A model generated the notes under the pieces. The model worked only from the letters and a program-made list of their open reading frames with translations, was not told the origin of the DNA and ran no database searches. DNA of 64,000 nucleotides, from assembly GCF_011039205.1 (NCBI RefSeq), contig NZ_JAAKEL010000001.1:744001-808000 (forward strand), given 5' to 3'. Of this stretch, positions 1 to 64,000 are shown in pieces (within the stretch, counting starts at the first letter, position 1; every line of letters starts with the position of its first letter). Both the position numbers and the translations under genes were made by a program. This DNA comes from Dysgonomonas sp. ZJ279. Lineage in GTDB: Bacteria > Bacteroidota > Bacteroidia > Bacteroidales > Dysgonomonadaceae.

Positions 1-236
1 ATATCGTATTGGGAGGCATATTGCTTTATGTAAGTAATGGTTTCTTCGGATGTGGTTTCTGCTAATTCGTGACTACGCATCGAGAACCCTGTTGTACACA
101 TCTCGGGCAGGACAACTATATCTGTTTGTCCTGCCAAAGAGGCTACTATATCTTTGATTTTCGATAAATTGGCTTGCTTGTTTTCCCAAACGATATCATA
201 TTGGGCAAGGCTTACTCTGAGTACAGTATCTTGCAT
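1..236 (-). CDS. Nitrilase-superfamily amidase (omega-amidase-like), 3' part beyond window
   Basis: Only the first 78 codons are inside the window; the gene runs off the left edge. Reading leftward from the ATG at 234-236 gives a nitrilase N-terminus: a VSLAQYD strand and then an LPEMCTTGFSM motif around residues 44-54. The Glu of LPEM is the general-base Glu of the Glu-Lys-Cys triad in this superfamily; the Lys and Cys would lie outside the window. Family members hydrolyse the amide of omega-amido acids such as alpha-ketoglutaramate in the cytoplasm, but the exact substrate is inferred. It starts 12 bases after the acyltransferase stop and is probably the third gene of a leftward operon that begins near 1069. 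Confidence 0.85.
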   Translation of the reverse strand, partial: MQDTVLRVSLAQYDIVWENKQANLSKIKDIVASLAGQTDIVVLPEMCTTGFSMRSHELAETTSEETITYIKQYASQYD

Positions 237-248
237 GACTGTATTTAT

Positions 249-788
249 TTAGAGTGCAAATTTTTCAGGATGGCGGGGGGTTACACCTTTGTAAAAAGCT
301 TTTATTTCAAGTATATCAGCCTCTACATCTCCTGTAGGTATAATGATTTTCTTGAAATCGGCTTCTTTCTTCTTATAGTCGAAAGCAGCAACGACAATCG
401 GAACTTTTGCTGCAAGGGCTATGTAATAGAAACCCTTTTTCCATTCTTTATTGTGCTTGCGTGTTCCTTCAGGGGTAACTGCTAATTGAAATTTTTCATT
501 AGAGTTATAAAGGTCCGTCATTTGTTCTATTAACGATGTGTTTTTAGAACGATCCACAGGTACTCCTCCAATTGCTTTAAATATAAGATTCATAGGGAAG
601 AAGAACCAATCTTTCTTTATCAGAAAAGAAGCATGTTTTCCCATCGATGTATATATTACAAGCCCAAGAGGTAAATCCCAATTGCTGGTGTGAGGAGCAA
701 CACAAATAACACACTTGTCGGGAATGTCAGTCAATCCGACTATTTTCCACCCAATCGATTTGAGTATAAATTTACAAATTGCTTTCAT
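249..788 (-). CDS. Lysophospholipid acyltransferase family protein (PlsC-like)
   Basis: This 179-residue protein has the glycerolipid acyltransferase motifs. An H-X4-D motif lies at residues 33-38 (HTSNWD), GGVPVDRS at about 74-81, and PEGTR at 106-110. The family transfers acyl groups from acyl-ACP or acyl-CoA to a lysophospholipid or similar acceptor at the inner membrane. It is shorter than classical PlsC (about 240 residues), as in the short Bacteroidetes members often annotated as 1-acyl-glycerol-3-phosphate acyltransferase; the acceptor cannot be told from sequence. Its ATG overlaps the stop of the upstream 93-codon gene by one base (TAATG), so the two are probably translationally coupled. 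Confidence 0.85.
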   Translation of the reverse strand: MKAICKFILKSIGWKIVGLTDIPDKCVICVAPHTSNWDLPLGLVIYTSMGKHASFLIKKDWFFFPMNLIFKAIGGVPVDRSKNTSLIEQMTDLYNSNEKFQLAVTPEGTRKHNKEWKKGFYYIALAAKVPIVVAAFDYKKKEADFKKIIIPTGDVEADILEIKAFYKGVTPRHPEKFAL

Positions 789-1069
789 TAACCGAGCGCG
801 GTAATTTCTTTTCCTATTATGTTTATTTGCTCTTGAATATCGCTGCGTAATTTTTTGTAATAAGCTTTAGTTCTACCTTTTACTTCTTTACCTTCACTCA
901 CACTTACACGCTTCAATAAGTTACCATGAATTTCTGCTATGTGAGCGATAACTTTGTCGGCCGCGTCTTTGTCTGCATCCATCACAAATACCTTATAGAA
1001 TACGCAATCACCATAAAGTAAGTCCATTGATGCATTTATCTGTTTTTTCAAATCTTTTCTACTACTCAT
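788..1069 (-). CDS. Small conserved hypothetical protein, first gene of acyltransferase operon
   Basis: A 93-residue, Lys-rich and probably helical cytoplasmic protein with no signal peptide, membrane segment or motif that I recognise. It is probably real: it has a Bacteroidetes-type -7 box (TATCTTTG, complement of 1132-1139) about 65 bases upstream, and its stop codon overlaps the acyltransferase start by one base. That coupling suggests a role linked to the acyltransferase, but no function can be assigned. Confidence 0.6.
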   Translation of the reverse strand: MSSRKDLKKQINASMDLLYGDCVFYKVFVMDADKDAADKVIAHIAEIHGNLLKRVSVSEGKEVKGRTKAYYKKLRSDIQEQINIIGKEITALG

Positions 1070-1131
1070 ATTAAAATAAATTTGTATTTTTAAAAATTAT
1101 AACCATCTTTAGGTAAACTAATAACGAAGGG

Positions 1132-1139
1132 CAAAGATA
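1132..1139 (-). promoter_or_regulatory. -7 promoter box for the leftward acyltransferase operon
   Basis: The complement reads TATCTTTG, matching the Bacteroidetes -7 consensus TAnnTTTG, and lies upstream of the 1069 start. I see no clear -33 TTG partner. Confidence 0.5.
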
Positions 1140-1211
1140 CTAAAAAGACTTTACTTCTTCCTTCACATTAAGATTAATTGGGTTTAGAAAAAGACAACAG
1201 AAAAAAACATT

Positions 1212-2870
1212 ATGGCAAAAAAGAACTCTAAAACAGACTATATTTTTGAGACTAGTTGGGAAGTATGTAATAAGGTAGGGGGTATTTATACCGTTTTGTC
1301 CACGAGAGCAAAATCCATGCAGGATTTGCATAAAGACAAAGTTATTTTTATTGGTCCGGATGTTTGGACAAAAGAAAAGAGTCCTTGGTTCGAAGAAGAT
1401 GAAAATATTCTGGCTGATTGGAAAAAAGTTGCTTCTGCGCAGGATAATTTAAAAATCCGTATAGGACGTTGGGATGTACCGGGAAAACCGATTGTCATTT
1501 TAGTGAATTTCAATCAGTTCTATTCTCGAAAGGATACAATATATGCTGAAATGTGGAACGAATTTGGAGTAGATTCTTTGCATGCATATGGCGATTATGA
1601 CGAATCGTGTATGTTTGCCTACGCCACAGGAGTCGTTATTGAAAGCTTTTACAAGTTTCATAAACTGGAAAAGAAAAATGTGGTAGCCCACTTCAATGAA
1701 TGGATGTTGGGTATGGGTGCACTGTATGTGAAAAAACACCTGCCTCGCATTGGTACTTTATTTACTACACATGCTACTTCTATTGGTCGTTCAATAGCCG
1801 GAAATGGAAAACCGTTGTACAATTACTTAGCGGCTTACGATAGTGATCAGATGGCTCGTGAGTTGAACATGACCGCAAAACACTCTGTCGAAAAGGCGGC
1901 AGCACAACAAGTAGATTGTTTTACTACTGTAAGTGATATAACGGCTCGTGAATGTAAGCAATTGCTTCATCGTGAACCGATAGTTACTCCAAATGGTTTT
2001 GAGAAAGATTTTATACCTACGGGCGAAGCTCATGAGAAAAAACGTATTGCTGCTCGTAAAGCCCTGATCAATGTGACCGAGAAGTTACTAGGCTACGAGA
2101 TAGAGAACGATGCTTTATTGGTGGCCACCAGTGGCCGATACGAGTATCGTAACAAAGGCATAGATGTATTTATAGATTCTATGGCGCGATTGGAAAAAAT
2201 AAAGCAATTACAGAAAGATGTTATTGCATTCATAATGGTTCCTGCATGGATTGACGGCCCTCGAGCCGATTTGCAAGAACGTCTGGCAAAAAAGAAAATC
2301 CCTAAAGACCAGCTAAATCATCCGTATGTCACTCATTGGTTACGTAATATGAATCACGATTCGGTATTGAATCAACTGGACTATCTGAAAATAGAAAATA
2401 AGAAAGAAGATAAAGTGAAAATTGTGTTTGTACCTTCTTATCTGAATGGATCGGATGGTATCTTCAACATGACGTATTATGATTTATTGATAGGTATGGA
2501 TTTAACTGTATTTCCGTCTTATTATGAACCATGGGGATATACTCCTCACGAAAGTATTGCTTTCTCGGTACCGACTATAACAACCACATTAGCCGGATTT
2601 GGTCTGTGGATGCGTAAGATGGGCGATGAACGCGGTATGAGTGATGGTGCAGAAGTAATAAAGCGTGATGATTATAATTTCATAGAAGTTTCGGAAGATA
2701 TATGTAATCGTATATTTGAAATGACTACTAAAAGTGAAGAACAGGAAGTTCTGCTTCGTGAGTCGGCTTTAGATAGAGCGGGACTGGCCGATTGGGCACA
2801 TTTTTATAAATACTATGAAGATGCTTACGCCTTAGCATTGGACGAAGCGCAGGAACGAAATAAAATTTAA
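1212..2870 (+). CDS. Glycogen synthase (GT3-type, eukaryote-like)
   Basis: A 552-residue glycosyltransferase that extends alpha-1,4-glucan from a nucleotide-sugar donor. The N-terminus has the ETSWEVCNKVGGIYTV signature of GT3 glycogen synthases (KVGGIY binds the donor), which differs from the KTGGLAD signature of bacterial GlgA. The C-terminal half carries the E-X7-E type element in YYEPWGYTPHES near residues 440-450. GT3-type synthases are the usual form in Bacteroidales. It is followed about 145 bases later by a glycan phosphorylase on the same strand, so synthesis and degradation are encoded together. No branching enzyme is seen in the window. Confidence 0.93.
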   Translation: MAKKNSKTDYIFETSWEVCNKVGGIYTVLSTRAKSMQDLHKDKVIFIGPDVWTKEKSPWFEEDENILADWKKVASAQDNLKIRIGRWDVPGKPIVILVNFNQFYSRKDTIYAEMWNEFGVDSLHAYGDYDESCMFAYATGVVIESFYKFHKLEKKNVVAHFNEWMLGMGALYVKKHLPRIGTLFTTHATSIGRSIAGNGKPLYNYLAAYDSDQMARELNMTAKHSVEKAAAQQVDCFTTVSDITARECKQLLHREPIVTPNGFEKDFIPTGEAHEKKRIAARKALINVTEKLLGYEIENDALLVATSGRYEYRNKGIDVFIDSMARLEKIKQLQKDVIAFIMVPAWIDGPRADLQERLAKKKIPKDQLNHPYVTHWLRNMNHDSVLNQLDYLKIENKKEDKVKIVFVPSYLNGSDGIFNMTYYDLLIGMDLTVFPSYYEPWGYTPHESIAFSVPTITTTLAGFGLWMRKMGDERGMSDGAEVIKRDDYNFIEVSEDICNRIFEMTTKSEEQEVLLRESALDRAGLADWAHFYKYYEDAYALALDEAQERNKI

Positions 2871-2943
2871 CTTTAGCAAACGATTGCACTTCTAATTGAT
2901 CTTTATATCAGATGAATATAGCAAATAATAAATCTTATTTAAT

Positions 2944-2951
2944 TATATTTG
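2944..2951 (+). promoter_or_regulatory. -7 promoter box upstream of glycan phosphorylase
   Basis: TATATTTG matches TAnnTTTG. It predicts a transcript start near 2957, only a few bases before the upstream candidate TTG/ATG starts at 2964-2969. This favours translation from 3015. Confidence 0.5.
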
Positions 2952-3014
2952 CTTTATTCATGATTGATGGGTCAAATCACTAAAATTAAAGAACCAATAA
3001 TAAAAACAAGCATT

Positions 3015-5594
3015 ATGAAAATTAAATCAAGCTATTCGAACTCACCATCTTGGAGGAGTGCGCATACGCAAGTAAGATTACAAAAAGAATTGCTCCCTCT
3101 CGAAAAAATAGCTCACAATCTATGGTGGGTGTGGAATAACGACGCAACTGAATTGTTTGGAGATATGGATCCTGAACTCTGGAGAGAGGTGAACCATAAT
3201 CCTGTTCTGATGCTTCAGAAGCTTTCTTACGAACGATCGGAAAAAATACTGGCAGATGCAGATTTGATGGCACGTGTTAAAAAAATCATCAAGAAGTTTG
3301 ATGATTATATGACACAAAAATATGATACGAACAAAACATCTATTGCCTATTTCAGTATGGAGTACGGCTTTACACATGTGCTTAAAATTTACTCTGGTGG
3401 ACTTGGAGTCCTTGCAGGTGATTACCTGAAAGAAGCAAGTGACAGTCATGTAGATCTTACAGGGGTAGGTTTCTTGTATCGTTACGGATATTTCACTCAG
3501 GCAATCTCTCCCGACGGACAACAGGTCGCTGAATACGAACCGCAAAATTTTGGCGAGCTACCTATCGAGCAGGTGTTTAACGAGGATGGAAATCCTATGA
3601 TTTTAGCCGTTCCATATCACGATAGATCTGTCTATGCAAACGTATGGAAGGTAAACGTGGGGCGTATCACATTGTATCTTCTGGATACTGATACAGACTT
3701 AAATAGCGAATACGACCGTTCTATTACGCATCAATTGTATGGCGGTGACTGGGAGAATCGTATGAAACAAGAATATCTGTTAGGTATCGGTGGTATTTTA
3801 CTATTGAACAAGCTAGGTATCAAAAAAGAAATATATCATTGCAACGAGGGTCACGCAGCCTTTATCAACGTTCAACGTCTCTTAGACCTTATCGAAGGCG
3901 AAGGTTTATCATTCAACCAAGCATTAGAAGTTGTACGTGCATCGGGCTTGTACACTGTGCATACTCCGGTTCCGGCGGGTCACGATTATTTCGATGAAGG
4001 GTTGCTTGGTAAATATCTAGGTGGATATCCAGCACGTTTGGGTATCTCGTGGCAAGAATTTGTTGATATGGGACGTGAGCACCCGGGTTCTTCCGAAAAA
4101 TTCAGCATGAGTGCATTTGCATTGAATACTTGCTTGGAAGCGAACGGTGTAAGTTTACTGCACGGTAGAGTTTCACGCGAAATGTTCCAGCCAATATGGC
4201 CTAGCTATTTTGCAGAAGAACTTCATGTAGGACATGTAACCAATGGTGTACATTTACCTACATGGACTGCTAAAGAAATGAAAGAGTTATACGAGAAGAC
4301 TTTTGATAAGACTTTCTATGATGATCAATCTAATCATGATATCTGGAAGGAGATATATAAAGTTTCGGACAAAGAAATCTGGAAAGTACGTTCTACCTTG
4401 AAACGTCGTTTGATCCAATACGTTCAGGAGCAAATGAAAGAAGGATGGATCAAAAACCAAAAAGCTCCGTCTACTATTTTCTCTATTGTGGATAAAATTA
4501 ATCCGGATGCGTTATTAGTTGGTTTCGGTCGTCGTTTTGCGACATATAAACGCGCACATTTATTATTTACAGATCTCGATCGTTTGTCGAAATTAGTAAA
4601 CAATGAAAAACATCCTATCCAATTCTTATTTACAGGAAAAGCCCATCCTGCCGATGGTGCCGGACAAGGATTAATTAAACAAATCATAGAGGTTTCTCGT
4701 CGTCCCGAATTTATAGGAAAGATTATTTTCTTGGAAAATTACGATATGCGTTTAGCAAAACGTTTAATTTCAGGAGTAGATATTTGGCTGAATACACCTA
4801 CTCGTCCGCTTGAAGCTTCGGGTACATCCGGCGAAAAAGCTGAAATGAATGGTGTATTGAACTTCTCTGTTCTTGATGGATGGTGGTATGAGGGTTATCG
4901 CGAAGATGGCGGATGGTGTCTGACCGATAAACGTACTTATACTAATCAGGCTTATCAGGATGAGTTGGATGCTTCGACTATATATTCTACATTCGAAAAT
5001 CAAATATTGCCATTGTATTATGCTCGTAATACTGCGGGTTATTCTCCAGAGTGGATTCAATATATCAAAAATTCGATAGCTCACATTGCTCCTGAATATA
5101 CAACTAAACGTATGATAGATGATTACATAAAAGGATTCTATCTGCCATTAGCAGAGCGTACTAAATTGGTTACAGCCAACGGGTATGCTAAAGCAAAGGA
5201 ATTAGCTGCATGGAAAGAGGATACAGCTGCTAAGTGGGGCGATTTTACGGTAGAGTCTATAACTGTATCGGGGAAAGATGCTCCGGGAGTGACTTCGCTT
5301 GTAAATCTATCTGAAGGAGACAAAATGACTACCAAAATAGTTATTGACAAAAAAGATATGGTTGGCGATTTAGGTATCGATTGTGTTTTGGTTCAATATG
5401 ATCCGGAAAAACAAATCGATAAGTTTATCAAGACCGAAGAATTTACACTGGTTAAGAAAGAAGGAAGTAAGCTTCATTTCGAAATTGACATGATAGCTAA
5501 AATTCCAGGCACTTGCAAATTTGCTTACCGTGTATTCCCTAAACATCCGGACATGGCTCATCGTCAAGATTTTGCTTATGTACGCTGGATTTAA
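3015..5594 (+). CDS. glgP: Alpha-glucan (glycogen/maltodextrin) phosphorylase, GT35
   Basis: An 859-residue PLP-dependent phosphorylase that releases glucose-1-phosphate from alpha-1,4-glucans in the cytoplasm. The N-terminus has the [13 protein letters not shown] block, residues near 115 have AYFSMEYGF, and the PLP-lysine motif [14 protein letters not shown] lies at about residues 597-610. A C-terminal beta-rich segment of about 120 residues follows, as in the long Bacteroidales form. An upstream in-frame TTG at 2964 would add 17 residues. I chose the ATG at 3015 because homologous starts read MKIK..., and because a TATATTTG promoter box lies at 2944-2951, too close to the longer start. It is paired with glycogen synthase upstream and ends at a strong hairpin terminator. 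Confidence 0.93.
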
Positions 5595-5613
5595 TAGATC
5601 GAGTCTTTAATAT

Positions 5614-5656
5614 AAAAGGGGTGAGTTTATTCAAATAAACTCACCCCTTTATTTTT
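5614..5656. terminator. Bidirectional rho-independent terminator
   Basis: A perfect 12-bp GC-rich stem (5618-5629 with 5636-5647), extended by A/T pairs and followed by a T-run; the A-run on the left serves the opposite strand. It lies between convergent glgP and the Rossmann-fold gene. Confidence 0.9.
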
Positions 5657-5669
5657 TATCAGATTGTTT

Positions 5670-6335
5670 TTATCTTGCAGTAGCTATTTGAGCTATTGTA
5701 TCAGATTCATATATATGATAGCCTATACTATTCTGTTGGGCTATATTAAACATTGCACGAGCAACCCTCTTAGCTTTAATCGCTCTGTATTTTTTTAGTT
5801 TGCCAATGAGGACAAGTGAAGCCGCTTTCATGAAGTATTCGCCTAATTTCTCTCCTAATCTGAATTCTTTTCTATTCCCCAATAAGAGAGAGGGACGAAA
5901 TATAGAAATAGATTGGAAAGCAAGTTTTCTTAATACATCCTCGCATTTACCTTTTGTCCGCAAATAGAAATTCCCTGATTGGGCATTAGCGCCAATAGCA
6001 GATATGATAAGATACTGTTTAACCCCCTTGCTTGCTGCAACTTTAGCAAAATTGGAAGGGTAGTGTAAATCTACTTTCTCAAAAACCTCTTGCGAACCGG
6101 CTTTTTTTATTGTCGTACCCAAACAGCAAAACATATCATCGCCATCAATCAAATCTTGATATAAATCGATGTTTTCGAAATCGATAGCATATTCTGTCAG
6201 TTTTGAGTGAGATAGTCCTGTCTCTTTCCGCACGAAGCTGACTACCTTATCATAAATATTGCTGTTGAGCAGTATTTGTAATAAGTGAGATCCTGTCAAA
6301 CCTGTACTACCTAATATAATTGCAGTTTTATTCAT
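5670..6335 (-). CDS. NAD(P)-binding Rossmann-fold protein (atypical SDR, HTATIP2-like)
   Basis: A 221-residue atypical short-chain dehydrogenase-like protein. It opens with a beta strand and glycine-rich loop (AIILGSTGLTGSHLL, a GxxGxxG NAD(P) site). Further on are a CCLGTT segment and an ISAIGA segment typical of the NAD(P)H-binding NmrA/HTATIP2 group; the usual active-site YxxxK is not obvious. Substrate is unknown. The reading frame is open back to 6380, but the glycine-rich fold begins directly at MNKTAIIL, so I use the ATG at 6333-6335. It is a single-gene unit facing glgP across a shared terminator. Confidence 0.75.
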   Translation of the reverse strand: MNKTAIILGSTGLTGSHLLQILLNSNIYDKVVSFVRKETGLSHSKLTEYAIDFENIDLYQDLIDGDDMFCCLGTTIKKAGSQEVFEKVDLHYPSNFAKVAASKGVKQYLIISAIGANAQSGNFYLRTKGKCEDVLRKLAFQSISIFRPSLLLGNRKEFRLGEKLGEYFMKAASLVLIGKLKKYRAIKAKRVARAMFNIAQQNSIGYHIYESDTIAQIATAR

Positions 6336-6601
6336 ATCGTTTATCTTTTTGATAAGGTTTTTTACTGTCAGGAGTATCATATCTCTACCTGTGAGAATAT
6401 ACTTTTTATATATTTTAGTGACAGTTCTTCTTAGATATTGCTAATATAATGATTCTTATGTTTAATAAGCTATATCTACAATCTAATTTATTATAAACTA
6501 ACTATTTAAAATCGTTTTTAACCGGGTTTAAGACGAATGATATCTTTATATAATCCCCTAATAGTAAGAGATATTCTTAGTCTGATAATTCTATATGATA
6601 C

Positions 6602-9064
6602 TTATTCCAAGTCTATTACTGTAATGCCCGAGCCTCCAAACTGTACATGTTCATCCTGATAGTTGCGTACGCCATGTACTGTTCTAAGATAATCGCGAAT
6701 CATTTGGCGTAATGCACCCGTGCCTGTTCCATGGAGAATACGTATGCGGGGCATCCCTACAAGTATAGCATCATCAATAAAATACATGACGGCTTGCAAG
6801 GCTTCATCCCCACGCATGCCACGTACATCGATATCTTGTTTGAAATTCAACTTCTTGTCTCGAATATCGTCGCTTACAGCAGCATTAACAAGCGTACTTT
6901 TGTTATCTCGTTTTATCTGGTTTTTACTTATATATTCAAGTGTATCGAGTTTTACGGTAGATTTTATCATGCCGAAAGCTACAACAGCGTTTGTTTTCTG
7001 TATTTCTAGAACCTGACCGACTGATGTTTGTCCTTTGATGCGGACATTATCACCGATAGATAGTATAGCATCCTTTTTCTCTTTTACAGTAGTATCTTTT
7101 TGCTTTTTGTTTTTCTCGCGATCCTTTAGCTTTTGTATCTTCTGAGCAATTTTGTCATCTAAGCGATCATCTTCATTTTCCAGTGAAGATTTGAATTCAG
7201 TTAGACTTTGACGCGCTTGCTTAGTCTTTTCTTTATCGGCTTGCGATTCACGTATAGTACGTATCGTATTTTCTATTTTAGCATTGGCATCCGACAGAAT
7301 GCGTTCAGCTTCAGCCTTCGATTGACGGATTATTTCTTTTCGTTGTTTTTCTACCGACAATAGATCTGTTTCGTAAGTCGAGGTAATTTCTTCCAGACGC
7401 TTTTCCTTTTGCCGGATATTTTGCCGTTTAGCTTCCCAATAGCGTTTATCGCGGACAATATCTTGCAGATATTTGTCCATATTGATATAGTCGCTACCCA
7501 CCAATTGGGAAGCATCAGCGATTACATCTTCGGGTAACCCGATTTTTCTGGCTATTTCGATAGCGAAAGAGCTTCCCGGATTTCCGATAGACAATGTGAA
7601 TAATGGCTGCATCAAATGGCGATCGTAAAGCATAGCTCCATTTATAACACCTTTATTTTCGTTTGCGAAATGTTTAAGATTCTGATAATGGGTCGTTATA
7701 ACTCCATACGATTTCTTTTCATTGAACCGCTTTAGTAATGATTCTGCAATTGCACCGCCAATTTGAGGTTCTGTTCCTCCACCAAATTCATCGATTAAAA
7801 GAATTGTTTTTTCATTGCAATTCTTTACAAAAAACTTCATGTTGGTAAGATGAGAACTGTATGTACTTAAATCATTCTCTATAGATTGCTCATCACCTAT
7901 ATCGATAAATATTTGTTCGAATATGCCAACGATAGAGTTTTCTGCTACGGGTATCGGAATACCGCATTGTACCATATATTGGAGCAATCCTACTGTTTTT
8001 AGGCAGACTGATTTCCCTCCGGCGTTAGGGCCCGATATGATTAATAATCTATTTTCTTCTTCCAACTCTATATCGAGAGGTACTATTTCTTTATTTTGTT
8101 TTCGGTGCGAAAGGAATAACAAAGGATGTTTGGCTCTATACCATCTTATCAGTTGATTATCTTCTATAGTTGGCTTAATGGCATCTATATCGATTGCAAA
8201 AGTAGCTTTTGATCTGATAAAATCAATCATAGCAAGAAAATCGTACGATTGCATGATTTCGGGTACAAATGGGCGTACGACGTTGGTGAAGGCGGTCAGA
8301 ATCTTTATGATCTCACGGCGTTCTTCACTTTCGAGTTCGCGTATACGGTTGTTCGACTCCACAACTTCTGCCGGTTCTATAAATACTGTTTTACCCGAAG
8401 CAGATTCATCGTGTACAATCCCTTTAATCTTTCGTTTAAATGCAGGGGCGACAGGGATAACCAGACGGCCATCGCGCATGGTAGGGGTAACATCCTTTTC
8501 GACTAAGCCTTCTTTCTGTGCCGAACGAAGAATGGCATTCAGGCTCTTTGAAATACCACTTGCTATGTGGGATATTTCACGGCGGATTTTTCCTAATTCG
8601 GGAGACGCATTATCTTTAATATGCCCATATTTATCCAGAATGGCATCTATCTGATTGATCAATTGAGGGAAAATCATTACTTCTCCTGCCAATTCTTGTA
8701 GGTGCGGATAGGGTGAATCTTCGTCTTCTCCTTTCTTTAAAAAGCTTACAATATCACGAATAGTTTGCAGTGAACGGCGCAAGTCGAATAATGCACTTTC
8801 GTCTATCCATGTTCCCTCCACACCAATATTCCTTAATACGGGGCGGACATCAATAAAATAATTTGTCGGAAAATCATCCTCTTCTTGTATGATGCGAACA
8901 AATTCTTCGGTTTGGAATAAAGATTCTATAATAGATATATAGTCGGAAGAGAAGTTCATTTCTTGAACTTTTTCTTCTCCTAAAGAGCTAAGACATTTGC
9001 CTGTTAATAATTGGCGGATTTTGTCGAAGCCTATTTTTGATTCGAAATTATCGGGATAAATCAC
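6602..9064 (-). CDS. mutS2: MutS2 family ATPase/nuclease
   Basis: An 820-residue MutS2. An N-terminal core and clamp region comes first, then the ATPase domain with Walker A GPNAGGKS (about residues 343-350), an ST-rich helix (STYSSHLTN) and Walker B LLIDEFGGGTEP (about 425-436). A long charged coiled coil follows (about 515-640). The C-terminal Smr domain (about 740-820) has DVRGMRG and HGTGTGALR. It lacks the mismatch-recognition domain I of MutS. MutS2 proteins suppress homologous recombination and, in some bacteria, rescue collided ribosomes; which role applies here is not visible. A TATCTTTG -7 box lies on the complement at 9094-9101. Confidence 0.95.
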   Translation of the reverse strand: MIYPDNFESKIGFDKIRQLLTGKCLSSLGEEKVQEMNFSSDYISIIESLFQTEEFVRIIQEEDDFPTNYFIDVRPVLRNIGVEGTWIDESALFDLRRSLQTIRDIVSFLKKGEDEDSPYPHLQELAGEVMIFPQLINQIDAILDKYGHIKDNASPELGKIRREISHIASGISKSLNAILRSAQKEGLVEKDVTPTMRDGRLVIPVAPAFKRKIKGIVHDESASGKTVFIEPAEVVESNNRIRELESEERREIIKILTAFTNVVRPFVPEIMQSYDFLAMIDFIRSKATFAIDIDAIKPTIEDNQLIRWYRAKHPLLFLSHRKQNKEIVPLDIELEEENRLLIISGPNAGGKSVCLKTVGLLQYMVQCGIPIPVAENSIVGIFEQIFIDIGDEQSIENDLSTYSSHLTNMKFFVKNCNEKTILLIDEFGGGTEPQIGGAIAESLLKRFNEKKSYGVITTHYQNLKHFANENKGVINGAMLYDRHLMQPLFTLSIGNPGSSFAIEIARKIGLPEDVIADASQLVGSDYINMDKYLQDIVRDKRYWEAKRQNIRQKEKRLEEITSTYETDLLSVEKQRKEIIRQSKAEAERILSDANAKIENTIRTIRESQADKEKTKQARQSLTEFKSSLENEDDRLDDKIAQKIQKLKDREKNKKQKDTTVKEKKDAILSIGDNVRIKGQTSVGQVLEIQKTNAVVAFGMIKSTVKLDTLEYISKNQIKRDNKSTLVNAAVSDDIRDKKLNFKQDIDVRGMRGDEALQAVMYFIDDAILVGMPRIRILHGTGTGALRQMIRDYLRTVHGVRNYQDEHVQFGGSGITVIDLE

Positions 9065-9093
9065 CTTTGTATTTATTTTTTTGTTTTGGGATA

Positions 9094-9101
9094 CAAAGAT
9101 A
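9094..9101 (-). promoter_or_regulatory. -7 promoter box of mutS2
   Basis: The complement reads TATCTTTG (consensus TAnnTTTG), about 30 bases upstream of the mutS2 ATG. Confidence 0.55.
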
Positions 9102-9236
9102 GTGAATTATGTATCAAAATATTAAAAATATAGATAGGCTAATTTGCGATGAGGGTATATTATATATTGCTAGCCTTATCTCATAGATACATAGAGATTC
9201 GCAAGATTGGACAAAAGCCAATACCCAAAAACAAGA

Positions 9237-9244
9237 TAGATTTG
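9237..9244 (+). promoter_or_regulatory. -7 promoter box of the zinc-ribbon pair
   Basis: TAGATTTG matches TAnnTTTG, 30 bases before the ATG at 9275. No well-spaced -33 TTG was found. Confidence 0.45.
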
Positions 9245-9274
9245 CATTCGTATTAACACTATAAATATATTATT

Positions 9275-9550
9275 ATGAATGAAAATGTATGTCAGAGCTG
9301 TGGTATACCAATGACCGCTAAAGAACAATTGGGAACAAATGGTGATGGAACTAGCAATGCCGATTATTGTGTTTATTGTTACAAAGATGGTAACTTTACG
9401 AGTGAAGAAACAATGGATGAAATGATCGCAGCATCTGCGGAGTATCCCGAGTCGTTACAAGATGAAAAGGGTAATCGTATTACAAAAGAAGAATTTATTA
9501 CTAATATGAAAGTTTATTATCCGACCCTAAAGCGTTGGAAGTGTAATTAA
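9275..9550 (+). CDS. Small zinc-ribbon protein
   Basis: A 91-residue protein with a C-X2-C...C-X2-C zinc site (C6, C9, C32, C35) and a following acidic helical segment ending TLKRWKCN. It resembles the 'putative zinc ribbon' family of short bacterial proteins whose function is unknown. The next gene, 14 bases downstream, carries the same zinc-ribbon module with identical cysteine spacing as its N-terminus. The two are therefore tandem paralogues, one alone and one fused to a regulator. They are probably co-transcribed. Confidence 0.75.
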   Translation: MNENVCQSCGIPMTAKEQLGTNGDGTSNADYCVYCYKDGNFTSEETMDEMIAASAEYPESLQDEKGNRITKEEFITNMKVYYPTLKRWKCN

Positions 9551-9564
9551 AGAAAACACGCTTA

Positions 9565-10692
9565 ATGAAAGAGCCAATTTGCCAAAGTTGTGGTATGCCG
9601 ATGGCTGCCACCGAACATTTTGGAAGCAATAGTAACAATAGTCGAAGCGATGACTATTGTTGCTTTTGTTTCCAGAAAGGACAGTTTACCGATGATAAGA
9701 GTTTAGATGAAACTATTGAAGATTCTATAAGCTATTTTGACGATTATCAGAAAATAGATGGGCGTTTTATAACAAAGGACGAGGTTGCATTAAAAGAAAG
9801 AATGAAGATCTCGATATTAAAGCGTTGGGCTTCGCACGAGAATACTCATCAGGAATATTATAAATCGGTAAATAGAGTAGTCGACTATATAAATGAGCAG
9901 TTGGCTTCATCTATTAATTTATCCGATTTGGCAGGCGTGGCTCACCTCTCAGATTTTCATTTTTATCGGATTTTTAAGGCTATAATGAATGAAAGCCCGG
10001 GTGATTATATCCAGCGGTTGAGGTTGGAAAAAACATCATTTATGTTGCAAACCACTAAACAGTCTTTGTCTGAAATTGCAGAACAGACCGGTTATCAGAG
10101 TCCTCATGCTCTGTCGAAAGCATTTAAGAAAAGATTTGGAATAAGTCCTTCAGTGTTTCGGAAACGGCCGGCAGAATTATCAGTTGCTATAAGAGAGCCG
10201 TTAGAAAACTTGTTGTTGCATCCTGAAATTAGAGAAATTCAATCTCAAGAAGTTGTCTATACACGTATTATAGATCCATTTAATTTTTCAGATGCTTATA
10301 CTAAGGCATGGGATAAACTTATTAATTATTTAAATATAAGTGGCATACCAAACGAAGATTATCAATATTTATGTTTAAGCCGTGATATTTCTACTATTAC
10401 CAATCCTAAGCATATTCGTATGTATGCATGTATAAACACAGCGAAAAAAATAAAGACGAGTGGTCATTTCGGTGTGCAAACTATTGAGGGTGGATTATAT
10501 GCTGTCTTTAAATATAAGGGTGCGTATGACAAACTCGAAATAGTATATTGTAATATTTACAGGTATTGGATTCCTCAAAGTGCTTTTCAGTTAAGAGACA
10601 ATATGTCTTTTGAAAAATATTTGAACAGCCCTAATCAAGTTGAAAAAGATGATTTATTGACAGAGGTATATATACCAGTAGTTCCTATTTGA
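9565..10692 (+). CDS. Fusion regulator: zinc ribbon + AraC HTH + GyrI-like effector domain
   Basis: A 375-residue three-part protein. Residues 1-80 form a zinc ribbon with C6, C9, C32 and C35. Residues about 90-200 are an AraC/XylS-type double helix-turn-helix; the second helix pair reads SLSEIAEQTGYQSPHALSKAF and is well conserved. Residues about 215-375 resemble the GyrI-like/SOUL effector-binding domain found behind AraC domains in Rob-type regulators, which binds small hydrophobic molecules. It is probably a transcription factor sensing a small ligand, perhaps with a redox or metal input through the ribbon (inference). It is in tandem with a free-standing ribbon paralogue; no target genes are evident. 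Confidence 0.8.
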   Translation: MKEPICQSCGMPMAATEHFGSNSNNSRSDDYCCFCFQKGQFTDDKSLDETIEDSISYFDDYQKIDGRFITKDEVALKERMKISILKRWASHENTHQEYYKSVNRVVDYINEQLASSINLSDLAGVAHLSDFHFYRIFKAIMNESPGDYIQRLRLEKTSFMLQTTKQSLSEIAEQTGYQSPHALSKAFKKRFGISPSVFRKRPAELSVAIREPLENLLLHPEIREIQSQEVVYTRIIDPFNFSDAYTKAWDKLINYLNISGIPNEDYQYLCLSRDISTITNPKHIRMYACINTAKKIKTSGHFGVQTIEGGLYAVFKYKGAYDKLEIVYCNIYRYWIPQSAFQLRDNMSFEKYLNSPNQVEKDDLLTEVYIPVVPI

Positions 10693-10936
10693 ATTTCATA
10701 GTAGCATATAATAGATAGTAACTGAGACATCGTTACAAAAATTAATGAAAGAAGGATGGCTCATTTTAGAGCTGTCATTCATGTTACACAGCAAAGAGTG
10801 TCAGATTTAATGCTAAATGATTGATATATTATGTTTTAAAACATATATGAAATATTTTCCGAGGAGTGAACATGTTTTTGTTTAACAATGTTAAATAGTT
10901 AGATCCGTGAGTATTTAACATCTAATTTAAGCTACT

Positions 10937-12127
10937 ATGAAAAATTATCTGATTTGCTCAAAAAAGGGCCGAAAGTTTAAGATCTTTATGAGTCTGATGG
11001 TATTCTTTGTGTTAATTGCTATTCCTTGCGAGGCCCAAATGGATGAGCCTTACCTTCATGGCCCTTCTGCATTATCTCATAATGAAATAGGAGTTTTCAC
11101 TTTTGACCAAGATATAGGGTATACCTCCGTGATTAGATGGGAAGTTACAGATGAAGACTTAGAAATAATAAGTAGAGGTGCAACGCAACTAACAGTTAGA
11201 GCAAAATCTCCGTTTTTCCTTAATAAATATACGACTGTTAAAGCTCATTTTCTAAAACAAGAAGGAACTGATAGGGAATATGATTCCAGATCATTTACCC
11301 TTACTCTAGTAAGTATGCTACCCCAAATTACCGCCTTTGACGAGTATGACTATCCTTTCTATCCCGGCGAGATACACAGATTATATTTGCCCAAATTGCC
11401 GGAAAGAACTACTATAAAATGGATTAATGGCGAAAATATGGAATTAAAGTTTGGGCAAGGTACAACAGAAGCCGGATTCCTTAAATATGGCAACTCTTAT
11501 GGAGAAGCTAGTGCGATACTTAATTATTACGGACATGAATTTATTATCAAATTTAGTGAGGCAATAGGGAACCGTCCTCCATTTGATATATGTTACAAAA
11601 GTATTCCGAAAGACCTTGGGATTACATGTTATCCTAAAATAAAGTCATGTCAATCTTCAGTCGTTCTTGGAGATCGTATTGTTTACTATATAGATGACTT
11701 CCCTAGTGATGCTGTCATAATTTGGGAAGAGGTTTTAAATGCCGTAGAGCCCACCTATAATGATGGAGCAGGAGTCGGATTGTATCATCACCAATATGCA
11801 TCCCATACAGCTATCCGAGAAGGTCGTGCAATGGTCAATGCTTCAGTTTATTATAATAATAAAAATTATTATTTATCAAATACTGAAGTTGTTGTAAATC
11901 CACCTAAAAAGAATGCGATTGAAGATGAAATCACGAATTTCAATTCTGACAAACAAATTATAAATTTGAGGGTATATAGTTTACAAGGTAATATTGTCTA
12001 TACAACAAAGGATACTAGAAATTTTAATATCAACAGCACAAGTCTTCAAAATGGTATTTATATTGTAGAAACAATTGATCAGGATGGTGATTTGTCACGA
12101 ACTAAGGTAATGAAAAATGAAGACTAA
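10937..12127 (+). CDS. Secreted protein with T9SS type A sorting domain
   Basis: A 396-residue protein with a hydrophobic signal segment after a basic N-terminus (about residues 14-34, ending in CEAQ). The middle (about 40-310) is beta-rich and looks like two or three PKD/Ig-like modules, with repeated short 'W-E' and 'Y' strands. The last 70 or so residues have the type IX sorting-domain layout: VYSLQGNIVYTT, then LQNGIYIVE, then a basic end KVMKNED. In this layout the domain directs transport by the T9SS and removal at the surface. PorE and PorD, encoded at 59-62 kb, support a T9SS in the organism. The passenger function is unknown. A hairpin terminator follows at 12161-12185. Confidence 0.65.
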   Translation: MKNYLICSKKGRKFKIFMSLMVFFVLIAIPCEAQMDEPYLHGPSALSHNEIGVFTFDQDIGYTSVIRWEVTDEDLEIISRGATQLTVRAKSPFFLNKYTTVKAHFLKQEGTDREYDSRSFTLTLVSMLPQITAFDEYDYPFYPGEIHRLYLPKLPERTTIKWINGENMELKFGQGTTEAGFLKYGNSYGEASAILNYYGHEFIIKFSEAIGNRPPFDICYKSIPKDLGITCYPKIKSCQSSVVLGDRIVYYIDDFPSDAVIIWEEVLNAVEPTYNDGAGVGLYHHQYASHTAIREGRAMVNASVYYNNKNYYLSNTEVVVNPPKKNAIEDEITNFNSDKQIINLRVYSLQGNIVYTTKDTRNFNINSTSLQNGIYIVETIDQDGDLSRTKVMKNED

Positions 12128-12160
12128 CTCTTCATTTGAGATTTAATATCATATACAGAA

Positions 12161-12185
12161 GCCCTGTATTCTTGCAGGGTTTTTG
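12161..12185 (+). terminator. Terminator after the T9SS cargo gene
   Basis: A short GC stem (CCCTG with CAGGG, 8-base loop) followed by T5. The rest of the gap to 12418 holds no gene that I can support; a CATCTTTG sequence near 12380 may be a weak -7 box for feoAB. Confidence 0.6.
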
Positions 12186-12417
12186 TTGAATACTCGCTTA
12201 TTCCACTCTTTTTTTCGCTGACTCAATTAGGCTAGCAATAAATGTTGTTAGCTCAATTCCCATTAAAATAAATGATGGCAGAACAGATATTTCACTTTCA
12301 GGTATATCTTTTATCGTCAACTCTTTATAATCATTCTAAATAAACTTCTTTTTATTCTTTATATGTAACAAAAAATACTCATCTTTGCATACCTAATATT
12401 AAAAGGAATTTGTAGAC

Positions 12418-14898
12418 ATGCTATTGTCCGATTTAAAAACAGGTGAAAAGGGAATTATCGTCAAAGTGAATGGCAGCGGAGCCTTCCGTAAACGTATCCT
12501 TGAGATGGGTTTTATTAAGGGTAAAACTATCAAGGTTATATTAAATGCGCCACTTAAAGATCCCATCAAATATAAAATAATGGATTATGAGGTATCACTT
12601 CGTAGAAGTGAGGCTCGATTAATCGAAATTGTTTATCCCGATATAAATAAGAAAGAAGAAGTGAAGTCAGTTCATAATTCTTTTAATATCTCTACTTCGG
12701 ATGAGCAAGAACCTATATCTCCGATCGCAAAAAAAACGACGAATAGTAAAAAAGTGATAACTGTAGCCCTCGTTGGTAATCCCAATGCAGGTAAAACTTC
12801 ATTGTTTAATATAGCTTCGGGTGCCCACGAACATGTAGGTAACTATGGTGGTGTGACAGTCGATTCGAAAGAAGGTAAGTTTAAACATGGTGGATATACT
12901 TTCCGTATAGTCGACCTTCCTGGTACATACTCATTGTCAGCATATACTCCGGAGGAGCTTTATGTGCGTAATCATATTGTAGAAGAAAAACCTGATGTTG
13001 TTATAAATATTGTAGCTTCATCTAATCTGGAACGTAATCTCTATTTGACTACAGAGTTGATAGATATGGAAGTGCCTATGGTGATTGCTCTTAATATGTA
13101 CGACGAGTTGGAGCAGGGTGGTAGCGAATTTAATTATCAGAAGCTGTCTAAAATGATAGGCATCCCGATGATTCCCACTGTTGCTAAAACAGGTGTCGGC
13201 ATAGGGGAATTGTTCGATGCAGCTATTCGCATCTATGAAGATAAAGAACCTATTGTCCGTCGCGTGCATATATATTATGGTAATACGGTAGAGAATGCTA
13301 TAAGTAAACTGAATATTCAATTAGAGAAATTAAAAGACATAAAGTTGCTTTTTCCTCGTCGCTATGTTTCAGTTAAATTATTGGAGAAGGACAAGGATGT
13401 CGAAAAATATGTAAACTCATTTCAGAATAATAAAGAATTGTTTGCGCTTCGGGATGCTGAAGTGAAAAATATAGAAGATACATTAAAAGAAGATACAGAA
13501 TCAGTCTTGACCGATGCCCGGTATGGTTTTGTGGCAGGAGGACTGAAAGAAACTTTAAAAGGAAAAACGAACGAATCGGATGCTACAAGTCTTATTGATG
13601 CCGTAGTTACTCATAAATACTTAGGCTTCCCGTTATTCTTCTTCTTTATGTGGGTTATGTTCGAATGTACATTCCGTTTGGGTGGCTATCCGATGGAGTG
13701 GATCGAAAGCGGTGTCGAGTTATTAGGTAACTTTGTTCGAGGGGTGATGTCTGATGGCATGCTCAAAGATTTGATTGTTGATGGTATAATAGGTGGAGTT
13801 GGTGGTGTTATCGTATTTCTTCCTAACATATTAATATTATACGCCTTTATATCCTTTATGGAAGACTCAGGTTATATGGCTCGGGCAGCATTTATTATGG
13901 ATAAGGTGATGCATAAAATGGGCTTGCATGGCAAATCGTTTATCCCACTTGTTATGGGATTCGGATGTAATGTCCCGGCTATACTGGCTTCGCGTACTAT
14001 AGAAAGTCGCAATAGCCGTATGATAACAATGCTCATAAATCCGTTTATGTCGTGTAGTGCCCGTTTGCCAGTGTATCTGCTGTTTGTGGGTGTTTTCTTC
14101 AAATCATACGCTAGTCTTGTTCTCTTTGGTCTTTATGTGGTGGGTATCTTGCTGGCTGTCATCTCAGCTCGCCTATTTAAGAGATATCTCTTCCCTGAAG
14201 AGGATACTCCTTTCGTGATGGAACTTCCGCCTTACAGAATACCTACGGTTCGTTCTGTATCAATACATATGTGGGATAAGTCGAGACAGTATTTAAGAAA
14301 GATGGGAGGGGTAATTTTGGTTGCTTCCATTATTATCTGGTTCTTAGGTTATTTTCCTCAGAATGAAGAAAGAGAGACCCAGTTTGATAACCAGATTGCT
14401 TTGGTAGAAACTCAATTCAATCAAAATACGATAAGTGAAACAGAGAAAGATGATCAAATAGAGCAAATTGAAGATCTGCGTAATATAGAACATCAGGAGA
14501 ATTCATATATCGGGCGTATTGGTAAAACGGTAGAACCGGTTATGCGTCCTTTAGGGTTTGATTGGAAGATAAGTGTAAGCTTGCTTTCAGGTATGGCAGC
14601 CAAGGAGGTTGTTGTTAGTACTTTAGGTGTTCTCTATACCGGTGATCCAGATAATCAGGAATCATTGAAGGCTCGTATAAGTAATGATGTTCAACCGGAT
14701 GGAGCATTAACGTTTACCCCTTTAGTTGTTCTGAGTTTATTACTCTTTGTTTTGATATACTTCCCTTGTGTGGCAACGATCGTGGCTATTAAAGAAGAAT
14801 CCGGGTCGTGGAAATGGGGGGCATTCAGTATTATCTATACAACGGGCTTAGCCTGGATCATATCATTTGCCGTTTTTCAGATTGGTAGTCTCTTCTGA
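12418..14898 (+). CDS. feoB: Ferrous iron transporter, FeoA-FeoB fusion
   Basis: An 826-residue fusion typical of Bacteroidales. Residues 1-75 are a FeoA SH3-like domain (MLLSDLKTGEKG, ILEMGF). A linker to about 115 is followed by the FeoB G domain with G1 GNPNAGKTS (about 121-129), G3 DLPGTYSL and G4 NMYD. From about residue 400 the membrane core has the gate motifs GFGCNVPAI and the late PCVATI, which line the Fe2+ path. It imports Fe2+ across the inner membrane and depends on GTP hydrolysis. A FeoB-associated Cys-rich protein lies downstream at 19956, separated from it by a SusC/SusD pair. Confidence 0.95.
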   Translation: MLLSDLKTGEKGIIVKVNGSGAFRKRILEMGFIKGKTIKVILNAPLKDPIKYKIMDYEVSLRRSEARLIEIVYPDINKKEEVKSVHNSFNISTSDEQEPISPIAKKTTNSKKVITVALVGNPNAGKTSLFNIASGAHEHVGNYGGVTVDSKEGKFKHGGYTFRIVDLPGTYSLSAYTPEELYVRNHIVEEKPDVVINIVASSNLERNLYLTTELIDMEVPMVIALNMYDELEQGGSEFNYQKLSKMIGIPMIPTVAKTGVGIGELFDAAIRIYEDKEPIVRRVHIYYGNTVENAISKLNIQLEKLKDIKLLFPRRYVSVKLLEKDKDVEKYVNSFQNNKELFALRDAEVKNIEDTLKEDTESVLTDARYGFVAGGLKETLKGKTNESDATSLIDAVVTHKYLGFPLFFFFMWVMFECTFRLGGYPMEWIESGVELLGNFVRGVMSDGMLKDLIVDGIIGGVGGVIVFLPNILILYAFISFMEDSGYMARAAFIMDKVMHKMGLHGKSFIPLVMGFGCNVPAILASRTIESRNSRMITMLINPFMSCSARLPVYLLFVGVFFKSYASLVLFGLYVVGILLAVISARLFKRYLFPEEDTPFVMELPPYRIPTVRSVSIHMWDKSRQYLRKMGGVILVASIIIWFLGYFPQNEERETQFDNQIALVETQFNQNTISETEKDDQIEQIEDLRNIEHQENSYIGRIGKTVEPVMRPLGFDWKISVSLLSGMAAKEVVVSTLGVLYTGDPDNQESLKARISNDVQPDGALTFTPLVVLSLLLFVLIYFPCVATIVAIKEESGSWKWGAFSIIYTTGLAWIISFAVFQIGSLF

Positions 14899-14923
14899 CT
14901 AATCAACTCATAGTATAATAATT

Positions 14924-14957
14924 AGGGTGTAGTAAAAAGCTGCACCCTATTTTTTTA
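14924..14957 (+). terminator. Terminator after feoAB
   Basis: A 9-bp stem (AGGGTGTAG with CTGCACCCT, one G-U pair) followed by a T7 run directly after the feoAB stop. It separates feoAB from the SusC/D unit. Confidence 0.85.
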
Positions 14958-15289
14958 TAACAAATTTGAACGAAATAAGTGTTAAAAGGTATTTTAACGG
15001 TCTCTAACCTTGATGTATTGTTATAATGTAATCCTGTTTTGTGTAGAGTAATGAAGCATTGTGTCATATTTTTTGCCATTTTTGCCTTGCTATTTCTTGT
15101 TTGTTGTGTTAAAATAGCCTGTTTGTGTATCAAATTGATAATATTAGCATATTTTAAATTCAGTTTGTTTGTTAGGTGAAAAATGCATAAATTTGTGACT
15201 TCTTAAGCAAACTAATGCAAAAAAACTCAATATAATATCAAAGTGTTAGGGAAAGTTGTTTTTAATTTTTAATATAAAGTAGTGTTTGT
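14958..15289 (+). promoter_or_regulatory. Promoter and leader region of the SusC/SusD operon
   Basis: This 330-base gap holds no gene. Near its right end is a well-formed Bacteroidetes promoter: -33 TTTG at 15164-15167, a 20-base spacer and -7 TAAATTTG at 15188-15195. The predicted start is near 15202, giving a leader of about 88 bases. At the left end is a perfect inverted repeat, GTTAAAA-GGTA-TTTTAAC (14981-14998), which could be an operator, although it lies about 180 bases upstream of the promoter. Confidence 0.6.
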
Positions 15290-18200
15290 ATGAAAAAAAG
15301 AGTGATGTTGATTTTATCCTGCTTATTTTTAAGTATAGGATTTATTGCGGCACAAATAAAGGTCTCTGGGGTCGTTGTTGACCAAATGGGAGAGGCTGTT
15401 ATTGGTGCATCGGTTGTAGTGAAAAACACAACAGTCGGAACTATTACTGACGTGGATGGTAATTTTACTATCAGCGTGCCAGCTAATAGGAATACCTTAG
15501 TCTTCGCTATAATAGGTATGAGGACAAAAGAAGAAGCGGTATCCCCAAACATGAGAGTTGTCATGGAAGAGGATGCAGCTTTATTGGATGAAGTAGTAAT
15601 TACCGGATATGGTGTTACAAAAAAGAGGGCATTTACAGGTGCTGCATCTTCGCTTGATGCTACTACCATTGCCTCTAGAACTGATGCTAATCCGATAAAA
15701 GCATTGGATGGTATAATACCGGGACTTCAGATGAATATTGCATCTGGACAGCCAGGAGCTCCTGCTAATATATACATTCGTGGACGCAATTCGATTAATT
15801 CAGGTACTCAGCCATTATATATAATAGATGGTGTGCCTATTAATGCAGATCCAATGGGTATTCGTAAAAGTGAAGGGTCAGAAATAAGCCCTTTATCTAC
15901 GCTGAATGCTTCGGATATCGAGAATATCACAGTGCTAAAAGATGCGACAGCGACTTCTATATATGGAGCGAGAGCTGCAAATGGTGTAATTGTAATTACA
16001 ACCAAAAGAGGTTCGGGCGGCCGTACATCAGTAAACTTTACTGCAAAAATGGGATATGAAGCCAGACCTCGTGTACCTAAAAATTATAAAACTGTAAATG
16101 CTGCAGAATATACAGAATTGTATGTTGAATCAATGCAAAATGATTATAGAGTAAATGGAGCTGACTCCGGTACTGCTTATTATCTTGGGAATGATTATCC
16201 ATTGACAGCAGAAGGTATGAGGCAGTTTTTGTATGACGATTCTGAAGCTGTTGCAGGTACAGATACAGATTGGTTTAAAGAAGTAACTAGAACTGGCTTT
16301 GTTCAAGAATATGGTCTTGATATACAAGGTGGAGGTGAATCTTCTACTGCTGCAAAATACTTTTTATCATTTAATTATTTATCAAACGAAGCATTTATAA
16401 GAGGAAAGGATTTATCTCGTTACTCTCTTCGTCTAAATTTAGATCAAGCACCTTCTAAATTTGTAAGATTTGGTGTTAATACAAATTTATCACTGACCGA
16501 AACTAATATGGGTGCTGGAGGAGGATATTTTTCAGATCCAGTTACTTTGGCATACCAATTGTCTCCTCTTTATCCTGTGAAAGATGAAAAGGGAGATTGG
16601 TTTTTTAATCAGACGGGTTATAATCCAGTTGCTCAACGTAGCGAACTTGGAGATAAAACTCAAGGAAAACAATATCGAATGTTGATATCTCCTTATGTTC
16701 AATTATATCTGCCTAAAGACTTGGTATTTCAATCGAAATTAGGTGTTGACCTCTATTTCTTAGATGAATTTGGATATTGGTCTTTTCTTCAACCACAAGG
16801 AGCATCTATAAGAGGTTTAGGTGAAAATGCTAACTCAAGAAATCTTTATATTACTTGGACTAATACATTGAATTACTCTAAAACATTTGGTGAGAAGCAT
16901 CATCTTAACGTTCTTTTAGGTCAGGAAATTCAAAAGACTAGTATGAAAGAGGCTTATTTGGAGGCTACTAACTATGCAGTTGATTATTTGACCGAAGTTG
17001 AACTAGCATCAGTACCAAGCACTGCAAGTACTACACGGAATGATGTGGCATTAGCTTCATTTTTTGCAAATGCAGAATATGACTATATGAGTAAATACTA
17101 TCTTTCTGGTAGTTTTAGATATGACGGATCTTCTCGTTTCGGTTCGAACCATAGATGGGCTTCATTTTGGTCAGTCGGTGGTAAATATAGACTTACAGAA
17201 GAACAGGCAGTGAAGGATGCAACAGAAAGTTGGCTTGATAATGCTACATTGAGAATGAGTTATGGAACAACAGGTAACCAGGAAGTTGGAAGCCAAGACA
17301 GTAATGTCGAAGATAATAGCCCTCTTTATGCATCACGTAATTTATATTATTTTGGCCGTAATTATAATGGTCTTCCCGGAAGTGGTCATCTACAGTGGGG
17401 AAATCCGGATTTGAAATGGGAGCAAACCAATAAATTCAATGTGGGAGTTGATTTTAGTTTCTTGAAAAGATTCACAGTTGAGGTTGATTACTATAATCAT
17501 AAAACAACAGATATGGTATTCAATGTGCCTATATCTATGGTCACAGGATTACAATATTATTTGACGAATATCGGAGAATTATCTAATCACGGATTTGAGG
17601 TATCATTAAATGCTAATATAATCAGAAGTAAAGATTTGGATTGGAGTGTTCTTTTGACTGCTGCTAAAAATAAAAATGAGGTTAAGAAATTAAGTACAGA
17701 TGCTCCAATTGAGACTGCTACTACCATCATAAAAGCCGGTAGTCCTCTTAATTCATTCAAAATGAAAGAATGGGCTGGTGTTGATCCAGAAACAGGAAAC
17801 CCTACTTGGTACTTAAATGCAGAAGGGGATGAGACTACAACCAGTTATGCTAGAGCTGCAAAAAGAGAATTGGGTGATGCTAATCCCACTTTACAAGGAG
17901 CTTTTTCTACAACGCTGAGATGGAAAAATTTCGATTTGTTACTTCAACTAAATTATTCTTTAGGAGGAAAAATTTATGGAAACCATTTGCGCTATGACGA
18001 ACAAGTAGGAAGTAGTGCATGGGATACATTTACCAAATATGTATATGATAACAGATGGCAAAAACCGGGTGATATAACAGACGTACCTAGTATGATGTTT
18101 TTAGATGACCGTAACTCGAACGCTGCTTCTTCAAGGTTCTTGATGGATGGAGACTTTTTGAAAATCCGCGCTTTGGCATTCGGATATAATATACCATCTG

Positions 18201-18382
18201 AAATACTTAAGTCGGCAAAGATTGCTAACGCTAGAGTGTTCGTGAATGCAGACAATATTTATACATTTGCAAAATCTAATTATAGAGGTTTTGACCCTTC
18301 TGGTGTTGCTGCAAATGGTATCCAATGGTGGAACTATCCGACTCCAAGAACTGTATTATTTGGGTTGACTTTAGGTTTTTAA
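15290..18382 (+). CDS. SusC/RagA-family TonB-dependent outer-membrane transporter
   Basis: A 1030-residue transporter. A signal peptide (about 1-22, ending IAAQ) is followed by a carboxypeptidase-D regulatory-like domain (about 24-100; VSGVVVDQMGEAVIGASV). Next come the DEVVITGYG segment typical of SusC proteins, a plug domain (about 110-230, with LYIIDGVPI and TSIYGARAANGVIVITTKRG), and a large beta-barrel ending in a C-terminal Phe (LGLTLGF). It takes up a nutrient across the outer membrane using TonB energy, with the SusD partner 21 bases downstream as lid. There are no glycoside hydrolases, sulfatases, peptidases or sigma/anti-sigma genes next to it, so the substrate is unknown. Its position inside the feo locus may be a hint. 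Confidence 0.95.
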   Translation: MKKRVMLILSCLFLSIGFIAAQIKVSGVVVDQMGEAVIGASVVVKNTTVGTITDVDGNFTISVPANRNTLVFAIIGMRTKEEAVSPNMRVVMEEDAALLDEVVITGYGVTKKRAFTGAASSLDATTIASRTDANPIKALDGIIPGLQMNIASGQPGAPANIYIRGRNSINSGTQPLYIIDGVPINADPMGIRKSEGSEISPLSTLNASDIENITVLKDATATSIYGARAANGVIVITTKRGSGGRTSVNFTAKMGYEARPRVPKNYKTVNAAEYTELYVESMQNDYRVNGADSGTAYYLGNDYPLTAEGMRQFLYDDSEAVAGTDTDWFKEVTRTGFVQEYGLDIQGGGESSTAAKYFLSFNYLSNEAFIRGKDLSRYSLRLNLDQAPSKFVRFGVNTNLSLTETNMGAGGGYFSDPVTLAYQLSPLYPVKDEKGDWFFNQTGYNPVAQRSELGDKTQGKQYRMLISPYVQLYLPKDLVFQSKLGVDLYFLDEFGYWSFLQPQGASIRGLGENANSRNLYITWTNTLNYSKTFGEKHHLNVLLGQEIQKTSMKEAYLEATNYAVDYLTEVELASVPSTASTTRNDVALASFFANAEYDYMSKYYLSGSFRYDGSSRFGSNHRWASFWSVGGKYRLTEEQAVKDATESWLDNATLRMSYGTTGNQEVGSQDSNVEDNSPLYASRNLYYFGRNYNGLPGSGHLQWGNPDLKWEQTNKFNVGVDFSFLKRFTVEVDYYNHKTTDMVFNVPISMVTGLQYYLTNIGELSNHGFEVSLNANIIRSKDLDWSVLLTAAKNKNEVKKLSTDAPIETATTIIKAGSPLNSFKMKEWAGVDPETGNPTWYLNAEGDETTTSYARAAKRELGDANPTLQGAFSTTLRWKNFDLLLQLNYSLGGKIYGNHLRYDEQVGSSAWDTFTKYVYDNRWQKPGDITDVPSMMFLDDRNSNAASSRFLMDGDFLKIRALAFGYNIPSEILKSAKIANARVFVNADNIYTFAKSNYRGFDPSGVAANGIQWWNYPTPRTVLFGLTLGF

Positions 18383-18403
18383 CTATTTTAAAAGAAATTG
18401 ATA

Positions 18404-19822
18404 ATGAAAAAAATATCTAAATTTATATTTATAGCTGCATTATCCCTGTCTGTAGTATCTTGTGATTCTTTTTTAGATGTGGATAACTTTCAGGAGATAC
18501 CGGCAGAAGAGGCTTATGCAACACCTCAGGATGTTACTAATGGTATGGTTGGTGCTTATTGGTCGCTGGGTACATATCGTTTTTATGGAAGATCGGTTGT
18601 TGCTGTAGGCGATATGGGAGCTGATATTTCAGTTGCTAACCCGTCTACGTCACATCTTTATACAATCAGTACATATACTTTTACTGAAACTGATACCTAT
18701 CTTAAGGAAATGTGGTATTATGGTTATAAAGTTGTAGACGGTGCATTTAAAACAATCGAGGGAGGAAAAGCCCTTTTGGAAAAAGGCGCCAGAGAATCAG
18801 ATCAACCGGCTTTATATAGTGCAATTTCTCAATCTTATTCGTTAAGTGCATTATCTTATTTTACACTTGTAAATTTATATGGACTTCCTTATCAGGCTGG
18901 AGGTAATAATACCCAAATAGGGGTTCCGGTATTGAAAAAGGCATTATTGCCTTTTGAAGATATTAAGAGAGCTACAGTAGAAGAGGTGTATATACAAATA
19001 TTGAATGATATAGCGAATGCAAAAGAATATTTGAATAAGCTTGATGATGGCACGAAGGCAAGTATAAATCAGTTTTTCTTTAATGAAGCTGCTATTTATG
19101 CTTTAGAGGCTCGCGTACATCTTTATATGGGGCGATATGCCAAAGCTATTGTAGCAGCACAGAAAGCGATTGACTTAAGGTCATCGGGTGATGTGTCAAA
19201 TGAATTTTATATAAAAATGTGGTCGTCAGTAGCAATAACAGATGAAGATATTTTTACTATATCTAAAACTGAGGCAGATAACCTTTCTGCTAACTCTTTG
19301 AATACATTATATGATACTTATAGGGCTGCAATAAGCTCGACTCTAAAGTCTTACTTTAAGAGTACGGATATACGACTTGGCTTGATTTCGGGAACTCACC
19401 CGAAGAAGTTTGACGGTTTGCCATCTTCATCATCGACAAGTAATATTCCGGTTTTCAGAAAATCAGAAATGTATTTGATTATTGCGGAATCACAAGCCCG
19501 TTTAGATCAGATAGCTCCTGCAAAAACTGCTTTATTATATACAGCTAAACGTAATACCGCTATTCAGACAGTTGCAGATTTGCCTTCGACGAAGGCGGAT
19601 TTACTTAAGTTTATTGAGGAGGAAAGAATCCGTGAATTTTTCCAAGAAGGTCACAGATGGTATGAAGCAAGAAGAACTAATAGTAAAATTACTGTAAATG
19701 TTGCGGGTGCAGGATTGTTTGATGTAGCTAAATTTGTTTATCCGCTACCTGCAGACGAAATAAATGCGACGGGAGGAGTTTCTGAGCAAAATGATGGATG
19801 GATCGATAATCTACCACATTGA
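18404..19822 (+). CDS. SusD/RagB-family nutrient-binding lipoprotein
   Basis: A 472-residue outer-membrane lipoprotein. The lipobox (SVVSC, Cys at about residue 21) follows a short hydrophobic leader. TPR-like helical SusD regions and the C-terminal RagB/SusD block EFFQEGHRWYEARRT follow. The frame also allows a TTG two codons earlier at 18398; the ATG at 18404 gives the standard MKK signal. It caps the SusC barrel encoded immediately upstream. A strong terminator at 19851-19880 closes the two-gene operon. At 472 residues it is somewhat shorter than many polysaccharide-binding SusD proteins, which tend to exceed 500. Confidence 0.93.
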   Translation: MKKISKFIFIAALSLSVVSCDSFLDVDNFQEIPAEEAYATPQDVTNGMVGAYWSLGTYRFYGRSVVAVGDMGADISVANPSTSHLYTISTYTFTETDTYLKEMWYYGYKVVDGAFKTIEGGKALLEKGARESDQPALYSAISQSYSLSALSYFTLVNLYGLPYQAGGNNTQIGVPVLKKALLPFEDIKRATVEEVYIQILNDIANAKEYLNKLDDGTKASINQFFFNEAAIYALEARVHLYMGRYAKAIVAAQKAIDLRSSGDVSNEFYIKMWSSVAITDEDIFTISKTEADNLSANSLNTLYDTYRAAISSTLKSYFKSTDIRLGLISGTHPKKFDGLPSSSSTSNIPVFRKSEMYLIIAESQARLDQIAPAKTALLYTAKRNTAIQTVADLPSTKADLLKFIEEERIREFFQEGHRWYEARRTNSKITVNVAGAGLFDVAKFVYPLPADEINATGGVSEQNDGWIDNLPH

Positions 19823-19850
19823 TGAATGTAACTCCTTAATTATATAAATA

Positions 19851-19884
19851 AAACGGCAGAATCAAGTGATTCTGCCGTTTTTTG
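19851..19884. terminator. Strong hairpin terminator after SusD
   Basis: A perfect inverted repeat of 14 bp (19851-19864 with 19867-19880) with an A-run on one side and a T-run on the other. Confidence 0.9.
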
Positions 19885-19955
19885 TATCTTTTAAACCAAT
19901 TTAACCCATTATTCTCTTTATCATACATATCTTTGTTATATAAAATTACAATACA

Positions 19956-20111
19956 ATGCAGGAAATAATTGTTATTATAATAGGAGTCATTGTTGCTCTG
20001 TTAGTTATATATAAAGTATATGGATTCTTCTTTTCGAAGAATGAACAAAAGGGTAATTGTGGATGTTCTAATTGTGGATGTAGTACTAATAAAAAAAGTA
20101 AAATAGTCTAA
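19956..20111 (+). CDS. FeoB-associated Cys-rich membrane protein
   Basis: A 51-residue protein starting at the ATG of 19956. A single N-terminal membrane segment (residues about 4-24) is followed by a short basic stretch and a cysteine cluster, GNCGCSNCGCS, with four Cys. This is the layout of the FeoB-associated Cys-rich membrane proteins found next to feoB, proposed to assist Fe2+ delivery or metal sensing. Here it is about 5 kb from feoAB because a SusC/SusD pair and two terminators intervene, so it is probably transcribed on its own. It matches the family in size and composition. Confidence 0.8.
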   Translation: MQEIIVIIIGVIVALLVIYKVYGFFFSKNEQKGNCGCSNCGCSTNKKSKIV

Positions 20112-20116
20112 ATTCA

Positions 20117-20148
20117 TTTGTTCTTTCAAAATATTCTATATACATTTG
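20117..20148 (+). promoter_or_regulatory. Consensus Bacteroidetes promoter for a probable small RNA
   Basis: -33 TTTG (20117-20120), a 20-base spacer and -7 TACATTTG (20141-20148), so both boxes match the consensus. It predicts transcription from about 20155 into the structured segment ending at 20388. Confidence 0.65.
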
Positions 20149-20154
20149 AATTAA

Positions 20155-20388
20155 GGAAAAGAAAAAGCTTAAGTCGTATTGATCGATTGGGAAACTCATC
20201 AATGAATACAACTACCGAGACAAGCACTTGGTTCTAATGGCGGGCCACACCTTCGGGTTGCTTTGCGCAGTGGATTACAAAGGTATCAAGGCACTCAAAT
20301 CCTGTTTTTAGGAGTTTCGGCTATATCCATCAATGCGGCTTTTCTATACGGGCAGGTTGTCTGAAAAGACGGCCTGCTTTTGTTTTGC
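20155..20388 (+). ncRNA. Probable structured non-coding RNA, unassigned
   Basis: A segment of about 234 bases bounded by a consensus promoter and a terminator, with visibly higher GC than the flanks. Local structures seen: a CCAC...GTGG closing stem around 20244-20273 enclosing ACC-UUCG-GGU (a UUCG tetraloop hairpin) and a TGC-TTT-GCG hairpin; an AAATCCT/AGGA(G)TTT hairpin near 20297-20317; and the terminal 11-bp stem (20352-20362 with 20367-20377, two G-U pairs, GAAA loop) followed by TTTTGTTTT. I do not recognise it as tmRNA, RNase P or SRP RNA. No convincing reading frame with a start codon crosses it. Confidence 0.55.
20352..20387 (+). terminator. Terminator with GAAA tetraloop
   Basis: An 11-bp stem (GCAGGTTGTCT with AGACGGCCTGC, two G-U pairs), GAAA loop, then a T-rich tail. 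It ends the putative RNA that starts near 20155. Confidence 0.8.
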
Positions 20389-20532
20389 ACCTACTTAGTA
20401 TATAAGACATCAACATACGTTCTGAAGTTCATATTTTTTCACAAAGAATCTGCTCTTAACTGGAAAATACCAAACAGTATAATTCTTATCTTTTTAAATC
20501 TTAATTTTATTTTATACTACCTATAGAATATG

Positions 20533-20540
20533 TATCTTTG
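20533..20540 (+). promoter_or_regulatory. -7 promoter box of the pyrE operon
   Basis: TATCTTTG matches TAnnTTTG, 30 bases before the pyrE ATG. It separates the pyrE transcript from the upstream RNA. Confidence 0.55.
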
Positions 20541-20569
20541 TATCAAAAATATTATTATTCTTTGGAACC

Positions 20570-21199
20570 ATGGAAACGTTAGAAAAAATAACTGCAGAAA
20601 AGCTTCTTAGTATCAAAGCTGTTAAGCTACAACCGGCTAATCCTTTTACTTGGGCATCAGGCTGGAAGTCACCTATTTATTGCGATAATAGAAAGCTAAT
20701 TTCTTATCCTAAAGTACGCACATTTCTTAAAATAGAATTGAGCCGTCTTATTATAGAGAATTTTCCTGATGTTGATGCCATTGCAGGAGTTGCTACAGGT
20801 GCAATTGCTCCGGGAGCATTGGTTGCCGATGCTTTAGGTTTGCCATTTGTTTATATACGCGCAACACCTAAAGATCATGGTTTGGAGAATCTGATCGAAG
20901 GTGATCTGAAGTTAGGCAGTAAAGTAGTAGTTGTAGAAGACTTAGTATCTACGGGAACTAGTAGTTTAAAAGCAGTAGATGTAATTCGTAAAGATGGTTC
21001 AGAAGTAATAGGTATGGTTGCTAACTTCACTTATGGTTTTCCTATTGCAACCGAGAGGTTCGAACAAGCCAAAGTAAAATTAATCACACTAACCGATTAT
21101 GATGCAATTCTCGATGAAGCATTGCGCATCGATTATATAGCTGAATCTGATTTAGAAACATTGCAAGAATGGCGAAAAGCGCCAGCTGATTGGAAATAA
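20570..21199 (+). CDS. pyrE: Orotate phosphoribosyltransferase
   Basis: A 209-residue enzyme that converts orotate and PRPP to OMP, the fifth step of de novo UMP synthesis. The PRPP-binding motif VVVVEDLVSTGTSS lies at about residues 120-133, and the N-terminal part has TWASGWKSPIYCDNRKL, typical of PyrE. Length matches the family. It leads a probable operon with an SRPBCC protein, argH and serB; the gap to the next gene is 9 bases. Confidence 0.95.
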   Translation: METLEKITAEKLLSIKAVKLQPANPFTWASGWKSPIYCDNRKLISYPKVRTFLKIELSRLIIENFPDVDAIAGVATGAIAPGALVADALGLPFVYIRATPKDHGLENLIEGDLKLGSKVVVVEDLVSTGTSSLKAVDVIRKDGSEVIGMVANFTYGFPIATERFEQAKVKLITLTDYDAILDEALRIDYIAESDLETLQEWRKAPADWK

Positions 21200-21208
21200 A
21201 ATTTATTG

Positions 21209-21649
21209 ATGGCAGAATTTACAAGTGAGATAAAAACCATTCCGCATTCAGATGTGGATGTTTACACAGTGCTTTCAGATTTAAATAATCTGGAGCTTGC
21301 AAAAGATAGAATGCCTCAAGATAAAATTAAAGAGTTTACATTCGATAAAGATTCATGTACGGTATCTGTAGATCCGGTAGGGAAAGTTAGATTTGTTGTT
21401 GTCAGCAGAGAACCTAATTCAACTATTAAGTTCGAAGCAGAACAAGTCCCTTTTGGTGTGAATATGTGGATCCAATTAAAGGCTTCGTCTGAGAATGAAA
21501 CAAAGTTGAAGCTGACAATTAAAGCAGAGCTTAGCCCGTTTTTGAAGCCGATGGTTTCAAAACCATTACAACAAGGATTGGATAAAGTTGCTGATTTATT
21601 GGCAACGCTGCCATATGATACTATTTTAAATCAAGGAACAATCGAATAA
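21209..21649 (+). CDS. SRPBCC (START-like) family protein
   Basis: A 146-residue protein with the helix-grip pattern of the SRPBCC superfamily: an N-terminal strand, a V-YTVLSDLNNL helix, alternating strands and a long C-terminal amphipathic helix (KPLQQGLDKVADLLATL). These proteins bind hydrophobic ligands; the ligand is unknown. A TTG one codon earlier (21206) is possible, but I use the ATG at 21209. It sits tightly between pyrE and argH, whose ATG follows the stop codon directly. This pyrE-SRPBCC-argH order may be a family trait, but I cannot check that here. Confidence 0.7.
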   Translation: MAEFTSEIKTIPHSDVDVYTVLSDLNNLELAKDRMPQDKIKEFTFDKDSCTVSVDPVGKVRFVVVSREPNSTIKFEAEQVPFGVNMWIQLKASSENETKLKLTIKAELSPFLKPMVSKPLQQGLDKVADLLATLPYDTILNQGTIE

Positions 21650-22987
21650 ATGAAACTTTGGGAGAAAAGCGTACAAGTCAACAAAGATGTTGAAACTTAC
21701 ACAGTAGGACGTGATCGAGAAATGGATATCTATCTGGCACCGTACGATGTTCTAGGATCTATGGCTCATATTACGATGCTAGAATCGATAGGTCTACTTA
21801 CAAAAGAAGAACTCTCGGTTTTGTTGAAAGGATTAAAAGATATCTATCAAATTGCTGTCGATGGCAAATTTAGTATAGAAGAAGGTATTGAAGATGTACA
21901 CTCTCAGGTAGAATTGATGCTCACCCGTAAATTGGGTGATATAGGAAAAAAAATTCACAGCGGACGTTCCCGTAACGATCAGGTTCTAGTCGATCTGAAG
22001 CTTTTCACACGCGATCAGATACATTTGCTAGTTAATTCCGTATCTAGCTTGGTTGATGTACTTTTACACCAAAGTCAGAAATATAAAGATGTTTTGATGC
22101 CGGGTTACACTCATTTGCAGATAGCTATGCCTTCTTCATTTGGTTTGTGGTTTGGTGCGTATGCCGAAAGTCTGGTCGATGATTTGCAACTGTTGCAAGC
22201 TGCATACAAAATATGTAATCGAAATCCATTAGGATCAGCGGCCGGTTATGGCTCATCTTTTCCTCTCAATCGTCAGATGACGACTGATTTGCTTGGTTTC
22301 GATTCTATGAATTATAATGTTGTGTACGCTCAAATGGGACGAGGCAAAATGGAACGTATAGTTTCTTTTGCTATTGCGAGCATTGCTGCTACACTATCCA
22401 AATTGGCATTCGATGCATGTATGTTTAATAGTCAGAATTTCAGTTTTATCAAATTGCCTGACGAATATACTACAGGGTCGAGTATCATGCCTCATAAAAA
22501 GAACCCCGATGTATTTGAATTGACAAGGGCTAAATGTAATAAAATACAAGGGTTACCAAATCAAATTACACTGATTACAAATAATCTTCCTTCCGGATAT
22601 TTTCGCGATTTGCAGATAATCAAAGAGTTGTTCATTCCATCATTTGAGGAAATGAATGATTGTTTGCAAATGGTAACGCGTATGATGAGCGAAGTGAAGA
22701 TAAATGAAAATATACTTGATGATGATAAATACTTATACATTTTCAGTGTAGAAGAAGTAAATCGTCTTGTACTCGAAGGTGTTCCTTTTCGTGATGCTTA
22801 TAAAAAAGTAGGTTTGGAAATAGAAGAAGGGAACTTTCAACATAATAAAAAAGTACATCATACACACGAAGGTAGTATCGGAAACCTATGCAACGATGAA
22901 ATCAACTTGATGAAACAACGTGTTATCGATCAATTCGAGTTTGATAAGATTGCTTCAGCGGAAAATCGGCTACTTAACTCTATATAA
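21650..22987 (+). CDS. argH: Argininosuccinate lyase
   Basis: A 445-residue enzyme cleaving argininosuccinate to arginine and fumarate. It has the fumarase/aspartase superfamily signature GSSIMPHKKNPD (about residues 276-287), HSGRSRNDQV near 103 and a GYTHLQ segment near 152. The start abuts the stop of the SRPBCC gene with no spacer. Somewhat shorter than E. coli ArgH (457). Other arginine genes are not in the window. Confidence 0.95.
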   Translation: MKLWEKSVQVNKDVETYTVGRDREMDIYLAPYDVLGSMAHITMLESIGLLTKEELSVLLKGLKDIYQIAVDGKFSIEEGIEDVHSQVELMLTRKLGDIGKKIHSGRSRNDQVLVDLKLFTRDQIHLLVNSVSSLVDVLLHQSQKYKDVLMPGYTHLQIAMPSSFGLWFGAYAESLVDDLQLLQAAYKICNRNPLGSAAGYGSSFPLNRQMTTDLLGFDSMNYNVVYAQMGRGKMERIVSFAIASIAATLSKLAFDACMFNSQNFSFIKLPDEYTTGSSIMPHKKNPDVFELTRAKCNKIQGLPNQITLITNNLPSGYFRDLQIIKELFIPSFEEMNDCLQMVTRMMSEVKINENILDDDKYLYIFSVEEVNRLVLEGVPFRDAYKKVGLEIEEGNFQHNKKVHHTHEGSIGNLCNDEINLMKQRVIDQFEFDKIASAENRLLNSI

Positions 22988-23018
22988 TAATAACGATAAT
23001 ATTCAAATCCTCTTTCCT

Positions 23019-24239
23019 ATGGATACTTCAGAAATCATATTGGCTAGCTTATCCGGAGAGGATAAACCGGGTGTTACGGCGGCTTTAACAGCTGTACTGG
23101 CTAAGCATAAAGCAAACATTCTTGATATAGGTCAAGCCAATATACATCATTCTTTGTCGTTAGCAATGATGTTCGAAGCTTCTAATGCCGGTGAGGTCAT
23201 TAAGGACTTGCTATTCAAGGCTACTGAAATTGGTGTTGTGATCCGTTTCTCACCTATTACAAAAGATGCTTACTGTAGATGGGTTCAATTGCAAGGGGTT
23301 AAGAACCGATATATAATAACTCTTCTTGGTCGCTCTCTTTCAGCAGAGCACATATCGGCAGCTGCGCAAGTTGCACAAAAATATAAATTGAATATTGAAA
23401 AAATATCCCGACTGACAGGACGTATACCTCTCGAAGAATTGGAACGTTCCAGCAGGTCTTGCATAGAATTATCAATCAGAGGTACATTAATCGATGAAAA
23501 GATCGTAAAGGAAGACTTTATGAGCTTGGCAAGTCAGCAAGGAATAGATATCGCTTTTCAAGAAGAATCTATGTATCGCCGTATGCGTCGTCTGATCTGT
23601 TTTGATATGGATTCGACCCTGATCCAAACTGAGGTTATCGACGAGCTGGCAGAACGAGCAGGAGTAGGAGATCAGGTGAAAGCTATTACTGAAGCAGCTA
23701 TGCGTGGAGAAATAGATTTCTCGGAAAGCTTTAAGAAACGTGTGGGCTTATTGAAGGGCTTAGATGAATCGGTGATGAAAGAGATAGCAGAGAATCTTCC
23801 TATAACAGAGGGTATGACGCGTTTGATCCGGATACTGAAAAAGAGTGGCTATAAAATTGCAATTCTTTCAGGTGGGTTCACATATTTCGGGAATTATCTG
23901 AAGGAGAAATATGGTTTCGACTACGTATATGCTAACGAACTGGATATAGAAAATGGCAAACTTACAGGTAATTATGTCGGGGATATTGTCGATGGAAAAA
24001 GAAAAGCCGAATTATTACGTTTATTAGCGCAGGTAGAAAAAGTAGATATACGCCAAACCGTTGCTGTGGGTGATGGAGCTAATGATTTACCTATGCTGGG
24101 TATTGCCGGATTGGGCATTGCTTTCCATGCGAAACCAAAAGTGAAAGAGAATGCAAAGCAATCATTGTCTACTGTAGGGCTTGATGGTATTCTTTATTTC
24201 CTTGGTTATAGGGATTCTATGCTGGTAGGCGAAGAATAA
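23019..24239 (+). CDS. serB: Phosphoserine phosphatase with N-terminal ACT region
   Basis: A 406-residue SerB. The first 180 or so residues form tandem ACT-like regulatory domains (LASLSGEDKPGVTAALTAVL). The HAD phosphatase domain follows with the nucleophile motif FDMDST (Asp196 nucleophile, Asp198), then ILSGGF and GDGANDLPML. It makes serine from phosphoserine. The frame is open back to 22920 inside argH; the ATG at 23019 gives the normal family start (MDTSEIILASLSGED). It ends the pyrE-argH-serB gene run and is followed by a strong terminator. Confidence 0.95.
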   Translation: MDTSEIILASLSGEDKPGVTAALTAVLAKHKANILDIGQANIHHSLSLAMMFEASNAGEVIKDLLFKATEIGVVIRFSPITKDAYCRWVQLQGVKNRYIITLLGRSLSAEHISAAAQVAQKYKLNIEKISRLTGRIPLEELERSSRSCIELSIRGTLIDEKIVKEDFMSLASQQGIDIAFQEESMYRRMRRLICFDMDSTLIQTEVIDELAERAGVGDQVKAITEAAMRGEIDFSESFKKRVGLLKGLDESVMKEIAENLPITEGMTRLIRILKKSGYKIAILSGGFTYFGNYLKEKYGFDYVYANELDIENGKLTGNYVGDIVDGKRKAELLRLLAQVEKVDIRQTVAVGDGANDLPMLGIAGLGIAFHAKPKVKENAKQSLSTVGLDGILYFLGYRDSMLVGEE

Positions 24240-24270
24240 ACTGGAATATATTTTCAATTTGATATAAATA

Positions 24271-24309
24271 AAAAGTGTAGTGAATTAATTTCACTACACT
24301 TTTTTTATT
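24271..24309. terminator. Bidirectional terminator between serB and the FKBP gene
   Basis: Inverted repeat 24271-24284 with 24289-24304 (AAGTGTAGTGAA stem, short AT loop) followed by a T-run; it can serve both convergent genes. Confidence 0.85.
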
Positions 24310-24372
24310 TAAACACCCTTTTAATGATTTCAATAATTTATGTCAATCATTCCAGATATATACGTTATTGGA

Positions 24373-24978
24373 TTAGCAACTGCATCCAGAACCGCAACCG
24401 CCACCCTCTGATGAGCCACAGCCACAACCGGCAGCTTCTTCTTCACCGTCGCCACATCCACATCCAGAACCGCATCCACATCCTCCACCTTGAGGTGCAA
24501 ATAATGCAGCAATTTCTTCAGGAGTAGATTCTCTTACTGAAAGAACATTGCCGGAGAAGTTTAATGTTTCGCCAGCTAACGGGTGATTGAAGTCCATAAC
24601 AACCACATCTTCTTTAACTTCTACAACTGAACCGTTCAGGCGGTTTCCATTTGTATCCATCATAGGAACTGTATTGCCTTCGAAAATAACTTCTTCGTTC
24701 AATACACCATCTACTTCGAAAATATTGCGGGGAAGATCTACAATGTGTTCGTCGTCATATTCACCATATGCTTGTTCAGGAGTAAGCACGAAATTGAAAG
24801 AATCACCTTCGGCTAATCCGTCCACGTTTTTCTCGAATGCTTCAAGCATAGATCCTGTACCAAAGATAAATTCTAGTGGTGCTTCAACTGTTGCTCTTTC
24901 CATCAATTCACGCTCTTCACCTTCACCTACGTTTAAATCGTAAGATAAAGAGACAAATTTATTTGTAGAAATTTTCAT
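24373..24978 (-). CDS. SlyD-like FKBP peptidyl-prolyl isomerase with Cys-rich tail
   Basis: A 201-residue SlyD-type protein. The FKBP parts (LSYDLNVGEG, PLEFIFGTGSMLEAFEKNVDGL, TPEQAYGEYDD) frame an insert-in-flap chaperone domain from about residue 70 to 130. The last 38 or so residues are a Gly/Cys-rich tail with nine cysteines. SlyD tails bind Ni2+ and other metals and deliver them to metalloenzymes; in E. coli the tail is His- and Cys-rich, while here it is almost purely Cys/Gly/acidic. Cytoplasmic. A short palindrome (GACCTT-ATA-AAGGTC, 25010-25024) lies just upstream of the gene. Confidence 0.88.
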   Translation of the reverse strand: MKISTNKFVSLSYDLNVGEGEERELMERATVEAPLEFIFGTGSMLEAFEKNVDGLAEGDSFNFVLTPEQAYGEYDDEHIVDLPRNIFEVDGVLNEEVIFEGNTVPMMDTNGNRLNGSVVEVKEDVVVMDFNHPLAGETLNFSGNVLSVRESTPEEIAALFAPQGGGCGCGSGCGCGDGEEEAAGCGCGSSEGGGCGSGCSC

Positions 24979-25100
24979 CTTTATTTGTTTTGTTTTTAAT
25001 GAATTAATTGACCTTATAAAGGTCTTTTTTTATTTTATATCGTAAAGCAATAATCGTGCCTCAAATTTAAAATCCAACTGCCTATTAAACAATTCGGGGT

Positions 25101-26282
25101 TTAGATTTGTTTCGCTTCAACTGCTTTTTTAAGATTATTCAATGCCTTCTCAATTATAGAGCGTGGTGTTCCTACATTCATTCGCATATATCCTTCTCCA
25201 CCGGCACCAAACATCATTCCATCGTTTAATGCCAATTTGGCATCATTTACGAATAACGATACAAGATCTGCCTGAGACAGCTTCAATGCCTTACAGTCGA
25301 GCCAGATCAAGAACGATGCTTCCGGTTTCATAACCTTTATCTGTGGTATATGCTGTTTCATATATTCATCGACAAAACATATATTTTTCCAGATGTAGTC
25401 TTTGGCTTCACTCAACCATTCTTCGCCACGATTGTAAGCTGCTTCAGTTGCCGGATAAACAAATAAATGACCTTCGTTTAGCTCACTGCTTATAAGGTAG
25501 GCATGAAATTTATCTCTTAATGCTTTATTTGGGATAATTGAATATGAACTGACGATTCCTGCTATGTTAAACGTTTTACTTGGAGCCATAAATGTAATGC
25601 TGTTTTGTGCAGCTTTTTCAGATACGGTGGCAAATGGAATATGCTTATTGTTCTCGTGGGTCAGATCGCAATGTATTTCGTCAGAGATAACAAGTATATT
25701 ATTGTCGTAACAGATTTCTGCTATATCAGCTAATTCTTGGCGAGTCCATACACGACCACCGGGATTGTGAGGATTGCAAAGAATAAGTAATTTACATTGC
25801 AGGTCAATTGCTTTCTGTAATCCTTTCAAGTCCATTTTATATTGTCCTGCTTCCAGAATAAGTTGATTGTCGACAACTGTACGATGATGCATCGTAGGGA
25901 TGATGCGGAACGGATGATATACCGGCGGTTGAATAATAACCTTCTGATCACGGGCAATAAAGCAATCGATAACAAAAGCAATGCCCTTTACAATTCCGGG
26001 GATATAGCTCAACCATTCCTGCTCAATTTTCCAATCGTGATTTCTTTCGACCCAATTGATTATAGCATCATAGTATGATTGCTTAGGATGCGTGTAGCCA
26101 AAGATAGCATGTTGAGCTCTCTCAATAATAGCTTCTTGCACAGCAGGGGGAGAAAGGAAATCCATATCGGCAACCCACAATGATATCAGGTCTTCGCGTC
26201 CATAGCGTTCTTTTAGTACATCTGTTTTTATAGCACCTGTTCCTCTGCGGTCAATAATCTCATCAAAATTATGTTTTGGCAT
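25101..26282 (-). CDS. MalY/PatB-family PLP-dependent C-S beta-lyase (aminotransferase fold)
   Basis: A 393-residue fold-type I PLP enzyme. It shows DMDF near residue 38, NPHNPGGRVW (about 170), SDEIHCDL (about 202-209) and the PLP-lysine block APSKTFNIAG (about 232-241, Lys in SKT). The IHCDL and SKTFNIAG forms are typical of the MalY/PatB group, which acts on cystathionine or cysteine conjugates to give pyruvate, ammonia and a thiol. The frame is open to 26351. However, a TACCTTTG promoter box (complement 26314-26321) lies inside that extension, so the ATG at 26280-26282 is the likely start. Confidence 0.88.
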   Translation of the reverse strand: MPKHNFDEIIDRRGTGAIKTDVLKERYGREDLISLWVADMDFLSPPAVQEAIIERAQHAIFGYTHPKQSYYDAIINWVERNHDWKIEQEWLSYIPGIVKGIAFVIDCFIARDQKVIIQPPVYHPFRIIPTMHHRTVVDNQLILEAGQYKMDLKGLQKAIDLQCKLLILCNPHNPGGRVWTRQELADIAEICYDNNILVISDEIHCDLTHENNKHIPFATVSEKAAQNSITFMAPSKTFNIAGIVSSYSIIPNKALRDKFHAYLISSELNEGHLFVYPATEAAYNRGEEWLSEAKDYIWKNICFVDEYMKQHIPQIKVMKPEASFLIWLDCKALKLSQADLVSLFVNDAKLALNDGMMFGAGGEGYMRMNVGTPRSIIEKALNNLKKAVEAKQI

Positions 26283-26313
26283 ATCTATTATGTTGAATTT
26301 TAAATCTTGACTA

Positions 26314-26321
26314 CAAAGGTA
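26314..26321 (-). promoter_or_regulatory. -7 promoter box of the C-S lyase gene
   Basis: The complement reads TACCTTTG (TAnnTTTG). It sets the start of translation at 26282 rather than 26351. Confidence 0.55.
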
Positions 26322-26366
26322 TGAAAAATAATATATGGGATTGTTCCCCAACGAAGGTTTAAATAT

Positions 26367-26398
26367 AAAAAAGCCATAGTCTTATTGACTATAGCTTT
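26367..26398 (-). terminator. Terminator after the peroxiredoxin gene
   Basis: On the complement an interrupted stem (AAAGC, ATAGTC with GACTAT, GGCTTT) is followed by a T-run. It lies 48 bases past the peroxiredoxin stop. Confidence 0.7.
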
Positions 26399-26445
26399 CT
26401 TATACTAAATTATTCTAAGATACTTTTATAAACAAGGGTATTCTA

Positions 26446-27078
26446 TTATTTGTGAGCAAGGTAATCAGATATACCTTCTTGTGTTGCTTTAAGAGCTTTG
26501 TCTCCTTTTTTCCAGTTTGCAGGGCAAACTTCACCATGTTCTTCTACAAATTGAAGAGCATCGATTACACGAAGAGCTTCTTCTACACTACGACCTAGAG
26601 GCATGTCATTCACTACTTGATGACGAACTATTCCTTCTTTATCGATTAGGAAAAGACCACGATATGCCTGAGGCGCACCTTCGAAGATATCTTCACCTTC
26701 GTCATTATAATCGAAACGACCTGCTAATACATCGTAAGCCGAAGAGATCATTAATGTTTGGTCAGCAACAAGAGGGAATTTAACTCCTTTGATACCACCA
26801 TCGTTTTGTTCAGTTTGGAGCCATTTCCAATGGGCGAATGCCGAGTCTGTAGAAGCGCCTACAACAGCTACTCCACGAGATTCGAATTCTGCTATTTTTT
26901 CTTGGAATGCAATAATTTCAGTTGGGCAAACGAATGTAAAATCCGCTGGGTAGAAGAAAAATACTACATATTTCTTTCCTTTGAATTGTTCCAAAGAAAA
27001 TCCTTCTACTATTTCATTTCCGTTGATTACTGCATTTGTCTTAAATACAGGAGCTTTTTTTCCTACTAATACTGACAT
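26446..27078 (-). CDS. Typical 2-Cys peroxiredoxin (AhpC/Prx1 type)
   Basis: A 210-residue peroxidase that reduces H2O2 and organic peroxides. The peroxidatic Cys is in DFTFVCPTE (Cys51) and the resolving Cys in EVCPANW (Cys185), with the usual C-terminal tail. Longer than E. coli AhpC (187) and closer to eukaryotic-type Prx1 length. No ahpF follows, so reduction probably depends on thioredoxin (inference). A TATCTTTG -7 box is on the complement at 27122-27129, and a terminator lies downstream, so it is monocistronic. Confidence 0.93.
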   Translation of the reverse strand: MSVLVGKKAPVFKTNAVINGNEIVEGFSLEQFKGKKYVVFFFYPADFTFVCPTEIIAFQEKIAEFESRGVAVVGASTDSAFAHWKWLQTEQNDGGIKGVKFPLVADQTLMISSAYDVLAGRFDYNDEGEDIFEGAPQAYRGLFLIDKEGIVRHQVVNDMPLGRSVEEALRVIDALQFVEEHGEVCPANWKKGDKALKATQEGISDYLAHK

Positions 27079-27121
27079 AATAAATTGTTGTTTTAGTTAT
27101 ATGTTACTTAAATTTCTACTA

Positions 27122-27129
27122 CAAAGATA
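27122..27129 (-). promoter_or_regulatory. -7 promoter box of the peroxiredoxin gene
   Basis: The complement reads TATCTTTG, 43 bases upstream of the ATG. Confidence 0.5.
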
Positions 27130-27205
27130 AACGCTAGAAATCAAGAAACCTAATAAACCGAATAGATATTTATTATGTTAATATCAATTTTGTTTATGTA
27201 ATGAA

Positions 27206-27979
27206 TTATTCTTTTTCAAGAAATCCTACACCCACAACTACCGGACGGTGATCAGATGCAATAGGCTCGTCGTAAACGAAACTGAATTTTTGTTTCACTA
27301 CATTATCGTTAGGTGCGACCATTATATAATCGAGACACTGAACTGGTTTATCAGCAGGGAAAGTGCAGGTTTTGGTATCTCCCAGTATGCTGAAGTCACT
27401 TTTTAAAGCACTAATAGTTTCTGATTCTGGCAGAGCATTGAGATCGCCAGCGAAAAATATCGGTTTTCCACTTTCTATTTTAGCCATTTCTTCTTTTATG
27501 ATTGGAATAGAAGCTAATTGATCTTCGGGAGTAAGAGATAAATGTGTGCAGAATACTACATACTTTTCGAATTCTGCAATTAATAAAACTCGCTCTTCTT
27601 CACGTCCCGGAAGTGAAACAGAAGTAAATTCTTGGGGTAAGTCTCCGGATAATAGTCCGATGCCATATTTACCTCCATCAAACTTGATCGCAGGTGCATA
27701 TACATAGTACATGTCTGTAAGTGCTCCGAGTTCTTCTAATACGAATTTATTATTTCGTCCTGTTACACTGTCTACCTCTTGCAGTACTACTACATTGGGT
27801 AATACATGGTTGATTACATCTGCTATGCGGTGCAGATCTGTAGTCTGATCCATACCCAGGCCGTTTCTTATATTGTACGACATAATAGTAGTCGTAATAG
27901 CATTCTGACCTTCTTGTGCGTTCAAATAAATTGAAGCTGTAAGGCTAGATATAACAAGTAAACAAAATAATCTCTTCAT
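27206..27979 (-). CDS. Secreted endonuclease/exonuclease/phosphatase-fold protein
   Basis: A 257-residue protein with an N-terminal signal peptide (about 1-21, ending LNAQ) and the EEP fold: MSYNIRNG near 33, VLQEVDS (about 70), FCTHLSL (about 147), FAGDLNALPES (about 175) and the closing SDHRPV (about 240). The catalytic Asn, Glu, His and Asp positions are all present, so it should be an active metal-dependent phosphodiesterase or phosphatase. It is exported to the periplasm or surface; whether it acts on nucleic acid, phospholipid or sugar phosphate cannot be told. Last gene of the leftward run from 33093. Confidence 0.85.
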   Translation of the reverse strand: MKRLFCLLVISSLTASIYLNAQEGQNAITTTIMSYNIRNGLGMDQTTDLHRIADVINHVLPNVVVLQEVDSVTGRNNKFVLEELGALTDMYYVYAPAIKFDGGKYGIGLLSGDLPQEFTSVSLPGREEERVLLIAEFEKYVVFCTHLSLTPEDQLASIPIIKEEMAKIESGKPIFFAGDLNALPESETISALKSDFSILGDTKTCTFPADKPVQCLDYIMVAPNDNVVKQKFSFVYDEPIASDHRPVVVGVGFLEKE

Positions 27980-28006
27980 AATATAATCAATTAAAATAAT
28001 TTCGAT

Positions 28007-28642
28007 CTATTCTTCTCCTTTCACTATCGGAAGTGTCCAGCGGAATTTAGTGGCTAATATGCGAATAGCAACAATTGATACAGCTGTTACTATTTCACAG
28101 ATAGCGAGGTCTACATTGAAGAAATGAAGGGCGCTGAATATAACTCCACCTATAATACAAGCCACTGCATAAAGTTCTTGTGTGAAAATAATAGGTATCT
28201 CGTTAATCAATATGTCCCGTGTAATACCTCCCACAATTCCTGTAATCACTCCCATAAAAATACATACCCAATATGGATAATCGAGCATCAGAGCCTTTTC
28301 GTATCCTACCACTACAAATAAACCTAAACCGATACAGTCGAACCAGAAAATGGCATTATTCATGTGTATAAGATAACGACGAAAACAAAGAACTATTACA
28401 AATGCTAGAAGAGTACACCATATGTATATACTCGATTTCATCCAAAAGATGGGCACATCCAAGAGCAAATCACGGAGTGTTCCTCCTCCTACAGCCGTAA
28501 CAAATCCCACTACTATAGCACCGAACCAATCGAATCGTTTAGCCGAAGCTAGACGGACGCCACTTATGGCAAATGCTATAGTTCCTAAGAACTCAATTAT
28601 ATCAACAAGTTCTATCTGCTGAAAGTTTTCGAAAAGATGCAT
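28007..28642 (-). CDS. TRIC-type cation channel family protein (UPF0126, YicG/YadS-like)
   Basis: A 211-residue inner-membrane protein with seven predicted hydrophobic segments arranged as a duplicated unit. Each half carries a Gly-rich motif followed by an R-D pair: AVGGGTLRDLLLD in the first half and IVGGITRDILINE in the second. This is the signature of the prokaryotic trimeric intracellular cation channel family. The frame also allows a TTG three codons earlier (28651); I use the ATG at 28640-28642. Confidence 0.85.
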   Translation of the reverse strand: MHLFENFQQIELVDIIEFLGTIAFAISGVRLASAKRFDWFGAIVVGFVTAVGGGTLRDLLLDVPIFWMKSSIYIWCTLLAFVIVLCFRRYLIHMNNAIFWFDCIGLGLFVVVGYEKALMLDYPYWVCIFMGVITGIVGGITRDILINEIPIIFTQELYAVACIIGGVIFSALHFFNVDLAICEIVTAVSIVAIRILATKFRWTLPIVKGEE

Positions 28643-28676
28643 ATTTAGCAAAAAAATATGAGATCGTATAAATTAT

Positions 28677-29750
28677 TTACTCATCATTGGCGATCATGCC
28701 ACTACCCAGGCATAATTTTGATTCGGCATCATATACTACACCAAACTGTCCGGAAGCAATCCCTTGTATCTTTTCATCGGAATAAATACGATAAATATCT
28801 CCTATTTTTTCAATCCTTCCTTTTGTAAATTCGGGTGTATGACGTACTTTAAATGTAATATCGCGAGAGCCTTCGAAATTGCCCCATATATCTTCTGTAA
28901 TAAATGAAAATCCGGCCAGATTGACAACTTTGCCATACTGCGTTTCGGGATCATAGCCATTAGACACATATATGATATTACGTTTAGTATCTTTCTTTAT
29001 AACAAACCAAGGTCCGCCACTTAAGCCGAGTCCTTTACGTTGCCCAATGGTGTGAAACCAATATCCGTTGTGCTTTCCTATAACCTCTCCTGTCTCTAAG
29101 TCTACTATTTTTCCGGGACGCTCACCTAAATAGCGACGGATAAAATCGTTATAATTAATCTTTCCCAAGAAGCAGATACCTTGACTGTCTTTTCGCTGAG
29201 CCGATGGGAGGGATTGCTGTGCGGCTATAGCCCGTACCTCACTCTTCAATAAATTACCTATCGGGAACATCAATTTAGATGCTTGCAGATAATCTATTTG
29301 TCCGAGAAAGTAAGTTTGGTCTTTTACATGGTCTTTGGCTGTCGATAGCCATGTTTTTCCATTCAGTTCGGTTGTCGTGGCATAATGACCTGTTGCTATT
29401 TTGTCAAATTCGTGTCCCCATTTTTGTTCGAAACAACCGAATTTAATCATTTTGTTACACATCATATCAGGATTTGGGGTCAATCCACGCTTCACAGCAT
29501 CGATCGTGTAGTTCACTACATTCTCCCAATATTCTTCGTGTAAAGACACAACTTCCATCTTACAACCATATTTTTTTGCTATATAGGTTGTTATTTCTAT
29601 ATCTTCTTCGGCAGGACAATCAATATAACCTTGTTCGTCCTCCATTCCTATTCGTATGTAAAATATCGTGGGATCGTAGCCTTGTTCTTTAAGTTGGTGT
29701 ACAACTACCGAACTATCTACCCCTCCCGATACTAACGCTGCTATTTTCAT
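28677..29750 (-). CDS. mnmA: tRNA-specific 2-thiouridylase
   Basis: A 357-residue MnmA. The PP-loop SGGVDSS is at residues 8-14, the catalytic Cys98 lies in [15 protein letters not shown], and the persulfide Cys193 in DSQGICFLG. It thiolates U34 of tRNA-Lys, tRNA-Glu and tRNA-Gln. It has a CPAEED segment near residue 45 absent from E. coli MnmA, a feature I associate with one of two MnmA paralogues in Bacteroidales (recollection, not checked). Downstream of the outer-membrane-like gene by 25 bases. Confidence 0.93.
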
Positions 29751-29775
29751 TCTTTATTATCCTCTAAAATGCTTA

Positions 29776-30285
29776 TTACCAAATTTCCGTTTTAGCATAC
29801 GATTTGAAACTGCCCATACCAAAGCTTAGGCCTGCGCGAACAAAAAATTGTTGCTCATTACCTGTTACATTAAAATCGTATCCGGCTTTAACGAAAAAGA
29901 ATTTATAATCTAAATATATATTGGGTGTAATAACTACACCATCTTTGCCATTTTTGAAATTAAACAAATAGCCTGCATCACAGCCAACCAATATTGTATA
30001 TGGATTATTATTAAATAACGATTCGCTCAAAAACGAATTTATTTGTATCGGCTTAATATTTAATCCCGCTACAGGAGAGCTACCTCCGGTATAATCTATC
30101 CCGCTGGATATAAATGTATTCATGGGATTTTTTTTGTGCCAGGTCGGAAAAGACAAACTGGCTGCAAACTGAAAATCATTTCCTCTGTTTTTTGCGTCGG
30201 CATATTGTGCCCCCACTCCAATAAACTGAGCAGAGCAAACTAAAGGTAATAAGATCAGTAGTAGTGCAATTCCTATTTTTTTCAT
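29776..30285 (-). CDS. Outer-membrane beta-barrel-like protein
   Basis: A 169-residue protein with a signal peptide (about 1-19, ending CSAQ) and alternating amphipathic strands with aromatic residues. These include a Gly-rich terminal strand pair (FFVRAGLSFGMGSFK), as expected for a small 8-stranded barrel. No named family is recognised. A -7 box (TACTTTTG on the complement of 30309-30316) lies 24 bases upstream, so it may start a transcript with mnmA. Confidence 0.6.
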   Translation of the reverse strand: MKKIGIALLLILLPLVCSAQFIGVGAQYADAKNRGNDFQFAASLSFPTWHKKNPMNTFISSGIDYTGGSSPVAGLNIKPIQINSFLSESLFNNNPYTILVGCDAGYLFNFKNGKDGVVITPNIYLDYKFFFVKAGYDFNVTGNEQQFFVRAGLSFGMGSFKSYAKTEIW

Positions 30286-30365
30286 CTGTATATAATTAAG
30301 AGAGAGGACAAAAGTACGTATTATTTTTTCTTATATGCTCTATTTGTAGTCACAAACAATTTATT

Positions 30366-31292
30366 CTAGCGAGCGGCTTCCGTTTCTATATCGGCTTTCG
30401 ATTTACTTTGGGTGACCATATAGACACCTCCAAAAATTAGGATGCTGGCTATCAATTTCTCAATTGTGAACTTATCCATTCCCATGAATACCGCAACTGC
30501 CGAAGCCACTAATGGCTGTACATTATTGTACATCGAAATAGTTGTTGCTCTTATTCGTCGTTGAGCCAGTGGTATCATCATGTATGTAAAAAAGGTGGCT
30601 CCAAATAATGTGAATGCAATCAGGATGTATGGAATAACTTCCGATTGATGAAATAGAGGAGCTTCGATTGCATCTTTGTAGCCAAATGGAGCAAGAACAA
30701 GAGCCGAAAACAGAAACATCCATTTCATCATCGTTATTGGGGAATATTTGGCAGATAGCGGTCGGGTAATTACCAGATAGAACGCATAGAAAAAAGAAGC
30801 GCTTGCAATAGATATATTGCCTAAAGCATCACCTTCTTGTCCTGCTGCTCCATTATGACTGGTGTATACAAGAAATATAGCTCCGATTCCACCAAGTAAT
30901 ACGCCACTGACTTTTTTAGTGGTTATAGGCTCCTTTAACACAACAGCTGCTATTATCATAGCGAATAAAGGTCCGCTGGTTGTGATAATAGATGCGTCTA
31001 CTGGAGACGTACGCCCCAGCCCATAAGCAAAAAGTCCTTGGTTTATAGCCATTCCGCAAAGACCTCCTAAAAGTAAAATCAACAAATCTTTTTTATCTAC
31101 CTTTTCTTTAGGCATAAAGAGAGAGGTGATCCAGAAGGCTATCGAACCGAATGACATTCTTAACACTGTAACGGCCATCGGGGAAAGTAGTCCTGTTGAA
31201 TAAAAGTATTTATTGACAGGTATATTTAAGCCGAATACACACATCACAATAAGCATAATAAGATGCCCTTGTTGTTTAGATGATAATTGCAT
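30366..31292 (-). CDS. EamA/DMT-superfamily transporter
   Basis: A 308-residue inner-membrane protein with ten hydrophobic segments in two EamA repeats (about 10-140 and 165-300). Family hallmarks include the early GLNIPVNKYF, an ASIITTSGPLFAMIIAA segment closing the first repeat and the matching NNVQPLVASAVAVFMGMD in the second. DMT members export amino acids, nucleosides or other metabolites; the substrate is not predictable. It overlaps nothing, and the next gene upstream (DUF2238) ends 11 bases before its start. Confidence 0.85.
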   Translation of the reverse strand: MQLSSKQQGHLIMLIVMCVFGLNIPVNKYFYSTGLLSPMAVTVLRMSFGSIAFWITSLFMPKEKVDKKDLLILLLGGLCGMAINQGLFAYGLGRTSPVDASIITTSGPLFAMIIAAVVLKEPITTKKVSGVLLGGIGAIFLVYTSHNGAAGQEGDALGNISIASASFFYAFYLVITRPLSAKYSPITMMKWMFLFSALVLAPFGYKDAIEAPLFHQSEVIPYILIAFTLFGATFFTYMMIPLAQRRIRATTISMYNNVQPLVASAVAVFMGMDKFTIEKLIASILIFGGVYMVTQSKSKADIETEAAR

Positions 31293-31303
31293 TGTGTTAA
31301 AGA

Positions 31304-31921
31304 TTACTCTTCGCTTTTAGTTGTTATTTTTTCTATTTGCTTATCTTGTACTTTGGAGAGTGTTATTAACATACAAATTGCTCCAATCAGGGCGCATAAC
31401 ATATCGGACTGTGTGTCCCACTCATATCCTTGTGTTCCCAGAAAATCGTCTGCTCCATCGTTAGACAAAACGGCAACCCACCATTCTATCAATTCGTAAA
31501 ATGCACTTATGCTAAGACAAATACATACTACAAGAAAAGGTAACCACGATTTCTTACGAATAACGTTTAAGCGTATCAATAGTTCACGGGCAATCATAGC
31601 CGGAATAAAACCTTGCGCAAAATGACCTACTTTGTCATAGTTATTTCGGCTCGAATCGAACATTTCTTTCAGCCAGTCGAAAGCAGGAACCTTTGCATAA
31701 GAATAATGCGCACCTATCAGTAATATGATCATATGCAGAAGAATAAAGGCATAGGTCATATCGGTAAATCTGAATCGCTTAAATGTTGCAATAAGAACAA
31801 TTAAGCCTGCTACGCACATACCAGCTTCGAGCCACCAAAGAACAGGATCGAAAGATTGGTAACCCGACCAGATAGCAACAACTAGAAATATCAGCAAGAA
31901 TACTCCGTATTTCTTTTCCAT
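31304..31921 (-). CDS. DUF2238 (YjdF-like) inner-membrane protein
   Basis: A 205-residue protein with about six hydrophobic segments and the DUF2238 motifs: DKVGHFAQGFIPAMIARE (about 93-110), AFYELIEWW (about 137-145) and GTQGYEWDTQSDML (about 159-172). The conserved His, Glu and Asp residues within the membrane region hint at metal or proton chemistry, but the function is unknown. Same strand and tight spacing with the EamA gene and the nitroreductase (15 bases). Confidence 0.82.
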   Translation of the reverse strand: MEKKYGVFLLIFLVVAIWSGYQSFDPVLWWLEAGMCVAGLIVLIATFKRFRFTDMTYAFILLHMIILLIGAHYSYAKVPAFDWLKEMFDSSRNNYDKVGHFAQGFIPAMIARELLIRLNVIRKKSWLPFLVVCICLSISAFYELIEWWVAVLSNDGADDFLGTQGYEWDTQSDMLCALIGAICMLITLSKVQDKQIEKITTKSEE

Positions 31922-31936
31922 AAATAAAATGTAGTC

Positions 31937-32482
31937 TTATTGATATGTATTGAATGAAATAACCTCTTCTGACGACTTACGTCGTTTCTCACGTAGGGGT
32001 TGTGCTGGGTAACCGATAATAATGTCGAGCACCACCCGTTTATTCTTTGGTATATTTAGTAGCTCTTTTACCTTCGATTCTTTAAACCAGCCCAGAATAC
32101 AACTACCTAAACCTTCGGATTCTGCTGCGAGGCAGATATGAGCTGTTGCTATACCTATATCAAGAAAAGCGAAGTGCTTATCTTTTACTAGTCCACCGAT
32201 TCCCGAACTGAAATTTACTTTTTCTTCCACCACAATAATATGCACAGGTGCTTGTTTTGTAAAATGATTCATGCCCAGCAAACGTGCCGAAGTTGCGTCT
32301 GCAACTTTATTCGTTAAATCAGGTTCGTCTACTACAATAAAATGCCATGGTTGAGCATTGCATGCAGATGGAGATAAGCGACCGGCTTCGAGAATACGCG
32401 CGATGATTTCTCGGTCTACCATTCTTTCCGTATCGAAGGCACGAGTACTTTGGCGTTGCTTTACCAGTTCGTAAAAATCCAT
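31937..32482 (-). CDS. Nitroreductase-family FMN oxidoreductase
   Basis: A 181-residue flavoprotein of the NfsB/NTR fold. The N-terminal RQSTRAFD supplies the FMN-phosphate Arg, SPSACNAQPWHFIVV is the second FMN-contact block (about 37-51), and GSCILGW (about 125) with a DIIIGYP strand (about 154-160) completes the fold. It reduces nitro compounds, quinones or enones with NAD(P)H; the natural substrate is unknown. It follows ribE by 11 bases, so a flavin enzyme is placed behind a flavin-biosynthesis gene. Confidence 0.88.
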   Translation of the reverse strand: MDFYELVKQRQSTRAFDTERMVDREIIARILEAGRLSPSACNAQPWHFIVVDEPDLTNKVADATSARLLGMNHFTKQAPVHIIVVEEKVNFSSGIGGLVKDKHFAFLDIGIATAHICLAAESEGLGSCILGWFKESKVKELLNIPKNKRVVLDIIIGYPAQPLREKRRKSSEEVISFNTYQ

Positions 32483-32493
32483 ATTCTAAGCTG

Positions 32494-33093
32494 TTATAGT
32501 TGTGTAATACGACTGATGTATTTACCTATAATATCAAATTCGATATTTACGAGTGTACCTTCTTTTATTTGGTGGAAGTTGGTATGTTCGTATGTATAAG
32601 GAATTATAGCTACTTCGAAAGTGTCGTTCGTCGGATTGCATACAGTCAAGCTAACGCCATTCACTGTAACCGAACCTTTATCAACAGTCAGATAACCTTT
32701 CTTAGCCATTTCACGATCGAATTCATATTGAAATACAAAAGACCAGCTACCATCAGTTTCTTCTACTTTGAGGCATTTAGCTGTCTGATCGACATGTCCT
32801 TGAACGATGTGTCCGTCGAGACGACCATTCATAAGCATGCTGCGTTCAAGATTAACCTTGTCGCCAACTTTTAGGATGCCAAGATTAGAACGATCCAGTG
32901 TCTCTTTTATAGCTGTTACAGTATATGTATCATCATCCAGACTAACAACTGTCAGACAAACACCATTATGAGCTACGCTTTGGTCGATTTTCAATTCGTT
33001 TACAAACGAACATTTCATTGTCAGATGTAAATTTTCTGCTTCTTTACGCAATGAAACTACTGTTGCCGCATCTTCTATAATACCTGAAAACAT
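32494..33093 (-). CDS. ribE: Riboflavin synthase, alpha subunit
   Basis: A 199-residue enzyme with two lumazine-binding repeats (1-97 and 98-190). It begins with the invariant MFSGIIE and has GVCLTVV in repeat one and the matching GVSLTVC in repeat two. It converts two 6,7-dimethyl-8-ribityllumazine molecules into riboflavin. It leads the leftward gene run through nitroreductase, DUF2238 and EamA. The promoter -7 box TACCTTTG is on the complement at 33132-33139; I see no FMN riboswitch-like leader (only about 35 bases). Confidence 0.95.
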   Translation of the reverse strand: MFSGIIEDAATVVSLRKEAENLHLTMKCSFVNELKIDQSVAHNGVCLTVVSLDDDTYTVTAIKETLDRSNLGILKVGDKVNLERSMLMNGRLDGHIVQGHVDQTAKCLKVEETDGSWSFVFQYEFDREMAKKGYLTVDKGSVTVNGVSLTVCNPTNDTFEVAIIPYTYEHTNFHQIKEGTLVNIEFDIIGKYISRITQL

Positions 33094-33131
33094 GTCTTTA
33101 TATTTTTTAGTTTATAAAATTATTTAGAGTA

Positions 33132-33139
33132 CAAAGGTA
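33132..33139 (-). promoter_or_regulatory. -7 promoter box of ribE
   Basis: The complement reads TACCTTTG (TAnnTTTG), 39 bases before the ribE ATG. Its upstream part overlaps the hairpin at 33155-33190. Confidence 0.55.
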
Positions 33140-33154
33140 CTGATTTATTTATAG

Positions 33155-33193
33155 AATAAGGAGATTTTGAGAATTCAGAATCTCCTTATCTTA
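33155..33193 (-). terminator. Terminator after the GH109-type gene
   Basis: Inverted repeat AATAAGGAGATT with AATCTCCTTAT, 11-base loop, 25 bases past the GH109 stop. The downstream T content on the complement is weak. Confidence 0.55.
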
Positions 33194-33217
33194 TTCTTAA
33201 TTTACTATGCAGTATAT

Positions 33218-34597
33218 TTATTCTGCAAACGTCAATCCTTTAATTTTATTCCATCCGCCTCTTGTGAAATCGGGGATTTCTACCGGAGATGAATTATTAT
33301 CGAGAGATATCTCTGTTAACGGAATCAGGCAGCACCACTCCGCCAAATCATATACATCCATATCTAGAGGCAGACCTTTCTGAAGGCAATAGATCATTCT
33401 ATAGTCCATCACAAAATCCATTCCACCATGTCCGCCTACTTGTTTTGCTTTTTCTTCTATTTCTCTAACAATAGGATGTTTATATTTTTCCATCAAAGCT
33501 ACTCTTACTTCGTCGGGAACGAAACTATGAGCATTCAGGTTTTCGTGATTTGGAGTAACATCTGTACCTATTTCTTTAGAATCTAGGGCGAAACCTTGCA
33601 CCGGATATTTATTTGCAAATCCTTTAGTTCCCGATATTTGATACATTCGGTTGTAGGGGCGAGGCGATGTTACATCGTGTTGTATTTGAATAGTTTTACC
33701 GTTCTCGGTGCGTATCATAGTCATCGTATGATCGCCATTGCGGAAGTTTTTCACATCTTTTCCTGTTTTTTCTTTTATGTAAGTGGGATTTCCTACGGCT
33801 TTTGTATCCATAGACACCAAATAGTTCAACTTGTCGCCGCGATGAATATTCATTGCCTGACAAACAGGGCCTAAACCATGAGTAGGATATACATCGCCAC
33901 GATGGTTTTGATTATAATCCATACGCCAGTTGTCCCAATACTCACTCCAGAACGGTTGTAATCCGTGAATGTAGGCACCCTCACCATGCAATATTTCACC
34001 GAAGAGCCCCTGTTGAGCCATGTTTAATGTGGTAAGTTCGAAGAAATCGTAAACACAATTCTCCAGCTGCATACAATGTTTACGAGTTTTTTCGGAGGTA
34101 TCTATCAAATCCCAGATTTCCTGCATTGTCATTGCAGCAGGTACTTCGATGGCAACATGCTTACCATCTTTCATCGCTTGTATGCCTATCTTAGCATGGT
34201 TTTTCCAATCTGTAGCTATATATATCAAGTCGACATCGGGCAAAGCTGTTACCTGGCGCCAGATAGTCGTATCACCGTAGAATTCTTTTGCTTTAGGTAG
34301 CCCTCGTTTTTCAAGCATTTCATTGACTGATTTCGTATTCTTTTCCAAGACATCACATAATGCCACAATCTCTACTCCGGGTATATGAGACATTCTATTT
34401 ACAGCTCCCGGACCACGCATACCCAAACCAATAAAGGCAACACGAACAGTAGGGATGGGGTCGGTTTTAAGTTGTAATACGTCTTTTTGTCCGGCAGGGC
34501 GATTGGGCACAGGGGTGCGTATTATTTGTGCTGAGACAAACGATGGAATGAGTAAGATCAATACTAAAAAGAAGGTAAAAAAATAATACTTTTTCAT
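33218..34597 (-). CDS. GH109-type NAD-dependent glycosidase (Gfo/Idh/MocA fold), exported
   Basis: A 459-residue protein with a signal peptide (about 1-24, ending VSAQ) and a Rossmann domain (VAFIGLGMRGPG, about 53-64). A C-terminal Gfo/Idh/MocA domain follows. Conserved GH109 blocks are visible: EVPAAMTMQEIWD (about 152), LENCVYDFF, YPTHGLGPV (His of the active site), TSPRPYN, GGHGGMDF and LDMDVYDLAEW. GH109 enzymes use bound NAD+ and a redox-elimination mechanism; characterised ones are alpha-N-acetylgalactosaminidases. Substrate here is inferred. A divergent neighbour resembles N-acetylhexosamine 1-kinase, which fits release and salvage of GalNAc. Confidence 0.85.
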   Translation of the reverse strand: MKKYYFFTFFLVLILLIPSFVSAQIIRTPVPNRPAGQKDVLQLKTDPIPTVRVAFIGLGMRGPGAVNRMSHIPGVEIVALCDVLEKNTKSVNEMLEKRGLPKAKEFYGDTTIWRQVTALPDVDLIYIATDWKNHAKIGIQAMKDGKHVAIEVPAAMTMQEIWDLIDTSEKTRKHCMQLENCVYDFFELTTLNMAQQGLFGEILHGEGAYIHGLQPFWSEYWDNWRMDYNQNHRGDVYPTHGLGPVCQAMNIHRGDKLNYLVSMDTKAVGNPTYIKEKTGKDVKNFRNGDHTMTMIRTENGKTIQIQHDVTSPRPYNRMYQISGTKGFANKYPVQGFALDSKEIGTDVTPNHENLNAHSFVPDEVRVALMEKYKHPIVREIEEKAKQVGGHGGMDFVMDYRMIYCLQKGLPLDMDVYDLAEWCCLIPLTEISLDNNSSPVEIPDFTRGGWNKIKGLTFAE

Positions 34598-34661
34598 GCT
34601 AATACTATTGTAAGATTTAAGTTGAACTGTAAATTTAATATTTTTAATTTAATGTTTAAGG

Positions 34662-34837
34662 TTAGAGGCTGCTTAAAGTTGTTATAAATTCGATCAGTGC
34701 GGCTTCATTTGTTGCTTGTTGATTTGCTTGTGATGCCGAAGAATGAAAGTAAGGGTTGCTATAATATTTGTTCCTGTCATCCCGAACTGAAAGGAGGATC
34801 TGGCTCTCTTCGTAATAGGCTGCACTAGAGATCCCTC
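34662..34837 (-). pseudogene. Possible 3' remnant of a gene fused to a palindromic repeat
   Basis: On the complement, about 57 codons are open from a stop inside the palindromic repeat to a TAA at 34662-34664, with no ATG. The part outside the repeat (about 36 codons) looks protein-like, rich in Gln, Ala and Asn. It could be the tail of a gene cut by the repeat, or chance. The rest of the 400-base gap between the GH109 gene and the kinase holds only the repeat and AT-rich sequence. Confidence 0.2.
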
Positions 34838-34858
34838 ACTTCGTTTCGGAATGGCAAG
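34774..34858. repeat. Imperfect palindromic repeat, copy 1
   Basis: Left arm begins TGTCATCCCGAACTGA and runs to GGATC; the right arm is the imperfect reverse complement beginning GAGATCCCTCA. It is related to copies at 46188-46250 and 62087-62171 (shared TGTCATCC...GGATCT arms). It lies between divergent genes. Confidence 0.8.
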
Positions 34859-34997
34859 TTAGATTAAAGAATTTAATTAGTGGTTTTTTTCTTATATTTA
34901 GGGTTGGAAATCTTTTATTACTATTTGAAGTATAAAATAGAGCCTTAAATCATATTCCTAACTTATAGATACAAATCTAATTATCAAAAATATATAC

Positions 34998-36092
34998 ATG
35001 GAAACACTTTTGAAAATAGGAGAACAATTTGCATTCGATGGTATTGTCGAAGAAATAAAGCCGCTGGGCGAAGGATTAATCAATGAAACATTCTTTGTAA
35101 CTACAAAAGGGGAGGCTCCTAATTATATACTGCAACAGAAGAACAAGAATATATTTACGGATATACCTGCCATGATGGAGAATATCTATAAAGTAACAAC
35201 CCATCTGAAGGAGAAAATAGCAGAACAGGGCGGAGATGTTTTGCGTGAAGCGCTGACTGTAACTCCTACTAAAGATGGTAAGCTTTATTATAAAGACGAG
35301 AATGGCGAGTACTGGGCTGCTTGCTTGTTTATTGAAGATACAGTTACTTATCATGTGGCCGATTCTCCCGAATTAGCAGAGCAAGGGGGGAAAGGAATAG
35401 GTAAGTTTCAGGCAATGCTTGCTGATATGAAAGAGCCATTGGCAGATATACTACCCGGCTTTCATAATATGCGTTACCGTTTCAACCAATGGGACGAGGT
35501 GCTGAAGAGGGATGCTGTAAATAGAAAATCGCAGGTAGAAAAGGAAATCGCTTGGATAGAAAGCCGTCGTGAGGAGATGCTCAATTTCTGGGCAAAGGCA
35601 GAATCGGGCGAAATACCGACACGTATTACTCATAATGATACCAAAATAAGTAATATTCTATTTGATAAGCAGGGTAATGTTTTATGTATAATCGATTTAG
35701 ATACAGTGTTGAGTAGTATTTGTCTTAATGACTATGGTGATGCTATAAGATCGTATACGAATGCCGGAATGGAAGATGATGAGAATTTAGATAATGTTTA
35801 TCTCAAAATGGATATCTTCGAAGGATATACCAAAGGCTATCTGTCAGAAGCTATTAAGTTCTTAACACCTGCTGAAATTGATAACATGGCTTTTTCTGCA
35901 AAATATATTACTTTCGAACAGATGCTAAGATTCTTAATGGATTACATTGATGGAGATAATTATTATAAAGTTAAAAATGAGACTCATAATTTAGTGCGAA
36001 CACGTGCCCAGTATAAATTATTATTATCGATAGAGGAAAACTATAGTGCGATGTGCGATACAATACAGAAACTTATCAGTCAGATGAAATAG
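34998..36092 (+). CDS. N-acetylhexosamine 1-kinase-like phosphotransferase (APH fold)
   Basis: A 364-residue APH-fold kinase. The catalytic loop is THNDTKISNILFD (about 211-223, catalytic Asp in HND) and the metal motif is IDLDTV (about 231-236). The layout follows NahK, the N-acetylhexosamine 1-kinase of bifidobacteria: YILQQKN near residue 43, VTYHV, GKFQAML, DYGDAIR after the IDLD motif, and the closing HNLVRTR. Length is close to NahK (about 359). NahK phosphorylates GalNAc and GlcNAc at C1 using ATP. Substrate here is inferred from that resemblance and from the divergent GH109 gene. Confidence 0.75.
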   Translation: METLLKIGEQFAFDGIVEEIKPLGEGLINETFFVTTKGEAPNYILQQKNKNIFTDIPAMMENIYKVTTHLKEKIAEQGGDVLREALTVTPTKDGKLYYKDENGEYWAACLFIEDTVTYHVADSPELAEQGGKGIGKFQAMLADMKEPLADILPGFHNMRYRFNQWDEVLKRDAVNRKSQVEKEIAWIESRREEMLNFWAKAESGEIPTRITHNDTKISNILFDKQGNVLCIIDLDTVLSSICLNDYGDAIRSYTNAGMEDDENLDNVYLKMDIFEGYTKGYLSEAIKFLTPAEIDNMAFSAKYITFEQMLRFLMDYIDGDNYYKVKNETHNLVRTRAQYKLLLSIEENYSAMCDTIQKLISQMK

Positions 36093-36144
36093 TGATTGTT
36101 GAGAGGCTTAGTATTTTACTCACCGTTATATCATAAAAAATTTT

Positions 36145-36152
36145 TATCTTTG
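36145..36152 (+). promoter_or_regulatory. -7 promoter box of the PDZ/ABC-F operon
   Basis: TATCTTTG (TAnnTTTG), 32 bases before the ATG at 36184. Confidence 0.55.
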
Positions 36153-36183
36153 TGGCTGAAAATTTCAACCGCAATTAGTAAAA

Positions 36184-37617
36184 ATGAAATATTTATATAT
36201 CCTGTGTTTATTCTTCGTGGCTTCTGTGCTTTCGCTTGGTGCCCAAGGATATGATAAAAGTTGCTATTATGGCATAACGTTCGTAGTTAGTGAAAACCCC
36301 AGCTGGGGCTACGGGGAGTTGGTTATTACCGGAGTAGAGCCTAATTCGCCAGCCGAAAAATCGGGAATAAAGGTAGACGACATCATAATGGAAATAAATG
36401 GTAAGGCTACTTATCTGAGAGATAACCAAACTATTGCTAATTGGTTGTTTAATGTATATGATCCTGTTGTAACCTTTACAATAAGGAACCTCAATACTTA
36501 TTTCAAAGAATATACACTAAATCGTAGATGTATCGCTCTGAATAGTGTGAATGAGAAAGAATTGTCTGATATTTTTTCTTTTTACAGCCTCGAAAATACG
36601 AATCAGCGTGCTTTTACTTTACCATTACGTGTAGAGCCTAATGCCGAAGTGGATTATGCAGATTACCACACATACGATTTTCAGCGTGATGACAATCCGA
36701 CTGCAGTAGACTTGCAAATAACAGCTTTGCTCGAAAAAACATTGCAAGCTAGAGGTTTGGTGCGAGATACTCAAGACCCTGAAATAATAATTCAGGCATA
36801 TTATAATTACGACTCTAATCCTCAATATACAGGTTTGGAGAATAATCCTAGTATTACATCTAAAGTTTGGCGCTTCGATTCTGACAAGAAAGAAATGGTA
36901 CAGCTACCTATCTTAGATCCGAACGAATATAATATTCAGGCAAAAGGACAATATCTGGCTGAATTCGGATTCAGTTTTTATGATCGGAAATACATTGATG
37001 AGACACGCTTGACTCAAATATGGGATTGCAGCATTAAAGACTATTTGTCAACTAAATATTCATTCGAAGAATATCTTAAACTTCACATTCCTCTTATGTT
37101 TATGGAATATCCATACGTAACAGCTAAGACAGAAGTGAAATATGTAGTCGATTTCAATGGATATAACTATACAGGAATGTACTTTAATGCGGATGATCTG
37201 ACTACGGTATCCGATGTAGACGAAGGTTCACCTGCTTTTGCAGCGGGTATACGTGCCGGCTATGTAATAAAAAAGATAAACAATAAAAAGTTTCAGCATA
37301 CTAAAGAAAAATTGTCGGAAGGTTATAAACGCTTTATAGATGTAACAACAATATATAGAGATCAAACGACCCGATTTACTAATGCAGACGGATATGCAGA
37401 TTGTATGTTCTGGAATCCGGCTTTTTATGGCGATATTGCGAAAGAATTCAATAAGTCGTCTAATCTGACGAATTTCTCATACTTATACGATTTCGAGAAA
37501 TACGTAAATCCTAATCCGTCGGATAGGATAACAATCGAAGCATGGGATGGTATGCAAACGCGTATATTTCAGGTAACTCCTACAATACGCAGGTCGGTTG
37601 TTGTAAAATCTTTGTGA
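36184..37617 (+). CDS. Exported protein with two PDZ domains
   Basis: A 477-residue protein with a signal peptide (about 1-20, ending GAQ). PDZ domain one is at about 35-110 (VEPNSPAEKSGIKVDDIIMEING) and PDZ domain two at about 325-400 (VDEGSPAFAAGIRAGYVIKKINN). The middle (about 170-280) resembles the DUF4136 type, with a two-helix pattern and ALLEKTLQARGLVRDTQDPEIIIQAYYNY. There is no protease domain, so it is probably a periplasmic or outer-membrane scaffold or adaptor (inference). It shares a promoter with the ABC-F gene 57 bases downstream, a link whose meaning is unclear. Confidence 0.7.
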   Translation: MKYLYILCLFFVASVLSLGAQGYDKSCYYGITFVVSENPSWGYGELVITGVEPNSPAEKSGIKVDDIIMEINGKATYLRDNQTIANWLFNVYDPVVTFTIRNLNTYFKEYTLNRRCIALNSVNEKELSDIFSFYSLENTNQRAFTLPLRVEPNAEVDYADYHTYDFQRDDNPTAVDLQITALLEKTLQARGLVRDTQDPEIIIQAYYNYDSNPQYTGLENNPSITSKVWRFDSDKKEMVQLPILDPNEYNIQAKGQYLAEFGFSFYDRKYIDETRLTQIWDCSIKDYLSTKYSFEEYLKLHIPLMFMEYPYVTAKTEVKYVVDFNGYNYTGMYFNADDLTTVSDVDEGSPAFAAGIRAGYVIKKINNKKFQHTKEKLSEGYKRFIDVTTIYRDQTTRFTNADGYADCMFWNPAFYGDIAKEFNKSSNLTNFSYLYDFEKYVNPNPSDRITIEAWDGMQTRIFQVTPTIRRSVVVKSL

Positions 37618-37641
37618 TATAATAATAAATAAAACAAATAG

Positions 37642-39288
<1,647 letters not shown>

Positions 39289-39344
39289 TTATTTAAGATA
39301 AGGGTCTGCTTCAAGCAAATAATTATAAATTAAGCCCAAGATAA

Positions 39345-39371
39345 AAAATGGAATCATTAGATTCCATTTTT
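39345..39371. terminator. Terminator after the ABC-F gene
   Basis: AAAAATGGAATC and GATTCCATTTTT form a stem with an ATTA loop and a T8 tail, 57 bases past the stop. Confidence 0.85.
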
Positions 39372-39487
39372 TTTGTAAAACAAAGTTTGGAAGGCAATGT
39401 GTTTATAGATACGTGTTTAATGTCCATACGTTAGATAGTCTAAAAGAATAGGTTAAATATGTTATATTTTTAACACAATAAATTCTA

Positions 39488-39515
39488 TTGTTAATAAAAT
39501 ATCTACATATATTTG
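39488..39515 (+). promoter_or_regulatory. Promoter for the 6S-like RNA candidate
   Basis: -33 TTG (39488-39490), a 17-base spacer and -7 TATATTTG (39508-39515). It predicts a start near 39521. Confidence 0.55.
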
Positions 39516-39520
39516 CGCGT

Positions 39521-39785
39521 TGAATGTGTAAAAAATACACCGGATTTAAAGCTTTTATAATAAAACTAACAATATCGAGGGGAAGCCACTATGGAGCGTT
39601 CTGAGCATTTTAGCTTCTAACGGTTGTGCAAATTCCTTAACTTTTTTGTCTTCACTTTTCATTTCTTGCTTGTGAAAGCCGGATTTGGTTATATGTACAG
39701 CCATTTAGAGGCTTCTCCGAGATATTGATTTTACAAACTACAAGTAAGACATAGCTTTCATCGGAAAGCATCGTTTTTTAATTTA
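39521..39785 (+). ncRNA. Probable long-hairpin RNA, 6S-like candidate
   Basis: The 660-base gap between ABC-F and the Bax-inhibitor gene holds a promoter-to-terminator unit with a long interrupted hairpin. CAATATC..GGGGAAGCC (about 39571-39589) pairs with GGCTTCTCC..GATATTG (about 39711-39729), with a few mismatches and a G-U pair. Inside are ATGG/CCAT, TAAC/GTTA, CAAATTCC/GGATTTG (one bulge) and a TTCAC/GTGAA end hairpin, separated by open bubbles. After the closing stem, GCTTTC-ATCG-GAAAGC plus a T-run could be the end. A rod with a central bubble is the layout of 6S RNA, and divergent 6S-type RNAs occur in Bacteroidales. Identity is not proven. Confidence 0.5.
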
Positions 39786-39806
39786 AAAAGACAGAGACTC
39801 ATAAAA

Positions 39807-39842
39807 GGTCTGGGATATTAATTCCAGACCTTTCTTTTTTTG
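39807..39842 (+). terminator. Second terminator after the RNA candidate
   Basis: AAAGGTCTGG and CCAGACCTTT stem with an AT-rich loop (GATATTAATT) and a T-run. It may be the main terminator if the hairpin at about 39753-39776 is leaky. Confidence 0.8.
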
Positions 39843-39913
39843 AGTGTATAGCTAATCTCAAAAGGCTAGTTTCCATCTTTTAGATTCAAGTATATGAAAT
39901 CAACTATTTTCAG

Positions 39914-39921
39914 TATATTTG
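39914..39921 (+). promoter_or_regulatory. -7 promoter box of the Bax-inhibitor-like gene
   Basis: TATATTTG lies 33 bases before the ATG at 39954 and inside the longer open frame that begins at 39894, which rules out the longer start. Confidence 0.55.
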
Positions 39922-39953
39922 CAGCTGATAATTTAAAAAATAACATAAACAAA

Positions 39954-40709
39954 ATGGGATTATTTGACTCAAGCAACCCTTCTTTCGGTAAGGATACTTA
40001 CGATAAAGTGGGTAAGGCAGTAGACTCTGCAAATGTAATGACTGTCAATGGAGCAGTTGGTAAAACAGGATTATTACTGGCATTAGTGGTAGCGGGTGCC
40101 GCTATAACATGGAATATGTTTACAAGTCTGGCCTATCAGGGATTAGTTATGCCTTTGTTCTGGTTGGGTCTTATCGGTGGATTAATTGTGTCGCTTATCA
40201 TTATATTTAAGAAAGAAATGGCACCTTATCTGTCTCCTGTATACGCCATACTCGAAGGTTTGGCTTTGGGAGGTATATCTGTTATTGCTAATGCATATTA
40301 TCCGGGGATTGTTTTCCAGGCACTTAGCTTAACATTTGTAGTTGCTACTGTAATGCTTATCCTGTATAGATTCAGAGTGATCCGTGCAACGCAGAAGTTC
40401 AAAAGTGTAATATTTATAGCGACAGCTTCTATTGCTGTTTTTTACTTAATTAGCTTTGTTCTTTCCTTCTTTGGCATTTCATCACCGGCCTACGCTGCAA
40501 CGCCGCTAGGTATTGGTATCAGTGTATTCGTAGTTATCATTGCTGCGTTAAATCTGATTATTGATTTTGATTTCATCGAAAAAGGAGCAGAAGCACAAGC
40601 ACCTAGATATATGGAATGGTATGGCGCATTCGGTTTGATGATTACATTAGTTTGGTTATACATTGAGATACTAAGACTATTGATTAAAATAGCTGGTCGT
40701 AGCCGCTAG
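39954..40709 (+). CDS. Bax inhibitor-1/YccA-like membrane protein
   Basis: A 251-residue inner-membrane protein with seven hydrophobic segments from about residue 45 to the end, after a soluble N-terminus (MGLFDSSNPSFGK). It has EGLALGGISVIANAYYPGI (about 102-120) and the acidic segment INLIIDFDFIEKGAEA-type (about 201-216) typical of the YccA/DUF4203-like BI-1 group, whose paired Asp residues sit in the pore region of the BsYetJ structure. Possibly a Ca2+ leak channel; function in this organism is unknown. The start is set by the promoter box at 39914-39921. Confidence 0.82.
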   Translation: MGLFDSSNPSFGKDTYDKVGKAVDSANVMTVNGAVGKTGLLLALVVAGAAITWNMFTSLAYQGLVMPLFWLGLIGGLIVSLIIIFKKEMAPYLSPVYAILEGLALGGISVIANAYYPGIVFQALSLTFVVATVMLILYRFRVIRATQKFKSVIFIATASIAVFYLISFVLSFFGISSPAYAATPLGIGISVFVVIIAALNLIIDFDFIEKGAEAQAPRYMEWYGAFGLMITLVWLYIEILRLLIKIAGRSR

Positions 40710-40734
40710 GATACAGTCACTTATAATGAATTAT

Positions 40735-40768
40735 AAAAACTCTCTATTCGTAAATATGAGAGTTTTTT
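40735..40768 (+). terminator. Terminator after the Bax-inhibitor-like gene
   Basis: AAAACTCTC pairs with GAGAGTTTT, with a 13-base loop and a T6 tail. Confidence 0.8.
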
Positions 40769-40807
40769 AGATATTTATGCAGGTATTCACATAACAGAAA
40801 GATCAAA

Positions 40808-41920
40808 ATGCGACACTTAAGAATATTATATATACTATTGTTTTTAGTCTCTCCGCTTTCTGCGCAAAATATTAATTTCAGTTCTTCCTTAATGGAATCT
40901 AATGATTCTGATATTAAGGCTATTATGATTCTATGGGAAGACTATATTGAGGCCTGTAGTTTGGATATAGATTCTTTACAGACCGAATGTTGGAGCGAAT
41001 CTGAAGCAGATTCGAGCATAAAAACAGATATTATAAAATACTCCTTTGGAGCAGATGATCCACTATATTGTTATGGGGACATATTTACTTACGGAATACA
41101 AAAAGTTGATACTAGCCATTATCAGATATATTCCGCTCAATATTATAAGGATGATTTTGAGGAATCAACTGTTTTTGCCACATATAAAATTTGTGCTAAA
41201 GAAGTCTCTCCCGGCACATTTAAGCTCTTTAATTATTTTGATGTCAATCGCGATAAATTGAAAGTCTATGATACAGGCTCAATTACTTACTATTATCCTG
41301 ACTCATATCATTTCGATAAAGAGAAAGCATCGAAAAGCGAGCACTTTGTAGATCATATTTTCAAAGAATATAAGCTCGATAAGAGCAATATTATTTATAT
41401 TCTAGGAAATACTCTTACGGAATGTAATTCAATCATCGGGTTCGATTATACAATTGCGAATGCTCCGACTAAATTCGCAGCTTATTCTATTTATCCGAAT
41501 ATTCTGCTGGCAACTCAGATAGATCATTCTCATGAGCTTATACATGGCGTTTTCAGACCAAACTTTCCTACAGCCTCCTTCTTGTTCCAAGAGGGTATAG
41601 CAACATATTATGGTGGTAGTGCAAATCTTCCCTATCAAGCACACTTAAACATTGTAAAAGACTATATTGAGAACCATCCCGATATGAATTTGTCAGACTT
41701 CGAATCTTATAATACTCTTATCGACGAACAGACAAATCCATTTTATATTGTAGGTGCTTTAATTATAGATTCTGCTATAAAAACAGGAGGGGAAGAAAAG
41801 GTTTCAAGATTACTTGAACATTATACTGACGATAATTTCGATAGAGCTTTTAATGACGAATTTGGTTTGCAAAAAGAAGATATACATACTTTTATATTGA
41901 GTTTGATAAATAATAGTTAA
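40808..41920 (+). CDS. Secreted putative zinc metallopeptidase (HEXXH, gluzincin-like)
   Basis: A 370-residue protein with a signal peptide (about 1-19, ending LSAQ). The C-terminal half has HELIH (His242-His246), the zinc-binding HEXXH motif, followed by QEGIATYYGG with Glu262, a plausible third ligand 16 residues later. This order resembles peptidase-MA-like gluzincins, although I cannot name a Pfam family. The N-terminal half (about 20-190) is mixed alpha/beta with an NTF2-like look and is unassigned. It is not in an operon: a terminator lies upstream, and the next gene is on the other strand. Confidence 0.6.
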   Translation: MRHLRILYILLFLVSPLSAQNINFSSSLMESNDSDIKAIMILWEDYIEACSLDIDSLQTECWSESEADSSIKTDIIKYSFGADDPLYCYGDIFTYGIQKVDTSHYQIYSAQYYKDDFEESTVFATYKICAKEVSPGTFKLFNYFDVNRDKLKVYDTGSITYYYPDSYHFDKEKASKSEHFVDHIFKEYKLDKSNIIYILGNTLTECNSIIGFDYTIANAPTKFAAYSIYPNILLATQIDHSHELIHGVFRPNFPTASFLFQEGIATYYGGSANLPYQAHLNIVKDYIENHPDMNLSDFESYNTLIDEQTNPFYIVGALIIDSAIKTGGEEKVSRLLEHYTDDNFDRAFNDEFGLQKEDIHTFILSLINNS

Positions 41921-41985
41921 TAGTTAAATATGAAGTCATTTCGACTTTTTAATTTAACGGTAAAGAAAAAGGAACTTCATATATG

Positions 41986-42019
41986 CACGAGTGGTCGGAA
42001 GAAATTCTGACCACTCGTA
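41986..42019. repeat. Perfect inverted repeat between convergent genes
   Basis: CACGAGTGGTC pairs with GACCACTCGT across a 12-base loop that can itself pair (GAA/TTC). No T-run follows, but GGC-TTTT-GCC comes next. It lies 66 bases after the metallopeptidase stop and may act as terminator for one or both genes. Confidence 0.6.
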
Positions 42020-42101
42020 GGCTTTTGCCCTCTGCTGATTTGTTATTCTGTTATCGCCATCAAAACCAAGACAGGTTTATTAAGCTATCTATACTATTTT
42101 A

Positions 42102-42608
42102 TTAAGGTTCAAGATTTAAAATGCCTAAGCTGGTAGCCAAACTACTGAAAGTAGAAACTTTACATTTCAAAACCACATACATTGCGCCGACTCCACCAGA
42201 TACAACAGTCACTCCATTGTATGGGCTTATGCTAACCACCTTACGCGAAAAATCCATTCTTATCGTCACATCATCCGAATCATTAAAACGGGTGTAAGGA
42301 TAATCGAGTCTTGTGTAAGAAAACGTTCCAATACAAGCTCTGGTTGACGGCAAAGCTGTCCAATAGGGTGATCCTTTTAAGGCTGGTTGATATCCCCCAA
42401 CAGTAAACTCGGTACGCTCAGGACCGCTGTATTGTCTCATGCTTCCAATAAAGAAATAGACAGGAATAGAACTTGCAGCTTGCTCAATCGCATCGACGCC
42501 TTGTGATTGACCTTCGGAAACCAACGCATCGCTTGCTAAAACTGGACTAGACGGAATTAAAAATAACACAACTAGAATTAGTGAAAAAGAATAGAATAAT
42601 TTTTTCAT
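42102..42608 (-). CDS. Exported hypothetical protein
   Basis: A 168-residue protein with a clear signal peptide (about 1-25, ending VLAS). The mature part is short and rich in Ser, Thr, Tyr and Val, with no family I recognise. An arginine-rich middle (ACIGTFSYTRLDYPYTRF) and the closing beta segments suggest an extracytoplasmic beta domain. Isolated: convergent with the metallopeptidase and followed upstream by a 320-base gap with no supported gene. Confidence 0.55.
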   Translation of the reverse strand: MKKLFYSFSLILVVLFLIPSSPVLASDALVSEGQSQGVDAIEQAASSIPVYFFIGSMRQYSGPERTEFTVGGYQPALKGSPYWTALPSTRACIGTFSYTRLDYPYTRFNDSDDVTIRMDFSRKVVSISPYNGVTVVSGGVGAMYVVLKCKVSTFSSLATSLGILNLEP

Positions 42609-42875
42609 GCTTTAGATTTTTAAATTAAACATCAAACAAATACAATAATAGTAAAAATTGACACAATAAACCTTTAAACTAATCTTGTATTTTTATTTAA
42701 TTTGATATTTTTTGAGTAAAATAACGATGAAAGTAATCACTATCTTAATAATAAGACAACTCTTTACACTGTGTTTTGTGCATAAGGAGTGTTATTTTCT
42801 GTCGATTTACAATTGCAAAATTCGCGCTTTCTTACCCTATTTCACATAAGACTAAAAAGTCAGTACAACTTTTAT
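42609..42875. other. Gap without a supported gene
   Basis: AT-rich sequence with only a 40-codon open frame starting near 42727 on the plus strand, which shows no recognisable composition or motif. I see no RNA or mobile element here. Confidence 0.5.
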
Positions 42876-42876
42876 A

Positions 42877-42912
42877 AAATAAGGCCGATTCGAGAACGAA
42901 TCGGCCTTATTT
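42877..42912. terminator. Strong bidirectional terminator of the aldo/keto reductase gene
   Basis: A perfect 16-bp stem (42877-42892 with 42897-42912; GGCCGATTCG core, AGAA loop). It lies 20 bases past the reductase stop. Confidence 0.88.
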
Positions 42913-42931
42913 ATCTTAGAAATATTTGTTA

Positions 42932-43900
42932 TTAGCAAAGACTGAATGGCTTTGTATATTTGCTTGCGTTATTCAGTTTTTCTATTGATGCATTGTCTAG
43001 TTTTAAATCTACGGCTTTCAATATATCCAACTGAGATGCCTTCGACACGCTGGCAATAGGAGCCGTGATAGACGGACGTGCTATAAGCCATGCTAATGCT
43101 ACTTGTGCAGGTGTGGCATTAGTTTCTTTAGCTACTTGCAACAGCGATTCTATAATCATCTTGCCTCTATCGTTCATGAAAAGATTCACAGCACTCGAAC
43201 GTTGTCCTTCGGCCTGTTTACCAAAATCGTATTTTCCTGTCAGGAAGCCGCTGGCTAAAGAGTAATAGCTTACAACTCCAAGATTATATTTTTCTGCTAT
43301 CGGTTCGTATTCGAGTTCATAACGGCTGCGGTTATATAGATTGTATTCAGGTTGTAAACAAACATATTCAGCATAACCATTTTTTGCACTTTTATCAAGT
43401 GATTCGATAATACGTTCTTTACTTACATTCGAAGCACCGATATAGCGTACCTTACCTTCTTTTACCAATTGGGTAAATGCTTCTAAAGTTTCTTCTACGG
43501 GAGTTGATAAATCATCGAAATGATTGAAATACAAATCTATATGATCAGTTTGCAAACGGCGAAGCGATTCTTCGGCCTGCTTGATAATATAGTCTTTTTT
43601 CAAGCCTTTATTGTCGGGTGAAACTTCTGCACCCACTTTTGTTGCCAATACAATCTTGTTTCTGTTCCCACTTTGTTTAAGCCATTTGCCAATGATTGTT
43701 TCAGACTCGCCACCTTTATTGCCCGGGGCCCAAGCTGAATAAACATTAGCTGTATCTATGAAATTAAGACCGGCTTCAAGGTAAGCATCCAATATTTCGA
43801 ATGATGCTTTTTCATCAGCTGTCCAACCAAACACATTACCTCCTAATACAAAGGGAGAGACTTCTAAATCCGATTTGCCTATTTTTCTTTTTGTTGCCAT
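42932..43900 (-). CDS. Aldo/keto reductase
   Basis: A 322-residue NADPH-dependent oxidoreductase of the TIM-barrel AKR family, group with YajO/YghZ-like 'predicted' reductases. The catalytic residues are visible in NFIDTANVYSAW (Asp and Tyr, about 47-58), VLATKVG (Lys, about 84) and HFDD (His, about 117). The C-terminal NADPH-site block is IASVSKASQL (about 285-294). Substrate unknown. The frame is open to 43993, but the 31 extra residues lack family similarity, so the ATG at 43898-43900 (MATKRKIGK) is used. Confidence 0.9.
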   Translation of the reverse strand: MATKRKIGKSDLEVSPFVLGGNVFGWTADEKASFEILDAYLEAGLNFIDTANVYSAWAPGNKGGESETIIGKWLKQSGNRNKIVLATKVGAEVSPDNKGLKKDYIIKQAEESLRRLQTDHIDLYFNHFDDLSTPVEETLEAFTQLVKEGKVRYIGASNVSKERIIESLDKSAKNGYAEYVCLQPEYNLYNRSRYELEYEPIAEKYNLGVVSYYSLASGFLTGKYDFGKQAEGQRSSAVNLFMNDRGKMIIESLLQVAKETNATPAQVALAWLIARPSITAPIASVSKASQLDILKAVDLKLDNASIEKLNNASKYTKPFSLC

Positions 43901-44040
43901 AATTATAATTGCTTTGAGGTCACAGACCTTACTGTTTTTTAGTAGGTGTATATAAAGAGACTGCACATCCAAATACAATACTTTGATGTGCATATATAGT
44001 TAAAAACAATCAGAAATGGAAATAGTTTGAGACGTTTTTC

Positions 44041-44451
44041 TTATTTAAGAAAAGACTTTTCTACAACCACAAAATCATAACCGTCTTTTGTGAACCGTTC
44101 ATCGGTTTCTTCAAAACCGAACCTTTTATAGAAGTCTACTGCATTGGCTCTTGAGTTACACCACAGGCGATCCAGCTTAACATCCTTTGCATAATCGATA
44201 AGCCATTTCATAAGAGCAGAGGCGTAGCCTTTATTTTGCATATCATTACGAGTGGCTAATTTTCGAAACTGCACATCACGACCATTCATGAAAATAGACA
44301 TCACAGATACAAGTTCGTTTGCAACGAAAACCCCTATGTGAAGACCTTTGTCATCATCGGCCAGTTTCACGAAGTCAATATCCTTGTCAGGATACATTAC
44401 TTGCTGGCGCAGTTGTAATACATTGTTATATGGAGCTTCTGTTATTGTCAT
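44041..44451 (-). CDS. GNAT-family N-acetyltransferase
   Basis: A 136-residue acetyltransferase. The acetyl-CoA motif A is RKLATRNDMQNKGYASALMKWL (about 72-93; the Q/R-x-x-G-x-G/A position reads QNKGYA), followed by WCNSRANAVDFYKRFGF (about 112-128), the usual motif B. Substrate unknown. It ends 5 bases after the next gene begins upstream on the same strand (44457 is the stop side of the DUF3943 gene), so the two are probably one operon. Confidence 0.85.
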   Translation of the reverse strand: MTITEAPYNNVLQLRQQVMYPDKDIDFVKLADDDKGLHIGVFVANELVSVMSIFMNGRDVQFRKLATRNDMQNKGYASALMKWLIDYAKDVKLDRLWCNSRANAVDFYKRFGFEETDERFTKDGYDFVVVEKSFLK

Positions 44452-44456
44452 ATTTA

Positions 44457-45935
44457 TTAGAATTTATAGGTTAGCATAAAACGACCTTCGTATGTCTGAG
44501 AAAATACATTCTCAAAATATTTATAGTCGGTATCGCGCGTATAATTGTATAAGATTCCTGTCATATAAATTTTTTTGTATACATGCAGATCTGCTCTGAG
44601 GCTGACAACATGTAAAGTAGCCTGCGACCTGTCTCCCTGATAATCGAATTTATGAGGATCTATATTGTCCCAATCTATATTTTCGGGATACCCTTTCCAT
44701 GTAAACATGCGATAAGCATCGTAAGTTGTCGATAGGCTAAATTTATCTTTGTAAGCAAAATTTGCTCCCATTTTCCAACCAAAACCACTTGCCAGATTGT
44801 AGTTGCGCATGTCTACCTTATAGTGGTCGCTAAGTACGGCTCCAAGAATGATAGCGTTGAAGTGCGCATGTGCGTCGAATTTATAGTTTCCAAATCGTTT
44901 GCTCTGATAGATTAAGCCTGCACCGAAAGAAGCAGGTGTACCTAACTTGTAAGGGATTTTGCCTGAAACATCCGATATCGTATCCGAATCATAATAATCG
45001 AAATGTTGATAAGCACCGATACTTAGGAAATCTTTTTCGGTATCTATCAGGTCGAGTACATGAAGTCTGCCGATAATATTTAATTGACTGAGGAGAGGTT
45101 GCGAACTATGCATGTTTAGATTCGCTTTGAATGAAAAGTAGTCGTATGGTTTTTGATTTTCTGTTTCAAATCTGTCACCATATTCTATATTGATATCTGT
45201 TGCCATACCGACTCCTTTGTCGAATATTTCATCTCTTAACTCCAATACACGTACCCCTGCCGATATTTCTACGCTTACATCGGGAACTCCAAACTGTTTT
45301 CCTGATGTGCTTCTCTTACGCCATGCATCACCATTCAGTATACGTGTTAGTCCTCGTGTAGGAGCTATAACAAAGCCTGCTGCTTCTCGTCCGAAACGTT
45401 CAGTACCTGTCAGTCGGTCGTCGAGCACTAAGTCGGATGTTCGGTATAATGTTTCTCCCAGAGCTAATCCGCCAATAGGGGTTGCTATAATGTCGTTGAG
45501 CGATGGATACTCATTTTCCAGAAAGAGTTCCCACATAGCGCTACCACCGAGTGCAAATGCACCCGATTCCCAGAAATTATATCCTCTGGAACGTGCCGAA
45601 TTATAATATAAACTACCGTGATAGGGGTGTAGAAACATATTTGTTCCCATCTGATCGTTATCCCAAACGAATCCGTGTTTTAGATTGTCTTTTATAGTTT
45701 GACTGCTTATATAAGCGAATTCGGCTTTTTGGATATATCTGTCGAATGCCCATATACCCATATTGAGTGTAAATATTTGCCCTGCAGCTGCCCATCCTTT
45801 CTTTTTTGAATAGAATGCTATGTCTAATGAATCGGCAGGTTTGGGGTCTCTAACCGAATTTCGTATAGCGAATTGTGCATAAGCAGAGTTTGTACAGAAA
45901 AGAATCGCAAGCGATAAGAAAATCTTTTTCTTCAT
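44457..45935 (-). CDS. DUF3943 outer-membrane-associated protein
   Basis: A 492-residue protein with a signal peptide (about 1-21, ending AYAQ). It has the DUF3943 core: FLHPYHGSLYYNSARSRG (about 107-124), ESGAFALGGSAMWELFLE and GLALGETLYRTSDL. A C-terminal set of amphipathic strands ending in FMLTYKF, a terminal Phe, suggests a membrane barrel. Function is unknown. The frame is open to 45974, but a TATCTTTG -7 box (complement 45972-45979) overlaps that start, so the ATG at 45933-45935 is used. Confidence 0.78.
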   Translation of the reverse strand: MKKKIFLSLAILFCTNSAYAQFAIRNSVRDPKPADSLDIAFYSKKKGWAAAGQIFTLNMGIWAFDRYIQKAEFAYISSQTIKDNLKHGFVWDNDQMGTNMFLHPYHGSLYYNSARSRGYNFWESGAFALGGSAMWELFLENEYPSLNDIIATPIGGLALGETLYRTSDLVLDDRLTGTERFGREAAGFVIAPTRGLTRILNGDAWRKRSTSGKQFGVPDVSVEISAGVRVLELRDEIFDKGVGMATDINIEYGDRFETENQKPYDYFSFKANLNMHSSQPLLSQLNIIGRLHVLDLIDTEKDFLSIGAYQHFDYYDSDTISDVSGKIPYKLGTPASFGAGLIYQSKRFGNYKFDAHAHFNAIILGAVLSDHYKVDMRNYNLASGFGWKMGANFAYKDKFSLSTTYDAYRMFTWKGYPENIDWDNIDPHKFDYQGDRSQATLHVVSLRADLHVYKKIYMTGILYNYTRDTDYKYFENVFSQTYEGRFMLTYKF

Positions 45936-45971
45936 TAAGAGAAATTTACGTATGAGTCTTGTTTGAGCGAG

Positions 45972-45979
45972 CAAAGATA
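45972..45979 (-). promoter_or_regulatory. -7 promoter box of the DUF3943-GNAT operon
   Basis: The complement reads TATCTTTG, 37 bases upstream of the ATG at 45935. Confidence 0.55.
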
Positions 45980-46187
45980 ATATATTTCAGATTTAAACAT
46001 ATAAGATACTAATTTCTTTGATGAAAATATAGACATATTGGATGATGTGTCGAATGTATGTTTTGGGGTAATCACGTAGTGACTCTCAATTTTATCTATA
46101 ATAGGTATGAGAATTAAATTCGATATTAATAAGAAGGGCTGTATATAAATACTGAATTCATCTTGACTTTTTGTTTTTCGTATTATT

Positions 46188-46250
46188 TTGTCATCCTGAG
46201 GAACGAAGGATCTCGGTTGAGAGATCCTTTCTATCGTTCAGCATGACAGA
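46188..46250. repeat. Imperfect palindromic repeat, copy 2
   Basis: Left arm TTGTCATCCTGAGGAACGAA and on to GGATCTC; the right arm is its imperfect reverse complement ending in GCATGACAGA. Related to copies 1 and 3. It lies in the 460-base divergent gap before 46440, which otherwise holds no supported gene. Confidence 0.85.
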
Positions 46251-46391
46251 GAGTGTAAAAGACAAATAAAAAGACAACCTTTTGAAAGCTAGAAACTACT
46301 TCACTGCATTTACTCTTTGGTTAAACGAAAAAGTTACATTAGAAAGCAATGGAAAAAGTGTTACTTTTGTTACCTTTTTCAGATAAGTCGA

Positions 46392-46419
46392 TTGATCGAC
46401 AATTTATTCTCTATTTTTG
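46392..46419 (+). promoter_or_regulatory. Promoter of the ATP-grasp-like gene
   Basis: -33 TTG (46392-46394), a 17-base spacer and -7 TATTTTTG (46412-46419), 21 bases before the ATG. Confidence 0.55.
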
Positions 46420-46439
46420 CAGCCATTATACTATAAACT

Positions 46440-47624
46440 ATGATTCATTATTTCAATCCGGGACACGAAACGGCAGTTTTAAATAGTTCGCCATATTATA
46501 CTCATCCTGCTAATATCGCAATTTTGCAACGGGAATTGGGGGTTCTTCCGGCTTGGTATGCTACACCGGGCGATGTGGTGCTGGTTGAAGACGAATTGAA
46601 TGAGGAGTTTGTTTCTTATCTATCCGAAAATCTTGGTTTTAAGATAGAAGCTATTACCCGTGACCGCTTGAAAAAATATAAGATGCAGGATATTCTTCTA
46701 TGGGGTATTTCTCCTCAGTCCATCAATGTCTTTGAAGAAATTAATAAGGAATATCATCAGGAGTTGAAACTTCCTGTTTGGAAAGAATCATACGCCTATC
46801 TCAATAGTCGGCAGGCGGCACGAGACTGTTTGGAAGAGCTGCTTAGACAATTACCTCAAATATCATCATCTATCATTCCTCATTTTTATACCAATCTCGA
46901 AGATATTGAGCAAGTGGTAGAAGCTTCACCTTTTCAGCTATTGGCAAAAGCTCCGTTCTCTTCATCGGGTAGGGGACTACTTCGACTGCCTATCGGTGGT
47001 CTGACTCGTACTGAAAGGCAAATATTGCACGGCATTCTTAAAAAGCAAGGTACGCTATCAATTGAGCGATTATTAGATAAAGAGGTCGATTTTGCCATGG
47101 AATTTATGTCTGATGGGAAGGGTAAAGTGGAATTTGCAGGATATTCTTTGTTTGCTACTAACGTAAAAGGTGCTTATTTGGGTAATTATATCGATTCACA
47201 AGAAAATATCGAGAAGCAGTTAGCCGATAAGATATCGTTGGCTTTGTTGGATGATGTAAAATCGGAGTTGATAAGTATTCTGTCAGAGAAATATGCTTAC
47301 GAATATAAAGGGTGTATAGGTGTAGATATGCTTATCTATACAGATGAGAATAGCTATGCGTTGCAGCCTTGCCTCGAAATAAATATGCGCTACAATATGG
47401 GCTTTATGGTTATTCAGTTAATCGAAAAATATATTTCGTTGGGGAGGAAAGGCTTCTTTCACATCGATTTTAGTTCAAAGGATGGCGAGATATACGAAAA
47501 ACATACACAAATGCAATTCGATCACCCTACACGATTTAAGGATAAAAAGTTATTATCCGGCTACCTGCCACTCTGCCCAGTTAATGAGGATAGTCACTAT
47601 TGGGCTTACGTCTTGCTTGAGTAA
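46440..47624 (+). CDS. Divergent ATP-grasp-like protein of unknown function
   Basis: A 394-residue cytoplasmic protein that I do not recognise by name, starting MIHYFNPGHETAVL. Three features suggest an ATP-grasp enzyme. FQLLAKAPFSSSGRGLLRL (about 161-179) resembles the lysine plus Gly/Ser-rich nucleotide loop. ESLFATN-like strands follow. CLEINMRYNMGF (about 310-321) matches the Glu-x-Asn-x-Arg metal-binding signature. ATP-grasp enzymes ligate an acid to an amine or thiol using ATP; the substrate cannot be predicted. It abuts the convergent rRNA/tRNA methyltransferase gene, with its stop ending one base before the other gene's stop. Confidence 0.6.
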   Translation: MIHYFNPGHETAVLNSSPYYTHPANIAILQRELGVLPAWYATPGDVVLVEDELNEEFVSYLSENLGFKIEAITRDRLKKYKMQDILLWGISPQSINVFEEINKEYHQELKLPVWKESYAYLNSRQAARDCLEELLRQLPQISSSIIPHFYTNLEDIEQVVEASPFQLLAKAPFSSSGRGLLRLPIGGLTRTERQILHGILKKQGTLSIERLLDKEVDFAMEFMSDGKGKVEFAGYSLFATNVKGAYLGNYIDSQENIEKQLADKISLALLDDVKSELISILSEKYAYEYKGCIGVDMLIYTDENSYALQPCLEINMRYNMGFMVIQLIEKYISLGRKGFFHIDFSSKDGEIYEKHTQMQFDHPTRFKDKKLLSGYLPLCPVNEDSHYWAYVLLE

Positions 47625-48377
47625 TCACATGCTTCTCCTTCTGAACTCGGCGCAAATAATAGCTGTTGCAATTGCTACATTAAGCGATTCGGATGTTGCC
47701 TGACCAACAGGGTAATTGGGGATATATAATTTCTTATTAATCAGTTTTTCTATTTCGGGGCGAATGCCGTTACCTTCATTTCCCATCACAATAATACCAT
47801 TCGGAGTAATATCCTGGTCATACATGTTTTCGCCATCTAGTAGAGTGCCATAGATCGGCAGATGTTCATTCTCTTGCAGAAAAGCGGCTAAGTCTACATA
47901 ATTAATAGTTACTCTGGCTAAAGCCCCCATCGTAGCTTGCACGGTTTTAGGGTTATATATGTCAGCGGTATCTATCGAACAAAAAATATGCTTGATACCA
48001 TACCAATCGGCAAGACGGATAATTGTACCTAGATTACCGGGATCTTGTATGCCGTCGAGGGCAAGATATAGTTCACTGTCTGGTTTTATATCATTGTCTG
48101 ATTGTGGTTGATAGAAAACAGCTAATACCTGTTGCGGAGTTTTGAGGAAACTGGCTTGTGATAGTTCACTATCACTGGCTTCAACTATTTCTTCAATATT
48201 TCTTATGTCAATCTCCTGTAAGAAGTCTTTAGTAGCTACAAGTAGCTGACATTTCATGCAGGTGAGTAATTCACCAACCATCTTATTACCTTCGGCAACA
48301 AAAGTTCCATATTCGGATCTGTATTTTTTCTCTTTCAGAGAGCGGATATATTTTAGCTTGTTCTTGCTCAGGCTCAT
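47625..48377 (-). CDS. SpoU/TrmH-family RNA 2'-O-methyltransferase
   Basis: A 250-residue SPOUT methyltransferase. An N-terminal substrate-binding domain (about 1-90, KYIRSLKEKKYR) is followed by the knotted catalytic domain with motif 1 DPGNLGTIIRLADWYG (about 112-127), motif 2 IIVMGNEGNGI (about 195-205) and motif 3 IPNYPVGQATSESLNVAIATAI (about 219-240). It methylates a ribose 2'-OH in rRNA or tRNA using SAM; the target nucleotide is unknown. Runs opposite to the TamL-like gene at 48893, with the VOC gene upstream by 9 bases. Confidence 0.92.
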   Translation of the reverse strand: MSLSKNKLKYIRSLKEKKYRSEYGTFVAEGNKMVGELLTCMKCQLLVATKDFLQEIDIRNIEEIVEASDSELSQASFLKTPQQVLAVFYQPQSDNDIKPDSELYLALDGIQDPGNLGTIIRLADWYGIKHIFCSIDTADIYNPKTVQATMGALARVTINYVDLAAFLQENEHLPIYGTLLDGENMYDQDITPNGIIVMGNEGNGIRPEIEKLINKKLYIPNYPVGQATSESLNVAIATAIICAEFRRRSM

Positions 48378-48386
48378 TCTCAGCTC

Positions 48387-48782
48387 TTATTTGTAGATAA
48401 CTTCTAAACGGTTGTTTTCGGGATCAATAGTCTCAAATTCGTAATAGCCATCGCCGCTTGTTCGTGGGCCTCGTAATATCTGGTAACCGGCTTCTGCCAA
48501 TTGTTTGGCTTTAGCATCTACTTCGTCTTTCGAATCTACCGAAAAGGCTAAGTGTATCAGTCCTTTATATTGAAGGTTTATAATGTCATTCTTGTTGTCC
48601 GGTATGTCTGATCTATGCATTATCTCCAATCTGGCACCCGATTCGAAGGATAAAAAATAACTACTGAAATGAGTTGTTTCATTGACATATATACTGTTAG
48701 GTGCAGCATCGAAAAATTGTACGTAATACTCTTTCAATTTTTCCAAATTATTAGTCCAAATGGCAGCATGATCTAGTTTCAT
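48387..48782 (-). CDS. VOC-family (glyoxalase-like) protein
   Basis: A 131-residue single-domain VOC protein with two beta-alpha-beta-beta-beta modules. LDHAAIWTNNLEKLKEYY opens the first and GLIHLAFSVDSKDEVDAKAKQL the second. Metal ligands are likely His4, a middle Glu, His81 and the late Glu in FETIDPENNRLEVIY. Members isomerise, lyse or dioxygenate small compounds; the substrate is unknown. Downstream by 9 bases lies the methyltransferase gene. Confidence 0.85.
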   Translation of the reverse strand: MKLDHAAIWTNNLEKLKEYYVQFFDAAPNSIYVNETTHFSSYFLSFESGARLEIMHRSDIPDNKNDIINLQYKGLIHLAFSVDSKDEVDAKAKQLAEAGYQILRGPRTSGDGYYEFETIDPENNRLEVIYK

Positions 48783-48892
48783 AGTGAAATATCTGTTTTA
48801 ATTTCTTTTTTACAACAAATCTACGAAAAGAAACAATTAAAATGATAAATTTGTCGTTCATTTCAGAAATCTGTTTGTACTAGTTGATAGTA

Positions 48893-51295
48893 ATGAGGGT
48901 TAAGGTAATCATTTTTTCAGTTATAATCATTCTTTCATGTTTGTTATTCCAAGCATGTAAGTCCACTAAGTTTGTGCCCGACGGGAAATACTTACTGGCT
49001 AGTGCTGAGGTGAAAAGTGATACAAAATCCATTTCTGCATGGGAGCTTAATACTTATATAAAACAAAAACCCAATTTTAAAACATTTGAAGTATTCAAGC
49101 TGCCTTTATCTATATATAATCTTTCGGGGCACGATTCTACAAAGTGGGTTAATAAAAAATTGCGCCATGCAGGCGAACCTCCCGTAATTTATGATAGTAC
49201 CCAAGTCGACCATACTGTTGTCGATCTTAAGCGTATTATGACTAATAGAGGATATTTGAATGCAGAGGTGTCGCCTATTATAACCCTTAGGGGTAAGCGT
49301 GCGCGAATCATATACGATATAAAAGCAGGCAAGCCATATAAGATAGATGATTATATTATTGATGTAAAGGAAACTACGATTAACAAGGAGTTATTGCCAA
49401 CTTTCCCTTCAAAAAGTTTTAAAAGAAATGAGTTTGGGTCTGATACTGTGGTTTTCAGCCTCGATAGTATTCTGTATCGTAACTCGCTGGTTCATAGAAA
49501 CTCAAGATTCGATTTGGATATGCTGGATCAGGAGCGTGATCGGATAACATCTCTATTTAGACGTAACGGTTATTATGCGTTCAACAAAGAATACATAGGT
49601 TTTGTAGCAGATACAACTTTGGGCAACAATAAAGTAGAATTAGAATTAAGCATATATCCATTTACCCAACGTGCGCAGAATGGTCAGACGACAGAAACCC
49701 CCCATCGTCAGTATGAGGTTACAGGAGTTGACTTGTATGTTGATTTTAATCCGATAGAAATAGGTGATATAAGTAGCTATGAGCCAACAAGTATTTACGA
49801 GAAGGATGGTTATCGTATTCTTTATGGAGAAAGAGGTGAGTATATCAAACCTTATGTAATACTCAATAATTGTTTTATTCGTCCGGGAGAATTGTATAAC
49901 GAAAATATGACTGCCCTGACCTACAGTGCTTTATCGCAGTTACGTATATTGAAGAATGTAAATATAAGTTATGCTGAGTATTGGGAAAATGATTCTACCA
50001 AGTTGCGCTGTATAATTACTTGTATTCCGGATAAGAAACAGGGGATATCTACTGAATTGGAAGGTACTAACTCTAAAGGTTCCTTTGGTGTAGGCGCCGG
50101 GATAGGATATTTACATCGTAATATATTCAGGGGATCAGAGCAGTTTAATGTTCGTTTGCGTGGATCTTATGAAGCTATTACCCCTAATTTCTCAAGTTTC
50201 AAGGATAATTATTTCGAAATAGGTGGGGAGACTTCTCTAACGTTTCCTCGTTTTATGTTTCCCTTGTTGGATCGGGATTTCAGACAACGCATACATGCTA
50301 CAACACAACTCACAGGTAATTATACTTACCAAAGAAGACCTGGATTTTTCAGTAGAACAGTGTTGTCTTCAGGAGTTAAATACACATGGCAGGATAGGCG
50401 ACGTTCTTCTATCCGGCATATTATTGACCTCATAGATGTAAGCTATATACGTGTACCCGAAAGTAAATTAGACACTACCTTTAGAAATAATTTGTCGGAA
50501 GCAGCATTCCGGTACAGTTTTACAAATCAATTTATAATGAGTGCCGGTTATACATTCTCTAAAACGAATGCCAACAATACTAATAAACTAATGCCGTCTG
50601 TTTATTCTCTTCGGGCTTCCATAGAGTCGGCTGGTAATGTCCTAGCATTGGCCGCAATAATAGCCGATACAAAAAAAGAATCAGGCTCGCGTCAAATATT
50701 TGGTACTAACTTTGCTCAATATCTTAAAGGAACATTCGACTATAGCAAAACTTATACTCTTGATGAGAAAAATTCAATAGCATGGCACGTAGGTGGTGGA
50801 TTAGCATATCCTTACGGAAATTTCAGCCAAATCCCTATCGAAAAGCGATTCTTCTCGGGTGGAGCAAATAATGTGAGAGGATGGGCTGTGCGAGAACTTG
50901 GCCCGGGATCTTTTTATGCTAAGGACGAAAAGAAAGATAATTTCTATTATCACTCAGGAGAAATGCGTATGGATGCGAATATCGAATACCGGAGCAAGTT
51001 ATTTTGGATTCTGGAGTTGGGAGCTTTTATCGATGCCGGAAATATATGGACTGTAAAGGGATATGAAGGTCAGGAACAGGGACAGTTTCAAATTAACACT
51101 TTCTATAAAGAAATAGCTGCGGCTTGGGGACTGGGGATTCGTCTCAATTTTGATTTTGTACTGATTCGCCTTGATGCTGGCTGGAAAGCTTACGATCCGT
51201 CTGATAATCCAAATACGAGAAGATGGCCTATATCGGAACCTTATAAATTCAAGAAGAATGTGGCTTGGCACATTGCTGTCGGTTATCCATTCTGA
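48893..51295 (+). CDS. BamA/TamA-family lipoprotein (TamL-like)
   Basis: An 800-residue Omp85-family protein. A lipobox (LLFQAC, Cys at about residue 22) ends the signal peptide, so the protein is a lipoprotein, as described for TamL of Bacteroidetes. Residues about 30-370 form POTRA-type domains. Residues about 390-800 are the D15/BamA barrel, with the RGWAVRELGPG block (about 655-667) and the final Phe of AVGYPF. It probably helps insert outer-membrane proteins or glycolipids together with a TamB partner, which is not next to it here. A TTG three codons earlier is possible; I use the ATG at 48893. Confidence 0.88.
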   Translation: MRVKVIIFSVIIILSCLLFQACKSTKFVPDGKYLLASAEVKSDTKSISAWELNTYIKQKPNFKTFEVFKLPLSIYNLSGHDSTKWVNKKLRHAGEPPVIYDSTQVDHTVVDLKRIMTNRGYLNAEVSPIITLRGKRARIIYDIKAGKPYKIDDYIIDVKETTINKELLPTFPSKSFKRNEFGSDTVVFSLDSILYRNSLVHRNSRFDLDMLDQERDRITSLFRRNGYYAFNKEYIGFVADTTLGNNKVELELSIYPFTQRAQNGQTTETPHRQYEVTGVDLYVDFNPIEIGDISSYEPTSIYEKDGYRILYGERGEYIKPYVILNNCFIRPGELYNENMTALTYSALSQLRILKNVNISYAEYWENDSTKLRCIITCIPDKKQGISTELEGTNSKGSFGVGAGIGYLHRNIFRGSEQFNVRLRGSYEAITPNFSSFKDNYFEIGGETSLTFPRFMFPLLDRDFRQRIHATTQLTGNYTYQRRPGFFSRTVLSSGVKYTWQDRRRSSIRHIIDLIDVSYIRVPESKLDTTFRNNLSEAAFRYSFTNQFIMSAGYTFSKTNANNTNKLMPSVYSLRASIESAGNVLALAAIIADTKKESGSRQIFGTNFAQYLKGTFDYSKTYTLDEKNSIAWHVGGGLAYPYGNFSQIPIEKRFFSGGANNVRGWAVRELGPGSFYAKDEKKDNFYYHSGEMRMDANIEYRSKLFWILELGAFIDAGNIWTVKGYEGQEQGQFQINTFYKEIAAAWGLGIRLNFDFVLIRLDAGWKAYDPSDNPNTRRWPISEPYKFKKNVAWHIAVGYPF

Positions 51296-51459
51296 TATAT
51301 AATGAACTAAGAATTGGTTTTAATAAATTGGTACTCACAATCTTTTTACAGATTTTAGTTGAGTATATATACTTCAAACTACTATAGAAACATGGCATAT
51401 ATCCGTGATATTCTCAACTACTACATGTGATTCACTCCTACGAAGAAATTGAAATATAA

Positions 51460-51497
51460 TAAAAAAGGTTGCCATGAAAAATGGCAACCTTTTTTAT
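51460..51497. terminator. Bidirectional terminator
   Basis: AAAAAAGGTTGCCAT pairs with ATGGCAACCTTTTTT across a GAAAA loop. It serves the DUF1573 gene and may serve the TamL-like gene. The rest of the 51296-51520 gap holds nothing recognisable. Confidence 0.9.
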
Positions 51498-51520
51498 TAT
51501 ATTATGCAATACTTATTCTC

Positions 51521-51916
51521 TTATCTTTTACGAATAACTTCTCCTTTGATAGTCAATACGTAAACTTCGTCAGGAACGTTCGAAAATATCGTTACTTTCT
51601 TATCAAAAACGCCGGGACGTCCTGTAGTAGAGAATGTAACTTTTATTTTACCTTCTTTACCCGGTAAAATAGGCTCCTTAGTATAATCAGGTGTTGTACA
51701 TCCGCAAGTTGTTTGCACTCGTTGAATCACAAGAGGGGCATCACCGTTATTTTTAAATACAAATTCGCAACTTACAGTTCCTACACTTTCTTCGACCTTG
51801 CCGAAATCATGCACCTCGTTTGTAAATGTAGCTTTAGGAGCTTTCTTTCCATTTTGTGCAGCAATAAAGCCAGTAGAAAGAATTAAAGCCAATAAAATAA
51901 AACTAATTTTTTTCAT
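51521..51916 (-). CDS. DUF1573 exported protein
   Basis: A 131-residue protein with a signal peptide (about 1-20, ending FIAAQ) and one DUF1573 domain, an Ig-like beta sandwich. The core HDFGKVEESVGTVSCEFVFKN lies near residues 36-56, and TTCGCTTPDY near 69-78 is the conserved CGC site. Many Bacteroidales carry one or two of these. They are outer-membrane or periplasmic and of unknown function. A TACATTTG -7 box lies on the complement at 51986-51993. Confidence 0.85.
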   Translation of the reverse strand: MKKISFILLALILSTGFIAAQNGKKAPKATFTNEVHDFGKVEESVGTVSCEFVFKNNGDAPLVIQRVQTTCGCTTPDYTKEPILPGKEGKIKVTFSTTGRPGVFDKKVTIFSNVPDEVYVLTIKGEVIRKR

Positions 51917-51985
51917 ATATCTAAATTTCGAATGTGTTACTCAATTAATTAATGTATATCCCTTATTTGTGAATAAATTAACACA

Positions 51986-51993
51986 CAAATGTA
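51986..51993 (-). promoter_or_regulatory. -7 promoter box of the DUF1573 gene
   Basis: The complement reads TACATTTG (TAnnTTTG), 70 bases before the ATG. Confidence 0.45.
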
Positions 51994-52078
51994 CTAATAA
52001 ATATGAAACTCGTTAAGGAATTTACAAAATTTGACATTATAGGTATGATTTATATATTCTGATTGTTTTTTAAAATGA

Positions 52079-52729
52079 TCAAGTATATATCCACATCAAG
52101 ACTGGTTTCTTGGTCTCTTTAAGTAGTGCATCCATTTTTCGCATAACCTCATCCGATATAACAGGACATCCTTGGCTATACCCTAATGGTAAATGTGATG
52201 GATAAATTTCTTCATTAGGTACCCTGTCAAAAGAATGAAGTACAACTATTCGTTGAAAGGCATTATCGTTTGTCTTATCAAGTCCGTGCATCTTGTAATG
52301 CACGTTGATCCCCCATTGGCTATAAGCACGAGCACCTAATTTGTAGCGACCTAACGACGAACAATAACTGCCTTCAGTGTTACTGAAAACAGGCTTTGAT
52401 TGAGTGCTTTTTTTGCCATAACCGTGACAGCACAAACTACTGTACTTAATGGTATCATTCTTATAGTCCCACACAAAGAAGCGGTTTTTACCCGAATGAA
52501 TACTGAAATCGATTAAAACACAGTAGTCTGTGCTAAATCCCTTTTCTTTGCTAAAAGCCTTTGCTGAATCTGCCTTTATCTTTAATCTGTCAAAAGCCAC
52601 TTTTCGCTCTTTTTCCATTTCTTCTTTTTTTGCATCCTCTGATGAAAATACAGATTTTACATCCGAATTACATCGAACAAATGATAAGCACGTAATAGTT
52701 AGTAGTGTAAGTAGTGTTAGTTTTCTCAT
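52079..52729 (-). CDS. L,D-transpeptidase-type lipoprotein (YkuD_2 domain)
   Basis: A 216-residue protein with a lipoprotein signal (FVRC, Cys at about residue 20) and a murein L,D-transpeptidase catalytic domain of the YkuD_2 type. Its active-site elements are visible: VLHSFDR (about 161-167), LGYSQGCPVIS with the nucleophile Cys at about residue 188, and KPVLMWIYT at the C-terminus. It would cross-link or modify peptidoglycan, or attach proteins to it, from the periplasm. Its ATG overlaps the stop of the giant macroglobulin gene by one base (TAATG), so it is translated with that gene. Confidence 0.82.
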   Translation of the reverse strand: MRKLTLLTLLTITCLSFVRCNSDVKSVFSSEDAKKEEMEKERKVAFDRLKIKADSAKAFSKEKGFSTDYCVLIDFSIHSGKNRFFVWDYKNDTIKYSSLCCHGYGKKSTQSKPVFSNTEGSYCSSLGRYKLGARAYSQWGINVHYKMHGLDKTNDNAFQRIVVLHSFDRVPNEEIYPSHLPLGYSQGCPVISDEVMRKMDALLKETKKPVLMWIYT

Positions 52730-55700
52730 TATTTATCTTTTACAATTATTTTATTCCCTGCTGTATGCGAAGTAAACTCGGGAGCATAAAGGCATTGAAT
52801 CGTAGTGATTCCATTTGTATATTCGCCCGTTCTATTCACATATACAGGATATTCAAGTACATAAGTTCCTTTAGGTAGATTGTCGAAATAGAAGATTGTC
52901 GATGCATCTTTCGTTGTCTGGTAATATAGTAAACTATTTTGCCATCTTGTGCCCGATAGTGCTTGCAATGGTTCGAAACAGGATGCGCGCATATCTTTCA
53001 ATTGTACAAACTCCATATCATTATTAGCTCTAACAGTCAGACGAATTATTACTTTGTCACCAACATTCAATGGATTGCCATCGGTTATTTGTTGCAACGA
53101 TTTTCCGGTAGTGCTTACTACTTCTTTAAATAACTGTTTCTCAATATTCAGATCTCCCCCTTGCGATGTAATTTTATTCATATCTTCGAAATATTGCCAG
53201 TATAGAGCTCCATACGATGGATGGCTATTTTCGTTTATTACTTCTACTTTGCTCAAGTCACTTGTTATTTCGGATTTATTCCATGTCGTTTTTATATAAC
53301 CTGTACCTAATTCTTTATTATCAACATCAATTTTAGTTCCACCTACAGTGATGCTGATAGGCGTTTCTTCTGCTGTAAACCAATTGCTTCCTGTGCTTAA
53401 GAGTGCATTGATGGCGTCGATAGTGGCATGAGTCGATTCCCATTCCTGAGTTTGCTTTTGCTTAATCAGCCATTTTTTCATCAGATCCATATCTTTATCA
53501 CTCGCTCCGTTTTCTTTCAGTGCATTCATAAGAAATGTATGTGTGCTGACAGCAGACATCGACAAAAATACTTGATTCCTGTTGTTTGGCCAGTACATAC
53601 CTAATTTACTATCGATTTTTGAATATTCTTTAATCGATTTCGCAATTTTTGTTGCTAAATCTTTATCTCCATTTTGTTTGAGTAGTACAGCTAATATCGA
53701 CGATTCATATAGGTCCAGGTTTGTCCAGTTCTTACTGGCAATAGATGTATAAAATCTTTCAGCATCACGGGCATCTTTGTCGATAGGAATATCGCGGTAA
53801 TATGAGCGTACAAATAAGTATTCGAGCTGGCTGGTCGATATTTTTGTTATTTTCTCCCAATCTTTATTATTTGTTTTCAAATTTTTGAAATCGTTGCTTA
53901 TTTGAGTGTCCAGATACTTAAGGGCGCTCATCTGCATTTCTTTTATTTGTGATGGATATTCTACCTGGCCTACTAACTGCAATTGAGAATAACCATATAA
54001 AATATATTGTGTAACACTTCTGCTGGTTCCCATACCTTTATACCAACTCCAGCCACCTTCGCTGGTTTGCAGTTCAACTAATTTATTGGTTGAACTGTTT
54101 GTTAACTGTTCTGTATTATTCCAGTCGAATAATAGCGATAAGCGTTGCATTTGTTCTGTTTCGTTTTTAGCATCCATCACCCATGGCGTTTCTTCTAACA
54201 GAACGTTTTTGAGTTCTTCATTCTTCAGTAATTTCGAAACAAGGGTTTCTGTACTCTCATTTTGCATTTTCCAGGCTTCTATAATAGCCGGAACCTTAGG
54301 GTATTGTCTGGCAATAGACGCTCCTAACGAGTTTGAATAGTAACTGGCAAACCAGCTTACCGCGTTCTCAGTCGATGGATTGGTCATAGTCGGCAATGAT
54401 TGTATGGCATACCATGCAGGATTACTGGCATACTCCAATGTCAACCTGTAGTTACTTAACGATTCAGATTTATTATCCCTCAATTTATCGAAAACAAAGG
54501 TGTTAACACCTTTTTCTGTTACATCGAAAGGCATACTCTCGGTAACTAGCATACTGTTTGGTAATACAACTAATGCGTGTTGTTCTCCATCACTGAATGT
54601 TTTACTTTGTGCCACAATGCGGCAACCGATGAATTCAAGATTAGTCGGTACATCGAATGTCCAGCTAGCTGAGGTCGATGCATCCTTTTCGATGGAAAAT
54701 GCTTGGTTCTGATTCGCAATCTTCAGATAAATGACCTTATCTGTAATTGGGTTGAAAAACTCAATACCTACCTTTCCTTTAATTCCTGTTTCTGACAAAT
54801 TAGATATTTTAGTGGATATAGTAGTCTTATCTCCCTGGCGTATAAAGCGTGGCATATTAGGTGTTATCATTAGCTTCTTCTGTGTCACTACGGTTTTTTC
54901 TACATCTCCGGATCTGCCGCCCTTGTCATGAGCAAGAATTCTGAATCGCCATGAAGTATTACTATCAGGGACGGTGAATGAAATAAGAGTTTCACCTTTT
55001 TTATTAGTTAGTAGTTGGGGGTAGAAAAAAGCTGTTTCGTTAAAATTTTTTCTGATCTGAGGTGTTTCGCTTGGCATCTTTTCAGGCATTAAGGCGTCTT
55101 GAACCTCTCCGCCGACAGCTTTACTGCGATACATGGTACTTTCGACTGCTACTTTATGACTCTTCAACTTTGCTATATCAACACTATGTTTATCATCGCT
55201 CAGTGGTATAAACCAATTTAGCTTATCAAATGTATTACCGGATATCAGATTATATACCCAATCTATTTGGGGCTGATTATAACCACGTAATCTTATTTTT
55301 GTTGGGCTAAAACGCCATGAATTAGTGTCAAGAATATTGAAATTAATCGGATATATAACCTCTTTCTGGATTGACGGACGGTTTAGATACCAGACATTCG
55401 GCTGAGTAATTTTATCGAGCGAAATATCATACATCGAAGCCAATAGTTCTGCTATTGCGGGTTCAGAATTACTATTTGCGACACTAATAGTCCATGTTTC
55501 TTTGCTGCCCGGAAGAAGTTTATCTCTGAATACATCTAGCTTTATTGTGAGATTATTATCTATCTTCTCCTCTTTCTTGGAAAGTAATATGTCGTTATTC
55601 TCGAACTTACCATCTTTTATTGAAGTAAATGACATATAAACATTATCGCCGTATTCATCTTTATACGGAACCTCGAAAGATTGATTAGTATCACTAAGAT

Positions 55701-58584
55701 TAATGAACCTACGCTCGAATAATTTCGAGTTGTTATATAATTGATAAAGTATATATACATCGTTGCCGCTAGCTCCGAAAATAACTTCGGCAGGAGTATC
55801 TTTGTCGAAAATAATGTTTTTTTCAACAACCCATGCATTTGTTTTTATGGGAGGTTTCTTGTCTTCGTATGAGTAAAGTACAAAATCGGCTTTTTCATTA
55901 ACCTCTTTACCTTTATTATCGATAGCCTTAACTTGCAGTTGATATTTACCTGAAGCAAGTTCTTTTAGTCTCGTTTTAAAATCTTCTTGTGTACCTGTTT
56001 CAAAAGAGCCATCTAATACCGTCTTTTCTACTGAACCATTATCATTTACGGTATAAAGAGTGTAAGTGCCCTTTGTTTGTATCTCTTCACCCTCCAGATT
56101 TAGGGTGTTAATAGTTATTTTGGTACTGTCAGATTTCTCTATCTGGGTAGGGATATCTATTTTGATGGCCATCGATACATCGCCTACGGTGACAGAGTAT
56201 GTGCTGGATTGAGTTTCGCCATTGATATCTGTTACAGATGCTGTAATGTCGAAAATGTAAATATTGTTTCGTAAAATGCCATTGTTAGAATCAGCGGCTT
56301 TTGGAACGAAAGATATATCGAAAGACCCATCCTCGTTAGTTATTACTTTACCATCCCCGAAATGGCTGCCTGCACTCATTCTGGGACGAAACCAGAAATT
56401 AGATTCCCGCCTCTTAATGGTGTATTCCACATCGGTATCTTGTAGGCTTATTCCTGAAAAGGTTTTGGCATAGCCTTTCAATTTTATTTCCTCACCGAAT
56501 GAATAGGTATCTTTCACCTTATCGAATGTAATATCGAAAGTGGGGCGTTTATATTCTTCTACGTTGAAATAAGATTGGGCTTCTCCATCCACTTCAATAT
56601 AATATATACCAAGTAGTCCTGACGGAGGAAGGATAAACTCTCCCGATATAGAACCGAATTCATTGCTAATAAGATCTTTTTCGGTTACTATATCTCCATT
56701 TGTATTGTAAAGTTTCACCGCAGAGCGATTTCGTTCGATCGGTTTACCATTACGATTAAGTGTTATCGCTTTAAAATAAACGGTTTGCCCCGGTCTATAT
56801 ATACTTCTGTCTGTAAATATACTGATTGTAGAATTTGGAGTCGAGTTACTTTGTCTATAACTATATGCACCTCGGGATAGGTTGGCTTTTTGCAAACATG
56901 TATCAGAATCAAGCTTTACTTTATACTCTCCAACATTCCAACTATAATTATTATTTTTCCTTTCTAATGTGTCTTTGAAAACTGCGAGGCCAAGATCGTT
57001 TGTTTCAATCTGTGTGTTTACTTTCTTCCATTTGTCATTTGTATCCCTGTATTCCTGATAGACAATTACAGAAGCTCCCGAAACCGGTTTTCCGGTAATA
57101 CGGTCGAGAACATATATTTCGTATTCATTTTCAGCACTGTTTCTATTATAAGTTGTGAGACTTGATACAATAAATGATATGCGACTACCGTGGGTTAATG
57201 ATGTACTTGCTTCTTCATCCTCATCGTCAGATTCATTCGAGATATATACGAGTTCATAAGAGCCGGGTTGTAATTCTCCTATGTTTAGTTTTACAGTGTC
57301 TACTATATATGTTTTTTCAGAAATAAGTTCGGGTGAATACTGGTTTACCTTATAATATTGATTCTTTTCTATTTTGTAAAGATTGAAAGTGACATTCCTC
57401 TTTAAGGCTTGTATATTTTTGTGATAAATATTTATACTAATTGGCGTATTGGGGTAAGCCGGATTGTTTTCATTACTGATGCTAATACTTGGCTCTTCCA
57501 ATGTAAGAAGTCTGCTCTTGAGTATATTTATTTTGCTGTAGTTTGGATATTGATTTATTCCTTTAGTGCACCAATAATACACTTTTTCGTTACGTTCATT
57601 CGAATCGGAAGTAGTGTTTAAAATCTCACCAATAATTGCATCTATAACTTCGACTGATGTTTCATTGTTGTCATATCTTTTTTGCAGGTCTATATATGCT
57701 TCAAGTTCTTTCCCGCTAGTTGAATAATTTCGCGCAATATTTCCGATAAACTGTATCTTCCCTAACTCTGTGATTATTATAGTCGAAGTCATATTTCTAT
57801 TAAGCAGGTCTTTCAAATACTGCTGATAGTATGTGAAAGGTAAGCTCATCTCATGTTCACTATCTTTTATCTCTAGATTTATGTACTGATCTGCAGGGAG
57901 AGCTAGCTGATCGAGTGTAAGTCCTGTTGCAGTAGTGAGATCTTTTGTTTGGCTACGCATATTTGCCACTGTTTCGGACAATTGGATAGCACGAAGCATC
58001 AAAAAGTCGTATAGGGTAGGGTAGTATTGAGGCGAGTCCTCCCCGGGTATTATCAAAATATTAAACTCACTGGTTTTGTGCGCTTTTAATGTTTCTTTAT
58101 CTTGTATTGACAGATTTAGATTCTCTCTGATTTTGTCAATAAATATATTAGTGCTCCATTCTTGTATGTCAGTAGGTATGAGATCTTCTAATTGTGTACG
58201 CTCATCTATGCGCCACCTGTTACTTGAGTAATATTCGTGATATAGCGTTCCAAGCATAGAATGTAAAAGAGCTTTCTCTTGAATATTATTTGTTTGTGAG
58301 ATTAGATTCTCCAGGTCATAAATCAGATTGCTTTTGTCATCAGTATTAATAGCCTTTTCAAATCTGTCTTTATAAATAAGGCTTTTCACAACCTGCTGGT
58401 TGTTTTTATCAGCAATTGCTTTCTTTAAAATCTTATCTACAACACCTAAAGCCGATTGAGGTAGTTTTTCTTTTTCATATTTTTCGACTTGCTTCCACTC
58501 GGCGTTATATCTTTTGTTTGAATTTTGAGCTATCATAGTAATACTTAATATTAAAAGTACACCAATAAGTAATTGCTTTTTCAT
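52729..58584 (-). CDS. Large alpha-2-macroglobulin-family protein, thioester site lost
   Basis: A 1951-residue exported protein with signal peptide (about 1-20, ending MIAQ). The N-terminal 550 residues are helical and repeat-like. MG domains follow, including the MG2-like block IFTDRSIYRPGQTVYFKA (about 590-610). The A2M core has AFFYPQLLTNKKGETLISFTVPDSNTSWRF (about 1183-1212, part quoted), and the alpha-helical thioester-domain region has GGWSWYKG (about 1510). Where active bacterial A2Ms have the C-x-E-Q thioester, this protein reads S1403-T-E-N1406. It therefore cannot form the covalent trap and probably acts as a non-thioester inhibitor or envelope scaffold. It overlaps the L,D-transpeptidase gene. 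Confidence 0.9.
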   Translation of the reverse strand: MKKQLLIGVLLILSITMIAQNSNKRYNAEWKQVEKYEKEKLPQSALGVVDKILKKAIADKNNQQVVKSLIYKDRFEKAINTDDKSNLIYDLENLISQTNNIQEKALLHSMLGTLYHEYYSSNRWRIDERTQLEDLIPTDIQEWSTNIFIDKIRENLNLSIQDKETLKAHKTSEFNILIIPGEDSPQYYPTLYDFLMLRAIQLSETVANMRSQTKDLTTATGLTLDQLALPADQYINLEIKDSEHEMSLPFTYYQQYLKDLLNRNMTSTIIITELGKIQFIGNIARNYSTSGKELEAYIDLQKRYDNNETSVEVIDAIIGEILNTTSDSNERNEKVYYWCTKGINQYPNYSKINILKSRLLTLEEPSISISNENNPAYPNTPISINIYHKNIQALKRNVTFNLYKIEKNQYYKVNQYSPELISEKTYIVDTVKLNIGELQPGSYELVYISNESDDEDEEASTSLTHGSRISFIVSSLTTYNRNSAENEYEIYVLDRITGKPVSGASVIVYQEYRDTNDKWKKVNTQIETNDLGLAVFKDTLERKNNNYSWNVGEYKVKLDSDTCLQKANLSRGAYSYRQSNSTPNSTISIFTDRSIYRPGQTVYFKAITLNRNGKPIERNRSAVKLYNTNGDIVTEKDLISNEFGSISGEFILPPSGLLGIYYIEVDGEAQSYFNVEEYKRPTFDITFDKVKDTYSFGEEIKLKGYAKTFSGISLQDTDVEYTIKRRESNFWFRPRMSAGSHFGDGKVITNEDGSFDISFVPKAADSNNGILRNNIYIFDITASVTDINGETQSSTYSVTVGDVSMAIKIDIPTQIEKSDSTKITINTLNLEGEEIQTKGTYTLYTVNDNGSVEKTVLDGSFETGTQEDFKTRLKELASGKYQLQVKAIDNKGKEVNEKADFVLYSYEDKKPPIKTNAWVVEKNIIFDKDTPAEVIFGASGNDVYILYQLYNNSKLFERRFINLSDTNQSFEVPYKDEYGDNVYMSFTSIKDGKFENNDILLSKKEEKIDNNLTIKLDVFRDKLLPGSKETWTISVANSNSEPAIAELLASMYDISLDKITQPNVWYLNRPSIQKEVIYPINFNILDTNSWRFSPTKIRLRGYNQPQIDWVYNLISGNTFDKLNWFIPLSDDKHSVDIAKLKSHKVAVESTMYRSKAVGGEVQDALMPEKMPSETPQIRKNFNETAFFYPQLLTNKKGETLISFTVPDSNTSWRFRILAHDKGGRSGDVEKTVVTQKKLMITPNMPRFIRQGDKTTISTKISNLSETGIKGKVGIEFFNPITDKVIYLKIANQNQAFSIEKDASTSASWTFDVPTNLEFIGCRIVAQSKTFSDGEQHALVVLPNSMLVTESMPFDVTEKGVNTFVFDKLRDNKSESLSNYRLTLEYASNPAWYAIQSLPTMTNPSTENAVSWFASYYSNSLGASIARQYPKVPAIIEAWKMQNESTETLVSKLLKNEELKNVLLEETPWVMDAKNETEQMQRLSLLFDWNNTEQLTNSSTNKLVELQTSEGGWSWYKGMGTSRSVTQYILYGYSQLQLVGQVEYPSQIKEMQMSALKYLDTQISNDFKNLKTNNKDWEKITKISTSQLEYLFVRSYYRDIPIDKDARDAERFYTSIASKNWTNLDLYESSILAVLLKQNGDKDLATKIAKSIKEYSKIDSKLGMYWPNNRNQVFLSMSAVSTHTFLMNALKENGASDKDMDLMKKWLIKQKQTQEWESTHATIDAINALLSTGSNWFTAEETPISITVGGTKIDVDNKELGTGYIKTTWNKSEITSDLSKVEVINENSHPSYGALYWQYFEDMNKITSQGGDLNIEKQLFKEVVSTTGKSLQQITDGNPLNVGDKVIIRLTVRANNDMEFVQLKDMRASCFEPLQALSGTRWQNSLLYYQTTKDASTIFYFDNLPKGTYVLEYPVYVNRTGEYTNGITTIQCLYAPEFTSHTAGNKIIVKDK

Positions 58585-58684
58585 AAAATATTGTATTTTT
58601 TATATTGATAGATACCGTTGGTATCCGCATTCCATAAAAGGAAATGTTTAATTTTCTTAAATCAAAGAATGTGTGAATTCCTTA

Positions 58685-59044
58685 TTATTTTGTAATATAC
58701 ATACCCAGCCATACTGCACATACGCCAAGAATACAACTAGACATAGTATAAACAAAAGCAAGAGGCATTTGGTTGAGTTCTATCAGGTCAAAAGTTTCGC
58801 GTGCAAAGGTTGAGAATGTCGTAAATCCACCGCAAAAACCTATTATCAGTAAGAAACGAAGGTTGTTGCCGGAGGGGATGAGATTGACAAGCAGACCTAT
58901 GCCAAGACATCCGAGTATATTGATTATAAATGTAGCCAACGGAAAAGTTAAGCTACAATATCTAGTTGTAACCTCCGATGTCAGAAAGCGCATAATACTC
59001 CCTACAGCACCGCCTGCTCCAACAAGTAGGATTTGTTTGATCAT
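58685..59044 (-). CDS. crcB: Fluoride channel FluC/CrcB
   Basis: A 119-residue inner-membrane protein with four hydrophobic segments and the FluC motifs: GAGGAVGSIMRF (about 8-19), ATFIINILGCLG (about 36-47) and GFCGGFTTFSTFARE (about 69-83; the Phe box and Ser/Thr of the fluoride path). It exports fluoride as a dual-topology dimer. The frame is open to 59125, but the extra 27 residues lack family features, so the ATG at 59042-59044 is used. No fluoride riboswitch is apparent upstream. Confidence 0.88.
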   Translation of the reverse strand: MIKQILLVGAGGAVGSIMRFLTSEVTTRYCSLTFPLATFIINILGCLGIGLLVNLIPSGNNLRFLLIIGFCGGFTTFSTFARETFDLIELNQMPLAFVYTMSSCILGVCAVWLGMYITK

Positions 59045-59112
59045 GCCCCAAATATACTGATATCTGCTGATATTTATATTATTGACAGGCAATATTCTAA
59101 ACAGAAAAAAGT

Positions 59113-59120
59113 TATATTTG
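59113..59120 (+). promoter_or_regulatory. -7 promoter box of porE-porD
   Basis: TATATTTG (TAnnTTTG). It lies inside the longer porE frame that opens at 59033, and so places the translation start downstream of about 59127. Confidence 0.5.
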
Positions 59121-59152
59121 TGCATCCATTAAATAAGAAAAGAGACTCTATC

Positions 59153-61135
59153 TTGAAAAGATACATTTATTATATATCGGGAATCGTATTGCTAACTATC
59201 TTAGTAATGTCATGTAAGCAGCTCAAAATGAGTGATGCAGACGAGAAGTTTGCTCAAGGTGAATATTTTACTGCTGCTGAAATGTATCGTAAGATTTATA
59301 GGCAGACACCAGCCAAGAAGCGTGAATTGCGCGGAGAGGTTGCTTTTAAAATGGCAGAATGTTATCGCCTTTATAATAATCCTTTACGGGCTAACCCGGC
59401 TTATGCCAATGCTGTACGTTATAGACATGTAGATAGTACGCTTTCGCTGCAATATGGTCGCTCACTTCAAAAAGTGGGTAGTTATTTGCAATCGGGCAAG
59501 CAATACGAAGAATTTTTAAAGCTTTTTCCGGATAATCAATTCGGACAAAATGGGTTGGAGGGAACTAAAATAGCCCCTAATTGGAAAGCTAATCCGACAT
59601 ATTATGTCGTGAAAAACGAAGAGATATTGAACTCCCGAAAGGGGGAGTTTGCTCCGATGTTACTTCCTCCCGATTATGATCAGGTTTTTTTTGCCTCTAA
59701 CCGTGAAGGGACAACAGGCGATACAATCAGTGGTATAACAGGGGCGAAGCTAAACGATATCTTCATGGCCCGTAAAGACGAAAGTGGTAAGTGGATGAAG
59801 CCCGAACATGTAGATTCTCCTATCAATACAGCAGGTGACGAGGGTGGGGTATCTTTCCTACCATCGGGGACAGTCATGTATTATACCAGTTGCCCACCCG
59901 ATTCGACAGGAGCTGCTGTTGTTTCTATATATGCCACTTATCGCTCAGGAGGAGCATGGGGAGTCGGTACAAAAATCGAAATTAACCGAAGAGATACAAC
60001 AAGCGTTTACGCTCATCCTGCCATATCGCCGTCCGGTGACTTTCTCTACTTTGTGTCTGATATGTCTGGTGGATACGGAGGAAAAGATATATGGAGAGCC
60101 CGAATGGTTGGTGATTTAGTAGAATACATAGAAAATCTCGGTGCTGATATTAATACGGCAGGCGATGAGATGTTTCCATATATGCGAAACGACTCTACAC
60201 TTTATTTTTCATCCGACGGACATGTTGGCATGGGAGGGCTAGATATTTATAAGGCTGTATATAATGGGAAAATAAAGCAGTGGTCTATCGAAAATATGAA
60301 GTTTCCCATAAACTCGCAAGCGGACGATTTTGGAATTACCTTCGAGGGAGATGTCGAAAGTGGTTTCTTTAGTTCTAACAGAGGAGATGCCAAAGGCTTC
60401 GATCACTTATATTCATTCATATATCCGATAGTAACTACTATTGCAGAGGGGTATATTGTAGATACAGATGATGAATTTATATCTAATGCTACCATTCGTG
60501 TGGTGGGGCGTGATGGTACAAATAAGCGATTTCAGGGAAAAACCAATGGAACATATAAACTTGATGTGAATCGTGGTGTCGATTATGTTTTTCTGGGAAG
60601 TGGCGAGGGCTATCTGAATACCAGACAATCACTCAGAACATTGGATATGGAGAAAGATACCACTTATCTCGTTGATTTTGTATTGACACCCATCAATAAA
60701 CCTGTAGTACTAGAAAATATATTTTATGACTTCGACAAGGCGACCTTACGTCCCGAGTCGAAAGAAGAATTAGACGGCTTGATTGAATTACTTAATCTCA
60801 ATCCTCATGTTACTATTGAGCTATCGGCTCATACCGACCGAAAAGGGAGTGATGAGTATAATAACCGCTTATCGCAGCGACGCGCCGAATCGGTAGTGAA
60901 TTACCTTATAAATGCGGGAATAGCAAAAGATCGTTTGACTGCCGTTGGTAAAGGAAAGAGAGAACCTAAGATTGTAACAAAGAATGTTATTAAAAAATAT
61001 GATTTCTTAAATGAGGGTGAAGTCCTGAACGAAGAATTTGTATTGCAGTTAACACCTGAGCAGCAGGAGATGGCAGATCAGATAAATCGCCGTACTGAAT
61101 TTAAGGTATTGAGTGTAACTTATAATTTGGAATAA
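59153..61135 (+). CDS. porE: T9SS outer-membrane lipoprotein PorE
   Basis: A 660-residue protein with the domain order of PorE (P. gingivalis PG1058 type): lipobox LVMSC (Cys at about residue 21), TPR region (about 22-126), PD40/WD40-like beta-propeller (about 160-425; SPSGDFLYFVSDMSGGYGGKDI), a carboxypeptidase-regulatory-like domain (about 427-497) and an OmpA-C domain (about 522-620; FYDFDKATLRPES, AHTDRKGSDEYNNRLSQRRA). It tethers the secretion complex to peptidoglycan. No ATG fits; the TTG at 59153 starts the signal peptide directly and agrees with the promoter at 59113. porD follows one base after its stop. Confidence 0.85.
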   Translation: MKRYIYYISGIVLLTILVMSCKQLKMSDADEKFAQGEYFTAAEMYRKIYRQTPAKKRELRGEVAFKMAECYRLYNNPLRANPAYANAVRYRHVDSTLSLQYGRSLQKVGSYLQSGKQYEEFLKLFPDNQFGQNGLEGTKIAPNWKANPTYYVVKNEEILNSRKGEFAPMLLPPDYDQVFFASNREGTTGDTISGITGAKLNDIFMARKDESGKWMKPEHVDSPINTAGDEGGVSFLPSGTVMYYTSCPPDSTGAAVVSIYATYRSGGAWGVGTKIEINRRDTTSVYAHPAISPSGDFLYFVSDMSGGYGGKDIWRARMVGDLVEYIENLGADINTAGDEMFPYMRNDSTLYFSSDGHVGMGGLDIYKAVYNGKIKQWSIENMKFPINSQADDFGITFEGDVESGFFSSNRGDAKGFDHLYSFIYPIVTTIAEGYIVDTDDEFISNATIRVVGRDGTNKRFQGKTNGTYKLDVNRGVDYVFLGSGEGYLNTRQSLRTLDMEKDTTYLVDFVLTPINKPVVLENIFYDFDKATLRPESKEELDGLIELLNLNPHVTIELSAHTDRKGSDEYNNRLSQRRAESVVNYLINAGIAKDRLTAVGKGKREPKIVTKNVIKKYDFLNEGEVLNEEFVLQLTPEQQEMADQINRRTEFKVLSVTYNLE

Positions 61136-61136
61136 A

Positions 61137-62030
61137 ATGAAGCGATATATATCTATTATACTATTTCTCATAAGTTCTGTTGCTATAATGCAAGCGCAGG
61201 AGCTTAATGCAAAACTGACTTTAAATTCACAAAAAGTACAGTCGCCGAACAGGGAGTTAATCACCTCGCTCGAGAATGCTGTTAATCAGCTATTGAACGA
61301 ACAAAAATGGACAGATGCCACATTCTCAAGAACCGAGCGGATAGATGCCATTGTTGGTATTACTGTTAATGAAATGCCTACTGAAAATAGTTTTATAGCC
61401 GACATACAGATTACTACTCGTCGTCCGGTTTATAATTCTACTTATGTGACTCCTATTCTAAATTATAGGGATACTCAGTTTGAATTTAGCTACTTGATGG
61501 GACAATCGGTCGACTTTAATAATTATAATGTAACGAGTAATCTGGTTGCAACCATTGCTTTCTATTCGTATATCATTATTGGGTTGGATTTCGATTCATT
61601 TTCTCTGAATGGGGGACGACCTTATTTCGATAAAGCTTTGGATATAGCAAATAAAGCTCAAACGCTTAACACTAAAGGCTGGGAGCCCTTTTCGGGTAAA
61701 GGTAATCGGTATGATCTGGCGGTGGCACTTACGGACGAAAGTTCGAAGTCATTTCATACAATGTGGTATAATTATCATCGCCTTGGTTTGGATGAAATGT
61801 CGACCAATCCGGCACGTGCAAGAATACGTGTAATTGAATCTATAGCTGATCTGCAAAAGGTATACGAAGCCCGACCATCGTCTCTTCTGTTGACTCTTTT
61901 TGCTGAAACAAAAATGGAGGAACTGGTGAGAATCTGTTCACAAGCTACAACCGAAGAGAAACAAGAGATAAAAAAGAAACTTTTGCTAATGTTTCCTACC
62001 AAGAATAATATTATCAATACGTTGAAATAG
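61137..62030 (+). CDS. porD: T9SS component PorD (DUF4835)
   Basis: A 297-residue exported protein (signal peptide about 1-20, ending MQAQ) with the DUF4835 layout: LNAKLTLNSQKVQ near 23-35, the internal repeated TRRPVYNSTYVTPILNYRD segment (about 93-111) and FYSYIIIGLDFDSFSLNGGRPYFDKA (about 141-166). In Bacteroidetes, DUF4835 proteins are named PorD and are required for type IX secretion and the stability of other components. The ATG is one base after the porE stop, so the two genes form one operon. Confidence 0.85.
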   Translation: MKRYISIILFLISSVAIMQAQELNAKLTLNSQKVQSPNRELITSLENAVNQLLNEQKWTDATFSRTERIDAIVGITVNEMPTENSFIADIQITTRRPVYNSTYVTPILNYRDTQFEFSYLMGQSVDFNNYNVTSNLVATIAFYSYIIIGLDFDSFSLNGGRPYFDKALDIANKAQTLNTKGWEPFSGKGNRYDLAVALTDESSKSFHTMWYNYHRLGLDEMSTNPARARIRVIESIADLQKVYEARPSSLLLTLFAETKMEELVRICSQATTEEKQEIKKKLLLMFPTKNNIINTLK

Positions 62031-62053
62031 TATTATTCTGAAACTTATTGTTT

Positions 62054-62236
62054 TAACGTGAGTTCGATGTAAAATCTTCATTCGAATTTGTCATCCCGAT
62101 ACGCAGTGAGGGATCTTGACTATTCTTTGTTATAGGAGAATAGATCCCTCACTGCGTATCGGGATGACAGAGTAGACGAGAGACAAATACCAGCTCATAA
62201 CTACTAGCTATATGATATTATATCGAACTCACGTTA
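62054..62236. repeat. Palindromic repeat copy 3 with outer terminal inverted repeats (MITE-like)
   Basis: An outer 15-bp perfect inverted repeat (62054-62068 with 62222-62236, TAACGTGAGTTCGAT) encloses an inner near-perfect palindrome with arms of about 30 bases (62087-62115 and 62142-62171, TGTCATCCCGATACGCAGTG...). No coding frame. It fills most of the 285-base gap between porD and ada. Confidence 0.8.
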
Positions 62237-62271
62237 TTTTAATTAGAAAAAAATACGTGTCAATTTTTCGG

Positions 62272-62303
62272 TTGCAATAAGGCTTATCTAACTAATATCT
62301 TTG
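62272..62303 (+). promoter_or_regulatory. Promoter of the ada gene
   Basis: -33 TTG (62272-62274), a 21-base spacer and -7 TATCTTTG (62296-62303), 12 bases before the ATG at 62316. Confidence 0.5.
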
Positions 62304-62315
62304 TAAAAAAAGCAA

Positions 62316-63365
62316 ATGAAAAAAGAAGATATATTTTATAAGGCATTACTCGATAAAGATAAATCTTTTGAGGGAACATTTATTGTAGGCGTAAAAACTA
62401 CAGGAATATTCTGCCGTCCGACTTGTACAGCCCGTAAGCCTAAGCAGGAGAATGTAGAGTTCTTCAATAATACGAAAGAGGCGATATTGAAAGGATACAG
62501 AGCGTGTAAAATATGCAGGCCTATCGAAAAACCGAACGATACACCCGACTACATAAAACAAGTTATAAAGAAAATAGAATCTGATCCGTCTCTAAAATTG
62601 AAAGATTACGATTTGAGGCAGATGGATATAGAGCCGAGTAAGATACGGCGCTGGTTTCAAAAAAATCATGGAATCACATTTCATAGCTATCAGCGGATGT
62701 ATAGGATCAATACTGCTTTTAAGCAAATACAATCGGGGATTTCGGTTACAGATACAGCCTTCGATTCGGGATATGAATCTCTGAGTGGATTTAACGATTC
62801 ATTTAAGAAAGTTTTCGGAGTGTCGCCAAAACAAAGTCATAATCAGCAGATAATCGATTTTACGCGTTTCGAAACAATCTTGGGTACAATGGTTGCCTGC
62901 GCTACAGACAAAGGTATTTGTTTACTGGAATTTTCGGATAGACGAATGCTCGAAACCGAACTTAAGCAATTGGCTAAAGTGCGTAATGCAACTATCATAC
63001 AAGGTTATAATGTTTATTTTGATTTGCTTAAAAATCAGATAGATGCTTATTTTGAAGGGAAACTAACCGAATTTGATATTCCACTTGATATAGTTGGTAC
63101 TGATTTTCAGAAAACTGTATGGGATCAACTCATCAGTATTCCTTATGGTAAAACGCGATCTTACAAAGAACAAGCAGAAGTTTTAAACAAACCTTTAGCT
63201 GTAAGGGCTGTCGCAAATGCCAATGGAATGAATAAGATTGCAATCATCATACCTTGCCATCGTGTTATTGGGTCTGATGGATCATTAACAGGTTATGCAG
63301 GAGGTTTATGGCGTAAAAAGAGGCTCCTTGATCTGGAAAAAGAAGTGCTTGACAGAAACGGCTGA
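62316..63365 (+). CDS. ada: Ada: bifunctional alkyl-DNA transferase and transcription regulator
   Basis: A 349-residue Ada protein with all parts intact. The N-terminal Ada zinc domain has Cys33, Cys37, Cys64 and Cys67 in the spacing of E. coli Ada; Cys33 is the phosphotriester acceptor. An AraC-type helix-turn-helix follows (about 85-180, SVTDTAFDSGYESLSGFNDSFKK). The C-terminal O6-methylguanine transferase domain has the acceptor in IIPCHRVIG (Cys314). It repairs methylated DNA and, once methylated, activates its regulon. Monocistronic with its own promoter; convergent with the TPR gene by 9 bases. Confidence 0.95.
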   Translation: MKKEDIFYKALLDKDKSFEGTFIVGVKTTGIFCRPTCTARKPKQENVEFFNNTKEAILKGYRACKICRPIEKPNDTPDYIKQVIKKIESDPSLKLKDYDLRQMDIEPSKIRRWFQKNHGITFHSYQRMYRINTAFKQIQSGISVTDTAFDSGYESLSGFNDSFKKVFGVSPKQSHNQQIIDFTRFETILGTMVACATDKGICLLEFSDRRMLETELKQLAKVRNATIIQGYNVYFDLLKNQIDAYFEGKLTEFDIPLDIVGTDFQKTVWDQLISIPYGKTRSYKEQAEVLNKPLAVRAVANANGMNKIAIIIPCHRVIGSDGSLTGYAGGLWRKKRLLDLEKEVLDRNG

Positions 63366-63374
63366 ATTTTATTA

Positions 63375-64000
63375 TTATTTACATAGACGAAGAAAGTCTT
63401 CAATTACTTTTTCATCGGCGCCCATCTCTTTAGCTTTCAGAAAATCTTCTTTCGCTTGAAACTTGTCGTATTGAGCTAATCTTAGTTGTCCCCGTAAGAT
63501 ATATATAGATGAGTTTTCATATCCTAATTCGGCAGCTTTGGTTAAGTCTTCTTGTGTACGTGCTAATTTATTAAGGTGCAGATAACATTCGGCACGATTG
63601 AAATAGAAGTCAGCATTAGTTTTGTTTTTATATATCAAGTCAGTATACATTTCTTCCGCTTCTTTCCATTCCCCTTTTCGTTTTGTGAGCATTGCCAGCC
63701 CCGATTTTGCCAGAATGTTTTCGGGAGAAATAGCTATTATTTTTTCAAAATCTTCTTCAGCAGCAAAAATATTTTTTTTATTCATCTGTAATAACGCTCT
63801 GCGATAAAGTGCCTCTATATCATCGGGATTTGAAAGTAGGATGGCATTATAATCTTTCATTGCATCATCGAAGCGATCCATTTCACAATAAAGGGCGGCT
63901 CTGTTATGACGCAAGAATGCTATATCGGTATATTTATCTATCGCTACGTTGTAGGAAAAGAGTGCTTCATCAAATTTTCCTAAATGTCGTTGCACTGTTC
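63375..64000 (-). CDS. TPR-repeat protein, 5' part beyond window
   Basis: At least 206 residues of tandem tetratricopeptide repeats, about six units of 34 residues with the W/L-G-Y-A-F-P-like pattern (for example LFSYNVAIDKYTDIAFLRHNRAALYCEMDRFDDAMKDYNAILLSNPDDIEALYRRA, in part). The open frame runs to the right edge and its only internal starts lie near the edge (GTG at about 63995), so the gene very likely continues upstream. It acts as a protein-interaction scaffold; no catalytic domain is seen in this part. Convergent with ada. Confidence 0.75.
   Translation of the reverse strand, partial: TVQRHLGKFDEALFSYNVAIDKYTDIAFLRHNRAALYCEMDRFDDAMKDYNAILLSNPDDIEALYRRALLQMNKKNIFAAEEDFEKIIAISPENILAKSGLAMLTKRKGEWKEAEEMYTDLIYKNKTNADFYFNRAECYLHLNKLARTQEDLTKAAELGYENSSIYILRGQLRLAQYDKFQAKEDFLKAKEMGADEKVIEDFLRLCK

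Follow-up and report, generated by a model that had tools for sequence, protein, structure and literature searches.

The region 20117-20388 of the window (the whole 64,000-nucleotide stretch of Dysgonomonas sp. ZJ279 DNA analysed here) encodes, with a probability that we put at about 95%, the 6S RNA (ssrS type) of this Dysgonomonas. 6S RNAs are near 180-200 nt in length and are built from a closing stem, a large central bubble and a terminal stem-loop. The 175-nt body of the Dysgonomonas RNA has this size and each of these parts, and it is homologous to an accepted 6S family, RF01685 (6S-Flavo).

Searched over its full length against Rfam 15, the window returned a single match over a curated cut-off: RF01693 ('Bacteroidales-1 6S-Bacteroidales RNA suggested'), which covers 20172-20346 on the forward strand, spans the whole model (1-179 of 179) and scores 136 bits against a gathering cut-off of 60. 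The RNA is an already known, catalogued housekeeping RNA and not a new class. A reading made from the sequence alone had proposed a new, unlisted structured RNA class and had suggested a covariance-model search of Rfam as a check: that search matched RF01693, a family in print since 2010 and carrying the Rfam label of a suggested 6S RNA. Its first report, in an excerpt of PMC2864571, places it among 104 candidate RNAs. The match is useful as annotation in that it locates the 6S RNA in the genome of Dysgonomonas sp. ZJ279.

The transcription unit

The promoter, structured RNA and terminator recognized by the sequence-only reading are real, the RNA body being some 175 nt long. The unit comprises:

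20117..20148, + strand: promoter of the sigma-ABfr type (-33 TTTG at 20117-20120, 20-base spacer, -7 TACATTTG at 20141-20148), conserved upstream of homologues
20172..20346, + strand: predicted 6S RNA body (RF01693, model positions 1-179; 136 bits, cut-off 60)
20350..20379, + strand: intrinsic terminator, from sequence and fold (11-bp stem 20352-20362/20367-20377, GAAA loop, then a T-run)

Folding of the block gives -69.5 kcal/mol (z -2.83), a value equalled by two of 200 dinucleotide shuffles. A protein-coding reading was rejected: there is no open reading frame of at least 50 aa between 20112 and 20569, and homologues are separated by indels.

The promoter consensus was taken from PMC7366714, as given in an excerpt of that paper. 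Within the window alone the motif occurs at chance level (four exact matches versus 3.32 ± 2.07 in shuffles), and it is among homologues that the arrangement proves to be kept. A perfect TAnnTTTG is the best site in 37 of 38 upstream regions (the remaining one, L024, scores 5/6), a set that includes two near-duplicate pairs, L010/L013 and L018/L019; in L033, L035 and L040 the best site is perhaps not the true one. TTTG lies exactly 20 bases before the best -7 site in 27 of the 38. The mean promoter score of the 38 regions is 7.87, as against 5.91 ± 0.10 (maximum 6.13) over 200 rounds of Markov resampling, which nonetheless still yields a -7 box of at least 5/6 in 21.3 of the 38 regions on average. 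From the spacing, transcription is predicted to start near 20155.

The 11-bp terminator stem with its GAAA loop and two G-U pairs (20352-20377) is present as described. Visual inspection of 38 folded loci shows a hairpin, differing in sequence from locus to locus, after the RNA in 34; it was not seen in L027, L034 and L036, and L039 ends at a contig edge. The two G-U pairs had been read as a sign of selection on RNA. They sit in a terminator whose sequence differs among relatives, and therefore provide no evidence for a special RNA class.

Closing stem and rod structure

In the Rfam consensus of RF01693 neither end is paired, over about 54 bases on the 5′ side and about 52 on the 3′ side. In contrast, the ends of the Dysgonomonas RNA and of its relatives form a covarying closing stem, a long-range pairing overlooked by the sequence-only reading. 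With this stem added the RNA is, judged from aligned sequences, a 6S rod composed of closing stem, central bubble and terminal stem-loop:

20172..20179, + strand: closing stem P1 outer, 5′ arm, paired to 20333-20340; not drawn in the Rfam consensus
20191..20197, + strand: closing stem P1 inner, 5′ arm (GAAACTC); pairs with 20312-20318
20198..20225, + strand: central bubble, 5′ strand; unpaired in the consensus, with a putative template role by analogy
20226..20291, + strand: terminal stem-loop; P2 20226-20235/20282-20291 plus two inner pairs
20245-20248/20270-20273, + strand: P3 (CCAC/GTGG) in the terminal stem-loop, from Rfam consensus and covariation
20249-20258, + strand: UUCG hairpin in the terminal stem-loop, from sequence
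20294..20305, + strand: central bubble, 3′ strand (CTCAAATCCTGT); little or no variation across 35 sequences of the order
20312..20318, + strand: closing stem P1 inner, 3′ arm (GAGTTTC); pairs with 20191-20197
20333..20340, + strand: closing stem P1 outer, 3′ arm; pairs with 20172-20179

The structure was evaluated on an alignment, A1, of 35 RF01693 copies from the order. Loci that nearly or wholly repeat another entry were omitted (L013 nearly L010, L019 nearly L018; L029 and L032 being L004 and L001 retrieved again), as were L039, truncated by a contig end, and L041-L047, whose scores do not reach the Rfam cut-off. Covariation across the Bacteroidales, a further check that had been suggested, is clear: 22 of the 31 pairs have changed on both sides. 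Paired cells amount to 95.7%, versus 36.2-50.3% for slid partners, and none of 500 shuffles reached as high; the structure was predicted from A1 itself, so that the paired-cell share is biased toward it and more weight belongs to the compensatory changes.

All eight pairs of the outer closing stem have changed on both sides, with 98.2% of cells paired in the 35 sequences. The inner stem of 7 bp is paired in 98.4% of cells, five of its seven pairs being invariant, and thus leans little on covariation. In the terminal stem-loop, 10 of the 12 pairs of helix 3 and three of the four pairs of helix 4 have changed on both sides; the UUCG hairpin and the CCAC/GTGG stem, both noticed earlier from the sequence, lie within this element.

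A third hairpin, AAATCCT/AGGAGTTT, fared less well. It can be drawn, and six of its seven pairs form in at least 32 of the 35 rows, with one compensatory change; the loop-side pair, however, forms in just 8 of the 35 homologues, and a slid register and shuffles come close to the same degree of pairing. Local folds of the region are at the level of shuffles (median z 0.16 in the 35 Bacteroidales rows, -0.06 in all 53 rows), and z falls below -2.5 in 5 of 13 flavobacterial rows, where the anchor of L068 is probably misplaced. The GAGTTT of this hairpin has another partner, GAAACTC at 20191-20197. The slid register, the shuffles and the Bacteroidales local folds led us to reject the hairpin as an element under selection of its own.

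The covariation-supported closing stem, which the RF01693 model is without, is one of two modest additions made by the present analysis, the other being the model-based evidence, set out below, that RF01693 and RF01685 are the same RNA. A literature search found no title on either the closing stem or a link to 6S-Flavo; Wehner 2014, reportedly a paper on 6S RNA and the survey cited for the phylum, fell outside the scope of that search.

Distribution and relation to 6S-Flavo

By DNA similarity the RNA was found in 23 of 24 other congeners, and all 19 congeneric loci scanned exceed the RF01693 cut-off. Within the family (Dysgonomonadaceae) RF01693 is present in 77 of 81 sampled genomes, including all 56 that combine high completeness with low contamination, and at one copy per genome except in two. 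Each of these two carries a pair of copies on one strand, separated by a few hundred bases (G159:C7 140971-141846 and G165:C2 306125-306893), possibly a tandem duplication of the 6S RNA. Seven named genomes, among them Phocaeicola vulgatus and Bacteroides congonensis, have one copy each; they were picked for holding the core pattern and gauge copy number, not prevalence.

Across the order we employed two further covariance models: R1, with the closing stem, was built from Bacteroidales copies only, without flavobacterial sequence, and R2, a control, used the same 35 sequences but had no closing stem. At a rough E of at most 0.001, RF01693 matched 27 of 119 genomes in the order sample (20 over its cut-off), R2 34 and R1 41, each set being nested in the next; in 78 of the 119 no copy was detected, even with R1 at that threshold. 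Seven of the 14 genomes that R1 adds to RF01693 were also reached by R2, that is, without the closing stem: about half of the extra matches come from the wider sequence set (or calibration) and about half from the closing stem.

Applied to 198 Bacteroidota genomes, R1 gave 20 matches, one of which is the window itself. Sixteen of the 19 others coincide with matches to RF01685 in place and strand, and at these shared loci R1 extends 21 to 34 bases past the RF01685 match on each side. Only six of the 16 pass the RF01685 cut-off; ten do not. R2 gave 17 non-self matches and retained all 16 shared loci, and the homology with 6S-Flavo is therefore independent of the closing stem. At genome scale R1 missed five of 21 6S-Flavo genomes, three of them over the RF01685 cut-off; searched directly on the 6S-Flavo loci it matched all 21, the weakest at 27.8 bits. 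Within the order sample, 14 genomes have a weak 6S-Flavo match, none over the cut-off, and five of the 14 share the locus with R1. Weaker R1 matches lie at three further 6S-Flavo loci in the order, and of 17 weak loci R1 matched 16 and gave no match at L082. Three genomes of a single genus (G275, G310 and G393) have full-length 6S-like R1 matches and no RF01685 match; R2 retains only that in G310.

The same comparison bears on the closing stem. R1 outscores R2 by 5.6 to 17.2 bits at 15 of the 16 shared loci and falls below it at one (G252, 45.7 versus 49.6); in the window itself R2 is slightly above R1 (185.9 versus 182.5). The gain at the shared loci speaks for the closing stem in RNAs outside the set from which the model was built. 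With rows fitted to R1, seven of the eight outer-stem pairs have changed on both sides in the 21 6S-Flavo loci (99.4% of cells paired), and all eight in a mixed set of 25 (98.5%, likewise fitted). The flavobacterial alignment, A3, holds 13 of the 21 loci; four of the five loci missed by R1 at genome scale are left out of it.

RF01693 and RF01685 look, from their sequences, like one RNA, and the R1 comparison ties the two Rfam families together. They share the R1 loci, an AAACUCA 5′ element and a GAGUUU 3′ arm, and differ in that the terminal stem-loop is shorter in flavobacterial rows. The Rfam outputs show no clan for the two, and RF01685 itself has no match in the Dysgonomonas sp. ZJ279 genome. 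Nor does the canonical 6S model, RF00013, match anywhere in that genome: the RNA has diverged beyond this model. An RF00013 match was not counted as required, 6S-Flavo too being a 6S family that Rfam lists apart from RF00013. In general architecture the Dysgonomonas RNA is the same as the RF00013 6S RNAs of E. coli and B. subtilis, and it presumably shares their function. RF00013 does match one of the 119 genomes in the order sample, G075 (85% complete, 3% contaminated); this is possibly contamination, because the R1 match in that genome lies on a different contig.

Neighbouring genes and proposed mode of action

Upstream of the RNA lies a FeoB-associated (Feo accessory) gene at 19956-20111, which matches FeoB_associated (Pfam PF12669) with an E of 0.00026, below the family cut-off. 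The next gene downstream starts at 20570 and encodes a phosphoribosyltransferase domain (PF00156); we take it to be pyrE. Within the genus this setting is stable: all 19 loci have the Feo accessory gene upstream, and 18 of the 19 have pyrE downstream. Beyond the genus neither gene was found within about 1.5 kb in any of 18 loci (L039 being without a downstream flank). The RNA is therefore an independent unit, and its placement beside the Feo accessory gene, which had been thought worth remarking, is incidental. Like RF01693 in general, it appears from its sequence to be an independent RNA resident in the Bacteroidales.

An independent unit with its own promoter and terminator is also what would be expected of an unlisted sRNA acting in trans on mRNAs by base pairing, as proposed by the sequence-only reading. 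The trans-acting and structured character of that proposal is borne out by promoter, terminator, covariation and the absence of the neighbours beyond the genus. As a whole, however, we regard it as very improbable: the whole-length match to RF01693 refutes 'unlisted', and the covarying rod structure, the presence of the RNA in every good-quality family genome sampled and the homology to 6S-Flavo all speak against mRNA pairing. Slimmer still are the chances that the RNA is a cis-regulatory leader of pyrE or belongs to the 3′ UTR of the Feo accessory gene. The constancy of both neighbours among congeners could be cited for these readings, but the RNA is conserved in the loci outside the genus where the neighbours were not found, and a terminator stands between it and pyrE.

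For the 6S RNA that we favour, the most likely mode of action is promoter mimicry of the 6S type, by which RNA polymerase would be sequestered. In 6S RNA the bubble mimics melted promoter DNA and binds RNA polymerase carrying the primary sigma factor, release following once the 5′ bubble strand has been copied into pRNA. By analogy, the bubble of the Dysgonomonas RNA would imitate an open promoter and occupy RNA polymerase together with the primary sigma factor, and transcription from many promoters would fall when nutrients run out. With nucleotides back, the polymerase would copy the 5′ bubble strand into short pRNAs, and this synthesis would bring about its release. Refolding in other 6S RNAs is driven by pRNA; a comparable role could be imagined for the AAATCCT/AGGAGTTT hairpin, which would compete with the inner closing stem.

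An excerpt of PMC7366714 reports, from dRNA-seq, that Bacteroides thetaiotaomicron has a 6S RNA together with pRNAs of two classes. Judging from relatives that bear RF01693, such as Phocaeicola vulgatus and Bacteroides congonensis, this 6S RNA is presumably a copy of RF01693.

A broader and distinctly tentative proposal, which we think probably does not hold in full, is that Bacteroidales-1 and 6S-Flavo constitute one Bacteroidota-wide 6S RNA with a closing stem, in which the near-invariant 3′ bubble strand (CUCAAAUCCUGU, replaced by CUAAACYUGU in part of the flavobacterial rows) mimics the unusual TAnnTTTG element that sigma ABfr reads, promoter and 6S RNA having co-evolved in the phylum. Scored against TAnnTTTG at an offset of -15, the 3′ bubble ranks 5 of 122 in the Bacteroidales and ties for first of 122 in 13 flavobacterial rows; both results are weak, with only about three of six positions matching, and the scoring of the 3′ bubble strand revealed no convincing -7 box.

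Several further features of the window were recorded. A TonB-dependent receptor gene and a SusD-family gene (15290-19822) separate the FeoB-associated gene from a FeoA-FeoB fusion gene (12418-14898); of 19 congeneric loci, 8 likewise show a SusD-like gene just upstream. The SusD gene is followed by an inverted repeat of 14 bp that has a T-run on the + strand (19850-19881) and is terminator-like on both strands; weak Rfam matches at 19801-19905 (E 0.25-0.75, all below cut-off) cover this inverted repeat and were discarded. Immediately after the pyrE-like gene comes an ORF of 147 aa (21206-21649) with no Pfam match at E ≤ 0.001. On the reverse strand, at 24373-24978, the translation of an ORF ends in a Cys/Gly-rich, metal-binding-like tail; the product presumably resembles a SlyD-type peptidyl-prolyl isomerase.
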